This document shows, in pieces, positions 1 through 64,000 of a DNA stretch of 64,000 nucleotides (within the stretch, counting starts at the first letter, position 1; each line of letters opens with the position of its first letter). Origin of the DNA: Hyaloraphidium curvatum (lineage: Eukaryota; Monoblepharomycota; Hyaloraphidiomycetes; Hyaloraphidiales; Hyaloraphidiaceae); contig JAIVFI010000011.1 of the NCBI GenBank assembly GCA_025558095.1, positions 682,001-746,000 on the forward strand, given 5' to 3'. Under the pieces are notes generated by a model that saw nothing but the letters and a program-made list of their open reading frames with translations, did not search any database and was not told the origin of the DNA. The translations under genes were made by a program, and so were the position numbers.

Positions 1-526
1 GCGGCGTCTTTGAATAGTCCTTTTCGGCAGGAGCTACGGAATCGAAAGAGATGTCGTGACGGAACTCGCACCGCGACCCCTTCAGACAGCCGCCGGGAGA
101 CAGATTGAAGCGGCAAATGAAATCGTCCATGGCATGTGAGAAGAGGCAATCCGATCGCGCACAATGTCCTGCGAGCAGGTGACGGCAGACGGCTTTCTTG
201 GGTTTGCCGGACTGCGCCCCAACGCCGAACAACTCGTCCATAGTCCGTGACAGGCTGAAGTTGTTGCCGGCAAGCACCGTGGACAGCTTCCGTGAGTCCA
301 CGTCCGGAAAGCAGGACGCGAGCATGTCCAGCGGCGACAGCACATGCATATGGCTCCCCTGCCCGTCATCCTGCCAAAGATCCTCGTCCTCGTTGTCTGC
401 CAAGTCCGCAAGAGCATCTTCCTTGTCCGAAGCCGGGCCATCGTCAATCCGGGCTGCAGCTGGGTACGCGAAACTCTCCGGCGCGAATTCCGCCACATCG
501 TCCAGATTCAGGCCAGAGAACGCCAT
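1..526 (-). CDS. CUE-like/CCCH zinc-finger protein, 3' end off the left edge
   Basis: The minus frame opens at an ATG (526-524), with an in-frame TGA 36 bases upstream, and stays open to position 1, so the C-terminus is missing. An acidic N-terminal region is followed by a CUE/UBA-like helical stretch (SPLDMLASCFPDVDSRKL onward). Two CCCH fingers come next, the second with classic C-x8-C-x5-C-x3-H spacing (C-RFNLSPGG-C-LKGSR-C-EFR-H). Known fungal proteins with CUE plus paired CCCH fingers usually end in an Smr nuclease domain; that part would lie outside the window, so this is inference. An RNA-binding role is likely. The start faces GcvH across a 186-bp intergenic region. Confidence 0.7.
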   Translation of the reverse strand, partial: MAFSGLNLDDVAEFAPESFAYPAAARIDDGPASDKEDALADLADNEDEDLWQDDGQGSHMHVLSPLDMLASCFPDVDSRKLSTVLAGNNFSLSRTMDELFGVGAQSGKPKKAVCRHLLAGHCARSDCLFSHAMDDFICRFNLSPGGCLKGSRCEFRHDISFDSVAPAEKDYSKTP

Positions 527-712
527 TCGACGGCGATTGCCGACTTCAGAACAAGACAGAGATCAGTGCCTGGCCGAAGCGGCCCCTGCCCCTTTGCCAG
601 GGATCCGGGGGCAAATAGCGAGGGCGTCGGGCAAAGGCATGCTCAAAGGTGCGCAAGTATAGTCCACCACGCCGCGTGAACTGTCCCGAGTTTCGCCTCG
701 CTGACGGTAGCC

Positions 713-1454
713 ATGCCCCTCCGTCTTGCGCCTTTGGCGCGCGCCTCGGCCGCGCTCCTGCGCCCCGCGTTTGCCGCCCCGCGGACCGCGTTTGCGCGCG
801 CCGCCCGGCCCGCGGCGTTCGCGCGGACATACGGTGAAGCCTTGGCGCGCCAATGCCCCCGATTGAGCTAACAGAACGCCATGCGGATGTCATGTCGTGC
901 TCGTTTTGCAGCCACGCGAAAGTACACGCCGGAGCACGAATGGGTGGAGGTGACGGACGGCATCGCTACCGTCGGGATCACGGACTACGCTCAGAAGGCG
1001 CTCGGGGACGTCGTCTACATCGAAGTGCCCCAGGTCGGCAAGAAGGTCGCGAAGAAAGGTGGCATCTGCCTTGTTGGCGTTGGAACTCTGCTGATCCCGG
1101 CCTTTCTCGCACGTGGAACTCGGACCTTCCCTTCTCGGCCCGGTCTCCCTGGCGTCTGCGTACATGCTTCGGCAGATATGATCGGTGCTGTTGAAAGTGT
1201 GAAGGCGGCGTCGGACATCTACGCTCCCCTGTCCGGAGAGGTCGTGGAGGCAAACTCCGAGCTGGAGGGGTCGCCGAGCCTGATCAACGAGGAGCCCTAC
1301 GGCCAGGGTGGGTCGACAGGAAAAGTAGTCTTTGAACCAGGCTAATGCCTTTTACGACGTAGGTTGGCTGTGCAAGATGAAGATTTCCGACCCGGCCGAG
1401 CTCGAGGGCCTGATGGACGACGCTGCATACGAGAAGCACACGGCTTCGGACTGA
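713..1454 (+). CDS. GCV3: Glycine cleavage system H protein, mitochondrial
   Basis: Lipoyl carrier of the mitochondrial glycine decarboxylase complex, shuttling the aminomethyl group between P, T and L proteins. Predicted exons 713-833, 912-1058, 1176-1307 and 1363-1454 give 163 residues. Exon 1 encodes an Arg/Ala-rich mitochondrial presequence ending FARTY, joined to ATRKYTPEHEWVEV, the conserved start of the mature protein. The lipoylation motif ESVKAASDIYAPLSG is intact across the second intron junction, and the protein ends KISDPAELEGLMDDAAYEK. An unspliced reading from 881 would lack the presequence and the true C-terminus. Introns are 78, 117 and 55 bp. Housekeeping gene; confident assignment. 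Confidence 0.93.
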
Positions 1455-1712
1455 ACTGCCATTTACATCTCACTCCATTTGCATCCTGCATGTGACTTGC
1501 TCGCCTTCGAAGACTTTTCGGTTGGGGTTGGGGGCGGTTCAAGGAGACCGGGCAGCCGGTTCGGTAGACAGAGGGCAGGTTGCTATGTATATGGGTACCG
1601 GGCGGACCCAAGGACACTGCTGCCATCTCCTTCAGCTTTGGCGAAGAATCTGCCAATTCGAAAAGGGCAGATCGTGGTTGTGGCGGGGTCGTTCGTCCCC
1701 CAGTTCCGATCA

Positions 1713-3535
1713 ATGTGCGGTATCCTGGTGCGTGTCCGCAGCCCATCGCCGGACACGGGCCAGTATGCATACCGATGCGAAAGCTTCGTCGAGGACTTCA
1801 TCTCGCGACGGGGTCCGGACCACCAGGGATCGCATCGCGTCGAATGTGGAGACCTTTGGCAGATTGCGTTCTCCGCGACGGTGCTGCACCTCCGGGGGGA
1901 CCTGTGCAGGCAGCCGGTCGTCACAGCTAGCGGCAACGTGCTATGTTGGAACGGGGAGCTCTTTGGAGGTCTGCCCGGCGCGGAGGCGCGCGAGGCCAAT
2001 GACACCGTTCTCGTTGCCGCCGCTCTGGAACGCGCAGATGGCCTTAGAGGCATCCTAGAGGTCTTTTCAAAGGCTCGCGGCGAGTTTGCTTTTGTCTTTT
2101 ACCATGCGAGCACGGCGACGCTTTGGTTCGCCCGCGACCACCTTGGGAGGAGATCGTTGCTTTGGCGGTTGGAGCCCGACGGCTTCACCCTGGCTTCCGT
2201 TGGAGGCAAGGACGGGGGATTCTGGGAGCTGCCCGTGGGCGGCATTTTTGCGGTGGACATGCGCAGCGGCGGCGCCCCTGGACTCTGGACCATTCACCGG
2301 TGGGGCGGGAGAGAACCGGAAGAGGCCTTGTCGTGGATGCCTACCCTTCGCGAAGGACGAGAAGTACCTGGAAACTTCTCGTTCTTTAGCGAGCCGCCAC
2401 CAAGCACCTTTGAAGCGACGGAATGGCCCCCGAATGCTTCTCTAGGCGATATACTGCCTCGCTTGGCGGGCTCCGTGGACGTTGTGCAACAGTTGTTGGA
2501 GAGCGCAGTCAGGAAGCGCGTCTGCAACATTCGGTCTAGTGGCACGGCACCTTGTCTCGCCATTCTGTTTTCTGGTGGTCTCGATTGCAGTCTCCTGGCG
2601 TTCATGGCTGCGCGTGCTCTTCCCCCGGGGGAGGTGATTGATTTGATCAACGTCGCCTTTGAGAATCCGCGATCTCTGGGTGCCCGGGTGAAGAGCCAGG
2701 CTCGAGATGGCGGTAACGTTGACGACAAGGCAAAATACGCCGTTCCTGACAGGCTGACTGCCCGGACTTCGTTGGGGAATCTTCGGGCAGCGTTGCCCGG
2801 GCGACAGTTCCGGCTCGTGGAGGTCAACGTGCCTTACAGCGAGGCCATGGAACAGAAATCTCGCCTGCTCGAGCTGATGGCGCCGGCGGCTACCGTAATG
2901 GACTTGGTTGTCACGCCCGGAGCGTGTTGTTGATCTAGTCTGACCGATCTCTCGGCAGAGCATTGCGATGGCGATTTGGTTCGCCGTTCGAGGCTCTGGC
3001 ACCGGCGGGATGTCGGAGGCAAGGGTCGTTCTGAGCGGCCTGGGCGCAGACGAATTGTTCGGCGGCTACTGTGGGTCTGCTCGAGCTCCTGCATACCGAT
3101 CTGACCCCCAACCTAGCTCGTCATCGATCAAGGTTCCAGCAAGGAAGATGGCCCGCATTGGTGCACGAGCTCAACCTCGACCTTCAGCGATTGCCGTCAA
3201 GGAACCTCGGCAGGGACGATCGCATCGTTTCGGACCACGGCAAAGAGCTAAGGCTTCCGTTTCTGGACGAGGACGTGCTCGAGCTCTGTAGCCGCTTGCC
3301 CGTCGAACGCAAATGCGATCCCAGGTAAGGCGGCCGCGCTCGCTCCGCCGCGCAAGCTCAGGTCCCGTCTTCTTGAAGGCTCCCGGCTGGCCTTGGTGAC
3401 AAGCTGATCCTTCGGCTACTCGCCCATCGGCTGGGGCTTGGGTCGACGGCAACCTTTCCCAAGAGGGCAATCCAGTTCGGGGCCCGGACAGCCAAAATGA
3501 ACGGCAGCGAACGGGGCGACGATGCGATCGAGTGA
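1713..3535 (+). CDS. Asparagine synthetase domain-containing protein (ASNSD1 type)
   Basis: Two-domain enzyme of the asparagine synthetase B fold. Exons 1713-2906, 2959-3070, 3117-3324 and 3379-3535 encode 556 residues. The protein starts MCGI, placing the nucleophilic Cys of a class II glutamine amidotransferase at position 2. The synthetase half has the pyrophosphate loop FSGGLDCS, then VMDLSIAMAIWF, LSGLGADELFGGYSRHRSRF and a C-terminal LPAGLGDKLILRLLAHRLGL block ending in PKRAIQFG. These are signatures of the ASNSD1 subgroup rather than canonical Asn synthetase, so the exact reaction is uncertain. The start was chosen because MCGI must be N-terminal. Introns are 52, 46 and 54 bp. Confidence 0.88.
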
Positions 3536-3566
3536 AAAGAGCTTGTTCACACTGTACAGTGCCCCT

Positions 3567-4295
3567 TTACTCGTCCGCGGCGTCCACTCGCTTCGTTTGC
3601 AGACCTGGATGCGGCCGGCGGTAAGAACGGTGCAGATCCCCCGGCACTTCCGCACATACCCTTGTACGAAGCAACGGGCACGTGCTCGACGTAGGTGAAC
3701 ATCTTCTCCTTCGCGTCCTCGGCGTCGTTGCGTTTCCGGCTCAGGCGGACACGAATCCGGTGCTGCACGTTCTTCACTCCCTTGCCCCACACGGCCTTGT
3801 TCAGGGCGGGATCCAACCGAACCTCCTTCGTCTTCATCGCCCGCTGCGCAAAAGATCGGATGACCTTCACGGCCTTCGGGGCACGCTTCTTGAAGGTCCT
3901 GAGGGCGGCGAACACCGCATCAGCTTGGGTCCCAGAAGCAATCGCCGCCCGTCTCCGGTGGGAGAGACGGCGCACCGCGCACATCCCAATGACTCCGCGT
4001 CACCCGTCGTGGAGCCGGACGAGCGCAGGCCGCGCTCCATCGTCGCCCAGCAGGAAAGGTAGCGCCCCTAGCCCTACTCGGTGCCGCCAGTCCCCAAGCC
4101 ACCGTGACCATCGTCAACTGCACTGAAACTCACTTCCCCAGCAGGTATTTGTGGAGGTGAATAGTGTACTCTGAGGACGTCGTGTGAGCCCCCGCCGTTG
4201 CAACTCGCGCCGTCCCCCCCCCGATACCCACCTCGGCTCACAGCCTCGAGCGCAGTGCTCCGCGACTTCTTCGACTCCTTCTTGTCCTTTGCCAT
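3567..4295 (-). CDS. RPL31: 60S ribosomal protein L31 (eL31)
   Basis: Component of the large ribosomal subunit near the peptide exit. Exons on the minus strand are 4232-4295, 4134-4170, 3660-3898 and 3567-3604, giving 125 residues. The Lys-rich start [11 protein letters not shown] leads into [15 protein letters not shown], then [38 protein letters not shown], and the C-terminus [14 protein letters not shown]. Each junction restores the family consensus. The 235-bp second intron is long for this genome; I looked for snoRNA C/D boxes there and saw none convincing. Length matches the family (about 120-125). Confidence 0.94.
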
Positions 4296-4567
4296 CGCGA
4301 CGACTGTGGGTCGCCGACGTCCGCCAGAAGCGAGTAGATGGTCCGGTACCGCGAGAGAGTCGACGGGGAAAGAGGGACGGGGAACGGAATCCTCGGTCAG
4401 ACCCTCGTCCGTCGCGGATCGAGGATGTCCCAACGACGCGGCCTGCCAGTTGGCAGAGGCGCCTGGAGGAGGAACGCACCGGAAGTGTTGGGCGAGCGGG
4501 GTAGGGGTTCTGAGAGGGAAGCGCAAATTGTGTGAACCTTCAGGTCATCATTAAGGGAGTTTCAACA
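4296..4567. other. RPL31 upstream region
   Basis: Lies between the RPL31 start codon and the stop codon of CTNNBL1; both genes are on the minus strand. It should hold the RPL31 promoter and the CTNNBL1 3' UTR. No ORF or repeat could be recognised. Confidence 0.4.
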
Positions 4568-6850
4568 TCAACTAGCTTCCCCGACCGCTGCGATCAGCTC
4601 CTCTAAGCGCGCCTTTTCGCCGCCTTCGACCTGATCGGCCATCTCCCTGAGCACCGCCACCACTGCCGCCGGTTGTTGCTTGCGCCGCTCCACTAGCTCG
4701 AGCAGGTGCTCGTACGCCTGCGCCCAATGCATCAGCAATCGGCGCCGCGGCCACCGCGGACTGCCGACCCACCTGTCCCCGATCGCCGCGCGCGAGAGCA
4801 AGGTAGCCGATCACGTTGGCGCACTGCTGCAGCGTGAACAGGCCCCCCTCCAACCGCCGCGCCAGCCGGTCGTCCTCGTCCAGGTCCAGCTCGTCGTCCT
4901 CCACCTCCTTCTCCACCCGATCCATTCTCTGGACGTACGTTTCCCACATCTCGGCCAGCCGATCCACCTTCTCGAACTGTTCCTCCTCGAACTTCCCGAG
5001 GAGGCGCGACCTGTACTCCTCGGAAGCGAACAGGTGGCTAAAGAGGGTTGCGATGATCGCAATGGCATGCTCTGAGGGGGCACTTCAGATCCCGATCTTC
5101 ACTGCATAGCTGATGGGCTCACCGTCCTCCTCCACCTCTGACCAAGCCTTGTACTGCTTGCGCAGGGCCTTCGTGCCTTTGCGCATGAAGATTGCAAAGA
5201 CCGTCTTGAGCCCGAGGATGTCCACAAACCTCCTGCAAAGCTCTCCTGTCTCGGCACTGGAGCCCGCCAGCGCATAGTTGACCACTCTGAGCGCCCGCAT
5301 GCGCGACATCAGCTTCGCCCTGTCATCGGTCCGCCCTGTCAGAGCGGAATGGCTCGGTAGCGCCAGGGTACTCGCTTCAGCATCATCAGCATCAGCTCCA
5401 GGCCCTCCGCCTGCAAAAAGAACGCTTTGCCCAGCGATTCTTGCAGAACAGCGCACGTAGCGTCGAACAGATTCTCCATGAACTCTGTCTCCTCGTCGTC
5501 TTTGGGATCTTTCTTCCGGAAAGGCTGGTCGCACACGGGACCGTTAGCACGTGGGTGCATTTGCACTGCCGGACGGAACTCACCGCCAAACACTGTAGAG
5601 CAATGTCTACACCACCAAGCTCACAGAACTTGAGCCGATTCGCTGTAGAGCTCGGCAGTAAAGACCTCGGACCAACTCGAGGCAAAGCAAGGAGACCAAC
5701 GTTGATCCGCCTGGAGAAGGATAGCCAGCATCTCGCTCGCGTATTGCTTGTTGGAGTCCATCCCCTTTGCCTGTATTCGCCGCAGCAGGAAGGGCAGCAC
5801 CTGCGTCTTCGCCACAACGGCCGACGAGGCACCAGAGTCCACCGCAATCACGTTCTCGATGAAACCTGAAAATGGGTCAGTAGTTTGCTAGGCAATCACA
5901 GAACGTCGCTGCCACCAACCTAAGATACCAAAGACGCCCTTGCGATCCTCATCCCTGTTTTCGTCCAGCCTCGTGAGGTTCTGCACCACCAACTCCAGCG
6001 CCTGCCCTTCGACCAGGGCCTTGACCAACTCCTTCACCCCATTCTCCTGCGCCTCCCCATCCTCATCGGGCACGATCTCCTCGTCCGTCACCTCGTCGAG
6101 CAGCTCTATCGCCGACAGGACAATGTCCGTGTTCTCGTGGCTCAAAAGGCCCAGTATCGAGCCCACCGTGCCCGTCTTTATCAGCTCCGGGTAAAGTTGT
6201 GGTGCCGACGTCACGGCCATCAAGGCGTGCACCTGCTCGTCCAAGTCTGCCTCCGACTCCATGAATCTTCGCGCCCCTCTGGGTAAGACTCCGTGCGAAA
6301 AACACAGCACAAGGATGAACGCACTTCAGCGGTTCATCGGCGAACTTCACACGCAGCTCCTCGTTCTTGGCTAGAGCCTTTTCGAACTTTAAAACCAGCC
6401 TCTTGAGCTGAGGGAGGTCCATCTTCCCTTGGTCCTCCTGCACCCGTGCCAAACGGCAAGCCTCAGAGTCGGTCACAGACGCTAAACAGCAGTATCCTGA
6501 CCTCATCAAGCTGATCGACCACCTGCCCCAGAAGGAGAATGAATGAATTGCAGTGACAAGATCGGAGACGCCGACTTTCCCACCTCGAAAACCTTCTTCA
6601 GTTCCGACGAAACGCCTCCACCGTACATCCGGCCACCTTCTTCGTCCTCAAAGTCGTCCTCCGGGGGCAGTTCGGGTCCAGCCGCTTCGGGAGAGTCGCC
6701 GTCTTCGGGGACATCCTCGATCGTCGTCCGTCCGCTCTCCCGTGCTCCTCCGTCCTCTACGCGGTACTTTTTGAGGGCCTCGTAGGAAGGTTCCTCCGGC
6801 AGCTTCCGCTTGCCAAGGTTTTTGGCAGGCGGAAGCTTGAAAATGTCCAT
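4568..6850 (-). CDS. CTNNBL1: Beta-catenin-like protein 1 (armadillo repeat, spliceosome-associated)
   Basis: Armadillo-fold protein associated with the Prp19/CDC5L splicing complex. Ten exons on the minus strand (6584-6850, 6502-6522, 6325-6437, 5920-6266, 5701-5865, 5584-5642, 5372-5524, 5123-5312, 4773-5071, 4568-4717) encode 587 residues, close to the human protein (563). Key blocks are LPQLKRLVLKFEKALAKNEE, ADEPLKFMESEADLDEQ, YASEMLAILLQADQ, ENLFDATCAVL, ILGLKTVFAIFM and KVDRLAEMWETY. The second exon is only 21 bp (VVDQLDE); skipping it also keeps frame. The 5312/5372 junction is the least certain. The start MDIFKLP precedes an acidic, low-complexity leader. Divergently transcribed from CK2 alpha. 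Confidence 0.9.
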
Positions 6851-7074
6851 CGTGCTTCGCCGCGAGCGCTCTGCTCCGTATGGTGGGGATTGCTCGCGAC
6901 GTGTGGTCAACCGCTCCCTTTTCTCGCAGACAGGACAACACTTGCGGCTGAAAGGACAGCCTGCGACGTGCTCTTTGCGCATCGCAATCATCGTGGAAGC
7001 GAGTACTTGCCCGGCCCCGCGCCTTTGGCACGGCGTTAGCCTCTCTCGTGGCGGGCGGTTCCCGCGCCGGGACC
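6851..7074. promoter_or_regulatory. Shared upstream region of CTNNBL1 and CK2 alpha
   Basis: 224 bp separate two divergent start codons, so both promoters must overlap here. It is GC-rich; I could not identify a TATA box or other named element. Confidence 0.5.
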
Positions 7075-8347
7075 ATGGTTTCCTCCGTGGCACGCGTGTA
7101 CGCCAATGTCAACGAACAAGAGGAGCGGAGTTATTGGGATTACGACAACATGGTTATTCAGTGGGGGTGGGTTCGGAAGCTCGGGACGACACGATGGGGC
7201 CCAGTCTGAAGCGTGGGTTCCTGCCTCGCGTCTCGGGCATGCAGAGGCCAGGACAACTACGAGATCGTGCGGAAAGTGGGCCGTGGAAAGTACTCGGAGG
7301 TCTTCGAGGGGGTCAACATCACGAACGACGAGAAGTGTGTGATAAAGGTCCTCAAGCCGGTGAAGAAGAAGAAGATCAAGCGGGAGATCAAGATCTTGCA
7401 GAATCTTAGCGGCGGGCCAAACATCATCCAGCTCTTGGACGTGGTTCGGGATCCGCAGGTTGGATTGGTGGCCATCGGCCATCGCCGGGGAGATGATGCT
7501 GATCCGCCGCGGCAGTCCAAAACTCCGGCACTGGTCTTTGAGTACGTCAACAACACGGACTTCAAGGTCCTGTACCCGAAGCTCTCGGACCTTGACGTTC
7601 GGTACTACATTTTGGAGCTTTTGAAGGCTCTGGACTTTTGCCACTCCCGCGGCATCATGCACCGGGACGTGAAGCCGCATAACGTGATGATCGATCACGA
7701 GCGGCGGCAGCTACGGCTCATCGACTGGGGCTTGGCGGAGTTTTACCATCCCGGAACGGAGTACAACGTCAGGGTGGCGTCGAGGTACTTCAAGGGACCG
7801 GAGCTGCTGGTGGACTTCCAGGAGTACGACTACAGCTTGGACATGTGGAGCTTGGGCTGCATGTTTGCGAGCATTGTGGGCGGCTTCCTTGCGGGGCTTT
7901 TTTCGTTCCGGCTGATCTTTCCGGCCACTCAGATTTTCCGGAAGGAACCTTTCTTCCACGGGCACGACAACTACGACCAGCTGGTCAAGATTGCCAAAGT
8001 CCTTGGCACGGACGAGCTGTTCGCGTACCTGGAAAAGTACGACATCGAGTTGGATCCGCATTTCGACGAGATCCTGGGACGATACCCCCGAAAACCGTGG
8101 AACCGATTCGTGAACGCCGAGAACACTCGCTATATCACCCCGGAAGCCATTGACTTCCTGGACCGGCTTCTGCGATACGATCACCAGGAACGTCTGACGC
8201 CAAAGGAGGCCATGGCACACGCCTACTTCGGTCGGTCCCGGAGCCCTTTCGCAGCGGGGGAATCGTGCTGACATGACCCTGCCAGATCCCGTTCGAGAGA
8301 AGGGGAAGGAAGACGAGATGGAGACGAGTACCACGGCGAGCTCGTAG
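7075..8347 (+). CDS. CKA1: Casein kinase 2 catalytic subunit alpha
   Basis: Constitutive acidophilic Ser/Thr kinase of nucleus and cytosol. Exons 7075-7165, 7247-7458, 7516-7875, 7933-8230 and 8286-8347 give 340 residues. Visible motifs are the Gly loop [10 protein letters not shown], the basic cluster [15 protein letters not shown], catalytic loop [27 protein letters not shown] (the CK2-specific DWG in place of DFG) and [12 protein letters not shown]. The N-terminus [18 protein letters not shown] is also family-typical. Two introns of 57 bp are multiples of three without stops, so an unspliced reading would wrongly insert 19 residues twice. The last exon ([11 protein letters not shown] onward) replaces an apparent read-through end. 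Very confident. Confidence 0.95.
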
Positions 8348-9490
8348 TAATGCAGACACTCGGGTTTTTCATTTGTATGGTAGCACTGATACCCAGGCTT
8401 CTCGATTCTCGACTATGTTCTGTTGGTGGCAAGTGTACCAACAACGCGACAAGGGTACCAACAACGCGACATCGCCTGTTGTCGCTGTCCAATACTGCTG
8501 CAACCACGACATGTGAAGCTCAGCTCAAGCTCTCGGGCTTTGAATTCGACCATGCTTTGAACTTCACGGACGCGTGCGTCGTCCGGGCGTGCGCCGGCAG
8601 GTTCGCGACGGTGAGCGTTCTCTCAGAGCAGGATGGGCACTTCCATCCCGAGGAGGAACCAAAAAGATATTAGCTCTATACGATCCCTCTTGGGACGTGA
8701 TTACGGACTCTTTGCTTTACCTCTCTGAGGGTTTCTGGACGTGTGGCATGTGGACGCGTGGCTAGGCAGTGGAGCTTCTGACACCCGAACCGCACAGGCG
8801 GCAGTCAACCAGCAAACATGGGCAGCACGGTCCTGAACGATACGATGCTGGCGTTCACTGTCACGAGACACTTGTGTGGGTACAAACCAGCGGAACGGAG
8901 ACGGGACCAGGCCAAGGACGAACACCGTGGATGAACTCACGTCTGATCACTGATGGAGATCACCATTTTACTGCCTTCCTGCTGACGGCTTCGCTGGGCT
9001 CATTGTGTTCGGGGATCCTGCCGAAGTTGGGTCGCTGACCCAAGCCTCATAGCCGGCAGGACAACCACTTGACCCCGCGATGGGTCTCCACTCGCCGTTG
9101 CGCCTGTACACGCTGTCCAGAAAGGTGCGTCACAATTTCTTGATGTCCGGGAGAACAGCGTGGCGGATGTTGGACAAACAGTCCAAGCATGTATTGCCAG
9201 AATCTGGTGACGAGAACTTTCTTGCTGACACGCTTTGTGTTGCTTGATGGGATGTTGCTCGGCTGCTTTATACTTATCAAATCGCATTTCAGGGACGCTC
9301 TACTGCTACCAGAAATGAGGCTGGATGTACCAATCTAAATGAGCTGTGCATTACAGCAGTCATCCAGATTCGAACATGCCTTATCTGCATAGAGCAAGAG
9401 TCCACAGCTGAAGTGGAAGTCTCATTGACCTCAGACCTCAGTGATCATCCAAATCAGGCTGCCTGAGGAGGCCTCTCCTGCCCCATCATC
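8348..9490. other. Gene-poor region between CK2 alpha and the repeat nest
   Basis: About 1.1 kb, less GC-rich than the genes, with no ORF showing family features on either strand. The only clear structure is a direct repeat, GTACCAACAACGCGAC at 8435-8450 and again at 8455-8470 (20-bp period). It probably holds the CK2 3' UTR and old decayed repeat sequence. Confidence 0.5.
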
Positions 9491-10703
9491 AGCAAGCTGT
9501 TGTCGATTTCCTCAATGACATGCTCAATGGCCATGCAAGACTGGGGCCAGACACTGCTGGTAATCCTACACAAGAGGCGGCCCAAGAACGTGGCTGGCAA
9601 GTGCTACCGGGGCATCAGCATAGAAAGGACACTGGACACGGTCTTTTCCCTGGTCTGGAACGCTTGTTGGCTAGCTCCCTGGCTGGGTGCAACAAGCTGC
9701 TGGAAGGCTTGCAATTTGGATTCCGTGCACAGAGGTTAGACGGCACCACTTTGATCTTGTCGAAGACAGTGAAGGATGCCAAGATGCAGCTGGACCTCTT
9801 GTCCGCATATGTCAGTGCCAGATGGGCTGAAGATCATTAGCAAGACTGCATATGCCAGTGCCAATGGGCTGGAGATCAACGCGAGCAAAACAGAGTGGAT
9901 GGCCAGGAAGATACCTCACCATGTAACGCTCATGTACAGGGGCCAGGAGCTGAAGAGGGTTGACAGCTTCAAGCTTCTGGGGTATCAGCTGACCTCAACC
10001 GGCCGGAGCAAGGACCATGTGCATGGCAGAGAGGCCAAGATGAACGCTGCTTATGGGCTCTGGCTCCGCGACTTCAGGGAGCAGCCTGGGATGAGTCCTG
10101 ACCTCCAGCTCAAGCTCTACAACACAAAGGTCAAGGCAGTGGGCCAATATGGGAACCCGTCCATTGTGGAGATGCCGAACGAGGAGTACCTTGCCGGGGA
10201 AAGCACCAGGGACAGAGTGACATGCATGGCCCTTCGTGCTGTCACTCATCAGCCCAAGTCTACCTCCCTGGCTTGTCTGTATGCGATCACTGGCCAGTAC
10301 CCGCTTGCAGTTCATGACCACGAGTCGGCACTCAAGTTCCTCATGCGCATCAAAACAGCGGATCCTGCGCTGTACCTGCTCTACAAGGAGCTCAAGATCG
10401 AGGCACTGAAGGGGTGCTGGAACTGGGCTGCCTTCCTGAGGGAACTACCTGTGTACTATGGTGGAGAGGAGGGGAGGGAGATGTGGGAGAAGGACACTTT
10501 TTCATGGGCCAAGGAGACTGTCGAGAATCTTGTGAAAGGCAAGTTCAGGGAGATCAATGCCCAGAAGCTCAAGGACAACAACAAGCTGCACTTCTGGAGG
10601 ATGCGTGACATGACCTTGGTCACATTGCACCGTCGCTGATCCGGGTGGAGAAGCACCGGAGGGACGTCCAGAAGCTGCTCTGCTCTACCCACGACCTGGA
10701 GGT
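9491..10703 (+). mobile_element. LINE copy F, internally deleted and frameshifted
   Basis: Matches the better copy at 17215-19260 over the start of the reverse transcriptase (YRGISIERTLDTVFSLVWNA) and the post-RT region (SKTEWMARKIPHHVTLMYRG through STHDLE). Near 9737 the sequence jumps from FGFRA-equivalent sequence to the segment after the FADD motif, deleting the catalytic core. A short duplication around 9810-9870 follows. The frame is broken before 9776; from there 287 residues are open. It ends abruptly at GGAGGT (10703). Dead copy. Confidence 0.85.
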
Positions 10704-10837
10704 TTCCCCAACAAGGATACTCTCCCCATCAATTTTGTCTCGAAGTTTATGTATGCTGCTCATCAAGTCAATCCGAAAGTGCCAGGAGGAGGAGCTCGTG
10801 ATCCTGAAGGGCCGCCTTGAAACCAGGGGCAACAACC
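10704..10837 (+). mobile_element. Junk with a LINE endonuclease fragment
   Basis: From about 10779 to 10837 the plus strand reads CQEEELVILKGRLE, matching CHEEELVILNGRLEP in the endonuclease domain of the minus LINE at 21100-21400. The match stops exactly where the LTR at 10838 begins, so the LTR interrupts an endonuclease fragment. The first 75 bases are unassigned. Confidence 0.7.
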
Positions 10838-11061
10838 TGTTGGAGTGGCTATGGGGCGTGGGGAAGACGTAGCCCCAGTGGTCTGAACCGGGTCAGAACT
10901 CAGATGGACGGGATGGGGAGAGGGACAGTTTCACGTTGACCCGTTGTCCATTCCCTTGCGATGACAAGTCCCTAGATGACCCCTCCGGTCGTACCCAAGT
11001 ATCCCCACACGCCAATAGACTCCCTATTGAGATAGAATCGAAGCAACGATCCATTCCAACA
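10838..11061 (-). repeat. Solo or 3' LTR of a Ty1/copia-type element, 224 bp
   Basis: Read on the minus strand it begins TGTTGGAATGG and ends CACTCCAACA, giving TG...CA termini with a 7-bp terminal inverted repeat (TGTTGGA/TCCAACA), typical of copia LTRs. The base just outside its minus-strand start is preceded by a purine tract GAGGGGGAG (11062-11070), as expected of a polypurine tract before a 3' LTR. No second intact copy is in the window, so it is a 3' or solo LTR. Confidence 0.75.
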
Positions 11062-11434
11062 CTCCCCCTCGTTGCAAGATTCCCTCCAGTGCATATCAAT
11101 CCCAACAACGTAGCAATGCATTGTTCCAACACTCCCCCTCGTTGCAAAGTTGTCTCCCAGATGTGATCTCCGTTGCAAACCAGTTGCAGTTATCAAGTCA
11201 CTTTCAATACTCCCCTCCTGTCAAGAATCCCTGAGAAATCTCCAGTTTCACTTTCAAATCTCCACAAATCCCCGAAGTGCTTTGAAATGCTCAAACTTAG
11301 CTATCCATTTTTGGTCCTTCAAGTCCAGTCATTTGCATCACAGTGTTATGCACCTCTTGCTAGTTTCCTGCACACAGACTGGTTCTGCCTCGTTGCACAT
11401 TGCACAGATCCTTCTGCTGATTCTAAAGCAAAGC
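11062..11434 (-). repeat. Polypurine tract and duplicated LTR-junction segment
   Basis: The plus-strand string ACTCCCCCTCGTTGCAA occurs at about 11061 and again at about 11130, 69 bp apart; each is preceded by TTCCAAC. On the minus strand each copy is a purine tract followed by TGTTGGAA, so two related LTR heads lie in tandem, the upstream one truncated to 69 bp. The remainder to 11434 shows no coding features. Confidence 0.6.
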
Positions 11435-12506
11435 TCAACAGTCCCATTGCATGCGTGGTTTCTCCAGGTCCTTCCACCTGGTCAGTTTCCACCATTCCAG
11501 AGTCTTCCTAGAATGTCTGGCTCTTCCATTGGTCACATGCTCTCCTCCTTTAGAGTCCATCCAGTTGTCCTTCAAGCTTGTTGGCAAAGCACTCTGATGG
11601 TGTCCTTGCAACACCTCCTCCACGTGTCCCGTGTTGACTGGATCAAAAGCACATCTCCCAGAAAGTGATTCACCAACAGCAAGTTTCCCAGAAAGTGAGT
11701 CACCCTTCATCACTCCCCCTGAATCGCTTTCTTCTGCTCCTTCCAGGAATGGGTCGTTCCCTGTACAGTGCCCAAGAACATCTGTATCACCAATACCCTT
11801 TGTCTCTGGTTCACCACCCTCAGGATCCAGTTTGTTGCAAGCATCAGATCTCACAGACTCTCCATGCAGCTCCACCTCCTCCTGAATCATGTCTGGTTCG
11901 GAGTGATCTTCCATCAAAATGTCCCTGTCAAGTTCGCAAAGCAGCTGTCCATTTGCATCTTTAGTCTCCTTTCCCAAGTCAGCAACAAAATCTGTTTCAG
12001 CATCTCCATTCTGAACCAAATTCAAATCCCCCTGGTTATCCGGCATGTTCAAATCGTCTTGCATGAGTGTCTGCTGCATCCCTCCATATGATGCGTCCAG
12101 AATCTCAGCTCTGCTGAAAGTACTTCCACTTCCAGAGTCAGACCCTCCACTGGTCAGGTCACATGCCTCATGTCTTTCGAAATCAGAGCCTCTAGCTCCC
12201 TCTGCAAGGTATGGATCGTCCTCCACGATCTCTGCGTTCATCTGATACGAGCCGTTGTGCAAACTCAGTGTTCCCATGAGTTCACCCTCTGGGGAAAGAA
12301 TATTGCCACCCTCTGGGCCCAACAGCACCAGGAATCCCATCTTCACCACGCTCTCAATCGATGGCAATGCTCCACATCGATCTCCAATGTTTGCATCCTC
12401 CATCAAAGTGATGATCTTCCCTGTCAAGAACCTCAGTCTTGTGGCCCGAATACCACCCGCGGTCGCCGATCCCTTCGTGATCCCAAAGTCACGTAGGCCA
12501 CAAATA
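11435..12506 (-). pseudogene. Copia polyprotein remnant: protease tail and acidic linker
   Basis: An open frame on the minus strand (about 360 residues). Its N-terminal part, LLGPEGGNILSPEGELMGTL and HNGSYQM, resembles the segment after the retropepsin in fungal copia polyproteins. The rest is Asp/Glu/Ser/Gly-rich and ends RHSRKTLEWWKL, which resembles the integrase-RT linker (RxSxxxREWW). The integrase core, RT and RNase H are absent. I read it as an internally deleted copia element rather than a host gene, partly because it sits between LTR-type repeats; this is inference. Confidence 0.5.
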
Positions 12507-12613
12507 TAATTGCTAGCCAGAAACCATCCGCCCATCCAAGTCCAGCTCCAATGTCAAGAACAACTCCAACTGGATCCAGAGGCTCCAAACACATCCATCC
12601 GTCCCCAACAACA
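12507..12613 (-). repeat. Partial LTR copy, family of the 15186-15397 LTR
   Basis: On the minus strand it begins TGTTGTTGGGGACGGATGG and aligns at roughly 80 percent by eye over about 107 bp with the start of the LTR at 15186-15397, up to GGCTAG. After that the two diverge. It truncates the protease frame on its upstream side. Confidence 0.7.
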
Positions 12614-13084
12614 GACGGCGAGCACGACAGCACCTTGGGCTACGCAATTGATGCATAACTCCGTGCCGTCCACAAGGTATCGCAGTTTCTGCATCTGCTT
12701 GTCCGTCAGGTAACGGTTCTTGGATCGAATGCCGGCGGCGGCCAATGCTGTTTCCGAGAATAGGCGGCACGGTGTGCTCGGTATGAAGAGAATGTTGTCA
12801 AGCCGAACAACGGGTCCGCTCGTGCAAAAACGCACGTACATGGTGCCAGCCTGTGACACCTCCACGGGCCCCGTAAGTCCATGCACAACGAACTTGGGTA
12901 TCGAGTAGACTTTGGTCAGGTCGCTTAGGGTATTGGTGGAGTTGCGACTCGCGCCAGAATCGAAGAAGGAATCGCAGTTGTTCGCTCGGACATGGTTAAT
13001 GTACGCGCGAGCGTGTTGAGCTTGTACCATGCCGCTGTCGATGTCCTCCCCCGAAACAGCGTTGGACGTCACGGTCGGCATCAC
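12614..13084 (-). pseudogene. Copia retropepsin fragment
   Basis: Minus-strand frame with the aspartic protease motif FFDSGASRN and flanking copia-type blocks (VHGLTGPVEVSQAGTM, LDNILFIPSTPCRLFS, AAGIRSKNRYLTDKQMQ). It ends at the LTR copy at 12613 and has no integrase or RT after it. It probably belongs to the same element as the gag at 13866-15120, although the 13085-13865 stretch between them is broken by a minisatellite. Confidence 0.75.
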
Positions 13085-13479
13085 AGCGGCCTCCCCGCCG
13101 CCACGTAGTTAGTAGTCGAAGCCGTTGCCGTAGGTTGCTCCCTCGCCGGGCTCGTGGTCGTAGCCGACATAGCTGAGATCGGCTCCCTCACTGTCACCAT
13201 CCATCGAGCCATATCCCAGGAAGCCGAAGGCTGTCAGGCAACGCTGCGATGAAGATCGATCTGGGTGCGAGGCGGGTGAGTTACCTTCGGCAGCGGCGTC
13301 GCCTTACCGAGATGAACAGAGAGGATACAAATCGAATCAAAATGAGATAGCGGGACAAGGAACGGAAAATCAAGTCAGTATCAGTGGCGGATGTTGTGAG
13401 ATCCGAGGGGAGGTTTTCCGGGTTGAGGTGCGGTCAACCCGGGAAAACACAGCGACTCCCATCCCAAACTCCGTCACGC
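13085..13479. other. Non-coding stretch inside the copia remnant
   Basis: Lies between the protease fragment and the GC-rich minisatellite. It is moderately AT-rich around 13320-13380. No domain is recognisable in any frame. Confidence 0.4.
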
Positions 13480-13865
13480 GGCACACAGTCACGCGCCGGG
13501 CCCGCGGCCCCTCCTGGCGCGAGGCAACCGCCGACGTCGAGCACCACGGCCCCTTCGCGACGCCGGGCCCACGGCCCATACTCTAGCGCCGGGCCCACGG
13601 CCCCTTCGCGGCGCCGGGCCCGCGGCCCACATTCCACGCGCCGGGCCCGCGGCCCCTTCACGGCGCTGGGCACCGCGGCCCTCTTCTTTGAGCGTCTGGC
13701 ACCTCGGCCCTTCGCGACGCGTGGCCTGCGGCCCTCCTCTCAAGCATCTGGCCCTCGGCCCTTCGGGACGCGGGGCCCGCGTCCCTCCTCTTCAACCAAG
13801 CGCCGAGCACCGCGGCCCCTTCGCGGCGCGGGCACCTCGGCCCTGACATCACCACCCGATGCTCA
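13480..13865. repeat. GC-rich degenerate minisatellite
   Basis: About 390 bp built from degenerate units of roughly 30-40 bp, with the core GCGCCGGGCCCGCGGCCCC and the variable spacer TTCGCGACG. Variants carry CACGGCCC, ACCTCGGCCC or CTGCGGCCC. On the minus strand it stays open in frame after the gag zinc knuckles, giving RREGAA/SRRAEG-like repeats. It interrupts the copia polyprotein between nucleocapsid and protease. A shorter piece of the same repeat lies inside the TRIM at 20885-20936. Confidence 0.8.
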
Positions 13866-15120
13866 CCCTCGCTGTGTTCCATCTGGCCATCTGCCAGCAT
13901 GGCGTACGGCTGCTGGGGCGGTGACGGGCACTCGCGCTGTACGTGCCCCTTGCCGTTGCAATTGTGGCACTTCTTGTCGGGGCACGCCGATGCCACGTGC
14001 CCCGGCTTGCCGCATTCGCGGCAGGTGATCTCACTGGTCACCGGAGCCGGCCTCCAAACGGCAGCACCAGCCGGGCGGTAGCTTGGGCCGCCCATCGGCC
14101 TCAGTGTCTGCGCGGGGTAGTAGCCGCGGCCTCCGCGCATGCCGCCACGTGCCAACCCGCGGCCGCGCATCCGAGTATCATGGCCCTGGCCTTGGATAGG
14201 AGCCATGCCACTCGGCCTGTAGCTGGGGTACGGAGCGTAGCGACCGTGCTCGTACCAGGGGCGCTGCGGAGGCCGACTGAGGATGCCACCACCACGGAGG
14301 GCTTGTTGGGGCGGCTGATAGGCAGTGAAGCCGGGTCCGAACCAGCAGGTGGTGGGAGCGTCGGGAGTGTCGCCGGAGCTGTCATCTTGACAGGTGCATG
14401 CGACATCTTGTTCCCTTGGGCTGTGTTAGCCGCATCCCGCATGCCATTGAACGAGAATGTTATACTCTCGCTCTTGCCGTCTTCGTCGAAGTGCCCGTCG
14501 TCGTCAATGACTCGGCCCCAGAATCCTTGGAGTTCTGCGAACGGGAAGCCTTCGATGAACGTCACCATCAAAGCCACGTCGTAGTCTGAGAGTGGTTTCT
14601 TGTGCGCAAGTCTCTCTGACTTGATACTCAGCAGCTCATTGAAGTTTTGGTCCACAGTCTTTGAAGCGTCCCACTGCCACTTGTTTACGCGGACTTGGGA
14701 CTCGTGTACCAAGCGCGCCTTTCCAACTTTGAACTTCTTGTGAATCGCGATCCAGAGGTCGTAGGCCGTCTTGGGCTCGTCGAACGCTTCCTGGAGGACG
14801 TCGTCGAGCATCAACATGAGCTCGCCGTAGGCCTTTTCGGCCGTCGTCCTGAACTTGTGTTCCGTGAGGATCGAGTGCGCGGCCTTCTCTTCCTCGGCAA
14901 GGATGGTCTGCCTCTGCCGGTCTGTGGTCTCTGGAGCGGCGCTGCGCTCAGCAGCCCTCTTGCGGGCCTGCTCGAGCTGCCAGTCGATGCTGAGGACGTT
15001 GTTGACGACGTACTCGTACATCCCAAGCTTGTTGAGGTAGATGGGGGCCTTGCGGTCCCACTGGACCATGTTGTCACCGGTGTTGAGCAGGATAGGCTTG
15101 TCGGCATCGTTGGCTGTCAT
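13866..15120 (-). pseudogene. Copia gag with two CCHC zinc knuckles, frameshifted
   Basis: The gag frame starts at the ATG at 15120 (MTANDADKPILLNTGDNM) and runs 339 residues. It contains UBN2/copia gag features such as YDLWIAIHKKF and VRVNKWQWDASKT. Near 14200 the useful reading shifts to another minus frame encoding GRG-rich sequence and two zinc knuckles, CRECGKPGHVASAC and CHNCNGKGHVQREC. The shift could be a mutation, a programmed frameshift or a lost intron; I cannot tell. The sequence then runs into the minisatellite. The downstream protease at 12614-13084 was probably part of the same polyprotein. Confidence 0.8.
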
Positions 15121-15160
15121 CCTGTCACGGGCGGGCTTCCAGGGGTAGCAGGCACGTGTC

Positions 15161-15182
15161 AGAGCAGTTGAGACTCTTAATC
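15161..15182 (-). promoter_or_regulatory. Copia primer-binding site complementary to tRNA-Lys(CUU) anticodon arm
   Basis: The plus strand here reads AGAGCAGTTGAGACTCTTAA then TC. This resembles the D-arm end plus anticodon stem-loop of tRNA-Lys(CUU), with the loop CTCTTAA containing anticodon CTT. The element (minus strand) therefore carries its complement, 3 nt inside the LTR end at 15186. A primer-binding site internal to a tRNA implies priming by a cleaved 5' tRNA half, as is known for Drosophila copia with initiator tRNA. Confidence 0.6.
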
Positions 15183-15185
15183 CTT

Positions 15186-15397
15186 TGTTCCCCTGGTCGC
15201 AGGCGCCCAGAGACAGGTGCAGATGAGGCAGGTGGCGTTCCTGGTGTTTGTTGTGTTATTCCCCTCTCCCTAGAGCCGCCCTCCTAGGTTATTGTCTAGC
15301 CAAGATCCACCCATCCATCCAAGTCCAACATCCAACTCCAGGACCAACTCCAACTCGATCCGACGGCTCCAAACACATCCATCCATCCCCAGCAACA
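15186..15397 (-). repeat. 5' LTR of the copia element, 212 bp
   Basis: On the minus strand it runs from TGTTGCTGGGGATGG to GGGGAACA (TGTT...AACA ends), directly upstream of the primer-binding site and the gag start. Partial copies lie at 12507-12613 (minus) and 20710-20739 (plus). It is inserted in a LINE: at 15398 the plus strand resumes with KKAPNGRAADEDG. Confidence 0.7.
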
Positions 15398-16156
15398 AGA
15401 AGGCCCCTAACGGCAGGGCAGCGGATGAGGATGGGATCAGGCTCGAGTTCGTCAAGTATGGGACCACTGTGCTGAAGCAAGCTGTTGTCGATCTGCTCAA
15501 CGACGTGCTCAATGGGGTCAACATGCAAGACTGGGGCCATGTCCAGACATTGCTGGTGATGCTGCACAAGAAGGGGCCCAAGAACGTGGCTGTCAACTAC
15601 CGGGGCATCAGCATAGAGAGGACACTGGAGAAGGTCTTCTCCCTGGTCTGGAACGCTCGGCTAGCTCCCTGGGCTGAGTGCAACAAGCTGCTGGAAGGCT
15701 CGCAGTTTGGATTCAGTGCACGGAGGTCCACCCTTCATACAGTGTTCCTCGCTGAGGCGCTCTTCTCCTTGGCCAAGGCACGCAAGGAGAAGCTGATCAT
15801 GGTGCTTGTAGATTTCACAAAGGCTTTTGACACGGTGGAGCGCTTGAGGTTGTGGAGGAAGCTGGAGGAGATGGGTGTACCCAAACAGGTTGTTGATATG
15901 TTCGAGATGGCGTTTGGGCGGGTGTGGGGAAGGCTCCGGGATGAGGATGGCACCAAGTCGGACTTTATCAAGTTCCTAACTGGAGTGAAGCAGGGGGACC
16001 CCCTCTCATCGCTGTTCTTCATCTTGTTCATCAACGACATCACTGCTTTCATGGAGGCCGCGCCAATGGTGCAAAAGGGATGGATCTGGGTGTTTGAGGA
16101 AGAGGAGGATCAGGAAAGGATGGTCAGCTTGCTGGCTTTGTTCTTTGCAGACGACA
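15398..16156 (+). mobile_element. LINE copy A, RT N-terminal half
   Basis: Starts at the LINE block KKAPNGRAADEDGIRLEF and runs open through NYRGISIERTLEKVFSL, VDFTKAFDTV, GVKQGDPLSSLFFILF to ALFFADD. There it is cut by the 3' end of the minus-strand LINE (GAATAGAATAG tail at about 16167). The 5' side is replaced by the copia LTR. RT motifs are intact, but the copy is truncated at both ends. Confidence 0.85.
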
Positions 16157-17214
16157 GAGGAGAAGAAGAATAGAATAGTATTGGTGACCCGGACCTGCAA
16201 CTGGCTTGGCCGCTGTTACACCATCAGTTTGCTGCTAATTTGAAGTTTGTCGTCGTGCATCTTTTTCATTTTCCCTGTTTTCTGTCCTTCATGGACTTTG
16301 AGATGAAGCTGGCAATGGAGTTGAGGGCCTTCTCCTTCTGCCGCCTCGCTTTGATCGTGGGCTCGAACTCCTTGATGCTAAGAGCCCAGAGCCAGGTCTC
16401 CATGTTCCACTCGCGGCCCAGTGCTTCCAGTCTGGTCTGCAGCTTCTGGCGCCGCTCTGCATTTGCTGAACAGTGGAACAGAAAGTGTTGTTCGTCTCCA
16501 ATGTGTTCAGGGTCATGCTTGCACGTTCTCTGCTGCACCTCAAGTCCTTGGTGCCTGCCTGTCTCCACCTCCAGGTCGTGGGTAGAGCACAGCAACTTTT
16601 GGACATCCCTCCGGTGCTTCTCCACCCGGATCAGGGATGGTCCGATGTGGCCAAAGGTCATGTCACACATCCTCCAAAAGTGCAGTTTGTCGTTGTCCTT
16701 GAGCCTTTGGGCATTGATCTCCCTGAACTTGCCCTTCACAAGATTCTCCACAGTCTCCTTGGGCCATGAGAAAGTGTCCTTCTCCCACATCTCCCTCCCA
16801 TCTTCGCCGCCATGGTATACAAGTAGTTCCCTCAGGAAGCAGCTGGAGGTCAGGACTCATCCCAGGCTGCTCCCTGATGTCATGGAGCCAGAGCCCATAA
16901 GCAGCGTTCATCTTGGCCTCTCTGTCATGCACATGGTCCTTGCTCCGGCCGGTTGAGGTCAGCTGATACCCCAGAAGCTTGAAGCTGTCAACCCTCTTCA
17001 GCTCCTGGTCCCTGTACATGAGCTTTACACGGTGAGGTATCCTCCTGGCCATCCACTCTGTCTTGCTGACGTTGATCTCCAGCCCATTGGCACTGGCATA
17101 TGCAGACAGAAGGTCCAGCTGCATCTTGGCATCCTTCACCGTCTTCGAGATCAAAGTGGTGTCGTCTGCAAAGAACAGAGCTAGCAAGCTGACCATCCTC
17201 TCCTGATCCTCTTC
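16157..17214 (-). mobile_element. LINE copy B: 3' portion of the split minus-strand LINE
   Basis: On the minus strand it begins at EEDQERMVSLLALFFADDTT and continues to the LINE 3' end with its ATTCT-type tail at about 16167, inside LINE A. A short deletion or frame change occurs near 16820-16840. Its first residues continue the sequence that stops at MVSEE in the copy at 19261, so B and D are one element split by LINE C. Confidence 0.8.
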
Positions 17215-19260
17215 AGGACGAGGATGGGATCCGGCTCGAGTTCGTCAAGTAGGGGACTGCAGTACTGAAGCAAGCTGTTGTCAACCTCCTCAACGACGTG
17301 CTCAATGGCGTCAAGATGGATGACTGGGGCCAGACACTGCTGGTGATGCTGCACAAGAAGGGGCCCAAGAACGTGGCTGGCAACTACCGAGGCATCAGCA
17401 TAGAGAGGACGCTGGAGAAGGTCTTCTCCCTGGTCTGGAACGCTCGGCTAGCTCCCTGGGCTGAGTGCAACAAGCTGCTGGAAGGCTCGCAGTTTGGATT
17501 CCGTGCACGGAGATCGACCCTTCATGCAGTGTTCCTTGCCGAGGCACTCTTCTCCCTGGCCAAGGCACGCAAGGAGAAGCTGATCATGGTCTTTGTAGAT
17601 TTCACAAAGGCTTTTGACACGGTGGAACACCCCAGGTTATGGCAGAAACTGGAGGAGATGGGTGTACCCAAACAGGTTGTTGACATGTTCGAGATGGCGT
17701 TCGGGCGCGTGTGGGGACGGCTCCGGGATGAAGACGGGACCAAGTCAGACTTCATCAAGTTCCTGACCGGAGTGAAGCAGGGGGACCCTCTCTCGTCGCT
17801 GTTCTTCATCTTGTTCATCAACGACATCACTGCTTTCATGGAGGCCAATGGTGCAAAAGGGATGGATCTGGGCATGGTGTCTGAGGAGGAAGAGGATCAG
17901 GAGAGGATGGTCAGCTTGCTAGCTCTGTTCTTTGCAGACGACACCACTTTGATCTCGAAGACGGTGAAGGATGCCAAGATGCAGCTGGATCTTCTGTCTG
18001 CATATGCCAGTGCCAATGGGCTGGAGATCAACGTCAGCAAGACAGAGTGGATGGCCAGGAGGATACCTCACCGTGTAAAGCTCATGTACAGGGACCAGGA
18101 GCTGAAGAGGGTTGACAGCTTCAAGCTTCTGGGGTATCAGCTGACCTCAACCGGCCGGAGCAAGGACCATGTGCATGGCAGAGAGGCCAAGATGAACGCT
18201 GCTTATGGGCTCTGGCTCCGCGACTTCAGGGAGCAGCCTGGGATGAGTCCTGACCTCCAGCTCAAGCTCTACAACACAAAGGTCAAGGCAGTGGGCCAAT
18301 ATGGGAACCCGTTCATTGTTGAGATGCCGAAGGAGGAGTACCTTGCCGGGGAAAGCACCAGGGACAAAGTGACATGCATGGCTCTTCGTGCCGTCACTCA
18401 TCTGCCCAAGTCTACCTCCCTGGCCTGTCTGTATGCGATCACTGGCCAGTACCCCCTTGCAGTTCATGACCACGAGTCGGCACTCAAGTTCCTCATGCGC
18501 ATCAAAACAGCGGATCCTGCGCTGTACCTGCTCTACAAAGAGCTCAAGATCGAGGCACTGAAGGGGTCCTGGAACTGGGCTGCCTTCTTGAGGGAACTAC
18601 TTGTATACTATGGTGGCGAAGATGGGAAGGAGATGTGGGAGAAGGACACTGTCTCATGGCCCAAGGAGACTGTGGAGAATCTTGTGAAGGGCAAGTTCAG
18701 GGAGATCAATGCCCAGAGGCTCAAGGACAACGACAAACTGCACTTTTGGAGGATGTGTGACATGACCTTTGGCCACATCGGACCATCCTTGATCCGGGTG
18801 GAGAAGCACCGGAGGGATGTCCAAAAGTTGCTGTGCTCTACCCACGACCTGGAGGTGGAGACAGGCAGGCACCAAGGACTTGAGGTGCAGCAGAGAACGT
18901 GCAAGCATGACCCTGAGCACATTGGAGACGAACAACACTTTCTGTTTCACTGTTCAGCAAATGCGGAGCGGCGCCAGAAGCTGCAGACTAGATTGGAAGC
19001 ACTAGACCGCGAGTGGAACATGGAGACCTGGCTCTGGGCTCTTAGCATCAAGGAGTTCGAGCCCACGATCAAAGCGAGGCGGCAGAAGGAGAAGGCCCTC
19101 AACTCCATTGCCAGCTTCATCTCAAAGTCCATGAAGGACAGGAAAACTGGGAAAATGAAAAAGACACACGACGACGATGAACTTTGCAATTAGCAGCAAA
19201 CTCATGGTGTAACAGCGGCCAAGCCAGGGGCAGGTCCGGGTCACCAATACTATTCTATTC
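17215..19260 (+). mobile_element. LINE copy C, 5'-truncated, best-preserved RT
   Basis: The longest uninterrupted RT reading (631 codons, 17298-19193). It contains YRGISIERTLEKV, FGFRARRSTLHAVFLAEALF, VDFTKAFDTVEHPRLW, GVKQGDPLSSLFFILFIND and the catalytic ALFFADDTTLI. A C-terminal Cys/His region follows (CKHDPEHIGDEQHFLFHC). A TAG at about 17250 interrupts the upstream frame, and the endonuclease is missing. It ends in GGTCACCAATACTATTCTA and TTC at 19260, then abuts LINE D exactly. It is inserted in antisense orientation into LINE B/D. Confidence 0.9.
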
Positions 19261-20709
19261 ATCTCCTCAGACACCATGCCCAGATCCATCCCTTTTGCAC
19301 CATTGGCCTCCATGAAAGCAGTGATGTCGTTGATGAACAAGATGAAGAACGGCGACGAGAGAGGGTCCCCCTGCTTCACTCCGGTCAGGAACTTGATGAA
19401 GTCTGACTTGGTCCCGTCTTCATCCCGGAGCCGTCCCCACACGCGCCCGAACGCCATCTCGAACATGTCAACAACCTGTTTGGGTACACCCATCTCCTCC
19501 AGTTTCTGCCATAACCTGGGGTGTTCCACCGTGTCAAAAGCCTTTGTGAAATCTACAAAGACCATGATCAGCTTCTCCTTGCGTGCCTTGGCCAGGGAGA
19601 AGAGTGCCTCGGCAAGGAACACTGCATGAAGGGTCGATCTCCGTGCACGGAATCAAACTGCGAGCCTTCCAGCAGCTTGTTGCACTCAGCCCAGGGAGCT
19701 AGCCGAGCGTTCCAGACCAGGGAGAAGACCTTCTCCAGCGTCCTCTCTATGCTGATGCCTCGGTAGTTGCCAGCCACGTTCTTGGGCCCCTTCTTGTGCA
19801 GCATCACCAGCAGTGTCTGGCCCCAGTCATCCATCTTGACGCCATTGAGCACGTCGTTGAGGAGGTTGACAACAGCTTGCTTCAGTACTGCAGTCCCCTA
19901 CTTGACGAACTCGAGCCGGATCCCATCCTCGTCCTTTGCGTGCCTTGCCGTTGGGGGCCTTCTTCAAGACCCTCTCCAGCTCCTTGAGGGTGATGGGGCG
20001 CAGCAGGTCTCCAGAAGGCGTGATCGTGGCCTTGGGAAGTGGTGGAAACGTGAGCCTTGGATCCTCCTCGATCTTGGTCACGTACTCGGCGCTGGCGACC
20101 ATCTCCATGTGGCGCACCAGCTCTACAAAGGGCACGGGGTTGCCCTTGCGCCTTGCGTGAGCCTTTCCAAGCAGCTGGTAGTACCCCTTAGGCTCTCGCC
20201 TGAAGAGTCGCTCTAGCAGCTTGGAGTTCTCTCGCTCAGCAACCCTCCGCATCCTCTTCTCCAACTTCTTCCGCTCCTTCTCCAGCTCCCGCGTCTTCCC
20301 CTGGTACTCCTTCTTCCACTCATCCTTCTCCATGAGGGATCGCAGCTCAAGAAGGCGTGACAGCTTCCGATCGATCTCGGCCCTCTCTGCCGAGCCCGCA
20401 AAGCCGTTGAGGAACTTGTCCGCCTCTTCGTATACGCTGACCTTGTCGTACTTCTTCTTCGCGACCTTGTTCACCGCTGCCATGATCTGGATGAGCCGGT
20501 TGCACTTGTCGGATCCAGCTTGAAGTTGCTCGTACTCTTGCATTGCCTCCTTGACCCAGGGCTCGTCGTAGAGGTTTCGCATTATTGCGAGGAAGTGGAA
20601 GTCGCACGGCACGCCCTTGCAGTGCGGCTTGTTCTCCTTCGCAGCTGGCCGCACGAGGTTGGCCTTGATGGTCAGGCTCAGGGCCATGTGGTCTGAGGTG
20701 ACGACCCAG
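19261..20709 (-). mobile_element. LINE copy D: middle portion of the split minus-strand LINE
   Basis: On the minus strand it starts in the end of the AP endonuclease (VVTSDHMALSLTIKANL), passes a basic linker (RLLELRSLMEKDEWKKEY) and the pre-RT block ITLKELERVLKKAPNGKA. The RT then runs to GMVSEE, where LINE C is inserted. Stops and frame changes occur around 19660-19900. Together with 16157-17214 and 21107-22380 it reconstructs an element of about 3.8 kb. Confidence 0.85.
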
Positions 20710-20739
20710 TGTTGCTGGGGATGGATGGATGTGTTTGGA
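20710..20739 (+). repeat. 30-bp fragment of the copia LTR
   Basis: Identical to the first 30 bases of the 15186-15397 LTR (TGTTGCTGGGGATGG then ATGGATGTGTTTGGA) but on the plus strand. It lies between LINE D and the TRIM, inside the LINE endonuclease. Confidence 0.75.
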
Positions 20740-20827
20740 TGTTAGACCACTGGACTAAAGAGAAGGTACCACGTCTCTGGCCCAAGTGGTCTGACGTCTA
20801 AGAGCATGTCACCATAGGGAACCAACA

Positions 20828-20836
20828 CTCCCCCCC
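20828..20836 (-). promoter_or_regulatory. TRIM polypurine tract
   Basis: Minus-strand GGGGGGGAG directly abuts the 3' LTR (20827). Position and composition match the plus-strand primer of LTR elements. Confidence 0.7.
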
Positions 20837-20997
20837 ATGCCTTAGACGTCGAGGCCTCCCCCCGATCGCCCGCATAATACATCTCAGACGCCGGGCCCGC
20901 GGCCCCCATCGCGGCGTTGGGCTTCCGCGGCCCTAGGCTCCTGGGCCTATCTCACAAAACCACAAGCGCGACGACCAGGGTTCGAACCTCCGACTCT

Positions 20998-21018
20998 AGA
21001 GCAATGAGACTCTTAATC
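20998..21018 (-). promoter_or_regulatory. TRIM primer-binding site, half tRNA-Lys(CUU)
   Basis: The plus strand AGAGCAATGAGACTCTTAAT then C matches the D-stem 3' side and anticodon arm of tRNA-Lys(CUU) except for one extra A. The TRIM therefore carries the complement, zero bases from its 5' LTR. The copia leader at 15161-15182 has the same site, suggesting shared machinery. Confidence 0.6.
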
Positions 21019-21106
21019 TGTTAGACCACTGGACTAAAGAGAAGGTACCATGTCTCTGGCCCAAGTGGTCTGACGTCTAAGAGCATGTCACCATAGGGAA
21101 CCAACA

Positions 21107-22380
21107 CCTTCCTTCACAAATGCAAGCTGGGTGACCGTCCCGTAGCGGCTCTGCGGCACGATTGCGTAGTCCAAGGTGCTGTCCCGCTCGCCATCCTTTC
21201 CTGCGCGAGTTGTTGCCCCCGGCTCGAGGCGCCCATTAAGGATCACCAGCTCCTCCTCATGGCACAGTGCAAGAAGCTGTTTCCCTCTCCGATCCGTGCG
21301 CTGCCCCGACCGGATTACACGCTTTCCGAAGCTCGTGCCACGCACATCGCTGTTTGCCTCGCTTATCCCCACATGTGCGTTCAGGTCCCCGATCACGATC
21401 GGCATGTCGCACCCAGCCACAATCCCTGAGAACCTCGACCACAACTCGTCCTGTTGTGTGTGAGTATGTCCTGCATTGGCGTCGGCGGTATGTACGCCCC
21501 CAGCACATTCACTCCGCCGACTTGGATCTGCACGACATCCAGGATCGGGTCCAAGTCTGTCCGTACGGTGTGCGGTAGCTCCTTTCGCACAAAGACCGTC
21601 AACCCTCCTCCACCATGCTCCGAGCAGCTCTTCTCATAAACCTCGAAAGTTTCCAGTACCGCGGCAACCTCTGCATGGATGTCGTTGTTGCTCATATACT
21701 CCTCCCAAGTCCGCTTCTCGCCTTTGCCCGTCCACCTTGCTTCAGCGAAAACGACGATATCGTACTCTACAATGTGTAGCAGCAGCTCACGTATAAAGAG
21801 GCTCTTCTCGAGCTTCCGCTCAACGTTTTGGTACAGTATCTTGAGGCATGTCCGAGTCTCATTTTCCTAGCCGCGCGCAGCACGCTCTCCAGCGTTCCCG
21901 CGTGCAGTCTGGCGCATCTCCCAAAGCTCGCGCAACTTTGCTTCGATCTTTTCCATGGTGAGCGTCGTTTCCAGGCCTGTTTCCGGCGGCGTGTAGACGA
22001 TCTTCGGGCCGTCGCGGCGGGAGGGAATCCCATCCTTCTCCATCTGCTGGACCAGGTGGTACTGCGCAGTAGACCGGTTCTTCTGCATCCACGTCTTCTC
22101 GCGGCTCGCATACGCAGCCAGGTGCTTCAGGGCTCCAGCCTCGTTGAGCCGAATGAGCGTCTCACGGTCCTCCTCGGTCGAGAACGTGAGCTGGAGGTCA
22201 AAGGTGCGATCTCCTGTGAGGTACCACTTGTCCACCACGATCTCCTTGAGCGCATCGGTCCGCTGAACGAGCACCTCACGGTCCTTGTGGTCGTGCGGCA
22301 GGTCGAGGGCGCTGCACTTGAGGAGGTCACGGGCACCTTCTCCGGTCTTCGCACTTTCGGGCGCCCGGCGGATCCTCCCT
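21107..22380 (-). mobile_element. LINE D 5' region: ORF1-like segment and AP endonuclease
   Basis: On the minus strand a roughly 170-residue region (EEDRETLIRLNEAGALKHLA, ASREKTWMQKNRSTAQYHL) ends in a TAG. Endonuclease follows: LKILYQNVERKL, VVFAEARWTGKGE, GGGGLTVFVRKEL, VIGDLNAHVG and LDYAIVPQSRYGTVTQLAFV. The reading needs two frame changes. It is interrupted after AFVKEG by the TRIM. The 5' boundary at about 22380 meets LINE E, so the true 5' end may be lost. Confidence 0.8.
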
Positions 22381-22382
22381 TT

Positions 22383-23143
22383 ACAGCTGACCCTGCATTG
22401 TACCTGCTCTACAAGGAGCTCAAGATCGAGGCACTGAAGGGGTGCTGGTGTACAGCTGGAACTGGGCTGCCTTCCTGAGGGAATTGCTTGTGTACTATGG
22501 TGGAGAGGAGGGGAGGGAGATGTGGGAGAAGGACACTTTTTCATGGGCCAAGGAGACTGTCGAGAATCTTGTGAAAGGCAAGTTCAGGGAGATCAATGCC
22601 CAGAAGCTCAAGGACAACGACAAGCTGCACTTCTGGAGGATGTGTGGCATGACCTTTGGTCATATTGCACCGTCGCTGATCCGGGTGGAGAAGCACCGGA
22701 GGGACGTCCAGAAGCTGCTCTGCTCTACCCACGACCTGGAGGTGGAGACAGGCAACCACCAAGGACTTGAGGTGCAGCAGAGGATATGCAAACATGACTG
22801 TGAGCACATTGGAGATGAACAACACTTTCTGTTCCACTGTTCAGCAAATGCAGAGCGGCGCCAGAAGCTGCAGACCAGACTGGAAGCACTGGGCCGCGAG
22901 TGGAACATGGAGACCTGGCTCTGGGCTCTTAGCATCAAAGAGTTCGAGCCCACGATCAAAGTGAGGTGGCAAAAGGAGAAGGCCCTCAACTCCATTGCCA
23001 GCTTCATCTCAAAGTCCATGAAGGACAGAAAACAGGGAAAATGAAAAAGATGCACGATGACAAACTTCAAATTAGCAGCAAACTGATGGTGTAAACAGCG
23101 GCCAAGCCAGGGGCAGGTCCGGGTCACCAACACTATTCTATTC
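22383..23143 (+). mobile_element. LINE copy E, 3' end only
   Basis: Begins at ADPALYLLYKELKIEALKG and runs to the LINE 3' terminus, GGTCACCAACACTATTCTAT then TC. It retains the Cys/His region (CKHDCEHIGDEQHFLFHC). It lies against the 3' end of the beta-lactamase-like gene on the other strand and overlaps its stop codon. It could be the remainder of LINE A, but about 440 bp between the FADD motif and this start are missing. Confidence 0.85.
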
Positions 23144-24779
23144 AAACTCCAGGGCGGAGTAGGTCATTGCCTCTAGCTGAGCTTGAACGTTGATCCAGGC
23201 AGCAGTCTCGTGATGGGTCATGAAAACTGCATAAAGCTTCGTGACTGGATCGATCCACTGCAAAATCCGCATCAATGATGAAACGGAGTCCTCAAATGCA
23301 TAATAGCAGGAACCACCAACCATGTGTGTTGTCCATGCTCCACCCCACGAATATGTCCCCTTGCGGCATGGCCACCCAATGAAAGCTTCATCAACTATGA
23401 CAGATGAGCAGAGACCATATCCTTTGCCAAGAGCTTTGGGGCCTCCGGGAAAGTTGAACGGCATCGTTCCCAGGGGTGCATGGTCCATCGAAAAGAGCGC
23501 AACCGTGCGAGGAGACAGAATCCGGGCCCCGTTTAGCTTGCCACCATTGACCATCATCTGGCAAAACTTGGCATAGTCCGCAAGGGTGGAGAAGAGGCCG
23601 CCTCCACCAGAACAGAAAGGAGGTTCCGAGGGTGGAGGAAGGAACGGTCCTGCGATCTCACGTCGGACAAGCGGCGCATCGGGAAGCTTCATGCGGGTCC
23701 TTGGGTCCACGTCATGGCCGTAGAGCGGCATGAAACGGTCGAGCTTTTCGGGAGGGATGTGGAAAGCAGTGTCATTCTGCAATTCAAAGTCAGTGAGATG
23801 TTCAGTCATCACCGCAGCAGCAGGAAAGAACAAACCATGCCAAGGGGCTTGAAGAGCCTCTGTTCCAAGAACTGACCCAAGCTCTGCCCCGTGATTGCTT
23901 CGATGATGATTCCGAGGAGAGATGTGCTCTCGCCGTACCTGAAGGAGGAATCATTAGCTTCTGCGTGTGCCATGGAAGGACCACAGAACTCACTTCCATC
24001 TTGCTCCGGGCTGGAACGCAAGCGGGACCGCGCACAGGTCTGCGATCACATCCTTGCCCGTCTTTGGCCGTCCAAGCTCCTTGGCGCTCCTCTCCCTTTG
24101 CTTCACAAACATCGCATCCGTGGGTTCCAGCGCCATGTATCCGAAAGGGAGCCCGCTTGTGTGCGTGAGCAAATGGCGAATAGTGATGTCTGTCTTCAAA
24201 GGCTCCGTCACGAGCGAGGCGTCGGCCCCGGAAACGTAGACGCGCAGATCGGCAAGCTGGGGCATGACGTTCTTGGCCGGCGTGTTGATTGTGAGCCTGC
24301 CCTCTTCGACGAGGATCATCTGAAACGGTCGCAAGGTGGGTCAATGGTCGGCTTGCTTCCAAATTAGCCCCAGATCGGCGCCCACTATTGCGACGCCGAC
24401 GATTGGCTTCGTCATGCTCATGATCCGGAAGAGGGCGTCTTCACCCATCGCGATGCCTTGCTCCCGGTCCCGCATGCCGACGTGCTCTCGTAGAACATCC
24501 TCGCCGTCGCAGTTGAGGAGAAAGGACACGCCCGCAAACGTTCCGTCCTCGACGCGGGACTTGAGAAGGCCCCTCAGCTTGTCGAGCCGCGAAGCAGAGA
24601 AACGGGCGGCACCCGTCGGACCGGCGGCTGCGGCGGAATGGTTGAGAAGTGCACCCGACAGGAGCCGGTCTGCGGTGGGCTGCACCTGCGCGGCCAGCGG
24701 CCGAGGCCGGCACAGATCCGCCGACGGCCCCCACGGCCACCAATGCCGGAGAATCGGAACTGCCGGACGCGTCCGGCAT
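23138..24779 (-). CDS. Beta-lactamase-family serine hydrolase
   Basis: Class C beta-lactamase/esterase fold; fungal members act as esterases or transacylases on small substrates. Exons 24686-24779, 24386-24627, 23994-24319, 23836-23938 and 23138-23776 give 467 residues. The SxxK nucleophile motif is SMTK (in FRIMSMTKPIVGVA). Also visible are RHLLTHTSGLPFG, RWKYGESTSLLGIIIEAITG (the Tyr of the Y-x-N position, here YGE), and GGLFSTLADYAKFCQMM. The first exon is inferred from a good donor and matching phase. The last codons and the TAG stop (23138-23140) lie in the tail of LINE E, so the native C-terminus was probably slightly altered. No signal peptide is evident. Confidence 0.85.
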
Positions 24780-25261
24780 CTCAGCGTTGTGCTTGCTCGC
24801 CAGAAGCAGATGGGATTCACGAGTTACGGGCAGGGGCACTTTTCAGAGAGATCAGAGAGTGGGAGACAAAGGGACAGGGCTGGTCGGCCAACCCGGCACT
24901 GTGGCTAATTCCCCGCCTCGGTTGCGACACCTCCCATTTTCCTGCCCGATCCGAAAGACCCTGCGCCAAGATCAAATGCTTTGATAGCGCTCGCCAGCTC
25001 CCGGTATGCCCTGCGAGCCTGGGAAGCTACCCATGGCTGACGGTATCTTGATCAAGCTTCCCCAGAAGTCCCGAAGCTCGCAGGACTGAAATTCTCTCGT
25101 CCTTGCGAGCCCGAAGCACATTCATTAGTTGGCACGAGTACGGATCGTTCGGGTGCGTGGGGGTGCAGCATGGTCTTAGGACTTGCGCGCGGCTTGCGGC
25201 CTTGCGGCCGGCGGCGGGGCTTCGGTTGATCACCCATCACCCTCGCGCGCGCTCTGGCGCG
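24780..25261. promoter_or_regulatory. Divergent intergenic region, beta-lactamase-like gene and VTC4
   Basis: 482 bp between two start codons facing away from each other. No ORF, repeat or named element could be recognised. Confidence 0.45.
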
Positions 25262-27884
25262 ATGAGGTTCGGGGAGGAACTGGCCGAGTTCAAATCCAAA
25301 TCTCCATACGCGGCATACTGCGGTGCGTCGCGAGGACGCGCTTCGGCGCGTGTCCCTCGACGCTGATGTTGCGCTGCACCTGTCGTTCTGGAAAATCGGC
25401 CGCATCGACCCCTCTACCCCCGGTTGGACAGTGGACTACGATGGCCTCAAGAAGGAAATCAAGGACGGAGAGGATCGCGGGGATTTTGGGGAGGAGAACG
25501 AGGCCATATTCCTCCGGAGGCTTGAGGACGAATTGGAGAAGGTTGGACCTGGCCGCGACGAGCCGAGCGGGATGAGGCACCAACGGCTTCCGTTGTGCGG
25601 CATTTCCAGGTCACGGGCTTTCACCAGATGAAGTCGGAGGAGCTCGAGCAACGGCTCACACACCTGGAGCTCCTGGTCGAGGACGCCGGCCAGGCGGACA
25701 AAGGCGCCGACAAAAACCGGCTAGATCGGATAGAGGAGGAGCTGGAACTATGCAGCGGTCTCCTGACGGCTCTCGATCGGTACACGAAGATGAACTACAC
25801 TGCCTTCCTTAAGGTGGCGGCCGTGGAGGCGTATCCGCTCTCGGACGCGATCTCATGGGTTTCGGCCCCAGATTTTGAAGAAGCACGACAAGCTGACCAA
25901 CTTTCAATTGCGGACCATGTTCATGATGGTGCGAGAGTGGTAGCGCCGCCGCCAAGTCCTTCTCTGATCCGTGTTTCTCGGCAGCGGATGGCTTATCGAC
26001 CGTTTTACGCGGTCAGCTTCGACGATCAGCTTCTTCTGCTGTCGAAGCTATACTCGGCGTTGAACAGCCTACGGAGCGGTTATCAATCCAGCTTGTCGGG
26101 CGGCGCGGTCGACGCGTCGATCCGGCGGAAACGAAAGTTCTGGGTTCATCCAGGTCTGTTCTGGTCCCCGTTGCGCCACCACCTCGTTGTTCCTGACTGT
26201 GCTGTGTGCAGACAACGTGACGGAGGTCAAGATCGAGATCCTGAAGCACCTCCCCGTGATCGTGTTTGCTCGGCAAAAGGCCGATTACGACCCCGGTGTC
26301 TCCTCCATTTACTTTGACAACGACGCCTTCGAATCGTACAAGGACCGCGTGATGGAGGCCCAGGAGTCGGAGCTCATCCGGGTCTCCTGGCCAGGGCAGC
26401 CGGGACAGGATCTTTCGGATTCCAAAGTGCGCGTGGAGCGGAAACGGAAGGGGCCCGGAGGCATCACAGAACGTTTCGAGCTCAAGGAGAAGTACCTCAA
26501 GGACTATCTGGCGGGGACGTGGACCATGGCTGCGAAGTTGGAAAAGAAGCGGAGCCGTGGCACCACCCCAGAAGGCGAGATTGCCGCCTTGGAAGAGCTC
26601 GCCAGCGGCATCCAACGGTCGGTGCTGGATCGGAAGCTGCGACCAGTTCTGGGCGTGTACTACAACCGTAAGGTGGCCACCACGGGCTGCGGGATCGGCG
26701 TGCTCACCTCGGGAATCCCAGGCACGGCGTTCCAACTGATCGGCGACGATACCATGTCCGTTTCGCTGGACACAGAAATCGCCTTTTTCCGGGAGGACAG
26801 TACTGGGGTGGACAGGACCGCCGGCGGTTGGCGCCGAGCCGACGTCACGGACCCTTATCCCTTCAAATCTCTTCCCAAGGATGAGTGCAACGTCTTCCCG
26901 TTTGCGGTGCTGGAGATCGACTACATCCTTCCTCCGGGCGTGGACGATCCGGCCTGGATGCAGAACTTGGTGCGGAGCGGCGCCGTGGAACCCGTGCCCC
27001 GCTTCTCCAAGTTTGTCCACGGGCTAGCGGTGCTGATGGAGGATGCCGTGCCACTGCTGCCGAATTGGCTGGTAAGGGGCCGAAAATGGGCACTGGTCGT
27101 TCGTCCCGCTGATGCTCCGCGTAGCCACAACTGGACAGGGACATCCGGAAGATGGCGTCGAGCCGGTCCCTCCAGCAGCTTCCCGAAGCTGATGTGGACG
27201 AAATTGACACTGCCGACGACGTCGACATCGTGGAGGACGCGGAGGAGGACGGCGAGGAAGATGGCGGCGAAGAGGTGGACGTGTACGAGGCCACTCCAGC
27301 GGCGGGCGGCCGGACAAGCGGTCCGACGCCGGGTGGCCCATCGGGTGCTGCGGAGGAAGGGAGAGTCGGATTGCTGGCAAAGCCGGGGCTGCGAAAGAAG
27401 CGTGTGGCGGTGCCCGTGCGGGTCGAGCCCAAAGTGTTCTTTGCCAACGAGCGGACGCTACTCTCGTGGCTCAGATTCGTGGGTGCTCTCGACGCGGCGC
27501 CTGCATCCGCATCTCTTGACGTCATCTGCCATTCAGACAATCGTTCTCGGCGGTCTTGCGATCGGTATGCTCAACTTCAGCGATAGAGTTGGGCAGGTCA
27601 CTGGTGAGTCAGCGCAATCCCCAGCACCACGCTACGCCTGACGTCGTCCCTCAGGCGCCCTATTTTCCATCGTTGCCATGGGCATAATGCTCTATTCCTT
27701 TGCTCTCTATGTGTGGCGGACGCGGATGATCGAAATCCGCTACGCGGGACCGTACGACGACCGGATAGGGCCCATCGTAGTTGTGGTCGCCCTGTTCACG
27801 TGCGTGCTCGTGAACTTGTGGCTGCGGTTCGACGGGGGCATCCAGGGGGTGCTCAAGCTGTTCTATCCTGATGGAGAGCTCTGA
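25262..27884 (+). CDS. VTC4: Vacuolar transporter chaperone 4-type polyphosphate polymerase
   Basis: Makes inorganic polyphosphate from ATP at the vacuole membrane and translocates it. Nine exons (25262-25322, 25432-25541, 25610-25813, 25872-25928, 25985-26153, 26212-27071, 27125-27478, 27537-27603, 27655-27884) give 703 residues; yeast Vtc4 has 721. Domains in order: SPX ([36 protein letters not shown]), VTC polymerase tunnel domain ([62 protein letters not shown]), an acidic linker, and a DUF202 domain with three membrane segments. The assignment to VTC4 rather than VTC2/3 rests on retained basic polymerase residues and is less sure than the family. All junctions restore family sequence, including [14 protein letters not shown]. 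Confidence 0.9.
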
Positions 27885-27952
27885 CATGGACGATGGAGCG
27901 TTGTTGGGGTGTTGATTCAATCTACTTTTTCTCCCTTTGTCCCCCAGAGCGA

Positions 27953-28804
27953 TCATGCCTTCTTCTCCTCCGTGCCCTCGTTCATCTTGTACCAAACAAA
28001 CGCAACGATGATAAGAATGGGGATGACAAGACGCAGCATGCTGCAAACAGGGTATCGTTCCAGGGCAGAGAAACGGCGCGGGTGGGGGCGAGACGTCAGG
28101 CGGAGGAGGAAGCGGTTCGCAACCGCAGGCATCGGCGCATCAGAGGAGGACGCATTTGCTTCGTGGTCAACGAGCGTCCTTCGTCACACACGGTGCGGCC
28201 GCCGGTCCGGCTGATCAACTCACGAAGCGGTGTCCTGTTTCGGCGTCGGCATGGCCGAGGGGGTCACGTGCGCCTTGCTCTTCTTTGCCGGCTTGGCCTC
28301 CTGTCGATGCGGGGCCCGCATCGTCAGGAACTTGGCCGGCGCAACGGACGGGAGACACTCGGGGGATCACCACCCACCGTGTCCGAAATGTTGCCGATGT
28401 ACCACTTCTTCAGGAGATTCCGGGCATCATCCGAGTGCCCAATCTCCTCGAATGCCTCGGTGGCATCCTGGCCTGGAATGTCGGGCGGGGTCAGGGCCCG
28501 CGGGGCGGGCGGAGGGAGAAGGGGAACGAACCGGCCTGTTCCAAAAGCACCTCCTCACCGCCAGGGTGCTGGAGAGTTGGAACGCATCCGATGAGCCCAA
28601 TTTCGACGGGAAGAAGCGCGAATCCTGGGTACCTCGTCCAGGAACTTGGTGACGTCTGAACGGGTCGGGGATCAGCACACCGAGAATCGAATAATGTGGC
28701 CGCCGAGGCCCACCGAAGACGCGTCCGTCGATCGCGACCCAGATGTCGGACCGCTTGTTGTGCTTCTCCAGGTCCGCCCACGTGTAGACCTTCTGGTCGG
28801 CCAT
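27953..28804 (-). CDS. CYB5: Cytochrome b5, tail-anchored
   Basis: Small haem protein donating electrons to desaturases, sterol enzymes and P450s at the ER. Six exons (28714-28804, 28633-28655, 28532-28568, 28378-28472, 28224-28300, 27953-28040) encode 136 residues. The haem ligands are the His of HPGGEEVLLEQAG and of IGHSDDARN. The start is MADQKVYTWADLEKHNKRSD. The last exon supplies the tail anchor MLRLVIPILIIVAFVWYKM followed by NEGTEEKKA, typical of ER tail-anchored forms. An exon-5 read-through would end without an anchor. Exon 2 is only 23 bp and the last intron is 183 bp. Confidence 0.93.
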
Positions 28805-29288
28805 GGCTGCGGCGGCAAATCCGCGGGGGTCGGCGGGAACGGGCGAGGGCGGCGCGGCGCCGGCGGATCGCGTGGAAATGCGGCGGGAGACGGTTCCGCG
28901 GCGGCGGCGACGCGTGCCGCGGCGTAGGCGGGGGACCGCACGGCGGGGCGGAGTGTGGGGGCGAAACGCGCGGTGAGCGGCCCGCCCGGCGAGGGAGCGC
29001 AACGGCCGCGGCGGCGCGAACCTGCTCGGCTTGACGATGGCTGGACACGGAGATGGAGACGGAATCCAGACGTGCGGAGGTGCGCCGACCAGTGAGTCAA
29101 AAGCGAGTGAGAAGACGGTGAGAAGACGGTCTCGCCCCCGAAACGATGATCGCCCGCTCCGTTGCCGGTCCGAGCGCCACATCATATGCAGCCAACGAAG
29201 ATCGGTATTCGGTATGACATCAAGAGCAATAAACTACGGCCGCTGCCATGCCGGCCCCGACGAGATCGAGCGCAGCCCGCACCGCCGG
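28805..29288. other. Intergenic region upstream of cytochrome b5
   Basis: 484 bp between two minus-strand genes. It contains an 11-bp tandem duplication GTGAGAAGACG at about 29107-29128. No coding evidence on either strand; it presumably holds the CYB5 promoter and the 3' UTR of the next gene. Confidence 0.4.
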
Positions 29289-30685
29289 CTACGGTTCAAG
29301 CGGTGTCCGGAGCGTGGCCGATGTCGGCGCCCGCTGCAGCCCGTTGACCGAGCTGTGCACATCCACGACTTCCGCCGCGCTGACCCCGGACACTGCGGAA
29401 CGGGACCGTCAGTGGAATGTTTTGCGGCCGCGGTGACGATCGTCTCCCACCTAGCTTCGACAGACCCTGCCCAAAGTTCGTGAGGCAGACGACGAGCGTC
29501 GCCAGCGTCAGACAGAGGAAAAAGAGGGATATCGATGCTGCAGAGAGCGGATGTCAGGGGGACTTGAAGGAGAGCAGCACACACCAACGCACCGAAGAAT
29601 GTCAGGTACTTCCAGGTGTACTCGAACCGCGCGTACTGCGACGGGCTCAGCACCTGCACGAGCTGGAAAACAAAGTAGGCGACGCAGAGGAGGATGGCGA
29701 CGAAGAAAGTGACGGCCACGACGAGGTCCTCCTTGCGCACGCCCCAGATGCCCAGCATGACGATGCCGAGGAAGACGGGCATGGCAAAGACGGTCGCCCA
29801 GAACTCGGGCTCGTTGGGGGCGACCTGCAGGATGACGTACTGCACGGCGTAGGCCAGCCCGAAGAAGACGTCGAACTTGAGGCACACCAGGAGGACCTCG
29901 TACCAGCGGTACATGTCTGGAGCGAGGAGTTGGGTGATGAAACAGAATCGAGGCAGCCGAGGGGCAGTTGGGGAGAGCCGAAACCCGTCAGGGGAGCAGG
30001 AGGAACGGCGGCCCAGCGAACCCACTCCGCATCCTCGGCTCCGGCCCAATCTTCTTGTACACCTTCCAGCTGAACTCCTGGTACAGCTTGTAGGCGAAAA
30101 AGACGTACAGAACGCAGAAGATGCCGATGACGATGGGGATGATGTAGAGCGCGGGCCGGATCGACTGCAGCGCGCCCTCGTCCGTCACGTCCGCCATGAG
30201 CAGCGGGTCGTCCAGCAGCGCGGCGACCTGGAAGTACTGGAACACGGCGTACCCGAGGCACACGAAGTTGAACAGCACGAAGCCGGCGATCTGCACGGTG
30301 TTGCGGTTCCATATCTGGCCACGGGCTGGGATGAGCTCCGGCGAGCGCTGCAGGGCGGCGCTACCCACGGCATCGGCACCGAATCCCGCCTGGTACAGCT
30401 GCGACACGCAGAACACGATGAGGTACGTCGGCGTGCCGCGCGCGGGCGTGTCAGCGACGAGGTCCGCGTTGCGCAGGAACAGCGCGGTCGTCGCGGCGGC
30501 GAGCGTGACGGTGACGACGGCCTGCACGACGGCGCACAGCAGCATGAGCCGCCCGTACGTCGACGTGGGAAACGGCTGCCGACGTGTGAAATTGGGGTGC
30601 GAAGGGGCGCGAAGGGCGGGGCGGGCGGCGCGCGGGAGACGTCAGGGCGGCCCCGGCGGGCGTGCGCGGCGCCGCGCACCCGCAT
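29289..30685 (-). CDS. UPF0658 Golgi apparatus membrane protein
   Basis: Fungal multi-spanning membrane protein of unknown molecular function, localised to the Golgi in fission yeast. Predicted exons 30680-30685, 30026-30575, 29593-29916, 29451-29537 and 29289-29392 give 356 residues. About eight hydrophobic segments are visible, including MLLCAVVQAVVTVTLAAA, LYIIPIVIGIFCVLYVFFA and VVAVTFFVAILLCVAYFVF. The family block KIGPEPRMRNMYRWYEVLL spans the second intron. The six-base first exon (Met-Arg) is inferred from phase and a GTGCGC donor; translation could instead begin at the internal Met at 30545. The C-terminal exon pair is also inferred. Confidence 0.8.
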
Positions 30686-31259
30686 GGTCTCGAAACGAAG
30701 CGTTTGATGGGCCGCGCAGGATTACATGCCGGGTCGGCAGGCGCCGGCAGCTTTCGCTATGGCGGTTGGAACGAACCCTGCTGCGGCGTCGGCAACACGG
30801 GGGACGATGTCATCACCTCAAACGCTCGTCCTCCCCTCGAGCCCAGCCTGCGCCCTCTATCGCCACTGCAAAGTCATCTTCATTCATTCTCAAGTCACCC
30901 TGACTGCTTTCCGAGACAGACCAGATGCTCTGCAGCCCGCGTGGTGGTGCGATGCATACCGATCATCCTTTCTTTGCCGATGGAGCTGTGCAGGCCAGGC
31001 CCTGCGAGCTTCAGACACGACTCGAGAGACGTCCACGCTTACTGATGGCCAGTCTTTCAAGCTGGCGATCTTGTGAGGCGGTCAATCTCCCCGCCGCCGT
31101 GTAATTTGTCGATCCCGGTCGTGTGATCAGCTAGCGGGACAGCGGGAGGCATTCCGAAAAGAAACCTTCATTCCTCGGCTTCGGCACGCCCTTCCTCTGC
31201 TTCGACACCATCGCATCGCTTGCGGCACCGCTCTACTGGAGGACTTGCGCTCGCGGGCG
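30686..31259. promoter_or_regulatory. Divergent intergenic region, UPF0658 gene and MoaE
   Basis: 574 bp between opposing start codons. The half nearer the UPF0658 gene is GC-rich; the centre is less so. No ORF with family features and no repeat found. Confidence 0.4.
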
Positions 31260-31919
31260 ATGGAGACGCTCGAGGACGCCACGCCCGCCGGCGGCCGCAG
31301 CCGCGTCGCGATCTCCGAGCAGCCGATATCGTCGGCGTCCGTGGCCGACGCCGTGCGCGACGACGCATGCGGCGCCATCTCGCTCTTCGAGGGCACCACG
31401 CGCGACACGTTCGGCGGCCGCCGCGTGCTCCGCCTCGAGTACGAGGCGTACGTGCCGATGGCGCTCAAGGAGATGATGAAACTGTGCAGCGAGGCGCGCG
31501 AAAGGTGGCCGGAGCTGGTGCACGTCGCGGTAGATCACCGCATCGGCGTGGTGCCCGTCAGGGAGCCGTCGGTGGTGATCGCCGTGTCGAGCCCGCACCG
31601 GAGGGATGCAATCGCCGCGTGCGAGTGGCTCATCGACGAGCTCAAGGCCCGCGTGCCCATATGGAAGAAAGAGTGGTACGAAGGCGAAGATAGCGCATGG
31701 AAGGTCTGTGGGGTGCTTTGCGGGCAGGGCGAAGGCGATCTCATGCCTTTGTGGCCATCCCAGATGAATGCCGAGTGCGTGGGCTGCAGTACTCGGAGAC
31801 CGGAGCGAGCAAACGGGCACGGACACGGCCATGGCCATTCGCACGAGCCGGGCCATCACCACCATCACCCCGGGGGCGATGCGGCCGTGGCGGACCACGC
31901 TGCCAACGCCGGCGCGTGA
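31260..31919 (+). CDS. MOCS2B: Molybdopterin synthase large subunit (MoaE/MOCS2B)
   Basis: Catalytic subunit that, with the small thiocarboxylated MoaD partner, converts precursor Z to molybdopterin. Exons 31260-31703 and 31764-31919 give 199 residues; the 60-bp intron is in frame and stop-free. Family blocks: CGAISLFEGTTRDTFGGR, LEYEAYVPMALKEM, HRIGVVPVREPSVVIAVSSP, CEWLIDELKARVPIWKKEWY (catalytic Lys) and DSAWKMNAECVGC. The ATG at 31260 is used. The tail is unusual: about 35 residues with repeated HG dipeptides, five consecutive His and more, absent from typical MoaE. Converges on the ELL-like gene with only 25 bp between stops. Confidence 0.9.
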   Translation: METLEDATPAGGRSRVAISEQPISSASVADAVRDDACGAISLFEGTTRDTFGGRRVLRLEYEAYVPMALKEMMKLCSEARERWPELVHVAVDHRIGVVPVREPSVVIAVSSPHRRDAIAACEWLIDELKARVPIWKKEWYEGEDSAWKVCGVLCGQGEGDLMPLWPSQMNAECVGCSTRRPERANGHGHGHGHSHEPGHHHHHPGGDAAVADHAANAGA

Positions 31920-31944
31920 AAACTCTCTCTAGGGGACCCGGGCT

Positions 31945-33421
31945 CTATTCGAACCGCGCGCGCAGGGCCACCAGCTCCTCGTGCCACCGCACGTAGCGCT
32001 CCTGGAGGCGGTCGAGCTGGTCCAAGTCGTCGCGGAACTCGTTCCGGAGCCTCAGCTCCACATCCAACGACATTCTCCCTTCGGGTTCCGCGGCCAGCCG
32101 CTCCTTGCGGCGCCGGTCGAACTTGGAACGGAACCCGTCGATGCGGGCCCGCAGGTCCGCCAGCTCGCGGTGCCGGCGTTCGTAGAGCGCCGATGCTTCT
32201 TTGTACTCTTCCTCGGTCGTGACGGGCGGTTGTGCGGGTGCGCTGGCTGGTGGGGAAGCTCGAGCTGCGGCGCAAATGTCAGCACGAGGAAAAAGATGGA
32301 GCGCGGCGAGCATTGAACCAACATGGAGACCGTCTGCTCCGATCCCGACGATCGCGGCTCCGGCTGCGGCTCCGGCTACGGGTCCTCGAGCGGGCCCTGG
32401 TCCTCCGATCCCGATCCCGATCCCGCTCCCTCGAGCTCGCGCGATCCCGATCCCGGTCGCGGCGGTCGCGATCCCGGTCCCGATCGCGTTCGCGGTCCCT
32501 GCCACGGTACGAATCCGTCGCTTTGGACGGGTAGCCCGGCGACCGGTCCCCGCGCTGCGCGCCGTCCGACGCCGCGGGCGAAGCCACCGACTCGGGACCC
32601 TTGGTCGACGCGGCCCTCTTAAACTTGGGCAGCCTGGGCGCCGAGTCCTTGGGCTGCTCCGAGGGCGGCGTGTCCGGGCCGCCGGAATCGGTGCCCGACT
32701 GCGCCTCCAGGCGCGGGCGCTTGGCGCGGTCCGAGTCGGGCGGGGTGGCGGAGGACTCGCGCTTGAGCGAGCCGTCCGGTGTCCGGCCGCCGGCGTCAGA
32801 TGCCGCACGTTTGGCCGGCGCCGCAGCGTTCCCGTCCGGCTTCCCACCCTTGCCCGCCGGCGTCGCGCCGCGTTCCTTGCGCCCGCCGACTTCCGCGGGC
32901 GTCGCACTCCTCCTTTTACGCCCCTCCGCGTCCGAAGGCGGCGCGCTGCCCTCCTTCCTGCGGCTCCCGGCCTTGGCCGCGGGGGACACGGAGCGCCTCC
33001 CCCGGTCCGAAGCAACGGCCAGCTTCCCATCCTCGATGGGCAGCGGCTCCTTTGCCACCTTTATCCGATGGACCAGCTGGCCCAGCAGGTGCATCTCGGG
33101 CGGGACCGAGGGCTTGCCCCCGGCCAGGCCGTACAGCACGGGCACGGAATCCTCCTCCCTCTGCCGCTTGAACGCGTACGACCGATCGCCGACCCGCAGG
33201 ACCTGCCCATCGATCGATCAGCACTCAGATTATTGGGACGGTTCGGCGAATGCGCCCACGTTGTCGTCCGGGTCGGCGCCGAAGCGCAGCGACATTGCGG
33301 GCGCGTCGGCCGCGTCGAGCAGCTCCGCGAGCGCCTCCGGCAGCCGCACGCGCGCGACCGGGATGCGGCCCGGCGGCGCACCGTCGGGCGGCCGCGGAAG
33401 CAGCCGCACGGACGCCGCCAT
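31945..33421 (-). CDS. ELL-like RNA polymerase II elongation factor (probable)
   Basis: Exons 33260-33421, 32331-33202 and 31945-32242 encode 443 residues. The N-terminal part (VARVRLPEALAELLDAAD; VLRVGDRSYAFKRQREED; LLGQLVHRIKVAKE) resembles the ELL N-terminal domain. A long low-complexity middle follows, first Lys/Arg/Ser/Pro-rich and then an Arg-Asp/Arg-Ser repeat region (RDRERDRDRDRDRRDRDRD). The C-terminal about 85 residues (TTEEEYKEASALYERRH, LADLRARIDGFRSKFD, YVRWHEELVALRARFE) look like the coiled-coil Occludin/ELL domain. The RS/RD tract is longer than I expect for ELL, so a splicing-linked role is possible. Assignment is by domain layout, moderate confidence. Confidence 0.55.
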
Positions 33422-33491
33422 CGCTCCGAGGGACGAGGTCGGGCGGGCGTGACCGCGGCGATCCCTTCACGCATCATCAGCGCTTCGCGCC
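33422..33491. promoter_or_regulatory. 70-bp bidirectional promoter region
   Basis: Only 70 bp lie between the ELL-like start (33421, minus) and the MDM35 start (33492, plus). Both core promoters must overlap or extend into coding sequence. Confidence 0.5.
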
Positions 33492-33788
33492 ATGGCTAGC
33501 CTGAGCCCCGAGTGCACCGGCCTGAAGAAGGAGTACGACGACTGCTTCAACAAGTGGTACGCGGACAAGTTCCTGCGCGGCGATGTGGCCAGCAACGACT
33601 GCAAGGACCTGTTCGACCGCTACCGCGCTTGCGTATGGGTGGGTTCCTCCCCGGCACCTCCAGACCCCGCTGACAGACGTGCCGCTCCGTGAAAGAATGC
33701 GGTGAGGGAAAAGAAGCTGGACACGGTCATCGAGGAGGCCCGGAACGAGGCGCCGTTCGCGGACAAGCCCGCCGGAGACAAGGCCTGA
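33492..33788 (+). CDS. MDM35: Mitochondrial distribution and morphology protein 35 (TRIAP1 family)
   Basis: Intermembrane-space twin CX9C chaperone that binds Ups1/Ups2 lipid transfer proteins and protects them from proteolysis. Exons 33492-33638 and 33696-33788 give 79 residues. The twin motifs are [11 protein letters not shown] and [11 protein letters not shown], with [13 protein letters not shown] between them and [18 protein letters not shown] after, all strongly family-like. The 57-bp intron starts GTGGGT; reading through it would give a false C-terminus. Length is normal for the family. Confidence 0.94.
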
Positions 33789-33886
33789 AGTGAACGCGCC
33801 ATCGCCGACAAGCGGAGGCACCTTGGCTTCATCGGACCACAGATCTGGCATTTCTGGCTCTATTCTCTTTGTCCACGGACATGGGT

Positions 33887-35098
33887 TCAGCGTTTGATGA
33901 GGCCGTGCTGGTGTGGAAGGCGGGGTCAGCAGGAGAAGGAGATGACCGCGCCGGAACGCGTCGGACGGACCCACGGCTTCGGCTGCCCCGGCGAGCGACC
34001 TGGCGACGAACCCGAGGACGCTCTCGACCTCGCTGCGGAGGCTTCCCAGCGCCTCGACGTCGGCCAGGCGCCTGTCGAGGAACGCTTTGGTCTCCGCGCG
34101 GCCCGGGGACTTGTCCTCGACCATGAAGAGCTCTTAAGGATGAACATGGATGGTATGGTTGGCTTGCGCACGGTGGAATGGAGAGAGACGGGTTGCCTAC
34201 CGGTAGAGGAATAGACGGCTCCCAGCATCGCGCTTTTCGTGTACCACGAGACCTGTCGGCGAGCCGGCGCCAGAATAAGCAGCGGATCAAAGGCAGAGCT
34301 CGCTTGGAATGTGCTCACGTCGTTGGCTTGGTCTCCCGCAAAGTTCCAGATGACGTTGGCAAGGTTGGCAAGGTGGAGCGAGGCAGAAAGGACGTTGCCC
34401 GGAAGAACGAGCAGCGCGATGGCCTAGCAGAAGCGAGCAACGAGATGAATCAGGGCAATTCGGTGCGGACGCGATCGGCCAATGCCCACCTCGTGCCATG
34501 TCTCTGCGTAAGGCATGGTCTTTTCAAGGCGGGTCACGCACCCCAGCCTGATCTTCTGGGTGGTTCCCATCCTGTCCGCGAGCTTCAAATCAGTCCCCGT
34601 TCGTCTTCCGGCGCGTCGGGCAGGTACAGACTTTGACACGTCCATCCCCGACATCTCCCTCCCCGCCTCGTCCAGCGCCGTCGCCAAAAAGTACTCCACG
34701 AGCTGCACCGGGCCCCTCGGGAACAGCCCGCTCGCCGAGACGGTCGGAAGCCCCGTTTCCGCGGCTCCGTGCCTCAGCGCCGCGTCGGACCAGCCGAGCC
34801 GGGGGACGGCGAGGAGGGCGGCGCGGAGGATGGGGGTGGTGGGGTCCGAGGGGAGGTCTTGCGGGGCAGATGAATGCGAAGATGGTGTTGGAGGGTTCTC
34901 CGGGGCGGAATCGGAGAACGAGGGAGGAGGGACGGTGGAGAAGAGGCGCGGTCGCGTCGAGGCACGGAGCCGTCCATCGCGGGGCCGCGGGGCCGATTCC
35001 GCCCCGGCGATCGATCGCAGAGCATTTGTCCGAGGTTGAAGCAGGAGAACGAGGTCTGACGGAAGCCCCCTGCGCGCGTGGAAGCGCGCGGCGATCAT
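33887..35098 (-). CDS. COQ9: Ubiquinone biosynthesis protein COQ9
   Basis: Lipid-binding partner of Coq7 in mitochondrial coenzyme Q synthesis. Exons 34640-35098, 34490-34582, 34319-34423, 34201-34252, 33975-34132 and 33887-33907 give 295 residues. The N-terminus MIAARFHARRGLPSDLVL is a good presequence. Family blocks: ILRAALLAVPRLGWSDAALR, GLFPRGPVQLVEYFL, KIRLGCVTRLEKTMPYAETW, ANVIWNFAGDQANDVSWYTK and ELFMVEDKSP then FLDRRLADV. The first intron (57 bp) is in frame and could be read through. The last exon (HGLIKR) is inferred from a GTGGGT donor. Its ATG is 55 bp from that of RPR2 on the other strand. Confidence 0.9.
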
Positions 35099-35153
35099 GT
35101 TGTCGTTGGCGTCGCGCGACGGTTTCATAGCTCCGCGCAAACACCACTTCGAG
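35099..35153. promoter_or_regulatory. 55-bp bidirectional promoter region
   Basis: Separates the COQ9 and RPR2 start codons. An upstream in-frame ATG for RPR2 at 35097 overlaps the COQ9 ATG, so the RPR2 start at 35154 was preferred. Confidence 0.45.
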
Positions 35154-35787
35154 ATGGGGAAGAAGAAGGACAAGGACCCTTCTGCGACCGTGCAGCACAA
35201 GGAGGCATTCATGCGGATGAACCACCTGTACCAGGCCGCGGTCCTGATGACCGGAATGGCGCGGGCGGCGGCGGCACCGGGGGCGGATGCGGCCTCGGAC
35301 CCGAAACCCGCGGAGAAGGCCAAGGAGGCGGCGCAGGACCAGTCGATGGTCAATCTGGGGTCGTACTACGCGCACTTGATGAGGACTGTGGGGAAGAAGC
35401 TCGTGATTCGGGCGTGAGTGGCGGCGGCACGCGTTGCCTGTCAACGTATGGAGGCGGTCCTCACCTTCGGGGCCCTCCAGTGACCCTTCGGTGAAACGGA
35501 CCATCTGCAAGTACTGCGATGCTGTGCTGCTGCCTGGAATAGGCGCCGATGTCCGGACGAAGTGTGCGTGCTGCGAGCTTTGGTCCCCTCTCCCGGTCCC
35601 GTCATCTGACATTGACTCGACAGCCAAACCGAACAAGCGGACTTCGATACGCTGCCGACGCTGCGGACGTGCGCGGTCTCTTGTGCACGCCGACCCCGAC
35701 TACGTTCCATTTTCGGTCCGCGCGGCGAGGAAGCCGGAGGATGCTGCGGCCCAGGACTCCGAGACCAAGGGCGTGATGGGAATTTGA
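35154..35787 (+). CDS. RPR2: Ribonuclease P/MRP protein subunit RPR2 (RPP21)
   Basis: Zinc-binding protein subunit of nuclear RNase P, which trims tRNA 5' leaders. Exons 35154-35413 and 35481-35787 give 188 residues. The N-terminal helix region EAFMRMNHLYQAAVLMTG and SYYAHLMRTVGKKLVIRAD precede the zinc site. Ligands are in VKRTICKYCDAVLLPG and, after KRTSI, the RCRRCGRA pair. An extra CACC pair lies between them. The 3' end overlaps the DUF262 gene on the opposite strand by up to 88 bp. Confidence 0.85.
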
Positions 35788-38693
35788 CACATGCTCTCCG
35801 ACTGGAATTGCCATCTATTCGATCGAAGCATCTTACTCTCCGTCACCCTGGCACGTTTAGATTCTGCACCGCTCTCTTCTGTGTCCACATCACTCATGGC
35901 CGGCCGTTTTGCTGCGGAGCCAGACGCGCCAGGGGCTGGATTCTCAAGCTGTGCGACCTTGATATCGTGTAGCCACTTGCGCACACGCCTCAGCGTTGCA
36001 TACCAGGTCCCTGCCACAATGCTGCTTATGCCCTCAGTGCGGAACTTCTCAAGCAGAGGCTCAATCTCCTTCTTTCTCCGACGCGATGTTTCCATGCTCC
36101 TCCTTTGATCCAGCTCAAGCACCTGCTTGTAGGTTGCTTCAGTAATCTCCGTGTAGCTCACGTCCCATTCATGTTCTTTCTTTCGCCTTTCAAGGGTCCC
36201 TGTGGTCTGGCTCCCTGTTTCTTCCGGCAGTTCAGTGACGAAACTTCCTGTTTCTTCTGGCAGATCTGCTTCCATGGGTGTTTCCTCGTGCTGTTGTGCC
36301 TTTTCCGTCAGCTTTTGAATATCAGCCAAGCAGAGCTGGATCTGCTTCTCCAGCTCAGCTCTGAGCTGATCATCCTCGCACAACTGAAGCTTTTGTTCCA
36401 GCTCATTTTTGAGACGGTCAAGCCTCCTGACATTTGCAACGGGCAAGCTCTTTATGTACTCCTTGATCCGTTTCTTGAAATGCTCCTTCTTTGTACCATG
36501 GCACGGAATTTGAGCAACGGCCCAACAGTATTCACGCAACATTGCTTTTGTCAGTCCACGAAAATCCAAAGTCTCGATTCTCTGGATATGACTCCTATCA
36601 ATAATGTCGGTATTGTAGCCATAATCAACCTCATCTTCAGGCACAAAGAGGTCGTCATTGATCTCCCCATTGATGACTAGAGGTGGCAACCCTAGGGATT
36701 CCAAGACAAATCCAAGCAAGCGTTCATGCCTTTGCTGAAACTGCTCCTTTCCAAAAGCAGGCTCATGGCGTCGACTACTGAGCTGTTGTACAGTGTGGAA
36801 CTTGGAATTGGCATAGACCCGCAAGACCTTCTCTACGAAAGGCAAGTTTCTTGCAGAGGAGTTGAGACTAGCTTCAAGTGGTGCTAGGTTGCCCAAGCGA
36901 TGAAGAGGTTCACCAGAGGCCCGATCACTGGTGGTGAAGAACAAGCGGTTCTCATCATCATCATTGGCCTGGGACCAAATATGCTCGACACTCCAATCCT
37001 TTCGGAAGATTGCATCAACATACAGCCGCGTTTTCATTCCAGAAAGATGTGCATCTTCCTCCAGACTGTTGGCCCGCATCACAACATAACGCATGGCAAC
37101 CTCTTTCATGCCCTTCGGCCCGTAGAGTGAAGCATTGAGAGCCCAACTGAGGTCCTTCTCTTCCTTTGAGGATAGTTCCAGGTCCTCCATATTTGGACTC
37201 AAAATCTCAAGGGCCCAAGCACAGACAAGAGCTTTCTGCATCCTGGTCTGAATATACTCCTTTGAGCTGTTACCTCCAGGGAAGAGATAGGCATGAAGGA
37301 GGATCTTCTCAAGAGCACGAAGTGCGCGTACCACCAATTCTGTTGTCTTGCTATCAGCGTAAAACAATGCATCAGAATCACCAGGCACTTCGTCTGCATC
37401 CAGCTTTATCAAGATAGCAAACACCACTGCTTGCCACAGGACAGCTTTGCCCCGAACTTCCGGTGCTGTAGCCATGTCCTGCAGCAGCAAGAGCCTTGCA
37501 AGAGCTCCATCAATGCTGCCCACAATTGAGGTTTCCGTCCTGGGAATGGCAATCAAGCGCTTGGCGATAGAGAAGATGCGACGGAAGAAATCAGCAAGGC
37601 CCTGCACTGCTGCTGCCCTCTCATCTGGTTGACATCCCATGGGACTGGGGGCTTCATAGACATGAAGTTACGAGCCCAGCAATGCTGGCAGGATTGAGCG
37701 ACATCTTCATGCACCATGCACGAGCAGCAGCCAACATCGTCTCGTCCTTCATGTCGCCCAAAGAAACCTCATCAGTTACCCATTGGCCCTCAAGCAGGTC
37801 CGCATCCTCAGCCAGATCAGGATCACCAAACTTCCTGAGTTCTGAAGTGATCTTCCACTTGAGCATCGACGAGGCATCCAGAGCCTCCCCAGGAGTGTTG
37901 ACAACACCAAACACACGGAGTGCAACGTTTTCGTTTCGAGAAATCATCTGGATCGCCAGGTCACACGTGCCCAGAGCATCATGGGGCAAAACCCATACAT
38001 TTACACATACGACGGATTCCAGAAGATACTCTGCAAACGGGAACGACGATTGACTATAATGACTGCCCTCGAATAGATCGTTCAGTTTGGATTGAACTGC
38101 TCGACAGATATGCGCAAACTTAGACTTGTCCTCATTCAGGGCTGGCCTTGTAGTTTCTAAAGCCAGTTTGCCCCAGTTTTTCTGCATGGGTGACAGTGTT
38201 AATGCCGAGAAGTCGGAGTTGTTTGCTTCACTAGTACCAGTGCGTGGGCGTCGTTCTTCCGCTGCAGTAGTCTTGGTTTCGGCCTGGTTTGAACAGTCCG
38301 GAGCACCTTGCAGAGAGTTTGCACCCATGAATCCCGATTATAGGGGACGAAGAACTGTTCCGCAGCAATGATTCGCAGAAGCGCGGCGGCCACGATAGAC
38401 ATGGTTGTGAATCGCTGCTGCCCGTCCACAATGCCTGCCTCCGTCGTGTTTTTCGTCAACAAGACGACTGTGCCGATGAAATACTGCTCATTCGCACGAA
38501 AACTCTTCCACAAGTCGACGACAAGGTCCAGAACCCGATCCAGTCCCCACACGTACGGCCGCTGGTATTCTGGAATCGTGAGCTGACCGTAGTCTTTGAT
38601 AAGTTCGTCGGGCAGGCCAAGGATTGGTGAGGTGGAAGTTTCGATGTCAAGCGATTGGCCCCGTTTGGGAGCAGGATTCGCTTCCGCTGCCAT
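35700..38693 (-). CDS. DUF262/DUF1524 protein with a SAP-like segment
   Basis: Large protein (about 955 residues) from exons 38238-38693, 37672-38181 and 35700-37601. The N-terminus carries the DUF262 signature IPEYQRPYVWG (residues 40-50) and IVDGQQRFTTMSIV (DGQQR at 90-94). A DUF1524/HNH-like block follows: WSVEHIWSQ, LHRLGNLAPLEASLNSSA, LPFVEKV (residues about 525-580). A segment LDFRGLTKAMLREYC...GTKKEHFKKRIKEY (about 666-705) looks like a SAP DNA-binding motif, followed by coiled coil. Prokaryotic DUF262-DUF1524 proteins include GmrSD-type modification-dependent restriction enzymes; the role in fungi is not known to me. The second intron (37602-37671) and the C-terminal end are uncertain. 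It appears less GC-rich than its neighbours. Confidence 0.75.
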
Positions 38694-38908
38694 CGCTTCG
38701 TGTGGGGGACCGAGTGTCTCGGCGCGGCGTGACCGTGACCCCGCGTGATGCTCTGTCCCGACTGCGTGCGCCCCATAAACTGCATCCGAGTTCGTCGGGC
38801 TTTCAAAATGCACCGTTGCACGCGTCAATTATTCGCTGCAATCCGTTCAATCGTTAGAGCATCAAAGCGGGGTATTACAAGTTGCCTATAGATCCCTCCA
38901 CACCCGGA

Positions 38909-41504
38909 TCAAAGCAAGCAGTCGTTGACCAGGTTCACGAACGACGCCGCCGCCACGCCCTGCCGCACCGTCTCGTCCAGGCACACGGACGTCTGCCGGT
39001 ACACGACCTCGAGCGAGGAAAGAGGGGGCTTCCCTTGCACCGCTGTGCGCAACACCATCAGTATCTGAGGCGTCAATAAGGGCGACGGACAACCAACCGA
39101 GAATGACGCCGTTGACCATGTTGGCGACGGGTTCCCGCGCCGCGGGCTGCAAAAGGTGCGCCAGCGGGCTCTTGAACGGGTCGCTGTACGCCAGCAAGGA
39201 AAAGCACTCCTGCGGCCGCGTGAGCTCCACTTCCACGATCTCCGACAAGCAATCGCACCTGCAACGCCGTGCGGAACGGCTCCCTCTCCTCCGCCCCATA
39301 CTCGTTCTGCAGCTCCTGCCCGTACGCCATGACCGTCGCCAGCAGATCCTCCTCCGGCTCTTTCCGCCTCCGCCGCGGCGTGCCCTGCGCCGAACGCGTG
39401 GACCCCACCATCCCCCCGTTCCGTAGCCGCGCCCTGCCCGACGACGCATCCACCTCCATCGCGTCCCCGTCCGAATCCATCGCCTCGTCCGAGTCGTCCG
39501 CCGGCCCGGGGCGCGCGGGGGTCGACAGCGCCATCCTGTCGTCGTCCGCGCGGCCACGCCGCGGCGTGGAAGGGGGCTGCTTGCCCCGCGCGGGGGTCTG
39601 CGGCTCCGCCAGGGCCGAGGCGCGCTGGGCCATCAGTCCGACCGTGTCGACGAAGCGGCGGACCTTGAGGTAGAAGGCCACGGGGGGGATTGCGAGGTCC
39701 TGCGGGCTCCCGGGGATGCGCGAGGCTTTGGAGACCATGGCGAGGGGAACGGGGTGCGAGAGGACGGTGGGGTGCAGCCGGTCCAGCATCTCGATGGCCT
39801 TGTCGATCGAGCCGTCCATGATAAAGTCCCGGATTTCTGCGACGCGGCGTCATGAGCACGTTCGACGTTCACTGGCCCACAGGATGAACCCACTCTGCCT
39901 GTTCTTGATCTCCTTGTTCATCAGGCTCGCCGACACCCACGCCTCGTTCCTCAACCCGCCCCGGCTGGCCATGCTCGCCGCGTCCCGCGGCTCCTCCTCC
40001 ATCTCCACGTCGTCCGCCCTCGCCGCGGCGCCGAGCGCTCCGTGCGCGAACGCCTCGGCGGTCTCTGTGTACCCCTGGTGGATGAGGTACGAGAGCACGA
40101 GGTCGTTGAGCACGTTGCGCGCGGCCTTGGGATGTCGCGGGTCAGAGTGGCCGTTGGTAGCGGGTTGCGAGAGGTCGAGCTGGGAGGATTGCTGGGAGTC
40201 GGGCGGCTGGGTCGAGGCGGCGGAGTTGAGGCGCTGCAGCGCAGGCGCCGGGGTCGTGGGGGCCGAAGGCGAAGCAACGGACAGCGGCAGGGGTATCTGG
40301 TGGATCTGCGAAAAGATCCGAGCCTTCGTTTCCTGCCCAAAATCGTGAGCGGAGGACACCTTCACCGAGCAAGCGACCCACCTTGAAGTACCCGTCGATG
40401 TCGAACCGGAACGGCCTGTGCCCAAAGTTGGCCTCCACCACCTCCCCCGGCGTCCGCAGCCCGACGGACGGGTACAGCAGCATCCCGAACGGCGCCGCCC
40501 CGGGCATCAACCCGCCCCTCATGCCCGACGGCGGCTCCTGCCGCATGTCCCGGAACGCGACGCCGAGGAACTTGCCGTTCTTGGTGAAGAACGCGGACCA
40601 GTTGCCCTCGGCAAAGTTGACGCCGCACCCGATCACGTCGCCCGTGGTGAAGGTCGGGCCGTAGGGCTTGCCCGTGCCGTAGCAGGCGAACGAGTTGCCG
40701 TCGTCGCCGTGGTAGCCCCACGAGCCCGGTTCCCAGCCCGGCAGGCGGTTCGTGGAGACACCTGCGTGCGAGAAGCCGATGCCGATGTAGCCGTCGCGGC
40801 CCTTGGAGACGATGTCGACCTCGAAGTAGTAGAGGCCGCACGAGGGGGGGACGGGGTGGTTGGCGCGCACGGCGGCCGCGTCGCTGTCGTTCTTGCCCGT
40901 TCCTGGAACACGGGATTGGCCTCCAACGCCGCCAAGGACGGAGCCCGGAATCACCGTTGTAGTTGACCGTGAGTCCCCCGTTCGCCAGCTGCAGCAGCGA
41001 GCACTTGTCCTTGGAATTCCACGCCGACGGCAACGGCACCGACGCGACCTGCGCCTCCGGCCCGGCAGAGGGCGCCGGCAGCCGCACCGCAAACTTCGGG
41101 CGTTCCGCCGGCCCGTCCTGCGGGGCGGCCCGCAGCGCGACGCCGACGGGGGTGTCGCGCAGGTACGACGGGATGCCGGGCGGGCCGGGCGGCACGTGCG
41201 ACGCGCGGCTCGGCGACGGCAGCGACGGCTCGGCGACCATCTCGTCGTCGTCGGGCGGCGTGCGGCCTGCCCCGCGGACGGCGAGGGACACCGGTCACGT
41301 GTTTGCGCGGGCACAGGCGGGCATTCCCGTGTTTCCGGTTCCGAGGCATTCAAGAGCAGTCAGAGAGGTGCGAATGGCGGCGCAGTTTGCCTCACCGCTC
41401 GCGGCGTCGGCGTACGTCTGCGGGTCGCGCGGGGGGGCCGCGCTGGACGGACCCGCCGTCGCGGTGCCCGTCGACCGCCGGCCCGGCGTGGACGCGTTCG
41501 TCAT
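38909..41504 (-). CDS. VID30: RanBPM/GID1 (Vid30) subunit of the CTLH E3 ligase
   Basis: Scaffold of the GID/CTLH ubiquitin ligase controlling gluconeogenic enzyme turnover. Seven exons (41396-41504, 40955-41266, 40382-40902, 39894-40332, 39259-39836, 39098-39209, 38909-39042) encode 734 residues. Domains in order: disordered N-terminus; SPRY ([59 protein letters not shown]); LisH ([20 protein letters not shown]); CTLH ([20 protein letters not shown]); and CRA at the end ([39 protein letters not shown]). An apparent frameshift near 39250 is resolved by a 49-bp intron. All phases close. Confidence 0.92.
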
Positions 41505-41776
41505 GGCGACGCGACTCCGCGCTCGGAGGCGGCGACAGAGGAGGGAGTGGGGTGCGGCGGAGGGAGGAGATTCGAGGTCACGCTGCGCGGGTGGCGAATG
41601 GCGAGCTGCGGCGGCGGTGGATGACAGGAACAGTCATCGCTCCCACTTCTCCGAGGCCCAAACTCCCAACAGTCGCTGAGGAAGAGTTAGGAGGCAGACA
41701 CGATAGCAGGGAGCAACGCGAACGGAAGCTGCCAATGTCTGGGATCGGATGTATAGCCCCCCTACACCGCGCCGCC

Positions 41777-43569
41777 TCAACCGGCGTGCGTCTTGGTCAT
41801 GAGCAGCCTGATCATCTCCCCGCTCACCCGGTTTGCCTCGTTCAGCCTCTCCCCGAAAAACTCGGCCGCCCCCTCGAACCGTTGCCGGTACCCCTCCTGG
41901 TCCCCCGACTCGATGATCTGCACCCAGCCCTGCGCGGCGATGCAGAATTCGAGGTCGTCCGCGCGGATGGAGCGGAACTGCAGCGCGGCGTTGATGGCGT
42001 CCGTGAGGAGGGCGGGGGTGCGGAAGACGTACTCGGTGATGCCGAGCAGGATTCTGGCAGGGGGAGGATCGGGTCAGCGCGGCTTGTGCGCGCATGCACG
42101 GGCGAGCAGACCGGAAAATGGGGGTCTGGCAGATCATGTGGTCGTACGGGTTGGCCCCCGTGAGGTACCAGCAGTCCGCCATGGCCAGCAGCGACAGGTG
42201 CGAGTTGGGCGTCCTCGCGTCCTTGGGTATCGCCGACAGGCTGAACTGCTCCAGCAGATCGTCCGAAAGCAGAAACGGCTCCGTCCGGCCCCCGAATATC
42301 GCCTCCCCCGCCGTCCGTATCCGCCTCTCGAACTCGTCCCGCTGTTCCGTGACCATGAGCTTGTACAGGTGCGTGGCCGACTGCGCGTACTGCCGGATCT
42401 GCTTGCGCGCGCTGGGGTTCATCATCGCCAGGCCGGCGTAGACGTGCCATTTGGCCGAGATGATGCGGAGGGAGATGAGGATCTTGACGTTCTCGATGCC
42501 GCCGACGTAGGACGGGTTCTCCCACTGGGAACCGCGCGGCGGCGGGTTAGCCCCCAACCATTCCTCGCCCCGCCGCGGCAGCCCCACCGGAAAAGTGCCC
42601 ATCACCCTCCACGTGTGCACCATGCTGAGGAAAGCCAGGTGGGTCACGGCCTGGGTGTCGGCCGTGATGCGGTCGTGGTCGAGGTAGCTCGGCAGGCAGA
42701 CAAAGTCGCTGTGAAGGCACGAGAGGATGTGCTTCACGGTGCGGAAGCGGGCGTCGTCGGAGCGGTGCCGGATGAGGACGAGGGGCTGGCCTGTGGTGTC
42801 GACGCTAGGAAGTCGGGCGGGGGGTCAGCTTGCCCGCCAACGGGGGGCCGGCCGGGACTGACTTGGGGCCGTGGAGGGAGTGGCAGGTGACGATGGCAAC
42901 GTCCGGAGGGAGATGCTTCTCGAACGCCTTGATCTCGGGCTCCTTGACCGATGTCTGGCCCCCAACGACGGCGTTGAGCTTGGTCGCTGCCCGGCCCCGT
43001 CAGCCCAGCCACCACGGCGCTCGCAATGCCCCTTCCCACATGGTCCGTAGGCCTCCACCACCGCGTCAATGTTCTTGGCCTCCACCGAGTAGAAGATGAC
43101 GTCGCTCCGGCGCGAGACCAGGTGGCCGTCCTGCAGCACCTCGATGCCCGTCCCTGCCGCCGCGGAAACAGTCTGAGCCCCCAACCAACCATCCCGGCAT
43201 GCCGAAAGCACCTTCAAAATCCTTCTTCAGCTGCTCGTACTTGGACGGCACGTCGCACACGTTGATGCTGCGGGGAAGAACCGCAGTTGGAACGCGTAGG
43301 GGGCGTTCAGACGATTCAACACTCGCTTCTTCCAGCCGGCCTTCCGGAACCGCGTGGCATACAGCCGCCCCATGTCGCCTGGCGCGCGAATGGGGCCATA
43401 CCATTGGGGAAACGCGTGGGAAAGGGGGAAGGGAGAGGCGTCACCCGGAGCGGGCACGGGCGGCCAGAGAGGGCGTACCCATGCCGATGAGGCCGATCTG
43501 GACGGTCTCCTTGGCCGACTCGTCATAGGCATCGCCCGCAGGCTCCTCCTTCTCCTTCCCCTTCGACAT
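41777..43569 (-). CDS. TYR1: Prephenate dehydrogenase (NADP+)
   Basis: Oxidative decarboxylation of prephenate to 4-hydroxyphenylpyruvate in tyrosine synthesis. Eight exons (43479-43569, 43321-43378, 43212-43267, 43040-43153, 42863-42986, 42588-42804, 42112-42524, 41777-42053) give 449 residues; the yeast enzyme has 452. The Rossmann motif is QIGLIGMGDMGRLYATRF. Further blocks are CDVPSKYEQLKKDF, DGHLVSRRSDVIFYSVEAKN, VVGGQTSVKEPEIKAFEKHL, HDRITADTQAVTHLAFLSM, ISAKWHVYAGLAMMNPSA and NPYDHMICQTPIFRILLG. The start MSKGKEKEE (43569) is preferred; an in-frame ATG at 43644 is an alternative. The 63-bp sixth intron is in frame. Confidence 0.93.
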
Positions 43570-43679
43570 CCCCGTCTCGAATGCAGAAAGTGTCCTGGGG
43601 ATGAAGTCCCTTCCCCGCGTTGAGGTACCGTCAACGGCTTCCATGGGCTCTCGAAGACCAGCGCGATAGGCCGACTGAG
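43570..43679. promoter_or_regulatory. Shared upstream region of TYR1 and the MED19-like gene
   Basis: 110 bp between divergent start codons; it shrinks to 35 bp if TYR1 starts at 43644. No named element seen. Confidence 0.4.
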
Positions 43680-44600
43680 ATGAGGGACGCGGCGGACGAT
43701 GCCGAGCCCTCCCCGCCGGCCGAGGCGTCGCCGTTCGTCTTCCTGCGCGACGTCGACTGCGCGGCGCTCGCGCGGCCGCACCTCACCGCCGACCGCGACG
43801 TCCTCGCGCTGCACGGCATCGCGCACCTCTTCGACACGCACGTGCGGCCGTACCTGCCGCCGCGGGCAGCCTCGCCGGGGGCCGCCGGGGAGCCGGCCAG
43901 GCTGAAGCTGGTGTTCAGGCAGGACTCGGCGGGCAAGATCGCGTCGTCGCGCAAGCCGGACGAGCCGCGGGAGATGGAGCCGACATACAAGGACTACCTG
44001 CCAGACATCACCTGTGGGTGGCCGACGGGGGGCTCCGGAGGCCCGTTCGGCTGACTGGAATCGTCCATTCTTGCTTGCCTCCCTCCCGTCCTGGCCCCCT
44101 TGTGTGCTCCCGCGTTCAGTCCCACCCGACCTCGCTCCGTCGACGAACCTCGAGTACCTCGCCTTCCACCCCAACCCCAACCTCCCGCCCACGATTGCCC
44201 CCGTGGACGACGCCTTCCTCCGCGCCTTCCGCCTCGAGCCCGGCAAGATCTCCCCCGAGGAATTCGACGGCTCCATCCTCGGCGTCGCCCCCCCAACCGC
44301 CGGCGCCCCAAAGCCGGAGAAGAAGCCCGCGCCGCCCCCCACCGTTCCGACGGGCACGCTCAAGATCAAGCTGACCAAGCTGGGCTCCTCGACCCCCGGG
44401 ACGCCGTCGTCGTACGTGGCGTCGCCGGTGAGCAAGCCGGCGGCGGGGAACGTGGCGCCCGAGTACAACCCGGGGACGCCGACGGGTGGAACGACGATCC
44501 GGCTGACGGTGGGCGACAGGAGCAAGCTGGCCAAGGTGGGCTCGCGTGGCGGGCCACCGCGATGCGCTTTTCCTGATCTTCTCCCGGGTTCCAGAAGTGA
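43680..44600 (+). CDS. Probable Mediator subunit 19
   Basis: Exons 43680-44013, 44120-44535 and 44595-44600 (only Lys-stop) give 251 residues. The middle resembles MED19: a helical region (DVLALHGIAHLFDTHVRPYL), then YKDYLPDITFPPDL, and FLRAFRLEPGKISPEEFDG, which parallels the FLPDLPG and AGFRLHTGPLPE blocks of animal MED19. The N-terminus is acidic and the C-terminus basic and Ser/Thr/Gly-rich. MED19 is poorly conserved, so this is a domain-pattern call. The tiny last exon rests on a GTGGGC donor and TTCCAG acceptor; otherwise the frame would read on to about 44718. Confidence 0.5.
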
Positions 44601-44914
44601 GTTATTGGTTTTGGAGCGGTCGTCGCATGGAAGGGCGGCCGCGATGGCCGGGGAGCGTGGTGGGAGAGGCGCTGATCGCATGGCCGGAAGCGCGAGCGGG
44701 AAACGATCCGATACCTAGCATCGTGGCACGATGTACTGATCTGGCAGATACCAGATGATCTGGCTCGTGAGATCTGCGAGGTTGACGATGGGTCCGGGGA
44801 GAGACCGCCCTAGTCAAAGCGCGGGCGAACGAAAACGACGCGCTTCCTTCACACTTTCCTCCCCCCCCACCCCCGTCCTTCTCGGCCTACGCGGGCCGGC
44901 CCGGCGCGTCCAAA
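44601..44914. promoter_or_regulatory. Upstream region of CCT5
   Basis: 314 bp between the MED19-like stop and the CCT5 start, both on the plus strand. A C-rich run at 44860-44880 (CCCCCCCACCCCCG-like) precedes the CCT5 start. No coding evidence. Confidence 0.4.
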
Positions 44915-46974
44915 ATGAACGGGCAGCTGATCCAGGACGAGTACGGGCGGCCGTTTATCCTGCTGCGCGAGCAGGGCCGGAAGAAGAGGCTGCAGGGCCT
45001 CGCGGCGATGAAGGTCGGCATCCCCGGCGGCGCGGCGGCGCCGGCACGCCTGCGCCGCGCGATTGGCGCGGGCCCTTTTGAATGCGGCGCTGACGGGTCC
45101 CCCGGCGCCCTCTCCGTGCCCCTCGCCCCGCGGAACCCCCTTTCCACCCCCGGTCGCAGTCGCACATCCTGGCCGCCCGCACCGTCACCAACATCGTGCG
45201 CACATCGCTGGGCCCCAAGGGCCTCGACAAGATCCTCGTGTCGCCCGACGGCGAGATCACCGTGACCAATGACGGCGCGACGATCCTCTCCCAGATGGAG
45301 GTCGAGCACCAGATCGCGAAGCTGCTGGTGCAGCTGTCCAAGAGCCAGGACGACGAGATCGGGGACGGGACCACGGGCGTCGTCGGTCGGTTTTTCGCCG
45401 CCAGGAAGCCGGGGGTGCGGGCTGACGCGCGCGTTCCGCGGGGCAGTGCTGGCGGGCGCGCTGCTCGAGCAGGCCGAGGACCTGCTGGACCGCGGCGTGC
45501 ACCCGATCCGCATCGCGGACGGATTCGATGCCGCGTGCCAGTTTGCGGTCAAGCACCTGGACAAGATCGCCGACACCATCGAGTTCTCCAAGGAGAGCAG
45601 CGAGGTGCTCTTCAAGACCGCAAAGACCAGCCTGGGCTCCAAGATGTGGGTTTCCGACCGTGGCCAGCTGCTTGAGCGTCATCTCACAGGCTTTGTCGCC
45701 CGGCACAGCGTGTCCAAGTGCCACGACCTGTTCGCCAAGATGGCCGTGGACGCTGTACTCGCCGTCGCCGACCTGGAGCGGAAGGACGTCGACTTCGAGC
45801 TGATCAAGGTCGACGGCAAAGTCGGCGGCTCGCTCGAGGATTCGATGCTCGTGCACGGCGTCGTGGTGGACAAGGACTTCTCGCACCCGCAGATGCCCAA
45901 GGAGCTCCACGACGTCAAGCTCGCCATCCTCACCTGCCCGTTCGAACCCCCGAAGCCCAAGACCAAGCACAAGCTCGACATCACCTCGGTGGAGGAGTAC
46001 AAGAGGCTGCAGGAGTACGAGAAGGAGAAGTTCACCGAGATGGTGCAGCACGTCAAGGACTCGGGGGCCAACCTCGTCATCTGCCAGTGGGGATTCGACG
46101 ACGAGGCGAATCACCTGCTGCTGCAGAACCAGCTGCCCGCGATCCGATGGGTCGGAGGTCCCGAGATCGAGGTGGGCGGCTCCCGACTGGGGCGCCCGCG
46201 TCGCTGGTCTGATGGAGCGCTTTGTCAGCTCATCGCGATCGCCACCAACGGCCGCATCGTCCCCCGCTTCGAGGAGCTTTCCGCCGCTAAGCTCGGCGCG
46301 GCCGGCCTGGTCCGGGAGCTCAGCTTCGGCACGACCAAGGACAGCATGATCGTCATTGAGGAGTGCGCCAACTCGCGCGCCGTGACAATCTTCATCCGCG
46401 GCGGCAACAAGATGATCATCGACGAGGCCAAGCGCAGCATCCACGACGCCCTGTGCGTGGTCCGCAACCTCGTCCGCGAGAACAGGATCGTGTACGGCGG
46501 CGGCGCCGCCGAGATCGCGTGCTCCCTTGCCATCTCCAAGGCCGCGGACTCCATCTCGACCGTGGAGCAGTACGCGTGGAGGGCGTTTGCGGGGGCGCTG
46601 GACACAGTGCCGCTGACGCTGGCGGAGAACTCGGGGCTGTCGCCCATCGAGACGCTGGCGGAGGTCAAGTCGAAGCAGGTGGTGGAGGACAACACGAGGC
46701 TGGGGATCGACTGCATGCTCAAGGGGAGCAATGGTAGGCCGGGTTGCCGTTCTCGCACATCGAGTGGTCGATCTGATTCCCTTTCAAGACATGAGGGAGC
46801 AGTTTGTGTTTGACCCGCTCATTTCCAAGCGGCAGCAGTTCCTCCTGGCGACGCAGCTGGTCAAGCTGATCCTCAAGGTTCGTTGTCTCTTTGTGGCCCC
46901 TTCGACGACCGGCTCAATCGTGTACTCCCCAGATCGACGACGTGATCAGCCCAGCGGACATAGACCAGAACTGA
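44915..46974 (+). CDS. CCT5: T-complex protein 1 subunit epsilon
   Basis: Subunit of the cytosolic TRiC/CCT chaperonin that folds actin and tubulin. Seven exons (44915-45013, 45160-45385, 45447-45645, 45709-46171, 46229-46733, 46789-46877, 46933-46974) give 540 residues, the normal size. Signatures: [115 protein letters not shown] and [20 protein letters not shown]. It ends [13 protein letters not shown]. Subunit identity (epsilon) is supported by the [20 protein letters not shown] start. Confidence 0.95.
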
Positions 46975-47067
46975 GCTCGGCTCTTGGAGGAGAAAAACTA
47001 GTACCCGATCCCTGCGATACCTGCGCCACTGTAACTGCGGCACATAGATTCTATTGGCTCGCGAACG

Positions 47068-47724
47068 CTACGCCGCCTCGAACGTCCTAGCCATGATCGT
47101 CATCCCGTCTGGAAGATCGAACGGCCGCTTGCCGTCGACGTCGAGGTCCCGGTACACGATTTCGCCCCAGCGCTCGAAGCCGTGCTTGGCGAACAGCGCC
47201 GTGGATTTTGGCGACGTGCAGAGCGCCCACGCCAACGGGAACCCGGCCTCCTTTACAGAGTCCACGCACTGAACGAGCAGTTTTTGAGCGACTCCTCTCC
47301 GCTGGCTGCCCGTTGCGGTCGCCAGGAAAGACACGTAGGCGCTCCTCGTGTCCAGTGGCAGGCCCCTTTCCTTCAGCGCCGCGTGGAACGTGTCCCCGCC
47401 CGCCCTCATTATCGAGACGATCGCGTGGAGGGCTTTATCAGGTCCGTCGTAGGTGTCGAAGACTTCCTGGTGCCAGTCCTCCTGGAGCAAGAGCACGCCC
47501 AGCACCTCCCCGCCCGGCCCCAGCGCGACAAGCGACGGCGGTTGCTTGCCGAGGAGCGACGGAACGTGGTCCTCGATCAAATATTCGCGCAGATCGAACG
47601 GTCCCCGCTGGAGGACGCGCGCCCAGGAATACTTCTCGTCCGCGTCGAACGCGTCGCAGGTCACGTCGACGGCGGGGATCGCGGTCGACGCGTCCAGGGG
47701 AACGATGCGGAAGGAGTCGGCCAT
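47068..47724 (-). CDS. GNAT-family N-acetyltransferase
   Basis: Single-exon gene of 218 residues, starting MADSFRIVPLDASTAI. The acetyl-CoA binding motif A is visible as VSFLATATGSQRRGVAQKLL (Q-R-R-G-V-A), followed by CVDSVKEAGFPLAWALCTS and LFAKHGFERWGEIVYRDLD, typical of fungal small-molecule GNATs. The substrate cannot be deduced. It converges on CCT5, with 93 bp between stops. Confidence 0.85.
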   Translation of the reverse strand: MADSFRIVPLDASTAIPAVDVTCDAFDADEKYSWARVLQRGPFDLREYLIEDHVPSLLGKQPPSLVALGPGGEVLGVLLLQEDWHQEVFDTYDGPDKALHAIVSIMRAGGDTFHAALKERGLPLDTRSAYVSFLATATGSQRRGVAQKLLVQCVDSVKEAGFPLAWALCTSPKSTALFAKHGFERWGEIVYRDLDVDGKRPFDLPDGMTIMARTFEAA

Positions 47725-48102
47725 CCGGTGCGCCCGAACGGAGTGCAGCAGGCGGGCGAGCCGTTGTAGCGACGCGATCGGCCGGGAGCGATCAGCCACC
47801 ACCTCTGAGCTTGATGCTGCTAGCTCATCCGCAATGGCTTGTCGGCCCTTTCATCAGGCGTACCCGAGAACCTGATGCATACGACGATATCTGTGTTTCC
47901 TAAGCTGGGATACAACTTGACCCGTTGCGCTGACCGATCTCCGCGTCTTCCGCCACATCCGCGATCCGACACACACACTTCGGGTTCACCAACTCTACTT
48001 CCCTACCACTTGTTCCTTAAGGCTAAGGTTAGGCAGGAGCTGGATCCCCGGTCAGTCGGCGACGCACTGATTGGATGCTCCGCGGAACAGGTCTCGCACG
48101 CT
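47725..48102. other. Upstream region of the GNAT gene
   Basis: 378 bp, relatively less GC-rich; no ORF or repeat supported. It holds the GNAT promoter and the 3' flank of the next minus-strand gene. Confidence 0.4.
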
Positions 48103-48635
48103 TTAATTCGGGCAGGTTCCCAGGGTGGGGCAGCTCTGGGTATCCAAAGCCACAACCTGCGCCCCGACGGCAGCCCCGGTCGCCGAAAAGGTCATGTAGG
48201 TCTCGCACGTCGTGGGTGGATAGAACACGACGAGCTTGCAATTGGTGTCGAGCCTGCACTTGGCCTTGCAATCTTCGAGATCGGAGGCGGTCGTCTGCTG
48301 CGAGTACTGGCCCGAGCAGGGCTCGACGTCGCCGCAGACCTTGAAGCCGTCGCTGTATCGGCGGTAGAGATGGCGCAGGGTTGGCGCGGAGACGCACGCA
48401 ACCTGGTCTGCGGAGGCGCCCGGGTAGGCAAACTCGCTGGCATGACGGCATCAGGCAATCTGATGGCTGCTTCGTTTCTCCGGTGGCCTCACCAGAAGCA
48501 TCCCGGGGAGCAATCGCTGCAGGAGCGCGCGAAAACGGCCGGCGCGACCGGGGCCGGCGAGGCGAGGGCGGCCATGGGGGTAAGGAGCAAGGCCAAGGGC
48601 GCGAACAGAATGGCGACGGCCACAGCGGGGTTCAT
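48103..48635 (-). CDS. Small secreted cysteine-rich protein
   Basis: Exons 48493-48635 and 48103-48436 give 158 residues. The N-terminus MNPAVAVAILFAPLALLLTP then MAALASPAPVA is a clear signal peptide. The mature protein is Cys-rich: ARSCSDCSPGCFCEFAYPG (joined across the intron), DQVACVSAPTL, VCGDVEPCSGQ, DLEDCKAKCRLDTNCKLVVF, TTCETY and QSCPTLGTCPN. The spacing in the ECKAKC...NC...C part recalls a PAN/Apple domain, which would suggest carbohydrate or protein binding outside the cell; that is inference. It was found by joining two frames with a matching phase-2 intron of 56 bp. Confidence 0.7.
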
Positions 48636-49093
48636 TGCGCGAGTTGCAGAGGCAGGCCGGCACGGTCGATGAAACCCCTGATGATCGTCCCTTGATCAGG
48701 CGGAGGGACGATGAAACCCCTGCGCGTCCCCTAGGCCTAGACCCTCCGCTGCAAGACCACCGGCCCAAACTGAAGCTAAAGGGCGCGCCAACGTCTCCCC
48801 GTGTCTCCTTATGCGGCACATTCGCACGGCTTGCGGAATCGCCTGATTCCGGCCACAGGTCGTCCTTGCCTGTGTAGAGCGGCCATTGGGCCCCTTCCCT
48901 TGCCGGTCCCGCGCAACAAAGAAGGGCGCAGGTCTGATGGCGTTAGTTGGCCTTTTCTGTATCTTTCAAAGTCTGAATCATTAGGCACGTTGTTGCGCAG
49001 AAAGGTCCGCGTCTCCCGCCCGTCCGCCCTTCCGACTCGACTCACTTTTTTGAACTTGCCACCGCCTCACTTCACTCCCACCTCCTTCCGGCG
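48636..49093. promoter_or_regulatory. Divergent region, secreted protein and first dioxygenase
   Basis: 458 bp between opposing starts. The sequence GATGAAACCCCTG occurs twice (about 48669 and 48710) in a short duplication. No gene is supported. Confidence 0.4.
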
Positions 49094-50249
49094 ATGGCAG
49101 CGGCGCCAAGCATGTCCTGTGGGTTCTCCTCTCCGCGTCCACGCCCCTCTCGTTGACGCGGCCGGCGCCCTTCCAGCGAACTTCACTCCGGGAACTCATC
49201 GCCCGCAGAGGGCGGAGCTCCCGCCGCCCACGGCCCTCCGCGGGGCCCGCTTGAACCACCTCACGGGCAACATCGGCACGGTCGTCGAGGGCTTCGACCT
49301 CTCGCGGGCGACGGCCGCGGACGTGGCCGCGATCAAGCGGCTCGTTGCGGAGCGCGGCGTCCTGCACTTCACGAACCAGGAGGCCTTTGGGAACCGGGAG
49401 CAGGTCGACTTTTGCCGGATGATGGGCAAGGCATACACGCACAAGTCGGTGAAGGCCGATGACGAGTTCCCCGAGGTCATGAGGATCCATGTGGACTCGA
49501 ACTCCGAGTTCGTCTTTGGCGCGGAAGCATGGCACGCGGACATTACCTACGAGCAGGTCCCGGCCCAGTGGACCATGCTCAAGGTCACCGAGTGCCCGGA
49601 GGTCGGGGGCGATACGGCCTTTGTCTCGACCCAGGGCCTTCTCGACAAGTTCAGCCCTTTGATCCGGAACGTGCTGCGGTCGCTCTCGGCGGTGCACGAG
49701 AGCTACCATGTCTTCAAAGGTGCCTACGGTCAGGCGCACCGGAAGCCGGAGGAGGGCAAGGGGAGCTACCAGGCGGCGGTCGAAGCCCCGGAGTATCCGG
49801 AAGCCGTCCATCCCGTCGTCATCCGGCACCCTCTCACCGGAAAGGAGTCGCTCTACGTCAACCGTTCCTTCACCACCAAAATCCTTGGCATCCCGGCCGC
49901 CGAGAGCAGTGGGTTTTCGCAAGATGTCTTCTTCCAAGCTCATGTCTCACTACTACCCATCCATCATCAGCGTACCTTCTTCAATTGATTCACCACGTCA
50001 CGTCCAACGCCACGGAATGTATGTCTGCCTGCTCGTGCCATACCATTGATCGATCGCTAATGCCTCCACGTTCCAGATCAATGCCGCATCCGGTGGACGC
50101 CCAATTCTGTGACTCTCTGGGACAATTATGTAGTTCAGCACACGGCCAACTTTGATTACCCCGGACAGACGCGGACGGGATACCGCATCACGACGCTGGC
50201 CGACGGTCCGCCGCAGCCGGCAATGGCATCGGCAGGTGCAAAGCTGTGA
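49094..50249 (+). CDS. TauD/JLP1-type alpha-ketoglutarate dioxygenase 1
   Basis: Fe(II)/2-oxoglutarate dioxygenase of the taurine dioxygenase family; fungal members release sulfite from sulfonates. Exons 49094-49118, 49177-49908, 49971-50018 and 50077-50249 give 325 residues. Metal ligands: WHADITYEQVPAQWTMLKV (HxD) and the distal His in YVVQHTANFDYPGQTR; the 2OG-binding Arg is probably in GYRITTLAD. Also visible are ERGVLHFTNQ and DNYVVQH. The first exon is short (MAAAPSMS) and rests on a GTGGGT donor. The C-terminal exons are recovered only by splicing, since the unspliced frame stops at 49988. It forms a cluster with the transporter and second dioxygenase to the right. Confidence 0.88.
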
Positions 50250-50356
50250 TGTGCCTTTGCAAACGACTTGAAACAAGTGTTGAATCCAATATAATGTTGC
50301 AAATCCAAGCAAATCCAAGTTACAGAACGTTCCGTTCACGGCTCTCCCACCCCGCC

Positions 50357-52344
50357 CTAAACTCCGATCAGGTTGTTCCCCCCGTCCAGCACGGGGGCGA
50401 CGGAGTGCACCACGGCTTCGTGCTCCTCCCTCAGCTTCTCGTGGTTCACCGGCTCCTTCTTGATGTCGTCGTCGTCCAGGTCCTCGGACGCCTTGGAGTC
50501 GGTGTCCGAGGCGATCAGCGACGTCGCGCGAACGGTTCCCTCGGGGAGGTACAGGATGCCGTTGCGCTTGTCGCGCCGCCAGAGGTACTCGATCGCGACT
50601 GTCACGAAGAGGCCGATGAAGAGGGTGGTGGCGGTGTAGATATAGCCGACGGGGAAACGGGGGGCGCTGCTGGTGGGCCACAGGACGAGCTGGCCCACGA
50701 TGAAAATGGTGTCTGCGGGGTTAGAGCCGGAAGTGAGCGAACAGTTGCATGCGGAGCGGTGGTGATCCTACAGCTGGCAGTGTTCATCGTGCCGATGGTC
50801 ACGGTCCTTTCGACGGGATCCTTGTCCACCACGGCCGTCAAGTACGCCATTGTTGTCTAGAGTCCGGATCAGCAAGTGGGAAAGCCGCAACCGCAAAGTC
50901 ACCCACCCCGATCGGACTCGACACCGCGCCGAGGAAATACGCGAGCACTTGCACCGGGAACGGGACGTACCAGATGGCCAGGATTAGCATGCCGATGAAG
51001 GAGACGAACATGGGCCCGAGGATGACCCAGAAGCGGTTGTCGTAGTAGTCGGACAGCCATCCCCAAAGCAGCGTGGTAATGAGCGTGGTGGCCGAGACCG
51101 CAGTGGGGATGGTGTTGATTTGCTGCACCGTCCAGCCACCGGAGAACTTGAGGAGGAAACCGAGGTAGCCTGGGCGAGGTGACTCAGCCACGCGGACCGA
51201 AGGTGGAGGGACCGATCGGACATACCCCAGCCCGCCGCGGCCGAATTGTAGATGGCGTAGAGGATGGTGAAGAGGTACACGTGCCACCGGCTGAAGATGC
51301 GCTGGAACGTTTTCCAGTCGTACTTGATCTTGTCCTGCCTGCCGTCCTTGATCAGGCGCTCCTCGGCGAACTTTTTCTCCTCGTCGCTGCGAACGGCGCA
51401 CATGAGGATGCGTGATGGGTGGAGGCCGAGCACGCGTACGTGAAGAACTTCCACTTGGTCGTGCTCGGGTAGTCGGGGATGAGGAAGAATCCTGTTCAGG
51501 TCTGGATGTGAGCCCGTGAGTGTCTTCCGGGATGCATGCCGCTCACCGATCATGCCGGATACGAAGGAAATCCCCCCGTCGACGACGAAAAGCCATTTCC
51601 ATCCGGCGAGATTATGCGCCCCGTTTAGGTTCGTGTAGACAGCAGCCTGCAGGTAGCCCGAAAACATGGCGCCGATGTACGCGGTCACGGCAAACAGCGA
51701 GAGCCGCTTCGAGAACTCGGCGCGGGTGTACCAGCTACCGATCAGATACACGACGCCGGGGAAGTAGCCGGCTTCCAGAGCGCCGAGGATGGCCTGGCAG
51801 GCGTACAGCTGGTTGACGTTCGTGACGAAGGCCTTGCCGATGGTGACGGCCGTCCAGCCGAGCTCGAGCAGGGGCAGGTACAGGGAAGGACGGATCTTGG
51901 TGATGAAGATGTTGGAGGGGATTGCGAGACTGCGTCGAAGCGTTTGCGAGCTGCAACAGAAGCGGTCGTTCACAGCTCACACGCAGTAGGGCACGTTGAA
52001 AGCGAGGACGGCGTAGTTCAGCTCGTTCTGCAACATCCCGAGATCCTCACGCATCCCGCTGAGGAACGCGTTGTTGATGTTGGACTGGTCGAGGGTCTTG
52101 ACGAAGTAGCCGAAGCACGCGTAGATCAGGATGGCGACGTCGATCTTGAAAACCAGGTTCCGCTCCTCGGGCGTCTTCGTGTCGTAGTCCGAGTCCCATA
52201 GAATGGCGCGCCACGCTGCAGGGAAAGTCAGGCGCGTCCACGCATCGCAGAGACCCGCCGCCTACACTTCTTTGGCTTCGCCTGCGTTTCAACGGAGACC
52301 GGAACAGCGTGCGCTTCAGCTTCGGAGCCGTTCAAGCCCGACAT
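50357..52344 (-). CDS. Dal5-family major facilitator transporter (anion:cation symporter)
   Basis: Plasma-membrane MFS permease of the allantoate/sulfonate group. Eight exons (52266-52344, 51981-52215, 51547-51929, 51440-51491, 51226-51386, 50907-51169, 50772-50856, 50357-50712) encode 537 residues. Family blocks: WDSDYDTKTPEERNLVFKID, FVKTLDQSNINNAFLSGM, IPSNIFITKIRPSLYLPLLE, GALEAGYFPGVVYLIGSWY, PDYPSTTKWKFFTDEEKKF and GWTVQQINTIPTAVSATTLI. The C-terminus is cytosolic and acidic (DDDDIKKEP). Yeast relatives include Dal5 and the sulfonate transporter Soa1. It lies between two TauD-type dioxygenases, so sulfonate uptake is the most economical guess. The start exon (MSGLNGSEAEAH) is inferred. 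Confidence 0.88.
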
Positions 52345-52658
52345 TACGTCGATACGGCTGCGAGGTGCAACGCGCGGTCCGTGGAGAGTGTGGCGGCCGC
52401 AGGCTCAAAAAGGTGACGGCGGTGAAGGCACCCAGTGGTGCCATTGCGTCCACGGGTTTTGGAGGGGTGGCGCAATTTTCGGGATTCCCTCGCACGCCCA
52501 GCCACACGGCCGGGCGCACAGGTGTGACGCCATCGGCCGGACCACGCACCACCTCACCTAAACGAGCACGCCATCGCGCGTCAATCTAGAGTCTCCGGAT
52601 ATAAACTCGAGGAGCGTGCAGAGAGCCGCACCGTCTCCGACCGGCGTCAGCTGCGATC
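52345..52658. promoter_or_regulatory. Bidirectional promoter region, transporter and second dioxygenase
   Basis: 314 bp between the divergent starts of the Dal5-type transporter (52344) and the second TauD gene (52659). Shared regulation is plausible from the layout. No binding site of a known sulfur regulator was identified with confidence. Confidence 0.5.
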
Positions 52659-54013
52659 ATGGCCGCCCCCGCTGTCAACTCGCACGTCCCGCCTCCCCGT
52701 CCCGCTCCAGTGCAGCGCCATCTCGCCGGCACCAAGGCCGACCCCGCTAAGCGCTCGCTGGTCAGCGCAGCCGGCGCGCAGGTCAACGACCTCACGCGCC
52801 ACGTCGGGACCGAGATCCTCGGCCTGCAGGTGCGCCGTACGGCGCGCATCCGATATGCTCCTGTTGACACGCACGCGCAGCTCAAGGACTTCAATGACCA
52901 GCAGCTCGAGGACCTCGCGCTCCTCATTGCCGAGCGCGGTGTCGTTTTCTTCCGCGACCAGGACCTCAACCCCGAGCGTCTCGCTGCCATCGGCCGCCGC
53001 CTCGGCAAGACGCACGATCGCGTTCCCGGAGTCTCGCCCGACCCCCGGTTCCCTGACGTCCAAGAGATCCGCGTGGATGCCAACAGCAAGAGGAACCCTG
53101 GAAATTGGCATCAGGATCATAGCGCGGACGACGAGCCTGCGGCTGTTACCTTCTCCTACTACACGGACGTGCCGGATGCTCCTGGTGGAGACACGCTCTG
53201 GGTGCGTACTCGTACAGATACCGTGCATGCGTGGTCTAAAGCGTCAAAATGCAGGCGTCGCTCTATGAAGCCTACGACAAGCTCTCGCCGGCGTTCCGCG
53301 CCCTGCTCGACAGCCTCGAGACGCTTCAGGAGGGCGCGTACTACCCGCACGCGGTCGATTACGAGCCCGCCCGCGGGGTGGGCGAGTCCACGTTGCTCCA
53401 AGGCGCCGCTTCCTAACCACGCGAAACCGCCAGATCCATCCGCTCATCCGCACGCACCCATTGACCGGCTGGCGCATTCTGTACGTCAATTCAGCTTGGT
53501 GAGGTCCGTCATGCATCCGCCGCGTTCTTTCGTGCTCAAGGAAGCGCGATCCAGGGCCAAGCAGATCCGCGGCTTCACCAAGGCCGAGTCTGACCTGCTC
53601 CTTAACTTCCTGAACCAGCACATCGCCAACGGCGTCGAGTTCCAGGTCCGCTACAAGCTCAAAAAGAACACCGTTGCTCTCTGGGACAACCGCGCGGTGC
53701 AGCACGTCGCCACCTGGGTGTGTTGGCATCCCTCCGCCTCATCCTTCGGCTGACGTGCATGATTCTTCAGGACTACTTCCCCGACACCCGCGTCCTCAAC
53801 CGAGTCGTCGTCCGCGGCGAGAAGCCCTTCTTCGACCGCGCCTCCAAGTCCCGCCGCGAGGCTCTCGGCATCCCCATCACGCCGTCGTGGAAGGGCGACA
53901 TCGCCAACACAATCGCGGACATCTACGCCACCAACCGCGACCGCGCCTTCACGGACGAGCAGCTGTACAAGCACCTCAAGAACAAGTTCGAAGGCGGGAA
54001 GGAGAAGCTTTGA
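52659..54013 (+). CDS. TauD/JLP1-type alpha-ketoglutarate dioxygenase 2
   Basis: Second member of the taurine dioxygenase family in the cluster. Six exons (52659-52829, 52881-53201, 53255-53377, 53434-53498, 53555-53717, 53771-54013) give 361 residues. The HxD ligand pair is in GNWHQDHSADDEP; the distal His is in DNRAVQHVATWDYFPDTR; VVVRGEKPFF follows. Blocks ERGVVFFRDQDLNPERLAA, GDTLWASLYEAYDKLSPAFR, GIHPLIRTHPLTGW and GFTKAESDLLLNFLNQHIA are typical of the fungal sulfonate dioxygenase branch. The first intron (51 bp) is in frame and stop-free. It appears paralogous but not closely similar to the first dioxygenase. Confidence 0.9.
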
Positions 54014-54147
54014 GGGGGATTGGATTGACTCGTACTTTTGCGCCGGATTCGGAGGGAACGAATAGATCGATACGAATTTGATGTCTTTCTTCTGTGCGCT
54101 CGTCCTAGTGCAGACGAAGGTGTCCGTTGGGTCAGGCACGTCCGTTC

Positions 54148-54333
54148 GTGGCCTCGACGTGCGACCACTGCGGTTCCGCGGCGCAGCGCGGGCTGAAGAG
54201 GTGCTCCCGGTGCAAAATGGCGCACTACTGCTCCTCGGAATGCCAGGTCCTGGCGTGGAAAGGGGGACACCGCGAGGCGTGTACGCGAGCGAGCGGGGCG
54301 GGGGAAGCGGCGACAACGGCAGCGCAAGGCTAG
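54148..54333 (+). pseudogene. MYND zinc-finger fragment
   Basis: A plus-strand frame reads CDHCGSAAQRGLKRC, SRCKMAHYCSSEC and QVLAWKGGHREAC, a complete MYND finger, then stops shortly after. No in-frame ATG precedes it and I could not find a convincing upstream exon between the dioxygenase stop (54013) and the finger. The two other MYND proteins in this window carry the finger at the C-terminus, so this may be the relic C-terminus of a lost paralogue. The rest of 54014-54384 shows nothing else. Confidence 0.5.
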
Positions 54334-54384
54334 ATACGGCATAAGCGACTACATTAGAGCTTCTCCCCCGCCACTGCCGCCGCA

Positions 54385-55176
54385 TCACCCAAACAGCTCC
54401 GCCCCGGGCACGAACACGCCGTTCCCGTTGAGCCAGCTCCTCAGCGTGGCGAGGTCCCCCGGCCTGTGGTGCCTGAAAGCCCTGAACCCCAGCGCCCTCG
54501 CCGCGTCCACGTTGGCCTCGTTGTCGTCGATAAACAGGCACTCCCGCTCCGACAGCCCGTGCTTTTCCAGGAAGGTGGTCCAGTAGGCCGGGTCCGGCTT
54601 GCAGAGGCCGACCTCGTGCGACAGCCAGGTTCCCGTCGCGTCCCGCAGGATCGAGGCCAGGCGGGGTTCGAAGTTCCCGGAGGAGAGGAAGTCGTAGTGG
54701 AGGCGGTCCGTGTTGGAGAGGATATAGTACCGGTGACCAAGCTCCCTCACCGCCTCGGCGGTCGACATCATTTCCGGCCACGGGTCGAACATGCCGCACC
54801 ACATGGCCTCGAGCTCGGCCAGCGTCGGGAGCTCCACCTGCCCTTCGAACACGAGCGAGGCGGCTTCGGCCGCCAGCGCGGGCAGCCAGCCGTCGTCCCC
54901 GTTGGGAGACGACATGTACTTCAGCGAGCGGTCGTAGAGGAGGCCGCCGGGGTGCAAACTCTTTTTCAGCGTGCCAATCGCGTCCTTTGCATCCGGTTTC
55001 ATCCGGCACGAGGGGTTCAGCTCCCGGATTCGCTCGAAGAGGCGCTCAAAGATCCGTTCCCAGCGGAGCCGAACCAGAACGTCCCCCAGGTCCCAGAGGA
55101 CGCTTCGCGGGTCCGGACCGTCAGCAAGAGGGAAACGCACATCGAAGAAAGATCCTCACACTATCTTTCCCGGCAT
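54385..55176 (-). CDS. HAD-superfamily hydrolase
   Basis: Haloacid dehalogenase-like phosphatase of subfamily IA type. Exons 55160-55176 and 54385-55102 give 244 residues. Motif I is VVLWDLGDVLVRL (nucleophile and acid Asp in D-L-G-D), motif II ILSNTDRLHYDFLSSG, motif III the Lys in GLCKPDPAYW and motif IV CLFIDDNEANVDAARALGF. The 17-base first exon (MPGKI and two bases) is inferred because the long frame has no ATG upstream of the catalytic motif; a GTGAGG donor and matching phase support it. Substrate unknown. Confidence 0.85.
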
Positions 55177-55410
55177 CGCGGTCCGAATGCGATTTCGTCT
55201 GGTTGTCCGTTTGTTGTCGTGGCACTGAAATCATTCGTCTCTCAACCCGCGAGCGAAGCGAATTTTAGAGAGCCCCCTCTGCGCCCGCCATCCTCGCGGG
55301 CCGTGCGGGTGCGCTGCAAATAGCTGCCGCTGTGCCGCGCCTCGGCCGACCGGCGGAACCGCGGCAGCCGCCCGGGACGTGCGCCCCCGGCATCCCCGTC
55401 CCCCGCACAC
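55177..55410. promoter_or_regulatory. Divergent region, HAD hydrolase and SNF2-RING gene
   Basis: 234 bp between opposing start codons, very GC-rich near the SNF2 gene. No named element seen. Confidence 0.4.
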
Positions 55411-58400
55411 ATGCTCGGCCCCGCGCCCGAGGAGCTCTTCGACAGCGACGACGACGCGCCGCAGGCGCCGAAGCGGCCGCGCTTTTCGTTCGACGATGTC
55501 ATCCATCTCATCGACTCGGACGCCGAGGGCCCCTCGTCGGGCAGCGAGTCGGACGACGACGTGCTGCCGGCAGATCTCACCGTCAAGGCGGAGCCCGGCC
55601 TGGCCGCCGGCACCGTGAAGCGCAAGAGGATGCAGGTGAAGCGGGAGGACAAGGGCAAGGCCCCCGTGAAGCAGCCGCCAAAGGAGTTCTTCCTCGTGGA
55701 CTCGGACGACGAGGGCGACGTGCACCTGTCGCAGCTCAAGGCGGACGAGGACTTTGCGAGGCGGCTGCAGTCGGAGCTGGGCCCGGCCGGCCCCTCGGGG
55801 AGTAAGAAGCAGGAGGAGGAGGACTACCTGCTCGCGCTCCAACTATCGAGCACCTGGGACAGCGATGACGACCTCATCGTGCTCGACCACAGCTGGGGCG
55901 GCAAGAAGAAAGCCGAGCCCGTGAGCTCGTCGCCTCTGCCGGTCCTGCCCGCCATCAAGCGGGATCCGGGTGCGCCCCAAATCAAGCCCGACCCGCACGG
56001 CATCGTCAAGCCCGAACCCGGCCTCGCCCAGGCACCCGTCGCCATCAAGCCGGACCCGTACGGGACCGTCAAGCACGAGCCCACGGTCGCCATCAAGCCC
56101 GATCCGTACGGCGTGCGGCCCGTCAAGCCGGAGCCGCTGCCGCAGACCGTGGCGGACCGCCTGCGCGACCTCTACACCCCCCTCACGCCGCAGCAGGTCG
56201 AGGCCGCCGCGGCCCGCGAGGCCGCAACCAACAACTACGGCGCGGGCCCGTCGCGGCTCGGCGGGCCGGTCGACGCAATGCCGGCGGGCGACGAGGTCAA
56301 GGTGCTGCTCAAGTCGGTGGAGCAGAACCTGGCGATCCAGGTCAAGCCCAAGGAGCAGCGGATCAGGACGCCGTACCGGATGACGTGCCAGCTGCTGGAG
56401 CACCAGAAGATCGGCGTCGAGTGGATGAAGAACCAGGAGGTCGGCACGGGCCACCATGGCGGGATCCTCGCGGACGACATGGTCTGTCGCGCGCGGGCTT
56501 CGATGCACTTTCTAGCTCACTCACCCCGCTTCGCGTTTAGGGCCTCGGCAAGACCATCCAGACGATCGCGCTCATGCTACTGAACCCGCCCAAGTCCGCC
56601 GACAAGGCCAAGACGACCCTCATCGTCTGCCCGACCTCGCTCCTGCACCAGTGGCAGCGCGAGCTCACCACGCGCACCATCGCCGGCACCTTCAAGATCT
56701 TCCTGCACTACGGCCCCAAGAAGGCCAAGGACCCGCGCACGTTCGCCGGGTACGACGTCGTCCTGACGACCTTTGGCACGCTGGCGGCCGAGTTCCCCGA
56801 CCTTCGCAACGAGACCAAGCCGCAGAAAGGCGACTCGTTCGCGCACCTCGGCGAAGCCGGCAAGGAGGAGGCCGACCGGGAGTTCGAGCGGGACATGGTT
56901 GAGATGGAGGAGCGGAGCGAGACCATCCGGGCGCAGCAGGGGCCGCTGGGGAGGAACGTGTGGTACCGCTGCGTGCTCGACGAGGCGCACAAGATCTCCA
57001 ACAAGCGGACCAAGGTGGCCAACTCGGCAAAGTGGCTCACGGCCAAGTACCGGTGGTGCCTTACCGGGACGCCGTTCAGCAACAGCGGTGCGTTGCCTGG
57101 CGTTCGGGAAGCACTAAGATCCCAGCTGACCCAGTTTTGCAGTCGAGGAGCTCTTCTCGCTGCTACAGTTCCTCGCCGTCCCGACCTGGTCGGACTGGAA
57201 GATGTTCAGGAAGCAGATCGTGCAGCCGATCCGGCACGGAAGCTCGAGGCGCGCGATCGAGAAGGTCCACGTGCTTCTTCAGGGTACGTCACGCCGGCTG
57301 TTGCTCGAGACGTCCCGCCTGATCCGACCCCGGTCTTCAGGAATCTGCCTGCGCCGGCACAAGATGAGCCAGCTGGACGGCAAGCCCATCCTCGAGACCC
57401 TGCCGCCCAAGACGGAGCACTCAGAGGTGGTGCACTTTTCGACGGCCGAGCGCGACTTCTACCAGGCCCTGGAGAACCGGACGCGGCTCAAGTTCAACGA
57501 GTACGTCAGACGGGGGACGGTCATGAACAACTACGCCAACATCCTCGCGCTGCTGAGCAAGCTCCGTCAGGCGTGGTGGGTTCGCTTTGGGAGGGCGAGG
57601 CATCCGTCCCCTGACAGTCTGTGGGTGCAGCTGCCATCCGAACCTCATCAAGACGGTCGCGGTCGGCCCGGGCGAGGACGACGGGGACGAGGACGACGAG
57701 GACGCGCAGGATACTGGCCTCGCCCGGCGCATGTCCGCTACCGTCGTGCAGCGGGTCAAGGAGCAGGGCCTCGACGCGGTCGAGTGCGCCGTCTGCACGG
57801 ACCAGGTCGTCTTCGACGAGGGCGTGCTCATCCAGGCGTGCGGGCACGGCTACTGCCGGACCTGCATCGAAGCCTACATCGAGGGCGGGGGGAACAACGG
57901 GTGCCCGCAGTGCCGCAAGGAGGTGAACGAGGACGCGCTGGTGCGGTTCGAGACCTTCCGGAAGGTGCACATGCCCGAAGCCGTGCCCAAGCCCAAGCCG
58001 GAGCCCAAGGACGAGGAGGAGGTACCACCGTTCAAGTCGAGCGCCAAGATTGACAGGTGCCTCGAGATCCTGGACCGCATCCGCGCCGACAAGCCGGGGG
58101 AGAAGACGATTGTCTTCACGCAGTGGCTCGGCATCCACGCGCTCCTGGCGGTTCCGCTCGCCCAGCGCGGGATGCGCTTCGTGCGGATCGACGGGCGCAT
58201 GAACGTCAAGAAGCGCGCGGAATCCGTGGAGGCCTTTGCGAACGATCCCAATGTGGGACTTGCTCGTCCGGCGGTCGGCTGAAGCACCTAACGCTCCGGC
58301 GCCGCAGGTCAACATCCTCATCATTTCGCTGCAGTGCGGCTCCCTCGGGCTCAACCTCACCTGCGCGAACCACGTCGTCCTGTTCGACGTCTGGTGGAAC

Positions 58401-58661
58401 CCTCAGGTCGAAGGGCAGGCGATGGACCGCGCGCACCGGTTCGGCCAGACCAAGCCCGTCTCGGTGCACAAGATCACGGTCGCGGACAGCGTCGAGGACC
58501 GCATCCTCGAGCTGCAAGACCGCAAGAGAAAGATGTTCCAGGCCGCGTTCGACGGGGGTTCGCTCAAGAAGATCGGAGGCCGGCTTACCCTCGGCGAGCT
58601 CCAGGATCTGTTCGGGCGGGAGGATCCGCAGGGTGGGGAGGACGACGACGATCTGTTCTGA
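55411..58661 (+). CDS. SNF2-family ATPase with RING finger (ULS1/RAD5-like)
   Basis: DNA translocase with a ubiquitin-ligase RING inserted in the helicase. Six exons (55411-56481, 56541-57087, 57143-57283, 57341-57575, 57631-58252, 58308-58661) give 989 residues. Helicase motifs: ILADDMGLGKTIQTIAL (I), TLIVCPTSLLHQW (Ia), VLDEAHKISN (II), WCLTGTPFSNS (III), TIVFTQWLGIHALL (IV), LIISLQCGSLGLNL (V) and QAMDRAHRFGQTK (VI). The RING (residues about 785-830) is CAVCTDQVVFDEG...CGHGYCRTCIEAY...CPQCR. The disordered N-terminus (1-280) holds SIM-like motifs (VIHLIDSD, FFLVDSDD, LIVLD), a UIM-like motif (EEEDYLLALQLSS) and nine SUMO-type V/I-K-x-D/E sites. This fits a SUMO-targeted ubiquitin ligase such as Uls1 better than Rad5, as no HIRAN domain is seen. 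Confidence 0.88.
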
Positions 58662-58731
58662 GGCACGGTGGTGATTCTTCTTTGTCGCGAGATTCGTTGG
58701 CTGTCACGATACATCAACCCTTCGACTAATT

Positions 58732-59496
58732 CTAGGCTTCGGCCTTGACGGGCGTACAATCCACCTTGTGCTTTGTCCAATCCTTCTTTTGGCAGGCGGA
58801 CGAGCAGTAGCTCGCCGATTTGCACCGCGCGCAGCTCAGCAGCCGCCCTTCGGGTCCTTCGCCCTCCGTTTTGGCACATGTCCGGCACTTCGGGGTCGGG
58901 CCGTCGGCCGAGCCGCCGAGGACCTCCACGCGGTAGTAATCCGTCAGGGAAAGGCAGAAGGCCAGGAGCAGCCCGGTCCGCTTGAAGCAGTAATCGAAAT
59001 CGACGGGGTCCGCCATGAACCCCGCCTGCACGGCCTTGGTGAACGACTCGACGGCCTCCTTGGGCATCTGCTTCACGAGCACCGTGTAGTGCGTCCCAAA
59101 GTCCTTCTCGTCGGGCGGCTGCACGTGGACGATCTGCGTGAGCTCCTCCGGCCTGGGCATCCGCTTCCCCAGGGCCTTGCGGGCGTACGCGTCCCGCACC
59201 CATTCGAGCTCCTTCCCCGCAATGTCCGACACGGACTCGGCCGAGGCCACGTAGGAAACCCTGTCCAGCGCGCGGCCGGCCTCCCCGCTCATGTCCTCTT
59301 TGTTGTACTCGGCCGCGACGGGGCTGGCCTTTTTCGACGTGGCGGGCATCTCGATCGACGCCGCACGGAGCACCTTGCGGCGCTCCGCGACCGAGAGGGC
59401 GCGCCACCAGCGGGAGAAGCCGTCCGCGTGCTCCTCCCAGAAGGCGCGGACCTGCTTGCGCACCCCGGCGAGCTCGGCGCCCGGGGGCGCGGCCAT
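58732..59496 (-). CDS. MYND-finger protein, 254 aa
   Basis: Single exon. The start is MAAPPGAELAGVRKQV (59496). An alpha-helical N-terminal region of no known family (FWEEHADGFSRWWRALS; DFDYCFKRTGLLLAFCLSLT) is followed by a C-terminal MYND finger: CRTCAKTEGEGPEGRLLSC, ARCKSASYCSSACQKKDW and TKHKVDC. MYND fingers bind proline-rich peptides. Stand-alone C-terminal MYND proteins are frequently expanded in some fungi; function unknown. It converges on the SNF2-RING gene (70 bp between stops) and is divergent from the Zn2Cys6 regulator. Confidence 0.8.
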   Translation of the reverse strand: MAAPPGAELAGVRKQVRAFWEEHADGFSRWWRALSVAERRKVLRAASIEMPATSKKASPVAAEYNKEDMSGEAGRALDRVSYVASAESVSDIAGKELEWVRDAYARKALGKRMPRPEELTQIVHVQPPDEKDFGTHYTVLVKQMPKEAVESFTKAVQAGFMADPVDFDYCFKRTGLLLAFCLSLTDYYRVEVLGGSADGPTPKCRTCAKTEGEGPEGRLLSCARCKSASYCSSACQKKDWTKHKVDCTPVKAEA

Positions 59497-59736
59497 TTCG
59501 TGCGGCGGGGCGAATAGGCGCCCCAGGCAAGAACAGAGAGCCGATCGGCGCACGGGGCGTGAGGGAGCGCCCGTCGGCGGCAGTGCGGACAGCCGACAGC
59601 GGAGCCCTCAAGGGATTGCACCGCCCTTCGCCACAACGGTGCGCCTTTCTGCGGTTGGGATTTCTGCGTGCGAGTGCGAGTGCGGGTGGGCGAGTTTGGG
59701 TGCCCGTTGGAGGCTTTGGCACTTCCGCGCTCCGCG
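59497..59736. promoter_or_regulatory. Divergent region, MYND gene and Zn2Cys6 regulator
   Basis: 240 bp between opposing starts. A purely plus-strand stretch near 59660-59690 repeats GAGTGCGAGTGCGGGTGGGCG-like sequence; no regulatory site could be assigned. Confidence 0.4.
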
Positions 59737-61563
59737 ATGCCGCGGCAGCTCGCGTGTTTGGAGTGCCGGAAGTCGAAGAAAGACTGCCGCGTCCCGGCCG
59801 CCGCCGAACAGTGCGAACGCTGCGCCGAGCGCGGGTTGGCGTGCGTGGTGCCGACGACGATGGCCAAGCCCGGGCCGAAGGGGCCGCGCAAGTCGAGCGC
59901 GGCGTCGCGGAAGCGCCCCCAGGTGCGGGAGGAGGCCGTTCAGTCGCCGGCGTCGTCGTCTTCGTCTTCCGCCGCCCTTCCGGGACTGCCGCTGGAAGTC
60001 GTGCATATTGCTCCGCTGCCGGAAAACGCTGCAACTCTGGCGGCCCTCGCCTTTTTCTTCGAGCTCACCGAATCGCCGGCGCCGATGATCCACCGCGACG
60101 CTGCAGGTGCGCGCTCGCCGTTCTTTGTCGCCTCGGCGCTGGCGCTGCTGCCCTTTGGGATGCGCGCCGCCGGCTTCCACGTGCCCCCGGACTGGACGCG
60201 GTTTCCCGCCATGTACGCCGCGAGGGCGGCATCCGAACTCGCCGCAGTGTTGGACCGTCCTGAGGACCCGGGACCGGCCGCCTTTTCGGCGCTTTCGAAC
60301 ATCCAGGTCGGGGCTCTCCTGGCCGGGCGCTCCACCGTGGCAGCCCAGCTTTTGCAAACAGCTCACGCCCTACTGGCCAAGCACGGGTACCTTAGGCCGC
60401 TGCCGAAGTGGAGGGACGCCGCGGCCGCGGAACTGGGCCGGGACGCGACGCCCGCGGCATATCGCGCCCATTACCTCGAATTCTACTCGAGGATACGGAT
60501 CTCCAACAGCATCCTCCTGCAGGCTTACGTCTCGCGGGGCTGGACGCGCCGGCTGGATCTCATGGAACCTCTGCACCCCTCCCTGCGCCGGCCCGCGTTC
60601 CCCTCCTCCGTCGCATGGAGGCTGACGAACGCTCCGACGTTCGACCCCCGTAGCGTGCCGGTCGAACCGTTGCTCTGCGATGCCGTTGGCTGGATCGACT
60701 TGGCGCCGGGATCGTCCGAGCGCGCCGCAGCTCTGGCGGCCCTGCCGAACCTCCTGCAGCGGACGAGGCAGGCCCTGCCGTTCCTCGCCGCCGCCCTCCG
60801 ATGCCAGGTGGACCGCTTCCTCGTGGGCTGCAGGCTGGCGGGCCTGCACTCGCCTTCGGAGCTCCCCGTTTCCCCTCCGGGAGACCTTCCCCGGCCGCTC
60901 GCGTCCCTCGTGTTGACGCGGGACTCCCTTTCGCGAACTCTCTCGGAGGCGCTTTCGGCGATCCCCGCCGAGGCCCAACTGGCCTTCAGCACGGGCTCCG
61001 CGGAGGCCCTTGTTTCCGCCTTTCCCACGTCGACCCCGGCCCACGCCCGGAACCAGGCCCCGCTGTACCTGGCCCTCGCGCTCCTGCCCCTGGAGCTGTG
61101 GACGAGCTTCGGCCTCCCTTTCGCCGGGGAGGACCCCTCCGACTCTGGCACCAGGCTCGCCCTCGAGATGTCGCACCACCCCGGCCTGCTCGCCTCGGCC
61201 ATCAGCACCACGCGGCTCCTCAGGTCCCTGACCCGCGGCGCCCCCGTGCTCAACCACACGCCCTACGCGATCGCGCTGTCGCTGTGCCACCTCCACGGGT
61301 CCGCCTTCCGGCTGCTTTCTGCGCGGCTCCCCGGGTCCCCCGCCGCGCTCGAGTGCCGGCGGGACGCGGAGGACTGCCTGGACATCCTGCGGGGCTACTC
61401 GGGCGCGAGCCCGGGGGCGGCGGCCGCGCTGCGCTGCGCGATCGGGGTGGTTTCGGGGGCGGGATTGGCCAAGGAGGAGTTCGACCGGGCGATGTTTGCG
61501 GGGGAGGGCGAGGAGAGGGAGGGGGTCGAGGAGCTGCTGGCGGCGTACGGCAGGGACGGGTAG
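59737..61563 (+). CDS. Zn2Cys6 fungal transcription factor
   Basis: Single-exon gene of 608 residues. The N-terminal binuclear cluster is CLECRKSKKDC then CERCAERGLAC, with spacing C-x2-C-x6-C-x8-C-x2-C-x6-C. A basic stretch KPGPKGPRKSSAASRKRP follows and should contact DNA. The remainder is a mostly helical, Ala/Leu-rich fungal-specific regulatory region without a clearly recognisable domain. The start at 59737 places the cluster within ten residues of the N-terminus, as is usual. It lies between two MYND-finger genes and near the sulfonate cluster, but no target can be assigned. It lacks introns, unlike most neighbours. Confidence 0.88.
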   Translation: MPRQLACLECRKSKKDCRVPAAAEQCERCAERGLACVVPTTMAKPGPKGPRKSSAASRKRPQVREEAVQSPASSSSSSAALPGLPLEVVHIAPLPENAATLAALAFFFELTESPAPMIHRDAAGARSPFFVASALALLPFGMRAAGFHVPPDWTRFPAMYAARAASELAAVLDRPEDPGPAAFSALSNIQVGALLAGRSTVAAQLLQTAHALLAKHGYLRPLPKWRDAAAAELGRDATPAAYRAHYLEFYSRIRISNSILLQAYVSRGWTRRLDLMEPLHPSLRRPAFPSSVAWRLTNAPTFDPRSVPVEPLLCDAVGWIDLAPGSSERAAALAALPNLLQRTRQALPFLAAALRCQVDRFLVGCRLAGLHSPSELPVSPPGDLPRPLASLVLTRDSLSRTLSEALSAIPAEAQLAFSTGSAEALVSAFPTSTPAHARNQAPLYLALALLPLELWTSFGLPFAGEDPSDSGTRLALEMSHHPGLLASAISTTRLLRSLTRGAPVLNHTPYAIALSLCHLHGSAFRLLSARLPGSPAALECRRDAEDCLDILRGYSGASPGAAAALRCAIGVVSGAGLAKEEFDRAMFAGEGEEREGVEELLAAYGRDG

Positions 61564-61596
61564 GAACCGATCCGGGGAGGTTCATAACACGTGCAG

Positions 61597-62685
61597 CTAG
61601 CCGTAGTTCGGCCTGGCGTCCCTGCACGCCGCCTTGTGCCCCTCGATCCACGCTTCCTTCTGGCAGGCGGCCCCGCAGTACCGCGCGACGAAGCACCTGG
61701 AACACCGCGACAGCGTCCCCAGCGCGGCCCGTTTCCCGCACCCGTCGCACGTGTCGGGCACGTTGCCGAACGTCCGGGTGTTGGTCTTTGCGGGGTCGAT
61801 CGCTGCCTTTCCCACGATCATGTCGGTCACTTCCCGCTTGCCGCGCATTTCGGCGGCAAATGCCGGGTCTGGGACGTGCGCGTGCGCGGCCAGGATGAAG
61901 TCGAGCGCCTGGTCGAGCGAATCGGCCGCCGGGGTCCCCCCGCGCTCCCTGACCTCGGCCGCGTGCGCGAGCCACGGCCCCGCGTTCTCCAGCACCACCA
62001 TCTGGAGCACGAGCTGCGGTATCGGAATGCCGACGAACCTGGTCCGCTTTGCCGGGGTGTCCAGCGACGGCTGCTTGGCGTGGAGGAGGTCCTTCCAGTC
62101 GTCGGCCAGCACGGTCCGGGCGGCGGCGTCCAGGAGCAGCACGTCGTCCGCCAGGCGATGCCGCACCGGCCTCGCCTTCGTCAACCGCTGCAAAATGGTC
62201 CAGACAGGCAGGACCTGCCTCTTGAAGGCGGCGTCGAAGGTCTCGGTGGCCTTTGCCATCGCTGCCGGTAAAGGCGAGCCCAAGCCGGCCCCCGAAGGCT
62301 CGTAGGCACCCCAGCGTTCGCGGATCGCGGCATCCGCAAAAGGCATCGCGATCCGCCTGATGACGGGATACAGGGAGGGGAGGAGCTCGAGGCAGAGGGC
62401 GCAGTACTGCTCGACCTCCATCGGTTCGGCCGGAACGCGTCCCTTGGGGAAGAACGTCGCCAACCCCTCGCGGCTGCGGACCGTGCGGTCCGAGAGCGCG
62501 AGCAGCTGCAGCATCACGATGCCGAGCGGGAGGTCCAGCGCCATCTGCAGCGGCATCGGCGCGGGGGCGGGCGGGCCGGCGGCAAGGCGTTCCAGCGCGC
62601 GGAGGGGCTCCTTGCACGCGTCCATGGCGGCGGCCGTCTCGCGGACGAAGCGGGCCGTGTCCATCTCGCTCCAGGAGGGCGCCAT
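61597..62685 (-). CDS. MYND-finger protein, 362 aa
   Basis: Single exon from ATG 62685. A helical body (MAPSWSEMDTARFVRETAA; LQMALDLPLGIVMLQLLAL; RFVGIPIPQLVLQMVVLEN) with no assignable domain is followed by a C-terminal MYND finger: CDGCGKRAALGTLSRC, SRCFVARYCGAACQKEAW and IEGHKAAC. The architecture (helical body, terminal finger, no intron) is like the gene at 58732-59496, though the bodies are not obviously alike. It converges on the Zn2Cys6 gene with 33 bp between stops. Confidence 0.8.
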   Translation of the reverse strand: MAPSWSEMDTARFVRETAAAMDACKEPLRALERLAAGPPAPAPMPLQMALDLPLGIVMLQLLALSDRTVRSREGLATFFPKGRVPAEPMEVEQYCALCLELLPSLYPVIRRIAMPFADAAIRERWGAYEPSGAGLGSPLPAAMAKATETFDAAFKRQVLPVWTILQRLTKARPVRHRLADDVLLLDAAARTVLADDWKDLLHAKQPSLDTPAKRTRFVGIPIPQLVLQMVVLENAGPWLAHAAEVRERGGTPAADSLDQALDFILAAHAHVPDPAFAAEMRGKREVTDMIVGKAAIDPAKTNTRTFGNVPDTCDGCGKRAALGTLSRCSRCFVARYCGAACQKEAWIEGHKAACRDARPNYG

Positions 62686-63002
62686 CGCGGGTGGCGGGTC
62701 CGATGGAATTGTGGGACCCGATGACGACCCCTACGCGGACTCGAGCTGGATACTCGAACCGTCCTTGAAGTTCTTGAACAGCACCCTCGTCAAGAGCGTT
62801 CTCATGACTTAGAACCAAAGGGCCGCGTGATTCATTCCACCTCTGCTAAGCAAAGTCAAGGCTCTATGTTTGGTATAGATGCCCAGGTAGCTATGTGCAC
62901 ACTCTTGCAGACCACTCCAGTCTATCTCCTCTTTTCTGTGGTGTAGCTTCTCATGCTACATCGGTTCCGCCTCTTGTCTAGCTTCTTGCGCTTGCGTCAG
63001 AT
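62686..63002. other. Intergenic region upstream of the MYND gene
   Basis: 317 bp between two minus-strand genes, with lower GC from about 62810 to 62960. No ORF or repeat supported. Confidence 0.4.
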
Positions 63003-64000
63003 CTACATCTTCGCCTTTTTAGTCGCCGGGGCGTTCATGACCGCCGACGGCCTCGGGAAAGCAATCTGCCTGCTCGAAGAGTCGGGATTCCGAGCGATTC
63101 CGGAGCCACCAAGACACCCACCTCCCCACGGCCACCAGCTTCCCGTCTGCCCTCCACAGCGTGATCTCATACTCCGCCACGTCCCGCTCCAGCACCGTCA
63201 TCTGCGCTCTTGTCCGCAGCCACGAGTCCGAACCGTCGCCCGACGGCGGGCCGTCCCGAACCGGGTTCAGGAAGTGGATCGCCAGGCTGACGGTCGAGTG
63301 GCCGTAGGATGCGGGCCCGGAGGCGATGCCGCCGGACATGAGGAAGGCGCCGTACTGCCGCAACCCGGGTTAGCGCACCCCGGAGCGAAGGAATGAACGC
63401 CCAGCATGACGCACGTTGAACGATTGTGGCGCGTCGCAAAGGAACAGCGCGTGCACGTTCTCCGCCGGCCCCGCAACAACCTCCTTCCTCATCCGGATCC
63501 AGAAGTCCGTCCCGTCCGCGAGGTCCATCCAAGCGTCCACGTCACCGTCCCGCGCACCGTCCCCGCCATTCGCCTTCCGCGAGCGGATCAGCGACCACGC
63601 TTCGGCAACGCCGGGGGAGGGGTGGGTGTAGGCGTACTCGAGGTTCGCAAGGTACGGAGGTTTCTTCCAACCCGTGCCGTCGAGGAGGTCCTGGGGGGTG
63701 GGGTTCGAGGTGATGGTCGACGGCGTCGGCGCGGGTTTGGAAGGGCGGCGGTAGCGCGAGGTCGACGCGCTGATGTGCAGCGGCTGGTCGTGGGTGGCGA
63801 GGTCGCAGAAGGTGCCCTGGACGACGAGGAGGCACTTGGGTTCCGAAGGTTTGGAGGGCCTGCCGAGGGAGAACAGCTGGGGAGCCGTGCAATGAGCTCC
63901 TCCGCGGCAAGCATTCCGAACCAATCGCCGCAGCCCACTTCGCATCCCGCCACACAGGTCCGCTTGCCCTTCTTGACCACCCGCACGACCGCCTCCAGCG
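63003..64000 (-). CDS. Acyl-CoA thioesterase-like protein, 5' end off the right edge
   Basis: Hot-dog fold, TesB-like thioesterase family. Visible exons: 63939-64000 (continues beyond the edge), 63415-63876, 63122-63354 and 63003-63069. The first hot-dog is represented by LEAVVRVVKKGKRTCVAGCE, LFSLGRPSKPSEPKCLLVVQ and GTFCDLA. The second contains FNYGAFLMSGGIASGPAS, YGHSTVSLAIHFLNPVRDG and DVAEYEITLWRADGKLVAVG. The last exon (RQIAFPRPSAVM to KKAKM) replaces a false read-through end. Introns are 62, 60 and 52 bp; the middle one has a GCTAAC branch-point-like site. Substrate chain length cannot be judged. Confidence 0.82.

Follow-up and report, generated by a model that had tools for sequence, protein, structure and literature searches.

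Small non-coding LTR elements that share their primer sites with larger retrotransposons are known from fungi. Kojima (2024) described the fungal Helenus TRIMs, which have primer-binding sites (PBSs) directed to the anticodon loop and which are primed by spliced, intron-containing tRNAs (PMC10886601). Helenus elements are flanked by 5-bp target-site duplications (TSDs), and their Copia partners have unlike LTRs (PMC10886601). A related primer site has been reported in the fungal FunCo1 Copia elements (2017), whose PBS ATTAAGAGTCT is complementary to an internal part of tRNA-Lys (PMC5445492); a literature search with this 11-mer returned no retrotransposon paper besides that one. Priming by the anticodon region of a tRNA is also documented for copia of Drosophila and Ty5 of yeast (cited in PMC10886601).

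Here we analyse a 64,000-nucleotide stretch of the Hyaloraphidium curvatum genome (contig JAIVFI010000011.1, positions 682,001 to 746,000), hereafter the window, in which an earlier note, made from the sequence alone, had described a TRIM with a half-tRNA primer site.

Anatomy of the element

The evidence supports identification of the 367-bp element at 20740–21106, which contains no genes, as a TRIM of H. curvatum. It comprises two short direct LTRs with TG...CA ends around a short non-coding interior, has a total length below ~1 kb and contains no open reading frame of at least 200 aa. A PBS adjoins one LTR and a purine tract the other, and both of these sites are also present in Copia X, an autonomous family described below. 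The repeat ends read TG...CA in either orientation, and the sense strand of the element is the minus strand. On that strand the layout is TGTTGGTTCC...TCTAACA, then GATTAAGAGTCTCATTGCTCTAGAG...GGCATGGGGGGGAG, then TGTTGG...TAACA, which places the 5′ LTR at 21019–21106, the start of the PBS at 21018 and the end of the purine tract at 20828. The features of the element, in sense order, are as follows.

21019–21106, minus strand: 5′ LTR, 88 bp, TGTTGG...TAACA
21026–21036, minus strand: box A match (Pol III) TAGTCCAGTGG, in the end of the 5′ LTR
20828–21018, minus strand: TRIM interior, 191 bp, non-coding, present once in the genome
21005–21018, minus strand: candidate PBS GATTAAGAGTCTCA, abutting the 5′ LTR (0 nt between them), complementary to positions 27–40 of spliced tRNA-Lys(CUU)
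20996–21002, minus strand: GCTCTAG, second complementary block (3′ side of the D arm of tRNA-Lys(CUU)), with a 1-nt offset opposite G26
20978–20988, minus strand: box B match (Pol III) GGTTCGAACCC, in the interior, 48 nt downstream of box A (start to start)
20828–20836, minus strand: polypurine tract GGGGGGGAG, directly adjoining the 3′ LTR
20740–20827, minus strand: 3′ LTR, 88 bp, same sequence as the LTRs of L002–L005

The two 88-bp repeats with one difference, the 191-bp non-coding interior and the purine tract against the 3′ LTR were all features of the earlier description, and each was recovered here; the mismatch between the repeats is a CpG-type C/T difference, and the tract reads from 20836 to 20828. 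A GC-rich part of the interior (20889–20934) resembles a repetitive GC-rich stretch of the window (13494–13682) at 80–87%, perhaps because it was captured or perhaps merely through low complexity.

The LTR family in the genome

The genome (31.9 Mb, 55 contigs) reads as fungal from a weak Zn2Cys6 domain match and its overall gene content. We searched it with the 88-bp LTR, as the earlier note had proposed for finding other copies. This returned ~17 further loci with these boundaries, all of them solo or partial LTRs, several of which are identical to the 3′ LTR of the window copy. Perfect 5-bp TSDs flank seven independent insertions, with four copies on C37 counted as one insertion that was amplified with a tandem unit of ~2 kb. 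The duplications at solo LTRs are TCTAG, TGGAC, GACCA, CGGGG, TGTGG and ATAAG, and CCAGG was read by eye at L015. The shared boundaries and the TSDs show an 88-bp unit with exact ends, which integrates as an LTR. The four C37 copies (L008–L011, C37:306358–313911), which represent a single solo-LTR insertion, form part of an LTR-bearing tandem unit, and three of them are spaced at 2011 bp.

A further genome search with the most diverged LTR (L018) yielded no more family members and no autonomous element with the TRIM LTR, and a search with the 191-bp interior found no second copy of it. Because the interior was found at the window locus alone, the copy number of the full-length TRIM is one, and its PBS and purine tract are seen in this single TRIM copy.

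The primer site matches spliced tRNA-Lys(CUU)

The tRNA-Lys(CUU) genes of H. curvatum lie on C26 and contain a 15-nt intron after position 37, with tRNA numbering and intron placement following our reading of the cloverleaf. Positions 27–40 of the spliced tRNA, TGAGACTCTTAATC, pair with the PBS over 14 contiguous nt, whereas the unspliced gene does not. After these 14 nt there is one mismatch and one extra base opposite G26, followed by GCTCTAG, which is complementary to the D arm on its 3′ side. The earlier note had read the site as 21 nt of complementarity to tRNA-Lys(CUU) directly at the LTR and had asked for comparison with the organism's own tRNA. Its placement at zero bases from the 5′ LTR stands, and the organism's tRNA does match once spliced, but the pairing is contiguous for 14 nt and then offset, rather than uninterrupted over 21.

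The exact 21-mer of the primer site occurs once in the genome. Among the other 29 tRNA loci, compared with their introns left in, none has more than 7 contiguous nt in common with the site, and tRNA-Lys(UUU) (L035, by our reading), which is one of these loci, fits it worse. An exact 14-nt match between this fixed position and any tRNA would arise by chance with a probability of ~1e-5. The 14 contiguous nt of complementarity to the anticodon region of the organism's own tRNA, and the occurrence of the same PBS in Copia X, support the view that the TRIM has a half-tRNA (anticodon-arm) Lys(CUU) primer site, as had been proposed. Neither outcome that the earlier note had named as refuting, a non-matching tRNA-Lys(CUU) or a lack of other insertions with these boundaries, was observed. 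The locus on C26 (L031) gives two anticodon-arm matches, from two inverted tRNA-Lys(CUU) genes ~500 bp apart, and the 5′ half of the second gene matches poorly.

An autonomous Copia family carries the same primer site

Copia X is an autonomous family of the same genome, and 13 of its loci carry the identical 14-nt PBS GATTAAGAGTCTCA. Copies in which the LTR start can be read have an LTR of 215 bp (TGTTGC...AACAAAG), followed by the PBS at 0 nt. Reverse-transcriptase (RVT_2) matches lie ~4.2 kb downstream of the PBS in open frames of 1185–1231 aa (C1, C24, C30, C31 and C37), and the copy on C43 has a 5-bp TSD, GTTCT. At the interior end the purine tracts of the two elements are near-identical, with ATGGGGGAG followed by TGTTG(C) in X and ATGGGGGGGAG followed by TGTTG in the TRIM. 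The 215-bp X LTR and the 88-bp TRIM LTR are not similar, and the DNA common to both elements is limited to the 14-nt PBS, the purine tract and a GCTCT just past the PBS. Derivation of the TRIM interior from the X leader was considered and dropped, as there are just short GC-rich or chance matches besides the PBS.

The X LTRs lack a CA end. In one subfamily (L051, L052, L065, L069–L071, L073, L074 and L094) they end in TCTTTGA, not AACAAAG, and with the last four bases of this type of LTR the pairing with tRNA-Lys reaches 18 nt. The window itself contains an X copy (14101–15397, minus strand; LTR, PBS and gag), 5 kb away from the TRIM and with LINE sequence joined to it.

15183–15397, minus strand: Copia X LTR, with PBS GATTAAGAGTCTCA at 15182 to 15169 and copia-type gag at 15120 to 14101

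A second family, Copia Y (C3 and C22), has a 224-bp LTR with an adjoining purine tract, GAGGGGGAG. Its PBS, GGTCTATGAGCCCAA, has 11 contiguous nt of complementarity to the anticodon arm of initiator tRNA-Met (iMet). In the copies L095–L098 the LTR pairs are identical, and the PBS has, near its own start, a bulge or two mismatches relative to the iMet anticodon arm. The primer of copia and Ty5 is the initiator tRNA-Met, and by its 11 nt Copia Y appears to be closer to the copia/Ty5 type than are the TRIM and X. From their PBSs, the Copia families X and Y of this genome are predicted to use different half-tRNA primers. Because the PBS is the same, the TRIM goes with X; the purine tract does not discriminate between X and Y.

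The window copy is part of a composite insertion

Judged from our reading of the translated flank, the TRIM lies in what appears to be the endonuclease region of a LINE; neighbouring LINE frames give an RVT_1 match. Across the joined flanks there are matches to sixteen LINE copies, with ~29 bases missing, and the five that were aligned run through without an insert (...accca(g/a) directly followed by cc(t/c)tcc...). Compared with these empty copies, the window has an additional 30 bp, identical to a Copia LTR head, as well as the TRIM, in the order 30 bp, TRIM, LINE.

20710–20739, plus strand: Copia X LTR head, first 30 bp, TGTTGCTGGGGATGGATGGATGTGTTTGGA; joined directly to the TRIM and absent in the empty LINE copies

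No LINE base was lost or duplicated at this composite insertion, and both of its outer ends are LTR 5′ termini. We looked for a TSD of the window copy in its flanks and in the LINE empty sites and found none, whereas TSDs are present at the seven solo-LTR insertions. The arrangement may represent a mixed (chimeric) X/TRIM cDNA that was captured at a break; we think a nested insertion with a subsequent exact deletion less likely. The suggestion that the one LTR mismatch marks a recent insertion is weak, as it concerns a single CpG difference between 88-bp repeats, in a copy that has no TSD and belongs to a composite insertion.

A model for TRIM mobilization and its alternatives

We consider it likely that the TRIM is copied by Copia X proteins with a cut, spliced tRNA-Lys(CUU) as primer, integrates with TSDs and gives rise to solo LTRs by recombination. 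After transcription of the TRIM, its RNA would most likely be packaged and copied by the proteins of autonomous Copia X. First-strand DNA would begin at the 3′ end (position 40) of the cut, spliced tRNA-Lys(CUU), the anticodon arm of which would pair with the PBS, and second-strand synthesis would begin at the G-rich tract. Integrase would then insert the TRIM with 5-bp duplications, and LTR–LTR recombination would subsequently leave mostly solo LTRs.

The same locus could also have arisen if two independent solo-LTR insertions happened to flank unrelated DNA, such that the interior was never retrotransposed. That history would account for an interior that is unique, for the lack of a TSD and for the failure to find a second full-length copy. 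However, the single LTRs of the window copy also have no TSD, the PBS and purine tract lie at 0 nt from the LTRs in the correct orientation and match those of Copia X, and comparison with the LINE empty sites identifies the entire stretch as inserted DNA; we regard this origin as very improbable. It is harder still to credit that a pseudo-tRNA or a SINE remnant gave rise to the tRNA-like stretch, whose pairing with tRNA-Lys would then be incidental. Although boxes A and B lie on either side of the site, the same 14 nt occupy the same place in autonomous Copia X, the leader of which is otherwise different, and the FunCo1 PBS ATTAAGAGTCT is a published one (PMC5445492).

A further reading is compatible with mobilization by Copia X, since it bears on RNA synthesis alone: the TRIM might also be TRIMp3- or Helenus-like, with boxes A and B forming a tRNA-like Pol III promoter and transcription starting inside the 5′ LTR. 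On the sense strand the two boxes follow each other in the expected order at a spacing of 48 nt, and no other such pair exists in the 64-kb window, with both strands considered, or in any of 5000 dinucleotide shuffles of the element. In addition, positions 25–42 of the interior match the T arm of a genomic tRNA (L033) at 17 of 18 nt, and fungal Helenus TRIMs have tRNA-derived boxes (PMC10886601). Against this, box B falls outside the LTR, unlike in Helenus, box A is about as variable as the remaining LTR columns (2 substitutions over its 11 columns, compared with 24 over the other 77), and the 3′ LTR has no T-run terminator, while a TTTT is present in the interior. Neither a covariance model, even at E 10, nor ARAGORN detects a tRNA in the element; across the window, ARAGORN and Rfam at its gathering threshold found no tRNA or RNA family, and a relaxed Rfam search of the element gave just one chance CRISPR-repeat match. 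With the tRNA models silent and box A not extra-conserved, a Pol III promoter is possible, but on balance we doubt it. We are a little more doubtful of the full combination of a Pol III promoter split over the LTR/interior junction with a half-tRNA-Lys(CUU) primer common to the Copia partner. If the split promoter were real, transcription would start from the 5′ LTR of complete elements only, and solo LTRs and the 3′ LTR would be silent.

Comparison with known systems

The earlier note had held that a fungal TRIM with an anticodon-arm tRNA-Lys site would be a new combination, but this is largely known, from Helenus for the TRIMs (PMC10886601) and from FunCo1 for the Lys PBS (PMC5445492). Since both the element type and the primer site have been reported before, the H. 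curvatum TRIM represents a modest extension of known cases, not a new phenomenon. What is new is the Lys(CUU) identity of the site in a TRIM, the Copia partner in the same genome and the split of the boxes, A in the LTR and B in the interior, which may give complete elements alone a Pol III promoter. One small genome holds both the TRIM and its candidate autonomous partner, linked by a 14-nt primer site despite unrelated LTRs. This provides a compact system in which to ask which features a non-autonomous LTR element needs to have in common with its helper, PBS and purine tract as opposed to LTR ends. Because Copia Y of this genome appears to use the iMet anticodon arm, it also provides a case for primer switching.

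The closest counterpart is Helenus, which is likewise a small non-coding fungal LTR element with 5-bp TSDs and many solo LTRs. In both, the PBS is common to Copia elements of the genome and is complementary to the region around the anticodon of an intron-containing tRNA after splicing. Both also have a tRNA-like box A/B sequence and an LTR that differs from that of the Copia partner. They differ in the primer, the tRNAs named for Helenus being Tyr, Ile, Asp, Asn and iMet, compared with Lys(CUU) here, and in the boxes. The tRNA-derived pair characteristic of Helenus/TRIMp3 lies within the LTR, whereas that of the H. curvatum TRIM straddles the LTR/interior junction and elicits no tRNA covariance-model match. 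The FunCo1 PBS ATTAAGAGTCT is contained in both the TRIM and the Copia X sites; FunCo1 is an autonomous Copia of filamentous ascomycetes, to which X is likened by its PBS and Copia reverse transcriptase only. Finally, copia and Ty5 are primed from an internal part of the tRNA, its anticodon arm, and not from its 3′ end, as is predicted for the TRIM, but they are autonomous and their primer is not tRNA-Lys.
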